Virus record (IMG/VR): IMGVR_UViG_3300033388_002089
Span: 1-21,422 of that record
From: a virus
Direction: 5' to 3' (one strand)
DNA length: 21,422 bases
The notes beneath the pieces were generated by a model. It saw nothing but the letters and a program-made list of their open reading frames with translations, searched no databases and had not been told where the DNA came from. A program made the translations under genes and the position numbers. Shown piece by piece: positions 1 through 21,422 of the stretch; positions within the stretch are counted from its first letter, which is position 1; each line of letters begins with the position of its first letter.

Positions 1-2028
1 CGTGCCAACCGTGAAGTCATTTGACATGGCGCTGGCCGCAATACGAAACACCTTCTGTGGCAGCCACGTGGTTCCAGACCATAGTGCGCCATCGTTGGTG
101 TTTGCACTATCCTGTGTCAGCTCCGACAGCGGGTGAGTGTGCGTGAGTGCAGCCGCGCCTACGTCGGTGTGGCTTATGCCTGCTACCGTGCCACTGAAGG
201 TTGCTGCACCCGCCACCACAATAGACGGCACGTGCAGTTGGTGCGAGAAGGCAAAGCGGTCCTCGCTGTCATCCCACCGAAGGTCGGCCCCGGTGTTGGA
301 GCTGTCCTCGTAGAAGAAGATGGCACCATCGCCATCGCCACCACCGTAGTTGACGTACAAGTTACCCTTGGCAAGTACGTTGCTGTCCCCGAGGATAAAC
401 CCACCAGCCGAAATGCTGCCGTCTGCTTCAATAGCGCCGGTTACGTGGAGCTTGTGTGAGAGGTCAAAGCCGACTTCACTGAGATCCCACCGCAACCATG
501 CGCCCTGGTTCGTGCCGTGCTTGAAATACAGTTGGCTATCACCATCGGACCCTCCGTAGCGCAGATAAGCACTGCCCTGAGAGTAAATCGTGCTAGCCCG
601 TGCATAGCCACCGGGCACTTCAAGGTTGCCATTTGCGATGAGCGTGTCGGCTACTGTCAGGTGCGACACGCTTAGGGTAGCACCTGCCCAATCAGTGATA
701 TGCGTCACCAAGTGGGTGTGTACTGCGGCCGCTTTGCCCGCCAAGGCGTCGAATACGCCGTTGCTCTCCACAATGTTCGTGCTGGCATCCGTTGGCACCA
801 CGTCATACGCTGCCAGCGTGTCTTCTTTGAGGTCCAGCGCCGTATTCATGACCGAAAGGGTCACCATGTTGGCGATATCGGTGTCTGTGACCATGGCTGA
901 GATATCAGCGTTGGTTACCATCGCGGTAATCTCCACGGAAGTCACCATGTTGGCAATATCCGTGTCTGTCACCATCGCAGAGATGTCTGCGGTCGTGACC
1001 ATGGCCGAAATGTCTGCATCTGTGACCATCGCCGCAATATCGGCGTTCGTAACCATGGCAGAGATGTCGCCATCGGTGACATACGTGGTCAAATCAGCAG
1101 TCGTCACCATGCTGGCGATGTCTGCGGTCGTAACCATGGCGGAAATGTCCGCGTCGGTGACCATGGCTGCGATATCGGCGTTTGTCACCATCGCAGCGAT
1201 GTCTGTGTCCGTAACCATGGCCGAAATGTCGGCCGTAGTCACCATTGCGGAGATATCCGCGTTCGTGACCATGGCGGAAATGTCGCCATCTGTCAAATAC
1301 GTGGTCAAATCCGTAGTCGTGACCATGTTCGCGATGTCAGCGTCTGTCACCATGGCTGCAATATCAGCATCTGTGACCATCGCTGCAATATCCGTGGTCG
1401 TCACGACGGGTGGATTGTTCTCAAAACGTGCATTTGTGCCGTTGTAGGCCAGCAATTCGCCGGACGCGGGGCCAGAAATGAACACATCGCTCAAAACGTG
1501 CACCGAATCTGTGGTTTCCACCATGTTTCCGATGTCATTGTCCGTCACATACGTGCTGAGGTCGGTCAATGTGACGTTATTCGTTACTTTTGCCCAGCTA
1601 GTCCCGTTCCATTCAACGCCGTCGCCCGACGAGGGGCTGTCTACTGCCGTGTCGCCAAGGTCTGCTAGGTTCTCAACACCTACAGCCTCCGTCACCGGTT
1701 CCCAAATGGCCTCTGTCGAGTTCCATCCGAGGAGCTGCCCACTCGCCGGGGCAACGGATGACACATCCGTCGAGTCCGAGAGTACGGTATCCTGGGGAGT
1801 CCAGAATTCCCCATCGAATCGCAGGAACTGGCCAACGACTGCGGCTGAGATACCAGCCATGTCGGTCAGATCACTCAGTTCAATTTCGAAAGCGTTAAGT
1901 GCATCGGCCGTGCGCTGGATGTAGGATTGGGCGGTTTGCTCTTCGGCATCCGCATTATTGGGCGTGGTGCCGGACATCGTTTCGGCAGCCTTTGCAAGCG
2001 CTGCAAGTTGTTCCAGCAATTCTTCCAT
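1..2028 (-). CDS. Tail fibre-like protein, partial (C-terminus beyond left edge)
   Basis: The minus-strand frame is open from an ATG at 2028 to base 1 (676 residues seen, no stop). The start has a GGAG ribosome binding site 7 nt upstream. The first 60 residues are helical and Ala/Glu-rich. Blocks with 'WNGT'-type motifs follow (for example SGQLLGWNSTEAIW, GDGVEWNGTSW, SGELLAYNGT). Next come twenty exact 9-residue repeats (about residues 210-389), then phage tail-fibre motifs of the HTH...ITDW and HTHPLSELTQ type, interspersed with beta-rich stretches (YGGSDGDSQLYF, YGGGDGDGAIFF). This combination is typical of trimeric tail fibre or receptor-binding shafts. Inference: it is a structural, late gene read leftward, divergent from the early genes. 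The exact role and the receptor-binding tip are not visible. Its complement contains a long open frame (626-1447), which is an artefact of the repeat. Confidence 0.85.
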   Translation of the reverse strand, partial: MEELLEQLAALAKAAETMSGTTPNNADAEEQTAQSYIQRTADALNAFEIELSDLTDMAGISAAVVGQFLRFDGEFWTPQDTVLSDSTDVSSVAPASGQLLGWNSTEAIWEPVTEAVGVENLADLGDTAVDSPSSGDGVEWNGTSWAKVTNNVTLTDLSTYVTDNDIGNMVETTDSVHVLSDVFISGPASGELLAYNGTNARFENNPPVVTTTDIAAMVTDADIAAMVTDADIANMVTTTDLTTYLTDGDISAMVTNADISAMVTTADISAMVTDTDIAAMVTNADIAAMVTDADISAMVTTADIASMVTTADLTTYVTDGDISAMVTNADIAAMVTDADISAMVTTADISAMVTDTDIANMVTSVEITAMVTNADISAMVTDTDIANMVTLSVMNTALDLKEDTLAAYDVVPTDASTNIVESNGVFDALAGKAAAVHTHLVTHITDWAGATLSVSHLTVADTLIANGNLEVPGGYARASTIYSQGSAYLRYGGSDGDSQLYFKHGTNQGAWLRWDLSEVGFDLSHKLHVTGAIEADGSISAGGFILGDSNVLAKGNLYVNYGGGDGDGAIFFYEDSSNTGADLRWDDSEDRFAFSHQLHVPSIVVAGAATFSGTVAGISHTDVGAAALTHTHPLSELTQDSANTNDGALWSGTTWLPQKVFRIAASAMSNDFTVGT
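862..1401 (-). repeat. Twenty tandem 27-nt / 9-residue repeats in the tail fibre
   Basis: Read on the minus strand, the protein shows 20 consecutive units of consensus T-x-x-D-[IL]-x-x-[MY]-[VL], such as TDADIAAMV, TNADISAMV and TTADLTTYV, with no insertion or deletion (540 nt = 20 x 27). A second level of order is visible. A DLTTY(L/V) unit followed by TDGDISAMV occurs at units 4-5 and again at units 12-13, so eight units (72 residues, 216 nt) form a superrepeat. A degenerate version (LTDLSTYV-TDNDIGNMV) lies farther upstream in the protein. DNA-level divergence is mostly at synonymous positions. A likely role is a repetitive trimeric shaft whose length can change by unequal recombination; this is inference. 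Confidence 0.93.
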
Positions 2029-2044
2029 GATGCTCCAAGAGGAT

Positions 2045-2065
2045 GGGGGGTCAAAAAGACCCCCC
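2045..2065. other. Strong hairpin just upstream of the tail fibre start
   Basis: Arms GGGGGGTC and GACCCCCC (8 bp, perfect) enclose a 5-nt A loop (U loop in the minus-strand RNA). It ends 16 nt before the tail fibre ATG and sits next to its ribosome binding site. No U-tract follows the stem on either strand, so it does not look like a normal intrinsic terminator. In the leftward mRNA it could stabilise the 5' end or affect initiation; this is inference. Confidence 0.6.
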
Positions 2066-2144
2066 GAAGGCCACAGCGAGGCCGGAGGAGGGGGGATCCG
2101 GTGCCGGGGCCTTAACTGGCATCCGGTCTATGACTAGGTTTTCT

Positions 2145-2178
2145 GGGGGGTGAGGGTGAGGAAGGGGGTTAGAAAGGG
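2145..2178 (+). other. Predicted G-quadruplex motif
   Basis: Four G-tracts on the plus strand (6, 3, 5 and 3 Gs) are separated by loops of 3, 7 and 7 nt, which fits the standard G3+N1-7 pattern. It lies in the non-coding control region, 117 nt upstream (in the leftward direction) of the tail fibre start. Confidence 0.6.
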
Positions 2179-2206
2179 TAGGTAGTAGCGCTACCACCTC
2201 TATACA

Positions 2207-2212
2207 ATTATA
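2207..2212 (-). promoter_or_regulatory. Possible -10 element of a leftward promoter for the tail fibre
   Basis: The minus strand reads TATAAT exactly here, about 180 nt before the tail fibre ATG. No good -35 hexamer lies at 17-18 nt (GGAACT is found at 17). The leader would include the G-quadruplex complement and the 2045-2065 hairpin. The call rests on the -10 alone; a phage-encoded or activated promoter is equally possible. Confidence 0.3.
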
Positions 2213-2383
2213 CCCCTTTCTACCCAATAAGTTCCCAAATATGATAATTCTTTTTCTCTTATTTCACGCTAGCCTGTAAATTGGGCGCAAATGGCCCCTA
2301 GCCCTCACCCTGGGCGATTTCCAGTATATAGCTCATTTCGGCTATACTAGGATAATTTCGCTAGAACTTTAGCCTTCTCCCCG

Positions 2384-2450
2384 GCTAGCGGGCTTGGGGG
2401 CTAGCCGATTACCCTTATGCGGCTCCGGGGCTAGCGGGCTGGTGGCTAGC
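2384..2450 (+). repeat. Tandem GCTAGC-containing repeat
   Basis: GCTAGCGGGCT at 2384-2394 recurs at 2430-2440, and GGCTAGC at 2399-2405 recurs at 2444-2450, so a unit of about 46 nt is present twice. Each copy carries two GCTAGC palindromes 15-16 nt apart. Paired palindromes at a fixed spacing suggest protein-binding sites; the binding protein is unknown. Confidence 0.7.
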
Positions 2451-2514
2451 TGGGAAGTTTCTTTTTTGTAGCCAGTTTTGTGTGCACGGGAGGTTACCCG
2501 GGCGATTCACGTCA

Positions 2515-2566
2515 AGGGCGGGCCCCCTGGGGGTCTTGATAATAAAAATTCAATGGGGGCCGCCCT
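2515..2566. other. Large GC-rich inverted repeat with AT-rich loop
   Basis: AGGGCGGGCCCCC (2515-2527) pairs with GGGGGCCGCCCT (2555-2566) over 12 bp with one bulged G. The 27-nt loop contains the AT-rich stretch TTGATAATAAAAATTCAAT. A competing palindrome (CCCCCTGGGGG, 2523-2533) overlaps the left arm. This could be a cruciform or unwinding element of an origin, or an RNA structure. There is no terminal U-tract. Confidence 0.6.
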
Positions 2567-2801
2567 CCTGCCGCTAGCCCCCAGGCGGCCAAATGATTTC
2601 TGATAATCAATAACCAATACCCCCGCCGGGCCCCCGGGCCCCCTGGAGGCTAGCCCCCATTCCCTAGACTTCCTCATGATGCCTCGCGATGGGCTAGAGG
2701 GTAGCGGGGTAGCGTGTAGTTGCTCGTTGTTTAGGGTAGTACCCTATCACTCCCCTACCCCATGATACCCCATACTTCCTTGTAGTTACCTATCCCTACC
2801 C

Positions 2802-2855
2802 ATGCTACCCTCTAGCCCCCTATGATGCCGGGTGTAAACCCCTATAGGGTAGCAT
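2802..2855. other. 10-bp inverted repeat with inner hairpin
   Basis: ATGCTACCCT (2802-2811) and AGGGTAGCAT (2846-2855) are perfect reverse complements. Inside the 34-nt loop, GGGT-GTAA-ACCC forms a smaller hairpin. The shorter palindrome AGGGTA-G-TACCCT lies at 2733-2745. All share the GGGTA core that is repeated across 2698-2890, shortly upstream of promoter P1, so they may be operators for the early promoter; this is inference. Confidence 0.55.
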
Positions 2856-2929
2856 AGGGTACTACGACCCATTACTGGGTAGCCTGGGTAACAGTAGGTG
2901 GCCAATGGGGCAAAATACCACAATACATG

Positions 2930-2958
2930 TGGACAATTACCCTAATCTGTGGTACAAT
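2930..2958 (+). promoter_or_regulatory. Early promoter P1 (sigma70-like)
   Basis: TGGACA (2930-2935), a 17-nt spacer and TACAAT (2953-2958) give 5/6 matches in each hexamer with the ideal spacing. Transcription would begin near 2965 and read the early cassette. The -10 is preceded by GG, as in P2 and P3 further right. Confidence 0.75.
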
Positions 2959-2963
2959 GGGGA

Positions 2964-3143
2964 ATGACTAGGCACCATAGGGCACCACAGGACATGGCAC
3001 GGAAATTGCTACATCTTTCCCTTGGTCCCGGGCCCGGAGGCACTATGGGGCAGCATAAGGAACAACCGGACGCTCAAGGGAGCCGAAGGGAAACATCGGG
3101 AACCACAGGGAATCCCGAGCAACAGAAGGATAGGGAATCATGA
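2964..3143 (+). CDS. Possible small early protein (59 aa), unknown
   Basis: The frame from ATG 2964 ends in TGA at 3141-3143, which overlaps the next ATG (ATGA), as in most joints of this genome. Against it: the start lies at the predicted transcription start of P1 with no room for a ribosome binding site, and the product (rich in Gly, Gln, Arg, Pro) has no recognisable fold. An internal ATG at 2994 is another possible start. The extended GTG at 2949 overlaps the P1 -10 and is rejected. The stretch may instead be an untranslated leader. Confidence 0.3.
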   Translation: MTRHHRAPQDMARKLLHLSLGPGPGGTMGQHKEQPDAQGSRRETSGTTGNPEQQKDRES

Positions 3144-3334
3144 GGAACTTACTGGAACAACTGGCAACGATGAGCATCATTGAGAATCACCAGGAAGCGA
3201 TCAGGTACGGCGAGGCACGGAAGGAAAGGATGGACCACGGGATGGAACGATTGACCATCATGCTCCACATCTGGGACTTAGAGGAAAGCATGAGGAACCA
3301 CGAGGCCGCACTGGAAGCGATGAGCAACAACTAG
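3140..3334 (+). CDS. Small early protein (64 aa), helical, unknown
   Basis: It starts at ATG 3140 with a purine-rich AAGGATAGGG upstream and an ATGA overlap with the preceding frame. The protein is charged and helix-forming (LLEQLATM...EARKERM...LEESMRNHEAALEAM), with the heptad-like spacing of a short coiled coil. It shows length and charge similarity to the 71-residue protein at 4304-4519, which has an analogous WD-E-x-x-R/I pattern, so the two may be distant relatives. Function unknown. Confidence 0.6.
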   Translation: MRNLLEQLATMSIIENHQEAIRYGEARKERMDHGMERLTIMLHIWDLEESMRNHEAALEAMSNN

Positions 3335-3381
3335 CCATATTCGGTCCCCAGGGGGCGGAATACAAGGAAGGATGAGGAACA

Positions 3382-4107
3382 ATGAGTAGTCAGAAGAAAC
3401 AATCGACCTTCGCAAGGAAGCAGAAGGAACAGAAGAGGAAGCTGAGCAACTACTTGAAGCGCTCGGCCATCAAGAGAAGCGTCAAGGAAGTTGGAGGCAT
3501 TGGGCTCCCTTCTAAGATGCCAGGGTACGCGTACGGGTTGTCTGCGGAACTATGTGGTACGGGTGGGAAACTACGAGGAGTGATAGGGAGCGTCTGTGAA
3601 GGATGCTACGCAATGGGGAGCAACTACGCCTATCCGTCCGTCAAGAAGGCGCATGAGGCACGACTGGAAAGCCTGGGTAACCTTGAGAAATGGGTGGACA
3701 ATATGGGGACGATCATGGACTATCTGGGAAGCGTGCTACCCGATGAGGAGCGATGCTGGAGATGGCATGACTCTGGGGACTTACAGGGAATAACGCACCT
3801 GCATGCGATCGTACAGGTAGCGATAAGGAACCCTGGGTGGCGCTTCTGGATCCCGACGAAAGAATACGCCATCGTGAGGAAGTACACGGAAGAACACGCA
3901 ATCCCAGGGAATCTTGCGGTACGAATGTCCGCGCCGATGCTAAATAAGGCATGCCCGGGAGCGCTGAAGGAACTCACGGGATTATACTCCACCGTGGGGC
4001 ACGATGAGGAACAACGGTGCCCAGCGTACGACCAAGAGGGATTCTGCGGAACATGCAGGAAGTGTTGGGACTCATCGGAAGCGTGCACGGACTACCCGAA
4101 GCACTAG
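3382..4107 (+). CDS. GP88-family phage protein (241 aa)
   Basis: The product resembles the 'gene product 88' family (type member from mycobacteriophage L5), whose biochemical role is not established. Diagnostic features in order: a Lys/Arg-rich N-terminus (1-35); KMPG...L-S-A-x-x-C with C58; the C72-x2-C75-Y-A motif; RWHDSGDLQ near residue 130; FWIPTKEY near 160; NLAVRMSA; and a Cys cluster ending in CPAY...CGTCRKCW and a terminal YPKH. The conserved cysteines suggest metal or Fe-S binding; this is inference. It starts at ATG 3382 after AAGGAAGGATGAGGAACA, is full length for the family, and lies in a GGAA-rich segment. It is followed by several very small genes. Confidence 0.85.
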   Translation: MSSQKKQSTFARKQKEQKRKLSNYLKRSAIKRSVKEVGGIGLPSKMPGYAYGLSAELCGTGGKLRGVIGSVCEGCYAMGSNYAYPSVKKAHEARLESLGNLEKWVDNMGTIMDYLGSVLPDEERCWRWHDSGDLQGITHLHAIVQVAIRNPGWRFWIPTKEYAIVRKYTEEHAIPGNLAVRMSAPMLNKACPGALKELTGLYSTVGHDEEQRCPAYDQEGFCGTCRKCWDSSEACTDYPKH

Positions 4108-4136
4108 GAAACAACAAGTAACAATGGAGGACGACA

Positions 4137-4277
4137 ATGTACAACCACGACTTACTGGACATTACATACGACTACGCGGAACATCGCTACGTGGTATGGT
4201 ACGATGGGGTATTTCTAGGACTGACAAAGACTTACGGGGACGCACACTACCTCGTAATCAACTACGTGGTAAGCTAA
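4137..4277 (+). CDS. Small acidic/aromatic protein (46 aa), unknown
   Basis: It starts at ATG 4137 behind a clear ribosome binding site (GGAGG, 6-7 nt away) and ends at TAA 4275-4277. The product is rich in Tyr, Asp and Val (for example HRYVVWYDGVFLGLTKTYGD) and looks like a compact beta-strand-rich domain. It lies between the GP88-family gene and the 71-aa gene in a different frame from the long overlapping open frame 4004-4519. That choice is supported by the ribosome binding site and the protein-like composition. No family is recognised. Confidence 0.65.
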   Translation: MYNHDLLDITYDYAEHRYVVWYDGVFLGLTKTYGDAHYLVINYVVS

Positions 4278-4303
4278 GCCACAACAAGGAAGGACTGGAC
4301 ATC

Positions 4304-4519
4304 ATGAATACCAACAAGAAACTTTGGGACATTGAGATACGCATCCTGGCACGCCAGGAAACAATAGCACGCGGTGAGAGACGACACGCAGTCACGAAGG
4401 ACAAGGAGGAACAACGGGTAATCGAAGCGTACATCTGGGACGAACAGAGGAAGATAGGGAACGACACGATCGAACTGGAAACCCTGACCCGTTACCTGAC
4501 GCAACAGGGAACCGCGTGA
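4304..4519 (+). CDS. Small helical protein (71 aa), unknown
   Basis: The frame is open from 4004, but the part before 4304 overlaps two better genes. ATG 4304 has AAGGAAGGA about 10 nt upstream and gives a soluble, charged, mostly helical protein (LWDIEIRILARQE, EAYIWDEQRKIG, LETLTRYLTQQ). Similar charged short proteins are common in phage early regions. No function can be assigned. Confidence 0.6.
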   Translation: MNTNKKLWDIEIRILARQETIARGERRHAVTKDKEEQRVIEAYIWDEQRKIGNDTIELETLTRYLTQQGTA

Positions 4520-4525
4520 GGCATC

Positions 4526-4708
4526 ATGAGGACGCGCAAGGAGCCACTAGCCACTAGCCAGGACAACGCGGAGCGTCAGACCGCTACGGGGAGCGGTAGG
4601 CCACTACGCGGGAGCGGGCTAGGGGCTAGCAGGAAGCGTGCCAACTGGACTGAATGGACGAAAAAAGAAAGTGTGAGACGGTGTGAAAATAATGTTAAAG
4701 GTGCTTGA
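4526..4708 (+). CDS. Doubtful small basic ORF (60 aa)
   Basis: The frame starts at ATG 4526, 6 nt after the previous stop, and ends at 4708 inside the -35 of promoter P2. The product is Arg/Thr/Gly-rich low complexity without a recognisable fold. The DNA contains ACCGCT...AGCGGT inverted arms and CTAG repeats (CCACTAGCCACTAGCC, GCTAGGGGCTAGC) like those of the non-coding region at 2268-2654. It may therefore be an intergenic regulatory segment rather than a gene. Confidence 0.25.
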   Translation: MRTRKEPLATSQDNAERQTATGSGRPLRGSGLGASRKRANWTEWTKKESVRRCENNVKGA

Positions 4709-4734
4709 CAAGCGTGCCGATACCATGGTACAAT
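4705..4734 (+). promoter_or_regulatory. Promoter P2 (sigma70-like)
   Basis: A perfect TTGACA (4705-4710), an 18-nt spacer and TACAAT (4729-4734), preceded by GG as in P1 and P3. The predicted start near 4741 gives a leader of about 46 nt with a CA dinucleotide run before the AAA+ ATPase gene. It is the strongest-looking promoter for the 4787-8295 operon. Confidence 0.85.
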
Positions 4735-4786
4735 TGTGCATCACAAGAGATAGAGAACGCACACACACACGATGAAAGGAAGAGCG

Positions 4787-6505
4787 ATGCGATTCAAAAG
4801 CAACAACAACCCGCACATGCTGCCCAGGATTCAGTTCCCTGGAAAGTGCCGCACGTGCAAGCAGTCGATCCCTGCCGGATCCCAGGCATACTACCAGGGA
4901 GCCAGCATCCAACGCAAGGCCAGCCTGTGGCACGTGACCTGCTACGAACAAGCCCAGGCCGGGACCGCTGACCAGCCGAACACCTGCGATGGTGGAGCCG
5001 ACCAGGGAGCCGACCAGGGGCAGGACCAGGGAGCCAACCAGGGAGCGGTGCAGGACAACGTGCAGGGTTCCCCGGTGACCCCGACTGACGCCCCGGTCGA
5101 TCAGGCCGATGCCCCGGGCAGTGGTGCCAAGGGTGACGGCCAGCAGGCTGACGGTGACGATGATGGACAGGCCGATGATCAGTCCGATCAAGGCGACGAT
5201 GACCAGCAGGCCGATGACGGCCAGAGCGGAGACAACATGAGCGACCAACCCCCGAAGGCAACCGATCAGGTTTGCCCGATCCTCTTCGACACGGTGAAGC
5301 TGAACAAGCACATGCACCGTGAAGATCTGTATGAGATCCTGCGGGACGGGTTCGGCGGGTACAACCTGTCGGGCTTGAACAAGGGCAAGCTGGCTGACCG
5401 GATCGTCGAGAAGATGACCCTCTGTCGCCAGCAGGAAAGCGACCCCGATCAGGCCGACTCCTACGCCATGAAGCGCAACCAGCGTTCGGTCCTCCGGACG
5501 GACGATGTGCTTCGCCGGGTGCTCAGCGTGACGGGCCGTCCCACCGCTGAGGATACCAACGATACGGCGAGGGCCCAACAGCAGGCCCAGCGTGCCATGG
5601 ACGAAGCGCTCCAGGCCCGGGCCCAGGCAGTGGCTGAAGCGGAAGCCAGGGAGGCCGCTGAGGCTGCCCAGGCCGCCGCCGAAGCTGACGCCGCAGTGGC
5701 TCGCCAGGAGGCCAAGGATGCTGACGGCAAGGTCATCGAGATCAAGCTGCCCGATGGCAAGGCGATCACCCTGGATGGCAAGCACCACACGTTCCCGAAG
5801 CTGGCGCAACTGGTCGCTGCCGGGATCCCGGTCATGCTGGTGGGCCCCGCTGGTGGAGGCAAGACTGAAGCCTGCCGGTCCCTGGCCCTGGACCTTGATC
5901 ACAAGTTCTACCCGCTCAGCCTGGGACCGCAGACCACACAGGCCAGCCTGTTCGGGTACACCGATGCGACCGGCCAGTATGTCCGGACGCCGTTCAGGGA
6001 TGCGTTCGAACACGGCGGGCTGATCCTGCTGGATGAATTCGACCGTTGCAATGAGCGGGTCAGCGTGACCTTGAACGCCGCAGTGGCTCAGCGCTATTGC
6101 TCGTTTCCGGATGGCACTGTGACTGCTCATGTGGACTGCCTGATTGTCGCCGCCGCGAACACCACCGGACACGGTGCGGATCGCCAGTACGTGAGCGCCC
6201 GTCAGCAGGACGCCGCGACCCTGGATCGCTTCGCCGTTCTGGATTGGCAGTACGATGAATCCTTCGAGACGATGTTGACGCTGGCTCAGGGGCTGGACGA
6301 AGCGCTGGCGCTGGACTGGCTCAAGACGGTGCGTGCTGTTCGGGTCCGGGTCGCTGAGCTGGCCCTGCGTTACCTGATCAGTCCCCGCGCTTCGATCCAC
6401 GGCGCGAAGCTGATGGCCGCTGGTGCTGACCGCTCACTGGCTGAGGACACGATCCTGTACCGGGGTTGGAACGCTGAGGACCGCGCCAAGGTGGAGGTCA
6501 AGTAA
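4787..6505 (+). CDS. MoxR-like AAA+ ATPase with N-terminal zinc finger (572 aa)
   Basis: The C-terminal half is a MoxR/CbbQ-type AAA+ ATPase: Walker A GPAGGGKT (353-360), Walker B LILLDEFD (about 412-419), a sensor-1 region AAANTTGHG, and the LDRFAVLDW arginine-finger region. MoxR ATPases remodel target proteins, usually together with a VWA-domain partner. The N-terminus has C21-x2-C24...H49-x2-C52, spaced like a small PARP-type zinc finger. Between them lie a Gln/Gly/Asp-rich disordered acidic linker (about 65-160) and an Ala/Glu/Arg coiled coil (about 270-315). ATG 4787 is preferred over 4772 because AAAGGA lies 6 nt before it, while 4772 follows only a CA run. The gene joins the next one by TAATG. 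A 593-residue antisense frame opposite it reflects codon bias only. Confidence 0.88.
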   Translation: MRFKSNNNPHMLPRIQFPGKCRTCKQSIPAGSQAYYQGASIQRKASLWHVTCYEQAQAGTADQPNTCDGGADQGADQGQDQGANQGAVQDNVQGSPVTPTDAPVDQADAPGSGAKGDGQQADGDDDGQADDQSDQGDDDQQADDGQSGDNMSDQPPKATDQVCPILFDTVKLNKHMHREDLYEILRDGFGGYNLSGLNKGKLADRIVEKMTLCRQQESDPDQADSYAMKRNQRSVLRTDDVLRRVLSVTGRPTAEDTNDTARAQQQAQRAMDEALQARAQAVAEAEAREAAEAAQAAAEADAAVARQEAKDADGKVIEIKLPDGKAITLDGKHHTFPKLAQLVAAGIPVMLVGPAGGGKTEACRSLALDLDHKFYPLSLGPQTTQASLFGYTDATGQYVRTPFRDAFEHGGLILLDEFDRCNERVSVTLNAAVAQRYCSFPDGTVTAHVDCLIVAAANTTGHGADRQYVSARQQDAATLDRFAVLDWQYDESFETMLTLAQGLDEALALDWLKTVRAVRVRVAELALRYLISPRASIHGAKLMAAGADRSLAEDTILYRGWNAEDRAKVEVK

Positions 6506-7341
6506 TGAAATTCGAACTCTTCACCAAGGTCTATGATTGCATCGAAGATTTCGCCCGTGAGGCTGAGAACAGCCCCGGCGCGAACAAGGTTGGAATGGGT
6601 GGCTGGTCCGGTGGAGTCCGGACCGTGGCTGACGCCGCGCAACTGGCGTACACCGGGTGGAGCGAGGGTGCCCAGCGGGCCCAGCGCCTCCGCCTGGAAG
6701 TGCGCGACCGGATCGAGTCCCTGGGTATCGAGGGCATGGAAGCCGTCGAGACCTATGATGTCAGCGGTGCCTACGTGGATGTCGGTGCCTACTGTGAAGG
6801 TGAACCGGAGTGCATGGTGGACTTCGACGAACAGATGATGCCCCGCCAGCGGGTCGCCAGGATCTTCGTCCAGATTAACTACAACGGTGGGATGGACGTG
6901 CCGGAGATCGAGCGCCGGGGTGTGGCAATCAGCGCGGTCGTGGACGCCCTGGAAGTCCATGGCATGCAGTGTGAAGTGTGGGCCGTGGATTGGGTCAGGC
7001 GTGGATACGACCACAAGCCCGCCACGAAGAACGATCCCTGGCCTAGCGTGAAGCGCCATGCGATCTGCGTCAAGAAGGCCGGGCAACTCCTGCCCCTGGA
7101 TCGCATCGCCTATATGTTAGGTCATCCGTCAGCGTTTCGTGGCCTCCTGGCCAGCGTGCGCTACGCGCTCCACGGGTTCACGTTCGGGAGCGCCGATCCG
7201 ATGTCAACTAAGATGCAGGAGCAGAATGAAATGTTCTTCCCCTGCCCGCATGAAGATGAACCGCAATGGTCGAGCGATGACGCCGCGATGGACTGGGTTG
7301 TCGAGACCGTGGACAAATTCGTAACGGAGGTTACCAAATGA
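6505..7341 (+). CDS. Probable MoxR partner protein, VWA-like with degenerate metal site (278 aa)
   Basis: The start overlaps the ATPase stop (TAATG), with GGAGG upstream. The N-terminus has WSGGVRTVADAAQLAYTGWSEG, resembling the N-terminal motif of phage proteins I recall under the label DUF7192, often next to MoxR genes. The central part (about 118-165) reads RIFVQINYNGGMDVPEIERRGVAISAVVDALEVHGMQCEVWAV. It has the strand-loop-RRG-helix-strand order of a VWA domain, but NYNGG stands where DxSGS would bind metal. The family assignment comes from memory and the VWA reading is inference. The likely job is to be the adaptor or substrate partner of the upstream ATPase. The C-terminus is acidic. 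Confidence 0.6.
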   Translation: MKFELFTKVYDCIEDFAREAENSPGANKVGMGGWSGGVRTVADAAQLAYTGWSEGAQRAQRLRLEVRDRIESLGIEGMEAVETYDVSGAYVDVGAYCEGEPECMVDFDEQMMPRQRVARIFVQINYNGGMDVPEIERRGVAISAVVDALEVHGMQCEVWAVDWVRRGYDHKPATKNDPWPSVKRHAICVKKAGQLLPLDRIAYMLGHPSAFRGLLASVRYALHGFTFGSADPMSTKMQEQNEMFFPCPHEDEPQWSSDDAAMDWVVETVDKFVTEVTK

Positions 7342-7547
7342 GTATCACTTACAAGACCCGCCGCGCCATCGCCTACGCATGGCTCCTGAGATCGCAGGCC
7401 ACCTCGCCCCTGTTCGACGGGGCCCTGGCTGACAGGCTCCTGGCGAGGCATGAAGCGCTGATCAAAGATGAACTGAGCCGGGCCGTGGGCCTGCGTGACA
7501 TTACCGTCGAAGCCATCAACCCGACCGAAACCTTGGAGGAAAAATAA
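7338..7547 (+). CDS. Small helical protein (69 aa), unknown
   Basis: ATG 7338 overlaps the previous stop (ATGA) and follows CGGAGGTTACC. The product is alpha-helical (RRAIAYAWLLRSQ..., LADRLLARHEALIKDELSRAVGL) with an acidic tail and no membrane segment. It is coupled to the next gene by TAATG. Its place in the MoxR operon suggests a shared function; no family is recognised. Confidence 0.65.
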   Translation: MSITYKTRRAIAYAWLLRSQATSPLFDGALADRLLARHEALIKDELSRAVGLRDITVEAINPTETLEEK

Positions 7548-8197
7548 TGAGTCGCATCATACGCCGCATCAGCCGTCCGGAGACCGTCACCCAGGCGCTC
7601 CCCGACAACATCGCCGTGGCCATGGACGCACGTGCCCGCAGTGGCAAGAGTGATGTCCTGGCCTACACCGGACTGACCGCTACCAACCTGGGCATGTGCT
7701 ACATGAAATTCATGGAGGATCAGGTCATGATCAGCCGGGCCCGGGCCGCGAACCCTGACATGGATCTGGACATGGACGGGAAGATACCCTCCATGCTGTT
7801 CACCCTGTGGCTGGAAAATGCTTTCAAGTCAGCGCCGGGTGCCCTGGTGGATCCGATGACCTGCCCGGTCCATGACATGTTGGTGGATGAATTCATCCAT
7901 GCTGAGGACGAACATGTGGTGACCTTCAAGGCGGTGGCCTACAAGCTGGACTTGGAGCCCCGCAAAGATCAGACGAACGTCGAGGTCGTGGACCTGCCGA
8001 TGGATGAGGTGGACATGCTCATGGGCATGATCGGCACGCTGGAGATCAGGGTGGACCACGGTGCCTTCACATATGAAGTGACCGGGTGCTTCACTGAAGA
8101 GAAGGCGACCGCCATGCTGGAGCGGGTCGCCAAGATGCCCCTGCCCACCATGGATGACTTCACCGTGGATGACGACAACGATTCGGACGACTCGTGA
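7547..8197 (+). CDS. Unknown acidic protein of the MoxR operon (216 aa)
   Basis: The start ATG 7547 overlaps the previous TAA and has GGAGG upstream. The first 20 residues are basic (RIIRRISRPETV). The body has many Met, Asp and Glu residues, and the C-terminus is strongly acidic (DDDNDSDDS), a feature often seen in DNA-mimic or ssDNA-protein-interacting tails. Helical stretches at about 45-110 and beta-rich stretches at about 115-180 suggest a globular fold. It has no recognisable motif; function unknown. Confidence 0.7.
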   Translation: MSRIIRRISRPETVTQALPDNIAVAMDARARSGKSDVLAYTGLTATNLGMCYMKFMEDQVMISRARAANPDMDLDMDGKIPSMLFTLWLENAFKSAPGALVDPMTCPVHDMLVDEFIHAEDEHVVTFKAVAYKLDLEPRKDQTNVEVVDLPMDEVDMLMGMIGTLEIRVDHGAFTYEVTGCFTEEKATAMLERVAKMPLPTMDDFTVDDDNDSDDS

Positions 8198-8295
8198 GGC
8201 GCTGGGAGAACCGGCTGGCAGTGGCAGTGCTTATCTTGTTGCTGGTAGCCGGGATGGTGGCCCTTCCTGTCGTTTTGGCAGTGTGCCTTTTGTAG
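8194..8295 (+). CDS. Possible 33-aa single-pass membrane peptide
   Basis: The GTG at 8194 overlaps the previous TGA (GTGA), and the frame ends at TAG 8293-8295. The product is a basic MRRWENR head followed by about 25 hydrophobic residues (LAVAVLILLLVAGMVALPVV), ideal for one membrane span with the N-terminus inside. No ribosome binding site is obvious, so expression would depend on translational coupling. The hydrophobic design and fit to the overlap pattern support it; its short length keeps confidence moderate. Confidence 0.42.
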   Translation: MRRWENRLAVAVLILLLVAGMVALPVVLAVCLL

Positions 8296-8422
8296 TACAC
8301 GTGTCCATCTGGACACTGGAGCGAATACCATAGGGTATAGGGGATAGCTATTACTTACCCTTATTACCTTAATAATCAAAGAATCTTTAATAGGGAAACC
8401 TGTTAATAAAGGAGAGACAAAG
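8296..8422 (+). promoter_or_regulatory. Structured intergenic leader upstream of the 125-aa gene
   Basis: No gene is present. The segment begins with overlapping palindromes: ACACGTGT (8297-8304) and GTGTCCA-TC-TGGACAC (8301-8316, perfect 7-bp arms). Next come ATACC-ATAG-GGTAT and the palindrome ATAGCTAT, then an AT-rich stretch with three TTAATA hexamers spaced 18 and 16 nt. A strong AAAGGAGAG site precedes ATG 8423. No clear -35/-10 pair was found. The palindromes suggest an operator for a dimeric regulator; this is inference. Confidence 0.5.
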
Positions 8423-8800
8423 ATGAGAACCTATCAGGACAACCGCACCAGTAAACTCCAAAGGGAGATCGACAAGTACTCCAACATGCCAGCGCACCAG
8501 ATAGCCCCAGGCCAGTACGAACTGTACTGCCCCACGTTCCAGCTAGACCCCAGGCCGCTAGCCTGCGACAGCAACCGGGCCAGCCGCTACGTGGCCAAGG
8601 GCATCCTGTCCGTTCACAATCTGCTCGACTCTGAGCAGATGACCCGGGCCGATGATGAAACTGAGGATCTGAAAGAGATGATCATGGAGCACCTGGGTTG
8701 CAGTGAGGAAGAGGCGGCTGGATTCACGGTGTGTGGAGGCGAGGAACTCATGGACCCCGAGGATTTTTCGCTTGACATGGACCCCCCAAGCGTGGTATAA
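8423..8800 (+). CDS. Unknown acidic protein (125 aa)
   Basis: It starts at ATG 8423 after a strong ribosome binding site (AAAGGAGAG). The N-terminal half is polar (RTYQDNRTSKLQREIDKYSN) with YELYCPTFQLDPRPLACD. The C-terminal half is acidic and helical (DDETEDLKEMIMEHLGCSEEEAAGF). Three cysteines are scattered rather than arranged as a zinc site. The last codons and the stop form the -35 to -10 of promoter P3, so promoter and gene share sequence. No family is recognised. Confidence 0.75.
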   Translation: MRTYQDNRTSKLQREIDKYSNMPAHQIAPGQYELYCPTFQLDPRPLACDSNRASRYVAKGILSVHNLLDSEQMTRADDETEDLKEMIMEHLGCSEEEAAGFTVCGGEELMDPEDFSLDMDPPSVV

Positions 8801-8801
8801 T
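8772..8801 (+). promoter_or_regulatory. Promoter P3 (perfect sigma70 consensus)
   Basis: TTGACA (8772-8777), an 18-nt spacer and TATAAT (8796-8801), with GG before the -10 as in P1 and P2. Both hexamers match perfectly. The -10 overlaps the stop codon of the upstream gene. Transcription would begin near 8808 and read the small-gene cassette from 8873 onward. Confidence 0.88.
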
Positions 8802-8808
8802 TAGGTAT

Positions 8809-8869
8809 GGGTAGAGACCAGACAGGGCCGGAGGATTCCCCTTCGGCCTACCCTCAAAACCGGAGGATT
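8809..8869 (+). promoter_or_regulatory. Structured leader with duplicated ribosome binding site
   Basis: CCGGAGGATT occurs twice (8828-8837 and 8860-8869). The second copy precedes ATG 8873; the first has no start codon behind it. The first copy lies in the loop of a hairpin formed by GGGTA (8809-8813)/TACCC (8849-8853) and GGCCG (8826-8830)/CGGCC (8844-8848). A similar ACCGGAGGA precedes the next gene. The first copy may be a ribosome standby site or decoy; this is inference. Confidence 0.5.
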
Positions 8870-8872
8870 GAT

Positions 8873-9070
8873 ATGGAACGGTATTGGGTGTTCATGTGGG
8901 AGGGCTGGGAGGCATGTGGAGGGTTCAGCGATTTCGTTGATTCGTTCCCAACCAAGCGAACCGCAGTGAACCACTGCAAGAGAGTGATGAAGGACCGCAC
9001 CTGCCGACCCAGCCAGGACTGGCAGGTAGTGGATAGCCACACTGGCAAGATCGTAGAGCACGATACCTAA
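8873..9070 (+). CDS. Small phage protein (65 aa), unknown
   Basis: ATG 8873 is chosen because CCGGAGGATT precedes it. An upstream in-frame ATG at 8807 would lie at the transcription start of P3. The product (MERYWVFMWEGWEACGGFSD... DWQVVDSHTGKIVEHD) is a compact alpha/beta protein with two Cys. The strand-helix-strand look with a C-terminal WQVVDSHTGKIV hairpin is typical of short phage accessory proteins. First gene of the P3 transcript. Confidence 0.7.
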   Translation: MERYWVFMWEGWEACGGFSDFVDSFPTKRTAVNHCKRVMKDRTCRPSQDWQVVDSHTGKIVEHDT

Positions 9071-9085
9071 ACCGGAGGAAGAACA

Positions 9086-9460
9086 ATGTTTGAAGGACTG
9101 AGACACATGGCGACGATCATCAAGCGCATGGATGACATGCACACCACCCTGCGAGGCCAAGCAAAGGGGCTGCGCAGGCTGCACAACAAAGCCGCCCGGC
9201 TCACCAAGAAGAACATGGAGCTACTGGCCCAGCGCCAGAACCTGCTCGACCTGCTGGATTCCCGGGACCACGACATCATGGTGCTCAAGCTGGAGATCGC
9301 TGAGTTCCAGCCGCTGTCCGACATGGTCCGGTCCACCCCGCACCCTGACTACATCAAGGATGACAGCATCCATGCGGATGTAAAGCTGGGCCCGCAACCC
9401 ACGTTCCACGCGGACTACGACCTGGGCCCACAACCTACGGAGGCGATCGAAGATGCGTGA
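9086..9460 (+). CDS. Coiled-coil protein (124 aa), unknown
   Basis: It starts at ATG 9086 after ACCGGAGGAAGAACA. Residues 1-75 form a long amphipathic helix with heptad spacing (MDDMHTTLRGQAKGLRRLHN..., LLAQRQNLLDLLDSRDHDIM), predicted as a coiled coil. The tail carries a short duplicated motif (KLGPQPTFHADYD/LGPQPT), a possible peptide ligand. The last 8 nt overlap the lipoprotein start. Function unknown; it may oligomerise with a neighbour. Confidence 0.7.
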   Translation: MFEGLRHMATIIKRMDDMHTTLRGQAKGLRRLHNKAARLTKKNMELLAQRQNLLDLLDSRDHDIMVLKLEIAEFQPLSDMVRSTPHPDYIKDDSIHADVKLGPQPTFHADYDLGPQPTEAIEDA

Positions 9461-9875
9461 CCTGCTACAAAATCGGATGGTTCATCTGATATTACTGGTG
9501 GGGATGCTGGGCTTGCTGGGTTGCCAGCGCGTCCCTCCATCGTCGGAGGGTGGAAACCAAACCTCCCAGGTCGATTCCCTTGGCACACAGACGGCTCCGA
9601 TGGACACGGTAATGGTGACGTTCGTCTGGGAGGCGGCTTCGACCGGGACTGACGCCGTGTACTACGTGGTCGAGACATCGGAAGGTTGGCGATACGAGTG
9701 CAGGAAACTGAATCGATGGGGCGATGGCAAAATGCGCGTCCCGTTTCACAACGGAAAACCCGGGCGCATACGTGTGGCCGGGGTAGACGCTGACGGTGTC
9801 CAGGGCCCGTGGTCTGAGTGGTCAGACCTGTATGCCCCAGGTAGACCGGACGTAGAACGAAGGAGAGATCAATGA
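9453..9875 (+). CDS. Lipoprotein with fibronectin-III-like domain (140 aa)
   Basis: The N-terminus is a signal peptide with a hydrophobic core (MVHLILLVGMLGLLGC) and lipobox L-L-G-C at Cys24, so lipid-anchored export is predicted. Residues about 50-130 (VMVTFVWEAASTGTDAVYYVVE... RIRVAGVDADGVQGPWSEWSD) have the strand pattern and the 'WS..S' ending of a fibronectin type III domain. GGAGGCGATCGAAG precedes the start; an internal ATG nine codons later is possible. Phage lipoproteins of this kind can act in superinfection exclusion or at lysis; the early position fits exclusion better. That role is inference. Confidence 0.75.
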   Translation: MRDLLQNRMVHLILLVGMLGLLGCQRVPPSSEGGNQTSQVDSLGTQTAPMDTVMVTFVWEAASTGTDAVYYVVETSEGWRYECRKLNRWGDGKMRVPFHNGKPGRIRVAGVDADGVQGPWSEWSDLYAPGRPDVERRRDQ

Positions 9876-10057
9876 GTGATTCCAGTAGCAGTAGCGGGCC
9901 GGGCCTCGCTACCCTGTTGACCCTGTTGTTCGTCGGCCTCAAGCTGACGCACGTAATAAACTGGTCGTGGTGGTGGATCCTGAGCCCCATCTGGATTAGC
10001 GCGGTGCTGGTCGCCGTGGTCCTGGGCACTGTAGCCATCTGGGCTTGGAAGGGGTAG
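9872..10057 (+). CDS. Two-span membrane protein, phage 'transmembrane Fragile-X-F'-like (61 aa)
   Basis: ATG 9872 overlaps the lipoprotein stop (ATGA) with GAAGGAGAGATCA upstream. After a Ser-rich head come two hydrophobic segments (LATLLTLLFVGLKLTHVI and ISAVLVAVVLGTVAIWAW) joined by NWSWWWILSPIW. That Trp-rich motif is characteristic of small phage proteins annotated as transmembrane Fragile-X-F-like. Their role is unknown. It is placed beside the exported lipoprotein. Confidence 0.75.
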   Translation: MSDSSSSSGPGLATLLTLLFVGLKLTHVINWSWWWILSPIWISAVLVAVVLGTVAIWAWKG

Positions 10058-10059
10058 TC

Positions 10060-10284
10060 ATGAAGATCAAATGGAACCGATGGAACATGTCCCTGGGTAC
10101 GGAACATTACGCGACCCAACCTGATGCCAAGAATCCTTATGACTCAGTCGCCTCCATCCGGCCACAGATCTATGGTAGCCGGGACCGCGCTGTTGTCGTG
10201 GTTGTTGGCAGTGTGGGTGAGGGGAAAGCCTTGGTCGAGCACCTTGCGGAGCACGGGTACATCGGGGAGGGTAAGAATGGGTGA
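10060..10284 (+). CDS. Small protein (74 aa), unknown
   Basis: ATG 10060 follows GGAAGGGGTAGTC. The frame is open from a TTG at 10045, but that start would lie inside the previous gene and has no better site. The product begins basic (MKIKWNRWNM) and has a hydrophobic strand RAVVVVVGSVGEGKALVEHLAEHGY resembling a small alpha/beta unit. It overlaps the next gene by 8 nt. No family is recognised. Confidence 0.62.
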   Translation: MKIKWNRWNMSLGTEHYATQPDAKNPYDSVASIRPQIYGSRDRAVVVVVGSVGEGKALVEHLAEHGYIGEGKNG

Positions 10285-10720
10285 CATCCGCAGTGGCAAG
10301 GATCGCATGACTGCTGACCACGTCAAGGATCACCAGTCACACTTGGACAAACTCAAGGCCAAGGGTGACAAGGACAGAGACAAGCCTGTGATGACCGCTA
10401 CCCAGGTCAAAACCCGGGACATGTACGCCGATATGCAATCAAACATGTCGGCACACATGAGTCGCATGCTCAACAAGTCAATCTTTGGGAGGTACAGAGA
10501 CATGGACAAGAATCAGTGCGCGTACTTCGTGTTCGACAAGCGCACCAAGGACTACGAAGAGTGCAAGGACCGCGAGGAGGCGAGTGAGGTGGGCGAGGCG
10601 TGGCTGGACCAGGGTGGAAAGATGGAGGACATCGCAGTGTATGACGTGGACGGAGTGTTCGTGATCAAGCCTGCCCCTGGCTTCAAGATGGAGGTCGAGA
10701 CGGTGGATGACGCACCGTGA
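10277..10720 (+). CDS. Unknown soluble protein (147 aa)
   Basis: ATG 10277 has GGGAGGG 5 nt upstream; the longer open frame back to 10124 overlaps the previous gene and is not used. The first 60 residues are very Lys/Asp-rich and helical (HLDKLKAKGDKDRDKPVM). The C-terminal part (about 75-140) looks folded, with CAYFVFDKRTKDYEEC, EAWLDQGGKMEDIAVYDVDGVFVI. The KDYEECKDREEA segment is charged. Function unknown. Confidence 0.7.
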   Translation: MGDIRSGKDRMTADHVKDHQSHLDKLKAKGDKDRDKPVMTATQVKTRDMYADMQSNMSAHMSRMLNKSIFGRYRDMDKNQCAYFVFDKRTKDYEECKDREEASEVGEAWLDQGGKMEDIAVYDVDGVFVIKPAPGFKMEVETVDDAP

Positions 10721-10863
10721 CCACTACTCAGTGGTGCCCGAAGCATGGGTTCTACCCAGCAGGGAAGTGCCCAATGTGCAAGCCGGAGCCAAGCAAGAGA
10801 AGCAAGAAGTACGGTGGCGTGACTGTCATCATACCCTCTAACATGAAAGCACAGCATGGATGA
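10717..10863 (+). CDS. Zinc-ribbon peptide (48 aa), GTG start
   Basis: The GTG at 10717 overlaps the previous TGA (GTGA), and the frame stops at 10861-10863. The product has WCPKHGFYPAGKCPMC, giving C-x2-H...C-x2-C, a convincing small zinc ribbon, then a basic stretch PEPSKRSKKYGG. It fills an otherwise empty gap in the gene series. Such peptides often bind nucleic acid or RNA polymerase; that role is inference. Confidence 0.7.
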   Translation: MTTTQWCPKHGFYPAGKCPMCKPEPSKRSKKYGGVTVIIPSNMKAQHG

Positions 10864-11095
10864 CTGGACTACAAAACCACACCTGACCCCGGGCACTAGG
10901 CTGTCCTCAGTCTGGATGAACCAGGGAGCAACAGGCTACCGGGTGGGCGCGAGTGCGCGAACCATCACGGTGGTGCTCGTCGATGGAAAGCACTGGGTGA
11001 GGATCACCCCGGTAGACCACCATGGCCGCGAGACGAACGCAGTCTACTTTAATATGGCGTTGATCGAAGAGGTCACGCTGGAGGAGCAGGCATGA
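10856..11095 (+). CDS. Small beta-rich protein (79 aa), unknown
   Basis: ATG 10856 overlaps the end of the zinc-ribbon gene, with a weak GAAAG site upstream, so coupling is likely. The sequence alternates beta strands (TRLSSVWMN, TITVVLVDGKHWVRITPVD, AVYFNMALIEEVTL), suggesting a small beta-barrel. It joins the next gene by ATGA. No family is recognised. Confidence 0.62.
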   Translation: MDDWTTKPHLTPGTRLSSVWMNQGATGYRVGASARTITVVLVDGKHWVRITPVDHHGRETNAVYFNMALIEEVTLEEQA

Positions 11096-11349
11096 AGCAC
11101 CGATTCGAAACCCGAGTAGTCCAGAACGTCAGCGCTGTTGATGGGAAGGTCGCCTACTATATCGAGAAGCGCAAGTGGCACTGGGGCTTCCTCCCGCTGG
11201 AGGGCTGGCTCTACGTGTCCTACTCAATCGCTTCCAATCTGGAAGAGGCTGAGATGCTGGCGATCAAGATCCTGAGCAACCTCACCACCCGTGAGCGAGA
11301 GAACGGGAAGATCCTTTGGACTTCCCACAACAGGGAGACGGAGCGATGA
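11092..11349 (+). CDS. Small protein (85 aa), unknown
   Basis: The start is in an ATGA overlap, with GGAGGAGC upstream. The sequence alternates strands and helix (FETRVVQNV, YYIEKRKWHWGFLPLEGWLYVSYS, NLEEAEMLAIKILSNL), looking like a mixed alpha/beta domain. It is rich in aromatic residues in the middle. No motif is recognised. Confidence 0.62.
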   Translation: MKHRFETRVVQNVSAVDGKVAYYIEKRKWHWGFLPLEGWLYVSYSIASNLEEAEMLAIKILSNLTTRERENGKILWTSHNRETER

Positions 11350-11579
11350 AGAAGTTGATCCGCGCCGAGCAGGTGCGACCGGGCCAGGAGTTTGGCCACT
11401 TCGGACAGGAGTATCGCCGGGCGACCGAGGACGAAGAGAAGCGGCACCCCTGCCGTGACTTCGCTAAGTCCAGGCCGCTGGTGTTCGGCTACCAGGGCAC
11501 CATGCCCGTCACCTTCGTGCCGCAAGAGGGCGTGGTGGTGGACGTGAATAAACGACCGTACAAGGGAGGCAAGGGATGA
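11346..11579 (+). CDS. Small protein (77 aa), unknown
   Basis: ATG 11346 (ATGA overlap, AGGGAGACGGAGCG upstream) is preferred to the longer frame from 11316, which would lie within the previous gene. The sequence KKLIRAEQVRPGQEFGHFGQEYRRAT resembles short phage beta-domains of the 'V-x-P-G-x-x-F' type that fold as small barrels. The C-terminus is basic (NKRPYKGGKG). Function unknown. Confidence 0.62.
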   Translation: MKKLIRAEQVRPGQEFGHFGQEYRRATEDEEKRHPCRDFAKSRPLVFGYQGTMPVTFVPQEGVVVDVNKRPYKGGKG

Positions 11580-11779
11580 ACTTCCGAATCATCCTGTTCA
11601 ACATGATAGCAGTGGGGATGGCCCTTCTGCTCACGGGCGTCATGCTCGTGAAGGACTTTCACATCATCGGAGCAATTGCTCTTTTTGCTGGCGGATTTTC
11701 CGCAGGGTTTTCTACGCTTGCGGCAATCAGTTTCAAGTATTCCGCGCACTACAATCCACGAGTGGAGGAAGAGAAATGA
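11576..11779 (+). CDS. Two-span membrane protein (67 aa)
   Basis: It starts in an ATGA overlap after GGGAGGCAAGG. Two hydrophobic segments (IILFNMIAVGMALLLTGVML and IIGAIALFAGGFSAGFSTLA) are separated by a short basic turn (VKDFH), and the cytoplasmic tail is acidic. It lies next to another membrane-anchored protein. Function unknown; holin-like roles cannot be excluded, but there is no lysin nearby. Confidence 0.65.
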   Translation: MNFRIILFNMIAVGMALLLTGVMLVKDFHIIGAIALFAGGFSAGFSTLAAISFKYSAHYNPRVEEEK

Positions 11780-12054
11780 ATTACGATCTGATCTTCATGG
11801 GCTTCGCGCTTGCCGCGAGCATCATCATGAACATCCTTCTCCTGGGCACCCATGCCAAGCTGAAGGAACTGGTGCAGTCGGGGCTCGACGCCGCTGCCAA
11901 GAACCGCTACTCCCGAGTCCCGCTGCGGATTCAGGACGTGCTCGACCTGGGGCTGCGGCCTCGTGGCACTGAGATCTGGGAGAATGGTGAGTTTCGCCAT
12001 CCCAAAGAATTCTTACGCAAACCGGGCGGGTTCCACCCTGCCAGGAAGAGGTAG
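11776..12054 (+). CDS. N-terminally anchored protein (92 aa), unknown
   Basis: It starts in an ATGA overlap after GTGGAGGAAGAGAA. One N-terminal hydrophobic helix (YDLIFMGFALAASIIMNILLL) is followed by a charged, soluble Arg-rich domain (LRIQDVLDLGLRPRGTE...). The anchor leaves the C-terminus in the cytoplasm or periplasm. It pairs with the preceding membrane gene. No family is recognised. Confidence 0.62.
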   Translation: MNYDLIFMGFALAASIIMNILLLGTHAKLKELVQSGLDAAAKNRYSRVPLRIQDVLDLGLRPRGTEIWENGEFRHPKEFLRKPGGFHPARKR

Positions 12055-12056
12055 TC

Positions 12057-12311
12057 ATGACTGACAAGAACACCACGCCCGAGCCGGAGGCCAAGCACGA
12101 GAACATTGAAGTGCCAGCCCAGGTGCTCTACGGTGTGTCCATCTTCCAGTGTGATGATGATCATCCGATCGTCCACGTCACTGGTGAGCCGGACCTGGGT
12201 CAGCTCCAACGCATCCTCGTGGTGGCACTGGCCAACATGCAGGCTGACATCATCGCGACCAAGGTGGTCCAGAAAATCGAGGCTTCCAAGAGCCGCATCA
12301 TCCAGCCGTAG
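12057..12311 (+). CDS. Small acidic protein (84 aa), unknown
   Basis: ATG 12057 follows GGAAGAGGTAGTC. The N-terminus is disordered and acidic (TDKNTTPEPEAKHEN), followed by a strand pair (AQVLYGVSIFQCDD) and an amphipathic helix (LQRILVVALANMQADIIATKVVQKIEASK). A soluble small phage protein; no motif is recognised. Confidence 0.62.
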   Translation: MTDKNTTPEPEAKHENIEVPAQVLYGVSIFQCDDDHPIVHVTGEPDLGQLQRILVVALANMQADIIATKVVQKIEASKSRIIQP

Positions 12312-12320
12312 GAGGTTGAC

Positions 12321-12725
12321 ATGCAGTCCGACATTCCTGTTGCCAATAGGCGACTGAACACTAGCACCCAGCGTGGCAAGGCAGCGGAGTTGCGTGCCAT
12401 GGCGTGGCTGATCGAGGCCGGGTACGAAGTATTCCAGCCTGCGTCCGATGACTCACGGGTGGACTTGGTCTACCGTCGCATCAACATGGACGGGGAGCAT
12501 GGCCCGTGGCTGAGCGCTCAGGTGAAGCGGGTCTACGACAAGAGCGGGCACCCGACCTGCAATCTGGTCCGGTCCAACGGTCAGCGCTACGGCAAGGATG
12601 ACGTGGACTACCTGTTCGCGGTGTCCGAAACCGAGATGCATGCCATCCCGTTCGCACTGGTGCACCAATACTCCAGGCTGAGGCTCACTAAGAAGTGGGA
12701 CTTGTTTGTGAAAGGACTGAGATGA
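12321..12725 (+). CDS. PD-(D/E)XK endonuclease (134 aa)
   Basis: A strong AGGAGG lies before ATG 12321. The fold signature is clear: an N-terminal helix with E23 (QRGKAAELRAMAWLI), a strand with D48 (SRVDLVY) and Q67-V-K69 (SAQVKRVY), i.e. E...D...QxK. This resembles the small PD-(D/E)XK endonuclease families (PDDEXK_5-like). It likely cuts branched or damaged DNA, or host DNA, during replication; the substrate cannot be read from sequence. It is the first gene of the replication block and joins the primase by ATGA. Confidence 0.78.
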   Translation: MQSDIPVANRRLNTSTQRGKAAELRAMAWLIEAGYEVFQPASDDSRVDLVYRRINMDGEHGPWLSAQVKRVYDKSGHPTCNLVRSNGQRYGKDDVDYLFAVSETEMHAIPFALVHQYSRLRLTKKWDLFVKGLR

Positions 12726-13579
12726 TACCCCGCACACTGGATGACTTCAAGGGCGTGTCCCGACAGAGTGGAGGACAGATCAACTTCCAAGACTGTCCGG
12801 TGTGCGGTTCCGATGGCTGGAAGATGTACGTGGACCCAGAGACAGGCAAGTGGTTCTGTCATGCTGGTGGGCATGGTGGCGGTGGTCAGATAGAGATCGG
12901 CCAGCCGTCCCATGTCTCCCAGGTGCAGAAGGGCTTGCTCGACATGCTGGACCCTCAACGTCACGTGGCTACGGTGAAGTGGCCGGAGGTGATCATGCCT
13001 CCGTTCCACAAGCTGAGCCACCAAGCACACACCTACCTGACTGCGCGTGGCGTGTCCGATCACATGATCAAGACGATGGGCATCGTTGAAGAGTACGACC
13101 GCTACCGTGTGCTCGTACCCTACTTCGATGACGAAGGCAAGCTGGTCTACTACGCTGGTCGCAGGTACTCCAACCACCTTGGCAACGGGCCCAAGTACAT
13201 GACCAGCTATGGCAAGCACCCCTTGTACGTGCCCCGGCGGCGGGTGCTCAACCTGAAGATCGTGCTGGTCGAGGGCATGTTCGACGCGATAGCGGTGGCG
13301 CAACACACTGAATGCATGGCAGTTGCAATGGGAGGGAAATCTCTTCCTAAATACCTCCGAAAGGACTTGACGAACCTCGTGAAAACTGTTAAACTAGAGG
13401 TAGGGATGAAACCTACGCTATACATAGCGCTGGACAGTGATGCAGCAGTGACTGCACTCACCATGCCCGACCGCTTACCCCCTATGCCCGTCCGCATGCT
13501 ACGCGTGGTGCTGATATCCAATGGGCATGACCCCGCTAGCCTGCCGCCCGAAGAACTAAGGAGCGCACTCAATGAGTAA
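12722..13579 (+). CDS. DNA primase, zinc finger plus Toprim (285 aa)
   Basis: ATG 12722 (AAAGGA 6 nt upstream, ATGA overlap) is better than the longer frame from 12695. The zinc site is C25-x2-C28 with a later C-x-H (KWFCHAGGH). The RNA polymerase core follows, with a Toprim domain: E184 in VLVEGMFDA and D238-x-D240 in ALDSDAA. It makes RNA primers for the lagging strand, working with the DnaB-like helicase at 18479. It is much shorter than DnaG, with no C-terminal helicase-binding domain, as in many phages. A possible internal promoter lies in its 3' part. Confidence 0.88.
   Translation: MIPRTLDDFKGVSRQSGGQINFQDCPVCGSDGWKMYVDPETGKWFCHAGGHGGGGQIEIGQPSHVSQVQKGLLDMLDPQRHVATVKWPEVIMPPFHKLSHQAHTYLTARGVSDHMIKTMGIVEEYDRYRVLVPYFDDEGKLVYYAGRRYSNHLGNGPKYMTSYGKHPLYVPRRRVLNLKIVLVEGMFDAIAVAQHTECMAVAMGGKSLPKYLRKDLTNLVKTVKLEVGMKPTLYIALDSDAAVTALTMPDRLPPMPVRMLRVVLISNGHDPASLPPEELRSALNE
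13367..13395 (+). promoter_or_regulatory. Possible internal promoter ahead of the DNA polymerase
   Basis: TTGACG (13367-13372), a 17-nt spacer and TAAACT (13390-13395) give 5/6 and 4/6 matches, in a stretch noticeably AT-richer than its surroundings and inside the primase gene. The predicted start would be about 170 nt upstream of the polymerase. The chance of a random match is real, and the sites also encode protein. Confidence 0.3.
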
Positions 13580-15938
13580 GAAGAAGGTCGCGGTGTTCGT
13601 ACTGGGTACGTTCGAACGTGACGCCGTGAAGAAGGGGGATGCCCTGACCTCACGGACTATCGAACTGCTGGAGAGGATCTCCAACCGGTGCGGCCTGGAC
13701 GTGGACCTCGTGTTCGTGTCCCAGGATGAACTGCAAGCCGGGAAGAACAAAGCTGGGATCGGTATCAAGGAGATCCGCAAGGAACGTCCCCGGGTGCTGA
13801 GTGAGATTGACGCAGCCAAACCTGACCTAGTATTCTGCTTCGGCCCGGTCGCCACGGCATGCCTGTGGGACAAGGGCAACACCGTCGAGAGTGAACTGCT
13901 CCGGCAGTCACATGACCCGCTGGACACTGGCCTCCCGGTGTTCGTCACCTACTCACTGGAGGCGCTGCGCTGGAAGGGCGGGCTGGCCCGGTGGCTGGAG
14001 ATGGACGTGGAGGCTGCGGTCAACGGGTACACCAAGACCGAGTGGGGAACCTACACTATCCTCCAGCCTGACACCTTTGAGTGGCGCAACTGCCCCGAGG
14101 AACTGCTGCTCAAGGACGGGGACGTGGTCGGCCTGGACCTAGAGACTTACCCGGGCCTCGACCCCAACGCCGATGATGCACGCATAAGGATGTGTGTTAT
14201 CTCCGACGAGGTGGGCCGGGCGTGGGTGATCCAGGCTGGACCTAACTCCGAGTTCCCAGCATGGGTGGCTGACTTGGCCGAGGATCCGGAGATCGCAAAG
14301 ACCGGAAGCAACATCGCCTTCGACTACCGATGGTTCCGCAGGTTTGGTATCCGCATGACCAACATGCACGACACCAGTACCCGCGAGCACATCATCGACG
14401 AATCAAATCCGAAGAAGGATCTCAAGTCACTGACCTTTAGGTATGTCCCGAAGCTAGGCGACTACTCCAAGGCGCACCGGGATCTAGTCCGCGAGCGTGG
14501 TGGCAATGACATGGGGTGGGCGAACGTCACTGACGCTGAGCAGTACGATTACTGCGGTGCGGATGGTGAGGCCAGCATCGGAACCTATTGGGGCCAGGAG
14601 AAACTGATCCATGCGAACAAGCTGGAGCGCCCCGTCCGGTTGATGACTGAGTTGTATCAGGTGCTGGCCGAGGTGATGCACCGAGGCATCCGGATTGACA
14701 TGCATACCGCTCATGAGTTGGACTACCTCTACAAGAAGAAGCTGGTTGTCCTTCGTGCCGCAGTCACTGAGGTACTAGGCCCCATCAACCTCAACAGTCC
14801 CACGCAGTTAGCCCGCGCCCTCAAGGAAGCGGTGCCTAACATCAAGCTGACCGAACGTGATTGGGTGTCGGCTATGGGAGACGATGACAGTGACCGGGCG
14901 GTCACCAAGCGCATGGTGCTGGAGCGGGAGGCGCACAAGCACCCGATCATTCCAGTGGTGCTGGAGTTCCGGAAGTACCGGACCCGACACTCGACGTTCA
15001 TCAAGGGTGTGCTGGAGAAGCATGGTGTCATGCACGCCGGTGGCTTCTACATCCACCCCAAGTACCGGACCGATGTGGTGGAGACATTCAGGCTGTCGAG
15101 CCAGCAACCCAACGGTCAAAATATTCCCCGTAAGGACAACGACGATCCTGTACTGACAGTCAAGAAGATGTACTGCTCCCGCTTCACGAACGGTAGCTTT
15201 ATGGAAGGGGATCAATCTCAGATCGAGATCCGTACGGCAGCGTGGCTGTCGCAGGACAAGAAGATGCTGGAGGCTATTGACTCCGGCGAGGATATCCATA
15301 CGGCCATGGCCAGCATCATGCTGAACAAGCCAGTGGATGATGTCACCGAGGAAGAGCGCCAGCTATGCAAGGCGCGGACGTTCCTCATCCTTTACGGTGG
15401 CGGTGCCAAGAAGCTAGGCCAGGACTTGAAGATGTCCCGGCGAGCAGCGCAGCGCCTGATCGACGATTACTTTGAGACGTTCACCGGGCTGCGGGACTAC
15501 ATCCAGCAGACCAAGAACCGAGTGAAGGTTGACCTTGAGGTCACCACACCTTTCGGGTTCACCCGTAAGTTTCAACGACCGGAGCGATGGGAATCCAGTG
15601 ATGGATACCGCATCGAACGGCAGGCTTTCAATACGATCGTGCAGTCAACCGCTGCATGTATCACCTACCTCGCGATGATCAAACTGGAAGAGAGCATGCG
15701 GGCCGCTGGCCTCAAGTCTCTGATGGTTGGTCAGGTGCATGACTCGATCTTGATCGACGTGTATCCAGGCGAGGAGGACCAATGCTCCTGGCTGATGAAG
15801 AGGACCATGGAGAGCGCGGGCGAACTGGCTCGCGAGTATGGCGTAGCGTTTGACGTTCCACTATCGTGTGACGTTGAACTTGGAACCACATGGGGTCAGC
15901 AAAAGAAGCTGATCTTTAACACTGGAGGAAATGCCTAA
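13572..15938 (+). CDS. Family A DNA polymerase with UDG-like N-terminal domain (788 aa)
   Basis: ATG 13572 follows AAGGAG and overlaps the primase by 8 nt. Residues about 1-165 resemble a uracil-DNA-glycosylase-type fold (GTFERDAVKKGDALTS..., DLVFCFGPVATACLW) but lack the catalytic PG-x-x-E. The 3'-5' exonuclease follows: D189-x-E191 (GLDLETYP), FDYRWF and YCGADGEAS. Polymerase motifs: motif A EGDQSQIEIR with D547; motif B R596...K600-x3-F604-x3-Y608; motif C QVHDSILID with H723-D724. F604 corresponds to E. coli Pol I F762. S725 replaces the usual Glu of motif C. Replicative polymerase; TAATG overlap with the SSB gene. Confidence 0.92.
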   Translation: MSKKKVAVFVLGTFERDAVKKGDALTSRTIELLERISNRCGLDVDLVFVSQDELQAGKNKAGIGIKEIRKERPRVLSEIDAAKPDLVFCFGPVATACLWDKGNTVESELLRQSHDPLDTGLPVFVTYSLEALRWKGGLARWLEMDVEAAVNGYTKTEWGTYTILQPDTFEWRNCPEELLLKDGDVVGLDLETYPGLDPNADDARIRMCVISDEVGRAWVIQAGPNSEFPAWVADLAEDPEIAKTGSNIAFDYRWFRRFGIRMTNMHDTSTREHIIDESNPKKDLKSLTFRYVPKLGDYSKAHRDLVRERGGNDMGWANVTDAEQYDYCGADGEASIGTYWGQEKLIHANKLERPVRLMTELYQVLAEVMHRGIRIDMHTAHELDYLYKKKLVVLRAAVTEVLGPINLNSPTQLARALKEAVPNIKLTERDWVSAMGDDDSDRAVTKRMVLEREAHKHPIIPVVLEFRKYRTRHSTFIKGVLEKHGVMHAGGFYIHPKYRTDVVETFRLSSQQPNGQNIPRKDNDDPVLTVKKMYCSRFTNGSFMEGDQSQIEIRTAAWLSQDKKMLEAIDSGEDIHTAMASIMLNKPVDDVTEEERQLCKARTFLILYGGGAKKLGQDLKMSRRAAQRLIDDYFETFTGLRDYIQQTKNRVKVDLEVTTPFGFTRKFQRPERWESSDGYRIERQAFNTIVQSTAACITYLAMIKLEESMRAAGLKSLMVGQVHDSILIDVYPGEEDQCSWLMKRTMESAGELAREYGVAFDVPLSCDVELGTTWGQQKKLIFNTGGNA

Positions 15939-16669
15939 TGGCTATCCGTCGAGGACACAAACTGTCCATCAAAGCAAACGTCAACACCACCCGTGTTGAT
16001 AGCATCTATCTGGACTTGAAAGAGGATGAGACCCGGCGCATCCGGTTCCTCCCCCCTAACCGTCCGGACGGTGCCCTGTTCACGAAGATCGTGAACCACT
16101 TTCGCCTCAAGACTGATGACGAGCCGCCTCGTGGCATGGCTGTCGCGTGCAACGATCACTTCAAGGAAGAAGAGTGCTACCTGTGCTCGCTGAGCAAGGT
16201 GCTCAAGAAGAACGGCGACAAGGCCGAGAAGAAGATTGGCGATGACATTCGTGCATCGGCCCGCTTCTATGCTCCGGTGCTCGTGGCTGAGAAAGAGGAC
16301 GATGGCACGTGGACCTACTACGGTCCCAAGCTGTTGGGTCTGCCCAAGACAGCGGTCGAAGATGTCAATGCCATCCTGCTCCAGCAGGACATGGCTGGCG
16401 ATGACTTCTTCTGTGATGCTGAGAAGGGTCAGGATGTTCTGATCACCCGTACCGGTACTGGCTTCAACACGAAGTACAAGGCCAGTGCCAGCGGTGCGAA
16501 GAACGTGCTCGACCTCATCTACCCTGACTGGGAAGAGAAGTTCATCGAGTCCGTGGACGAAGTTGTCGGACTGAACTTCCTGCCCGTCGAGGATCAACAG
16601 GCCGCTGCCCGCCGCACCTTCGGGGATGACCTCGATTGGGACGCGCTGGCTGAGGACTTCAACCTCTAA
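15938..16669 (+). CDS. gp32-like single-stranded DNA-binding protein (243 aa)
   Basis: It starts in a TAATG overlap after GGAGG. The layout matches T4 gp32: a basic N-terminus (AIRRGHKLSIKAN) for cooperative binding, an OB core with a zinc site (H54, C71, C80-x2-C83, close to the gp32 spacing), and an acidic, aromatic C-terminal tail (GDDLDWDALAEDFNL) that recruits replication partners. It coats ssDNA at forks and recombination intermediates. The gene is followed by a 158-nt structured gap, the only one inside the replication block. Confidence 0.85.
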   Translation: MAIRRGHKLSIKANVNTTRVDSIYLDLKEDETRRIRFLPPNRPDGALFTKIVNHFRLKTDDEPPRGMAVACNDHFKEEECYLCSLSKVLKKNGDKAEKKIGDDIRASARFYAPVLVAEKEDDGTWTYYGPKLLGLPKTAVEDVNAILLQQDMAGDDFFCDAEKGQDVLITRTGTGFNTKYKASASGAKNVLDLIYPDWEEKFIESVDEVVGLNFLPVEDQQAAARRTFGDDLDWDALAEDFNL

Positions 16670-16827
16670 GTTCGATGGTGACATCCCTGACTAGTCAGGG
16701 CGGGGTGTGGGTCGGGCAGGTAATACCTAGGACTGACACCGACAGTGTGATGTGGAGTACCACTAAGAGGATGGGCTGTGTCTACACAGCGAACAACCCC
16801 TGTCACCATTGATTGAAAGGACACAAT
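16670..16827 (+). promoter_or_regulatory. Structured intergenic leader in the replication block
   Basis: No gene is present. It contains the perfect 16-bp palindrome CCCTGACTAGTCAGGG (16685-16700), AGGTA-A-TACCT (16718-16728), and GCTGTGT-CT-ACACAGC (16775-16790, perfect 7-bp arms). AAAGGA precedes ATG 16828. No U-tract follows the hairpins, and no strong sigma70 promoter is visible. It could be an operator, an RNA processing or attenuation site, or a phage-specific promoter; this is inference. Confidence 0.5.
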
Positions 16828-17718
16828 ATGAAAGACCCTTGCCAGCAACTCTACGATAGCCTGGATGAAGAAGGGCTACACAGCGCACGCGAGCACACTA
16901 GCCCGCCGCAGCGCTTCCGCGCCAGCGAGGCGAACAACTGCGTTCGTCTGATCTGGCATCGACTGAAGGGTGATCGGCCAGCCCCGCGCAACGGGCGCTC
17001 GCTGATGTATGGCATCTGCGGTGACGTGGACCATGACCTGACCCGACAACTCTACAACGGACACGGTGTCAAGATCGGTGGCGTCACCTTCGACGATGAC
17101 AACCAGGGTGTCGAGCACATGTTCTACCGCAAGGATGTAGAAGTGGAGACTCCCCGGGGAACCACGACCGTGACGATCACTGCTCGTGCTGACGGTGAGC
17201 TTGAGACCCCGCAGGGCCCGGCTCTGCTAGAGGTCAAGGGCATGGGCTTCTACTACTACAAGTTCCTGAACGAAGCCTTCGAAAAGGGCGGGACTGAGGC
17301 AGTACTGGAGCGCCTCGCGGACAAGCACATGTCCTATCTCCGGCAGGTCATGATCACCATGTATCTGTCTGACCACAAACTCTGCTACCTCGTGGTGAAG
17401 GACCGGGCGTCAGGCACCATCGGCCTGCACAACAGCGACACTGGTGAGCGCACCGGTATCTACATCGCGTTCGATCAAGAGATGTTCGACGAGACCTTGC
17501 AGCGGTTCGCCTACGTCAACCACAAGCTGGTGGCTGGCGAGGCTCCGAAGCCGCAGCACACCCCTGGCTCCAACGAGTGTAGCTGGTGCGAGTACAAGTA
17601 CCGGTGCCACGACATGATGAAGCGAGAGAAGAAGGGCGAGACCCCTTTCATTATCTATCCCGGTCCCCAGATGGGCGGCTACGAGGATGGTAACCAATCG
17701 GGAGGCACCGATGTTTGA
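16828..17718 (+). CDS. Cas4/RecB-like Fe-S nuclease (296 aa)
   Basis: ATG 16828 follows AAAGGACACAAT; the longer frame from a TTG at 16813 is not needed. The PD-(D/E)XK core shows D122 (RADGELET) and E135-V-K137 (LLEVKGM), then a conserved QVMITMYL helix. Four cysteines for a 4Fe-4S cluster are present: C38 near the N-terminus and C251, C254, C260 near the C-terminus (CSWCEYKYRC), as in Cas4 and AddB. It probably degrades or resects DNA ends in phage recombination. No Cas genes or CRISPR arrays are nearby, so Cas4 refers only to fold. Confidence 0.85.
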   Translation: MKDPCQQLYDSLDEEGLHSAREHTSPPQRFRASEANNCVRLIWHRLKGDRPAPRNGRSLMYGICGDVDHDLTRQLYNGHGVKIGGVTFDDDNQGVEHMFYRKDVEVETPRGTTTVTITARADGELETPQGPALLEVKGMGFYYYKFLNEAFEKGGTEAVLERLADKHMSYLRQVMITMYLSDHKLCYLVVKDRASGTIGLHNSDTGERTGIYIAFDQEMFDETLQRFAYVNHKLVAGEAPKPQHTPGSNECSWCEYKYRCHDMMKREKKGETPFIIYPGPQMGGYEDGNQSGGTDV

Positions 17719-17926
17719 CCTGACCTTTGACCTGAAGGATGCGGTGCTCGCATACCTCAAGTCCCAGACCAACTACAACACTGCGGCTGTTGCCCGCATG
17801 GAGTACGAGACCAAGCTGCAAGAGCAGCGCCTTGAGGCGATGGAGAAGCTGAAGGAGACCTTGGCGGCTGGCAGCGGTGCCATCAACCTGGGTGACCTCT
17901 TGGATCCATCGGACGATGACTCATGA
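17711..17926 (+). CDS. Small coiled-coil protein (71 aa)
   Basis: ATG 17711 has GGGAGGCACCG upstream; the frame extends to 17687 but this start matches the site. The product has a helical core (AAVARMEYETKLQEQRLEAMEKLKETL) and an acidic tail (LLDPSDDDS) resembling the C-terminal tail of the SSB. It may interact with the nuclease or SSB; this is inference. It overlaps the kinase by ATGA. Confidence 0.65.
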   Translation: MFDLTFDLKDAVLAYLKSQTNYNTAAVARMEYETKLQEQRLEAMEKLKETLAAGSGAINLGDLLDPSDDDS

Positions 17927-18486
17927 AAGTCATTGGGGTCAGCGGCAAGATGCACAGTGGCAAGACCTATGTCACTGACCGACTGATCGACCGTGACCTG
18001 GGCAGGCGCTTGTCGTTTGCCGGGCCACTCAAGCGGGACATCCTCAACATGGGCTTCACGCAGAAGGACATCGACGAGAAACCTCCTTGGATGCGGAAGC
18101 TGATGCAGGTGTACGGGCAGGCGAAGCGTGCTGTCGATCCGGATCACTGGGTCAACCAGCTCATGCTTGACATCGCGGAGAAGTACCGCACCGAGCAGCT
18201 ACCCACCCTCTTCGGCAGTGCGGAGCGGGTCATCTTCATCGATGACATCCGCTTTGAGAACGAAGCCGATGCGATCATCAACCTGCGGGACCAGGGTATC
18301 GCTAGCCGTCTCATCCGGATGGAGCGCAAGGACTACGACCGTGATGACATCATCGGGTCCGATGACCTGAGCGAGATGGCTCTGGATTACTACCCCGACT
18401 TCGACATGACCTATCACGTCCCGAGCGGTGACTTGCAGGGACTGGTTTCTGTGGCTACTTCACTGGAGGACTGGTTGAATGGATGA
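17923..18486 (+). CDS. Deoxynucleoside monophosphate kinase (187 aa)
   Basis: The P-loop G8-KMHS-G13-K14-T15 opens the protein. The segment LMQVYGQAKRAVDPDHWVNQL and the RVIFIDDIRFENEADAI strand-loop are typical of phage dNMP kinases (T4 gp1 type). It phosphorylates dNMPs from degraded host DNA to dNDPs for phage DNA synthesis. The helicase start overlaps its end by 8 nt. Confidence 0.8.
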   Translation: MKVIGVSGKMHSGKTYVTDRLIDRDLGRRLSFAGPLKRDILNMGFTQKDIDEKPPWMRKLMQVYGQAKRAVDPDHWVNQLMLDIAEKYRTEQLPTLFGSAERVIFIDDIRFENEADAIINLRDQGIASRLIRMERKDYDRDDIIGSDDLSEMALDYYPDFDMTYHVPSGDLQGLVSVATSLEDWLNG

Positions 18487-19777
18487 ATTACAAGCCCAGG
18501 TGTTGCAGGCGCTCCTCACCAAAGCAGGTTGGGCGGAGTTCGGCATCATCATCACGCCCGACATCATCGGGAACACCAACGTCCGGACTCTTTACACTGC
18601 TATCTCTAGCATGCACCAGCGTACTCAGGGGGACATCACCCCTGACTCGCTGGGCATTGACGTGTCGGCCACCTTTAAAGGGGACAGGCTCGACGAACTT
18701 CTGGACCTGATCGAACTGGTAGAGAACACGAAGGCGGTGCCACATGACGCACTCCATCAATCCGCAAGACGATGGGCCCAGCGAGAGCTGCTCACCCAAG
18801 CGTCCAAGTATGTGGCTACGAATCTGGCATCGCCTGACCTCGACCCCCACGTTGCTCACCATCTATGTAGCCGCGCCGTGGATCTCGTTGAATCAGCGGG
18901 TGGCTCAGTCGTGGACCTCGACGACACTGGCTTACCAGGAACGACCGACGATAGGCCAGGTCTTTGTCCTCTTGGCATATCGCCTCAGCTTGATGCTAGC
19001 CTCGGTGGTGGCACTGCTGCTGGCGAGCTTGCAGTTCTTCTTGCTCCTCCCGCTCGTGGTAAGACCAGCTACTTGGTGGCGATCGGGGCGAAAGCCGCCC
19101 TCTCTGGTAGGCACGTACTCCACGTCACCCTCGAAATCTCAACCCGAAGAGTCGGGCGGCGATTCGATTCAGCGCTCACCGGGATCAAGAGTTCAGGACT
19201 TATCCAATCGGTCACAGCGGTTGCTGCGGCGAGGAAGCAGGTCAAGAAAGCGGGTGGCTCAGTCCACATCAAAGACTGGTCCTACGGAGACGTAGGCCCG
19301 AACGACATCCGAGGATTAGTGAAGGGTATGCGAGCGATGGGCCAGTCAGTGGACGTGGTGATCGTGGACTACTTGGAACTACTCCAACCCAACAAGGGAG
19401 ATAACTATCAGCGCCGTGAACAGCGGCACGTCTACGGTATGCTTGGCAAGCAGATGCGAGCCATGGCTGTGTGCCTGGACGTACCGGTGATTACTGCTTG
19501 GCAGGTCAACCGCGAGGGAAGTGACATGCACAACGTCGAGTTGCGGCACGTCTCTGAGTCGTGGGACATCATCAAGCACGCTGACCAGATCATCTCCATG
19601 AACCAGACGGACGCTGAGCGCGACGAACGCATCATGAGATTGCGTGTGCTCAAGCAAAGGGACAGTACGGATAGGTCAGTGTTCTACTTGCACTCTGACC
19701 TCGACCGCATGGTCATCCGAGACAGTTCAGACCCACGAGGTGACACCATTGATAAACCAACCCTTCACTCAGGATGA
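18479..19777 (+). CDS. DnaB-like replicative helicase (432 aa)
   Basis: A RecA-like core with Walker A APPARGKT (189-196), Walker B VVIVDYLELL (D297), ITAWQVNREG and a C-terminal RLRVLKQRDS motif identifies a hexameric DnaB-family helicase that unwinds the fork. Residues 1-100 form a helical N-terminal domain (VRTLYTAISSMHQ...), like the primase-interacting domain. It works with the separate primase at 12722. Its 3' end overlaps the HAD gene by 29 nt. Confidence 0.87.
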   Translation: MDELQAQVLQALLTKAGWAEFGIIITPDIIGNTNVRTLYTAISSMHQRTQGDITPDSLGIDVSATFKGDRLDELLDLIELVENTKAVPHDALHQSARRWAQRELLTQASKYVATNLASPDLDPHVAHHLCSRAVDLVESAGGSVVDLDDTGLPGTTDDRPGLCPLGISPQLDASLGGGTAAGELAVLLAPPARGKTSYLVAIGAKAALSGRHVLHVTLEISTRRVGRRFDSALTGIKSSGLIQSVTAVAAARKQVKKAGGSVHIKDWSYGDVGPNDIRGLVKGMRAMGQSVDVVIVDYLELLQPNKGDNYQRREQRHVYGMLGKQMRAMAVCLDVPVITAWQVNREGSDMHNVELRHVSESWDIIKHADQIISMNQTDAERDERIMRLRVLKQRDSTDRSVFYLHSDLDRMVIRDSSDPRGDTIDKPTLHSG

Positions 19778-20195
19778 GAAATACATCCGATACGAAGCAT
19801 CAGCTAAGATTGTGCTGGTAGATTTCGACGGTACGATTTGCAAATTCTCCTACCCAGCGATGGGCAAGCCACTCAAGGGTGCTCGCTACTTTATGAAAGG
19901 ACTGATCGACCGGGGATTCCAGCCGGTCATCTGGTCCTGTCGCATGTCGCCGGAACACTACACTGACGAGGAGCGCTTCACCTCCATGGCCAAGATCGCA
20001 AAGTGGTGCGAGGAACACAAGATTCCTTACCACTCCATAGACGATGGCAACATGGGGAAGAGGCTCTGCTTGGCGTACGTGGATGACCGGGGCGTGCATG
20101 CCAACGGCAACTTCGATGCTATGCTACGACGGGTGGATCAGATCCACGAGGAAGTCGAGCGGTCGCATCGAGAACGAAGGGCCAAGAAGAAATGA
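19749..20195 (+). CDS. HAD-superfamily phosphatase, TTG start (148 aa)
   Basis: The motif KIVLVDFDGTI (D25-x-D27 when TTG 19749 is the first codon) identifies a HAD-type hydrolase; VIWSCR is motif II and AYVDDRGVH carries the motif IV Asp. No ATG or sensible start lies between the upstream helicase frame and the HAD core. TTG 19749 is preceded by GAGGTG with a 6-nt spacer, so it is the best choice; GTG 19740 lacks a site. It is a likely nucleotide or DNA-end phosphatase; the substrate is unknown. Confidence 0.78.
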   Translation: MINQPFTQDEKYIRYEASAKIVLVDFDGTICKFSYPAMGKPLKGARYFMKGLIDRGFQPVIWSCRMSPEHYTDEERFTSMAKIAKWCEEHKIPYHSIDDGNMGKRLCLAYVDDRGVHANGNFDAMLRRVDQIHEEVERSHRERRAKKK

Positions 20196-20776
20196 AGCAT
20201 AGCATCGGCATCGACCCAGGGTTGGGCGAGACCGGGCTTGTGCTCTGCACTGAGGACTCACGCAAGGAGCAAGTCCTACACCACTGGCGCACATACTCAT
20301 GCCCCCCGGCGGACAACGCAGACCTGACCCGAGTGGTTAGCTTGGCTTCGTCGGTCGTGGACACGATCATTGGATGGATAGACGAGGAGCACATCACGGA
20401 GTTGGATGTCTGTATCGAACTGCCAGTCTACAAGCACAACGCGCTCACCTACACCAAGCAGATCCGTCTGCTGGAGGAGATCGAGAGCGGGCTGTTCTTC
20501 ACAGCGACTGGCCTGATCGACAAGATGGTCCTGACCGAAGTCTATCCCACTACCAGCAAGACCCTACTCACCAGCAACAGCCGGGCCAAGAAACCAGAGA
20601 TGGTCCGGTGCTTTGAGAAGCTGACTGGCTGGACACTGGACGCACCGAAGGCTACCAAGGAAGCGGTGGCCGACGCTTACGCTCACTCACTGGCTTGCTG
20701 GTTGCACAACGTATCTGGCAACCGGATGAACCTGACGGACATGCACGCAGCAGCCGTCAAAGAACGGAGATCATAA
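20192..20776 (+). CDS. RuvC-like Holliday junction resolvase (194 aa)
   Basis: The RNase H-like fold is shown by D8 (SIGIDPGLGETG), E76 (CIELPVY) and D161 (AVADAYAHSLA), the acidic triad of RuvC. The segment VYPTTSKTLLTSNSRAKKPEM is the substrate-binding region. It resolves branched recombination intermediates before packaging. It starts in an ATGA overlap and joins the next gene by TAATG. Confidence 0.85.
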   Translation: MKHSIGIDPGLGETGLVLCTEDSRKEQVLHHWRTYSCPPADNADLTRVVSLASSVVDTIIGWIDEEHITELDVCIELPVYKHNALTYTKQIRLLEEIESGLFFTATGLIDKMVLTEVYPTTSKTLLTSNSRAKKPEMVRCFEKLTGWTLDAPKATKEAVADAYAHSLACWLHNVSGNRMNLTDMHAAAVKERRS

Positions 20777-21120
20777 TGGCAGACATTGGGCTGAAGGGGC
20801 TGACGGCTGCGGAGTGCAGAGACATCGCAGCGCAGCTTGAGGCCGAGGGGTTCCTGGCCTTGGAGGAGAGGGTGGGGGTCATTCGTGACCCGGCACCTGA
20901 GATGGTAGGGAGCCTACACATTCCGGATCAGGCACAGGTGAAGCCGATCCGAGGCACCGTCGTAATGAAAGGTGAGATGATCGCGTCCGACGTACAGGTT
21001 GGCGACCGGGTTGTCTTTACCAAGTATCGACCCACGTTGATGGAGTTCCCGCTGTTGAGCGGCGACTCGGTGTACGTGGAGTTGATGACAATCTCGGACA
21101 TCTATGTCCGCTGGAGGTAG
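20776..21120 (+). CDS. GroES-like co-chaperonin (114 aa)
   Basis: ATG 20776 has ACGGAGATC and a TAATG overlap; the frame from 20695 lies within the resolvase. Residues about 30-114 match Cpn10: LALEERVGVIRD, a short mobile loop near PEMVGSLHIPDQ, RGTVVMKGE, VQVGDRVVFTKYRPT and a SGDSVYVELMTISDIYV strand series. It likely binds host GroEL to fold phage proteins, as T4 gp31 does. The first 25 residues are an added helical segment. No GroEL is seen here. Confidence 0.82.
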   Translation: MADIGLKGLTAAECRDIAAQLEAEGFLALEERVGVIRDPAPEMVGSLHIPDQAQVKPIRGTVVMKGEMIASDVQVGDRVVFTKYRPTLMEFPLLSGDSVYVELMTISDIYVRWR

Positions 21121-21122
21121 AC

Positions 21123-21368
21123 ATGACTCCCGAAGCACAAATCATGATACAGGCCACAGGGTACTTGATGATGGGAATCCATCAGATCATCGCGCTGCTG
21201 TCCGTAGCTTTCACCATCGCCATGAGCATCGGCTTCATCAAACAGTTGGAGACTGTGGTCTGGTCGTTCAGGTGGGGGGACTACTGGTTCGAGCGAGCCA
21301 TGGGCTGGCTCGTACTGATAGTCTACACGATCGGTCTCGTGGCCGGAGTGAAAGTGTTGTTCTTCTGA
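21123..21368 (+). CDS. Two- or three-span membrane protein (81 aa)
   Basis: ATG 21123 follows TGGAGGTAGAC. Hydrophobic stretches GIHQIIALLSVAFTIAMSIG and AMGWLVLIVYTIGLVAGVKVLFF flank a Trp-rich amphipathic link (VVWSFRWGDYWFER). It is a small phage membrane protein of unknown role at the end of the replication block. The last 54 bases (21369-21422) hold no recognisable gene. Confidence 0.65.
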   Translation: MTPEAQIMIQATGYLMMGIHQIIALLSVAFTIAMSIGFIKQLETVVWSFRWGDYWFERAMGWLVLIVYTIGLVAGVKVLFF

Positions 21369-21422
21369 AGTGCTGGGGTCTTTGATCCCGTAACCTACGT
21401 GGACTTTCGCGTATGGGCATAA

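Follow-up and report, generated by a model that had tools for sequence, protein, structure and literature searches.

What seven copies of the palindrome GCTAGC are doing in a gene-free stretch of phage DNA is the question that this locus raises. The window (W), the whole stretch of DNA analysed here, is an entire IMG/VR record of 21,422 bp from an apparently virulent tailed phage. Its left end is occupied by a tail-fibre-like gene called as an open reading frame (1 to 2028, minus strand, incomplete at the record's left edge), which is the first leftward gene beside the region and is weakly matched by tblastn at the corresponding position of two relatives, G2 and G6. The DADIAAMVT coding repeats of this gene (801-1400) are the strongest direct repeats in the window. 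Between it and the rightward early and replication genes lies one large gene-free control region, 2031-2960, that is rich in short inverted repeats; the list of open reading frames contains no supported gene from 2031 to 3139. The rightward arm holds a replication set (primase, PolA, SSB, DnaB-type helicase and RuvC-like), with gene starts at 3382 (GP88), 4772 (AAA+ ATPase), 6505 (DUF7192), 12695 (DNA primase), 13572 (family-A polymerase), 15938 (SSB) and 18479 (DnaB-like helicase). Our proposed answer is that the region could be a replication origin combined with a control region for divergent early and late transcription, its binding sites being specific to each lineage, a reading for which we consider the case evenly balanced.

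The seven sites occupy 2268-2654 and start at 2268, 2384, 2400, 2430, 2445, 2573 and 2649, exactly as the original prediction had listed them, with irregular spacings of 116, 16, 30, 15, 128 and 76. The whole record contains 13 copies of GCTAGC where 3.5 are expected, and its densest 387-bp stretch has seven, compared with three at most in 2000 Markov shuffles of the window. The accompanying claim of dense CTAG tetramers also holds (10 in 387 bp versus at most 8 in shuffles), with 14 in 2031-2960, where the expectation from an equal length elsewhere is 1.4, versus 31 across the other 20.5 kb. The rarity of CTAG to which the same prediction appealed, however, amounts to only a mild depletion in the rest of the window (31 versus ~40 expected). 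The pairing of sites at 15-16 nt and their duplication as a 46-bp unit are present as described: the two copies (repeat family D7, 2377-2445, plus strand) are spaced by 46 bp, each opens a GCTAGC pair 15-16 nt apart, and 2377-2399 is 83% identical to 2423-2445. Two GCTAGC sites belong to an 18-nt inverted repeat (I3, 2573-2590 and 2637-2654), and further to the right is a perfect 15-nt inverted repeat (I4), GGGCTAGAGGGTAGC at 2691-2705 and GCTACCCTCTAGCCC at 2804-2818.

The hexamer itself is one part of a wider set of words. The region's own content of CTAGC and GCTAG predicts ~5.8 copies of GCTAGC, so the palindrome adds little to its component pentamers and need not be the recognised unit, and the total of palindromic hexamers in the region is not raised relative to shuffles of the region (P = 0.31). 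A looser vocabulary of GCTA/TAGC, CTAG and GGGTAGC words extends over both strands of 2031-2960. GCTA/TAGC occurs 29 times in these 930 bp versus 4.7 times per equal length elsewhere, GGGTAGC/GCTACCC is found on both strands towards the right part of the region, and there are 129 inverted 7-mer pairs versus no more than 52 anywhere else in the window. Folded locally as RNA, the cluster does not outperform its shuffles (z from +0.7 to -1.9), and the DNA-fold z of -6.7 arises because the words are present on both strands. A scan for intrinsic terminators was near chance (3 found versus 2.5 expected), and searches of the window found no Rfam family and no tRNA. Mean predicted curvature is raised in 2031-2960, with the window maximum within 2031-2690 and values near the genome mean in the phased tract described below, but we do not rely on this prediction.

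The region has no nucleotide relative among 50,697 phage records, and an IMG/VR search with the AAA+ and DUF7192 proteins gave no relatives. Relatives were sought by alignment of the polymerase and of the helicase, and contigs of one lineage were retrieved. Four of them contain the syntenic strand switch (G2, 51.7 kb; G6, 50.9 kb; G7, 37.4 kb; G8, 51.8 kb), with polymerases 47-57% identical to that of the window and a conserved gene order of primase, polymerase, SSB, nuclease, helicase and RuvC-like. The five contigs nearest to the window, with polymerases 57-65% identical over the part that matched, are fragments that do not include the gap. The lineage is little known and was found here in metagenomic contigs only. 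Although listed as linear in IMG/VR, the contigs of G2, G6 and G8 have end overlaps of 126 bp, 20 bp and ~115 bp, respectively, which indicates that they are circularly complete and that their assemblies have no fixed end at the gap.

When inverted 7-mer pairs were counted, without any choice of words, the syntenic gap was the genome maximum in all five phages (W, G2, G6, G7 and G8), narrowly so in G7. In a genome-wide scan for clustered short words the gap is the top-ranked stretch of each of the four relatives; in the window it comes second, behind the tail-fibre coding repeat. The words themselves change from one phage to the next, being in brief CTAG/GGGTAC, GCTTAGC, ATGCAT and GCTAGC/GATATC in the gaps of the relatives. 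In full, G2 has GCTTAGC/GTTAGC/CTAACA, G6 has ACTAGG/CTAGTA/GGGTACTAG, G7 has GCTAGC, GATATC, CACGTA and CATACAG, and G8 has ATGCAT, GCATAC and GGGTAGCCC. The original prediction had staked the cluster on GCTAGC being scarcer elsewhere in the genome and on close relatives sharing it. The first part stands, since GCTAGC is not equally common elsewhere, whereas the second is divided: the hexamer cluster recurs in one relative only, G7 (22520, 22541, 22874 and 22984, four sites in 470 bp), is not found in G2 or G6, and has a single GCTAGC as its counterpart in the G8 gap. A separate relative, G001 (35.6 kb), has 26 GCTAGC spread throughout and no CGATCG. To judge from these genomes, the conserved trait is a repeat cluster at this position and not the GCTAGC hexamer. 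The suggestion that the words are a family of protein-binding sites is supported to that extent, by their position in a control region and by the comparable clusters that four relatives have at the equivalent position.

A more conserved core lies within the variable words. The order T-tract, 57-58 bp, GGGCCCCCTGGGGG and AT-rich DNA is clearly common to W, G2 and G6. In W (2461-2552, plus strand) the core consists of CTTTTTTGT (2461-2469), a spacing of ~58 bp, GGGCCCCCTGGGGG (~2520-2533) and an AT-rich part, with the same element order as in G2 and G6, where the T-tract is followed after 57 bp by GGGCCCCC(C)TGGGG and then by an AT-rich stretch. The G2 and G6 cores align over 107 bp without gaps (63.6% identity, E=1.35e-7). 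G7 and G8 match the core weakly, and TTTTTTGTAGCCAG is common to W and G7. The pattern CTTTTTTGT-N40-60-GGCCCCCTGGGG had a single match, in G2, among 2.9 million IMG/VR contigs, a collection that may leave out the window's own record. The folds predict a GC-rich hairpin with an AT-rich loop over the core (2515-2566), of a strength that is not exceptional within its own genome.

One simple explanation would be that the repeats have no site-specific function and are what slippage and recombination left behind in non-coding DNA free of constraint, as the length of the region, the degeneracy of its words and their differences between relatives might suggest. We consider this very unlikely: five phages are extreme at the same strand switch and have a shared core, and inverted repeats are as frequent as direct repeats, which tandem slippage would not give. 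The control region is real and ordinary in kind, but unusually variable.

Under the reading that we prefer, the region at the boundary of the leftward late and rightward early genes would be the replication origin and, at the same time, the platform for divergent early/late promoters. We infer that both orientations of the words GCTAGC and GGGTAGC would be binding sites of a phage-specific DNA-binding protein which may evolve quickly together with its sites, giving each relative its own vocabulary at the same place, and that the more conserved core, with its T-tract, 57-58 bp spacing, GC-rich palindrome and AT-rich part, could be the site of strand opening or priming. The repeated sites are clustered in non-coding DNA, as in origins with repeated initiator sites. 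A classical iteron array can be set aside, the words being 6-8 bp long, in both orientations and irregularly spaced, not regular direct repeats of ~17-22 bp. Cumulative GC-skew minima are at or near the gap in G6 (18458), G8 (2187) and W (1747), as are the AT-skew minima of G2 (33941), W (2835), G6 (18449) and G8 (2381); both minima of G7 are just right of the gap (GC 23687, AT 23313). The initiator role put forward in the original prediction fits these minima, but a skew minimum at the gap is expected equally of a bidirectional origin and of divergent transcription, and the two are thus confounded. A skew comparison using genes of opposite orientation did not separate the effects of origin and transcription, most such ORFs being spurious. 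In four of the five phages (W, G6, G7 and G8) the gap or its immediate flank holds the first- or second-ranked AT-rich 100-bp peak, which is not the case in G2. The proteins scanned, a subset of the ORFs, included no recognisable initiator, and clustered DnaA boxes were not found.

A rival reading is multi-operator transcription control with no origin function: the words would be recognised by an early regulator, or by an RNA-polymerase modifier, responsible for the timing of the divergent early and late promoters. Divergent gene orientation alone could give the skew minimum. Promoter-like sites do flank the region. A candidate early promoter, P1 (TGGACA-17-TACAAT, 2930-2958, plus strand), is found at its right end, with a P1-like GGTACAATGG at ~23126 in G7, and a second promoter-like match, P2 (TTGACA-18-TACAAT, 4705-4734, plus strand), is upstream of the AAA+ ATPase gene at 4772. 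In addition, TGGCACggaaaTTGCT at 2995-3010 (plus strand), at the start of the early region, matches the sigma-54 -24/-12 consensus. The related repeats predicted upstream of P2 exist as a secondary CTAG/GCTAGC cluster at 4547-4630, with CTAG at 4547, 4554, 4619 and 4626, just upstream of P2 at a distance of ~80 bp. This small second GCTAGC cluster suits transcription control better than an origin, and the presence of sites in both orientations is also compatible with operators. On the other hand, an HTH_3 regulator was not found in the five phages, a region of more than 900 bp with ~30 words is large for promoter control alone, and the promoter-like matches are near chance level (3 found versus 2.0 expected in the scan). 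We view control by operators alone as possible but doubtful.

The gap could also be a packaging (pac) region, perhaps with late rolling-circle replication, in which case the small terminase would bind the words. In G7 the first leftward gene next to the gap is TerS-like; in G8 a TerS-like gene borders the gap, and in G2 one lies within ~2 kb of it. The circular assemblies fit headful packaging, and the Vibrio phage ICP1 has a 1.3-kb ORF-less space, connected with rolling-circle replication, that contains its predicted pac site (PMC7145576). Weighing against these points, W and G2 have a tail-fibre gene separating the gap from the packaging genes or from the record edge, contig ends do not cluster at the gap, and the TerS assignments are weak by profile (E ~0.002). 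We regard a packaging region as unlikely. Between terL and the TerS-like gene of G8 there is a tRNA-like sequence (reverse complement, ~949-1020).

The repressor and partition-like readings that had been offered for the sites fare worse. Many short words in intergenic DNA are indeed what an immunity-repressor stoperator array or a partition centre would present, as in the stoperators of Cluster A mycobacteriophages or in parS clusters. However, searches for tyrosine integrase, HTH_3 and ParB_N in W, G2, G6, G7 and G8, which covered these three families and detected their positive controls, found no match, and for that reason both immunity and partition are disfavoured. The sites are also equally frequent in both orientations, unlike oriented stoperators (PMC4351075). 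We hold either role to be highly improbable. The resemblance to Cluster A thus comes down to many copies of a short binding site, the stoperators being asymmetric, oriented with transcription and linked to immunity, whereas here both orientations are used and neither a repressor nor an integrase was detected.

Other known systems also offer parallels. The pac space of ICP1 and the iteron origin of its PLE satellite likewise consist of repeat-bearing non-coding DNA for replication or packaging, and the PLE iterons are semi-palindromic and bound by PLE's own RepA (PMC7145576). In contrast, our region has irregular site spacing, and no RepA_N-like initiator was identified among the proteins scanned. 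Cluster O mycobacteriophages, which yield no stable lysogens, also have short palindromes, and an AT-rich element with flanking complex repeats has been suggested as their origin (PMC4351075). In Cluster O a nearly invariant 17-bp palindrome is dispersed throughout the genome, whereas the words described here are on the scale of hexamers, are concentrated in one strand-switch gap and change between relatives.

The surprising part of the locus is a neighbouring tract, phased at 10 bp, that starts inside the region and was missed in the earlier account of it. In the purine-rich DNA to the right of the region, GG(A/C/G)A words are spaced at multiples of 10 bp. From 3357 to 4510, 51 of 53 such words are in phases 6-9 modulo 10 (binomial p ~3e-18, the phases having been chosen after the data were seen). 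The degenerate repeat, GGAACNAYRR, carries ~3-4 bits of information per 10 bp in its best segments. Its period-10 score reaches 137 bits per 500 bp; of 16,903 windows drawn from 1.75 Mb of phage DNA the runner-up, which belongs to a long gene repeat, scores 32. The period-10 signal of L054 is that of a long tandem gene repeat and not of a phased tract. The tract extends from ~2690 to 4650, ending just before P2; the phased word is TACCC on the minus strand at ~2740-2830 and is on the plus strand from ~2845, with an apparent reversal of strand near 2830. The plus strand of 2960-4720 is 62% purine (maximum elsewhere, 57%) and has 26.7 GGAA per kb versus 5.6.

The tract crosses the GP88-family gene (PF17338, E=6.4e-26; 3382-4107, plus strand), whose homologue in G7 is 44% identical, and three small ORFs, and it does so in all codon frames. 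When the synonymous codons of GP88 are permuted, the score, 45.6 in the native gene, averages 17.8 and reaches at most 35.3 in 1000 permutations. Two of the three small ORFs respond likewise, from which it follows that codon choice, and partly amino-acid choice, follow a rhythm at the DNA or RNA level. None of the four relatives (G2, G6, G7 and G8) has the phased tract, and 2690-4720 has no nucleotide relative in 72,556 plasmids. In G6, 18251-18550, inside the repeat gap, gives the highest period-10 score of that genome (23.8 bits per 300 bp), a weak signal that does not clearly exceed noise. A CsrA-like sponge is not favoured, A.GGA making up 35 of 92 GGA, near the base expectation.

The exact 10-bp period suggests a cooperative protein that recognises one face of B-DNA. 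The tract might then be a long periodic code, overlaid on coding sequence, for such a protein, which would start from the palindrome cluster and wrap or coat the DNA, or the early RNA, in an outward direction, a proposal that we put forward tentatively and as possible rather than probable. The p6 protein of phi29, which acts in replication initiation and in the early-to-late switch, binds with a monomer every 12 bp, or every 11 bp in GA-1 (PMC10899789). A regular helical periodicity of this type, with a period of 10 bp, is present in 2690-4650, and the likeness is one of analogy only: p6 reads bendability, whereas the tract has an explicit base pattern every 10 bp.

The locus is thus a candidate replication and control centre of which five versions are available, and in these the words differ while position and core persist. 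The five versions form a natural series for the co-evolution of DNA-binding proteins and their sites. Among the 1.75 Mb of phage DNA used for comparison the phased tract is quantitatively exceptional, and real genes are constrained by it; should it be a nucleoprotein code, synonymous recoding would offer a direct test.

Follow-up and report, generated by a model that had tools for sequence, protein, structure and literature searches.

Known MoxR-VWA systems and the analysed locus

In the known partnerships of MoxR-class AAA+ ATPases with VWA proteins, current models let the metal of the MIDAS site hold the target. RavA/ViaA is a general MoxR-VWA partnership acting as a chaperone, CbbQ/CbbO is a rubisco activase, and in the eukaryotic Rea1/midasin system a VWA domain docks on an AAA+ ring whose modules are fused in one chain. 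NorQ/NorD consists of a MoxR AAA+ protein and a VWA protein, which insert iron into the cytochrome c-dependent nitric oxide reductase. The finger of NorD sits before strand beta-1 of the VWA domain and enters the NorQ pore (PMC9976466, PMC13036017), and the helix-2 insert (H2i) of NorQ touches this finger (PMC13036017). NorD proteins with a mutated MIDAS retain NorQ binding and lose their action on the target (PMC9976466, PMC13036017). Among viruses, cobST pairs are widespread in those with tails, and a part in cobalamin synthesis alongside the CobN of the host has been suggested for them (PMC8651126).

Here, we analysed a 21.4-kb stretch of DNA from an uncultured virus (the window), in which a gene for a MoxR-like ATPase is directly followed by a gene of the DUF7192 family (Table 1). 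The window is a fragment covering part of a genome, and none of the named phages matches it in DNA comparison. The pair is surrounded by a replication module including genes of the GP88 family, Toprim/primase, family A polymerase, gp32-like SSB, Cas4-like exonuclease and DnaB helicase. Close to the end of this module lies a gene for a GroES-like co-chaperonin, and the left end of the window carries a degenerate tandem array.

Table 1. Features of the ATPase-DUF7192 locus and its surroundings (positions refer to the window)
Feature	Position	Strand	Basis or remark
Degenerate tandem array	860-1394		27-bp unit, about 20 copies
GP88-family gene, 5' of the pair	3382-4107		PF17338, E 6e-26
AAA+ ATPase gene, MoxR clade by model, phrog_249 / CobS-CbbQ-NorQ type	4772-6505	+	ORF, family and fold matches
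CxxC-n-WHxxC zinc-finger-like motif, ATPase N terminus	4847-4942	+	sequence; 4/51 relatives
Acidic low-complexity linker	4958-5266	+	25 D/E against 2 K/R in about 103 aa
AAA_5 domain	5828-6232	+	AAA_5 match, E 4e-13
Walker A, GPAGGGKT	5843-5866		AAA+ core
Short predicted hairpin between two helices, place of H2i	5957-5983	+	secondary structure of ATPase model
Walker B, LILLDEF	6020-6040		AAA+ core
Ribosome-binding site (GGAGG) and TAATG overlap with the probably coupled start of the DUF7192 gene	6493-6507	+	sequence
DUF7192 gene (PF23822, phrog_1909), putative VWA-fold adaptor with degenerate MIDAS	6505-7341	+	family, fold and profile matches
Most conserved DUF7192 segment, aa 81-104, DVSGAYVDVGAYCEGEPECM, directly 5' of beta-1	6745-6816	+	conservation
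QINYNGG, MIDAS-equivalent loop (QINYN or NYNGG for DxSxS)	6871-6891	+	alignment, family motif
Second most conserved DUF7192 segment, aa 198-216 (family form D....F.L.HPSMLRR..F)	7096-7152	+	conservation
GroES-like co-chaperonin gene (Cpn10)	20695-21120		E 6e-7

An earlier note, made from the letters of this DNA alone, had described a MoxR ATPase with a fused zinc finger and, in a translationally coupled second gene, a VWA-like partner without the DxSxS metal motif. Both reading frames exist, with 577 aa for the ATPase when counted from the ATG at 4772 and 278 aa for the partner. The start at 4787 that the note had used is plausible and probably the true one, as a ribosome-binding site is better placed there, with AAAGGAAGAG immediately 5' of this ATG. 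The two genes are read in different frames and share a TAATG overlap, in which the ATPase stop (6503-6505) meets the DUF7192 ATG (6505-6507); because of this overlap and the GGAGG at 6493-6497, translational coupling of the two genes is likely, in agreement with the note.

The ATPase resembles CbbQ and NorQ

The ATPase has an AAA+ core with Walker A and Walker B, and its best phage family is phrog_249 (E 2e-52), which is annotated as 'porphyrin biosynthesis' and includes CobS of cyanophage S-PM2. A structural model was built for the C-terminal 275 residues from 34 aligned relatives (pLDDT 91). The nearest folds are CbbQ and NorQ, at Z about 19-22 over 221-240 residues, with CbbQ as the top single match (Z 21.9), while other AAA+ folds reach a Z of 17 or less. 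By model comparison the ATPase is thus of the MoxR class and the CobS/CbbQ/NorQ type, and the class named in the earlier note holds. In the place of H2i the model has a short hairpin between two helices, which may be the equivalent of NorQ H2i.

A different function was suggested for gp128 of mycobacteriophage LeBron, a phrog_249-type ATPase that adjoins the DUF7192 gene gp127: the authors of that study proposed a helicase and reported an HHpred match to MCM6 (PMC13148394). If this extended to the window, the ATPase would be an MCM-like DNA helicase or replication factor and DUF7192 its loader or accessory. The neighbouring genes for primase, polymerase A, SSB and DnaB would suit such a role, and weak MCM matches were obtained here too. 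However, the fold is nearer to CbbQ and NorQ (Z 19-22) with MCM far down the list, the window already has a DnaB helicase, and no DNA-binding domain is found besides the small finger of a few members, so a helicase appears improbable. For gp128-type ATPases, the fold comparison speaks for a remodeller as against a helicase.

The zinc finger and the acidic linker that the earlier note had placed at the N terminus are both present. The linker is rich in D, Q and G, and part of it is a 12-bp tandem repeat (4994-5046). Judged from the sequences of relatives, both elements are local and variable N-terminal additions and not family traits. The finger was therefore dropped as a trait that defines the system, as the motif occurs in only 4 of 51 ATPases; the linker is variable.

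DUF7192 as a diverged VWA domain

The second protein matches DUF7192 (E 2e-33) and phrog_1909 (E 3e-36). In a literature search DUF7192 was unmentioned, and no published function for it was found. An AlphaFold model based on 47 aligned relatives (pLDDT 84.6, pTM 0.83) runs, from aa 117 onwards, through a strand, a long helix, two strands, two helices, a strand and a helix. In Foldseek against PDB, the top three matches are the VWA domain of NorD in NorQD complexes (best match: E 2.8e-3, prob 0.98), with low TM-scores (0.2-0.3). VIA-align gives NorD VWA at Z 8.7 and 8.0 and Rea1-MIDAS at Z 8.4, values to be read with the proviso that Z near 8 is the edge of the range that unrelated models can reach; the remaining top rows are nearly all VWA/I domains. 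In the comparison with viral folds, phage CobT and VWA proteins rank next to DUF7192 itself.

Each of these fold matches is modest by itself, and a profile alignment provides independent evidence. Using hhalign, we aligned the DUF7192 profile with ten phage and plasmid CobT VWA domains and obtained E 3e-6, a probability of 88% and a score of 48.1 over 73 columns. None of 200 column shuffles attained this score (0/200; maximum 23.5), and the reversed profile gave 18.8. An earlier comparison with four CobT sequences had given only a weak match (E 0.0035, probability 9%), and the match became clear only with the better VWA alignment. Taken together, the NorD and Rea1 fold matches and the CobT profile alignment with its shuffle control make a diverged VWA domain the most likely identity of DUF7192. 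The ATPase has its best folds in NorQ and CbbQ and the partner in NorD, and these results, found separately, give further support to this reading.

A fold of the second protein unrelated to VWA was, together with a missing interface, the outcome that the earlier note had named as refuting its proposal; the predicted fold is VWA-like, with NorD VWA and Rea1-MIDAS nearest, and the proposal stands on this point. Of the two families for which the note had called for an HMM search, DUF7192 was matched, whereas a Pfam scan found a VWA family in none of the 47 DUF7192 members. Sequence searches of solved structures with DUF7192 returned chance matches only (PCSK9 prodomain, JetC).

The family also has a longer form. 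DUF7192 of Rhizobium phage RHph_X2_24 (locus L004, 5129-6274) carries about 100 extra N-terminal residues, starting MTITLTGQTFQHRDRLKQLGGKWNADGRNW, which is possibly a fused target-binding domain.

The metal motif is degenerate across the family

In CobT, the strand ends in D-x-S-G-S, and DxSGS was found in 11 of 11 CobT sequences compared. The HMM-HMM alignment sets NYNGG of the window protein (6877-6891) on CobT DSSGS, whereas QINYN (6871-6885), which begins two residues before it, agrees better with the strand end and with the motif of the family. The first register is that of the earlier note, and in both registers the Asp is absent from the loop. The commonest form at this place in DUF7192 is N-x-[S/T]-x-S. 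Among the 47 members the first MIDAS column holds N in 25, S in 5, D in 4, A in 4 and G in 4, and the leading Asp is absent in at least 43. The loss of DxSxS, as judged from these alignments, is a property of the family and not a peculiarity of the window phage. VWA folds without MIDAS exist, and the loss limits the claim of a MIDAS-containing VWA, not that of a VWA fold.

The metal site might have been rebuilt, with Asn/Ser/Thr of the loop and T/D from other loops still binding metal. The frequency of N-x-[S/T]-x-S is in line with this, and 4 of the 47 members retain an Asp in one or the other candidate register, so that some DUF7192 proteins may still bind metal. On the other hand, both the Asp and the Ser pair are missing in the window protein and in many other members (QINYN), and the loop is just slightly more conserved than the mean (1.74 bits against 1.51), whereas DxSGS was kept in every CobT sequence compared. 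We consider a rebuilt site unlikely, with the proviso for the MIDAS Thr/Asp of later loops that residue mapping is reliable only within the 73 aligned DUF7192-CobT columns.

Conservation is strongest elsewhere. The segment of aa 81-104 reaches 2.56 bits, and it is also the lowest-confidence part of the model (pLDDT 57-64). By analogy of position before beta-1, it may be the equivalent of the NorD finger. A kept finger with a lost MIDAS would be the pattern expected of an adaptor that docks on its motor and holds the target differently.

Occurrence and evolution of the pair

In a search seeded with DUF7192, 62 cases have the ATPase directly 5' (same strand, adjoining). Departures from this order are the second copies in cluster L mycobacteriophages, locus L076 with the ATPase about 0.9 kb 5', and locus L060 with none in the stretch covered; for some cluster L first copies the stretch is too short to show the ATPase, and L007 overlaps and is hence adjacent. 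In the reverse search seeded with the ATPase, 80 loci were taken, the nearest of 433 matches, and 73 of them were long enough to judge. All 73 contain DUF7192 (72 directly 3', one elsewhere), as do 51 of 51 after near-copies were removed, and none of the 73 contains CobT. As the loci are the nearest 80 of 433, the statement on pairing is limited to the window's own branch of phrog_249, within which ATPase and DUF7192 form an obligate pair.

The pair recurs in dozens of unrelated phages, far beyond chance. The named phages that carry it have Mycobacterium, Gordonia, Staphylococcus, Sinorhizobium and Tunturiibacter as hosts; those of Staphylococcus include Kayviruses, and papers on the Kayvirus transcriptome do not name the two genes. 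A pattern search of 84,980 bacterial genomes gave two matches, both MAG contigs with the same ATPase adjoining, and DUF7192 was not found in the plasmids searched. A single-protein scan of viral contigs with the window DUF7192 gave no match, and closer sub-alignments gave matches. The pair is thus found almost only in viruses, in line with the phage-specific machine that the earlier note had suggested.

On the ATPase tree, DUF7192-coupled and VWA/CobT-coupled sets are split by one branch or change (SH-aLRT 98, with long branches and a short search). Cluster L mycobacteriophages have one place for such an ATPase per phage and two DUF7192 genes; the second gene lies several kb from the pair in LeBron (locus L003, 7592-8434) and at the same place in other cluster L phages. 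Other arrangements exist. In Microbacterium phage Cece (locus L084, 3689-8172), a related AAA-ATPase lies directly 5' of rIIA-like and rIIB-like genes, and neither DUF7192 nor CobT was found in this stretch. Phage-plasmid-like 110-kb plasmids of Acinetobacter (L091 and others) carry CobT, an adjoining MoxR ATPase and a sigma factor; here the pair occurs on mobile elements in its canonical version.

These data bear on a viral cobaltochelatase, in which the pair would stand in for CobS and CobT and boost host cobalamin synthesis. The ATPase shares phrog_249 with cyanophage CobS, and the role proposed for phage cobST together with host CobN provides a precedent. However, CobT occurs in no judgeable DUF7192-coupled locus, and the DUF7192-coupled ATPases are set apart from the CobT-coupled ones on the tree. 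DUF7192 lacks the N-terminal part of CobT as well as the MIDAS, and the pair occurs in Kayviruses of Staphylococcus, which is not known to make cobalamin. In the window, itself a fragment, CobN was not found and a profile search for CobT VWA gave no match. Because of the missing CobT, the missing MIDAS and the presence in Staphylococcus phages, a cobalamin role is very unlikely.

Comparison with known systems

NorQ/NorD is alike in the fold of the ATPase, in the VWA fold of the partner (Z 8.0-8.7), in the pairing of the genes and in a loop directly before VWA beta-1. It differs in that DUF7192 has neither DxSxS nor a separate N-terminal target domain and is 278 aa long against about 640 in NorD; moreover, nitric oxide reductase is absent from the window. 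CbbQ is the nearest fold of the ATPase, whereas CbbO has a canonical VWA and another N-terminal part, and the phage pair has no rubisco link. CobS/CobT is alike in the shared PHROG, in the profile alignment and in a conserved stretch at a similar place before beta-1; unlike CobT, DUF7192 is a distinct and shorter family without MIDAS and without the acidic linker of CobT, and its ATPase is on a separate tree branch. Rea1/midasin, the second-best fold of DUF7192, differs in its intact MIDAS besides its eukaryotic origin and fused modules. RavA/ViaA, with a canonical VWA, shares the general partnership and is absent among the nearest fold matches listed, which excludes nothing.

A proposed remodelling machine

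In LeBron, over-expression of gp128 lowered the survival of M. smegmatis more than 1000-fold, while the DUF7192 proteins gp127 and gp120 were not among the toxic genes of this screen, which scored survival without protein levels and in which gp46 was the only gene that could not be tested (PMC13148394). Such a pattern could mean that DUF7192 is a substrate or a regulator (inhibitor or antidote) of a toxic ATPase, as in a toxin-antidote-like pair; NorD does lower uncoupled NorQ activity (PMC9976466). On the other side, one ATPase with two DUF7192 genes in cluster L fits alternative adaptors better, and the strong conservation of the finger-equivalent segment fits docking in either role. On balance, such a role as substrate or regulator seems improbable.

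The reading that we favour, with somewhat more confidence than doubt, is a remodelling machine like NorQD, CbbQO or CobST, in which a MoxR ring and a VWA-fold adaptor dock through the finger and grip the target without a MIDAS metal. It builds on the gene coupling, the MoxR fold, the VWA fold and homology, the loss of DxSxS and the conservation of the finger segment described above. The ATPase would assemble into a hexameric MoxR ring with DUF7192 as its dedicated VWA adaptor. As in NorQD, the loop before beta-1 (aa about 81-116) would enter the pore of the ring and lie against the helix-2 insert, and the C-terminal helix of DUF7192 would rest on the face of the ring. Driven by ATP hydrolysis, the adaptor would be turned or pulled, and the bound target would be deformed as a result. 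With the MIDAS motif lost family-wide, some other surface would have to hold the target, and the conserved HPSxLRR region is a possible candidate.

The position of the genes in a replication module and the toxicity of a cognate ATPase made alone make a host protein a likelier target than a part of the virion. As the LeBron ATPase alone kills Mycobacterium smegmatis, the target may belong to an essential host process. The cluster L phages, with two adaptors for a single motor, suggest that target choice lies with the adaptor. More tentatively, and on this we lean towards doubt, DUF7192 could be a MIDAS-less VWA adaptor specific to viruses which took the place of CobT a single time in the evolution of phage CobS-like ATPases (or the reverse). 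Phages infecting Staphylococcus, Mycobacterium, Gordonia, Rhizobium and numerous uncultured hosts would thereby have gained a dedicated motor for the metal-free remodelling of a host protein, with the two adaptors of cluster L serving two targets.

Meaning for the phage family

Annotated so far as 'porphyrin biosynthesis' and 'unknown', this pair of a ring motor and an adaptor look-alike that has no metal site probably works as a protein-remodelling machine with a new grip on its target. DUF7192/phrog_1909, a widespread phage family, is thereby given a first fold, a partner and a testable role, and these results argue that hundreds of phage ATPases bear a misleading annotation as 'porphyrin biosynthesis'. 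The DUF7192 pair would moreover be a natural test of the role of the MIDAS metal in AAA+/VWA machines, because evolution retained the motor and the VWA fold and dropped the metal motif.
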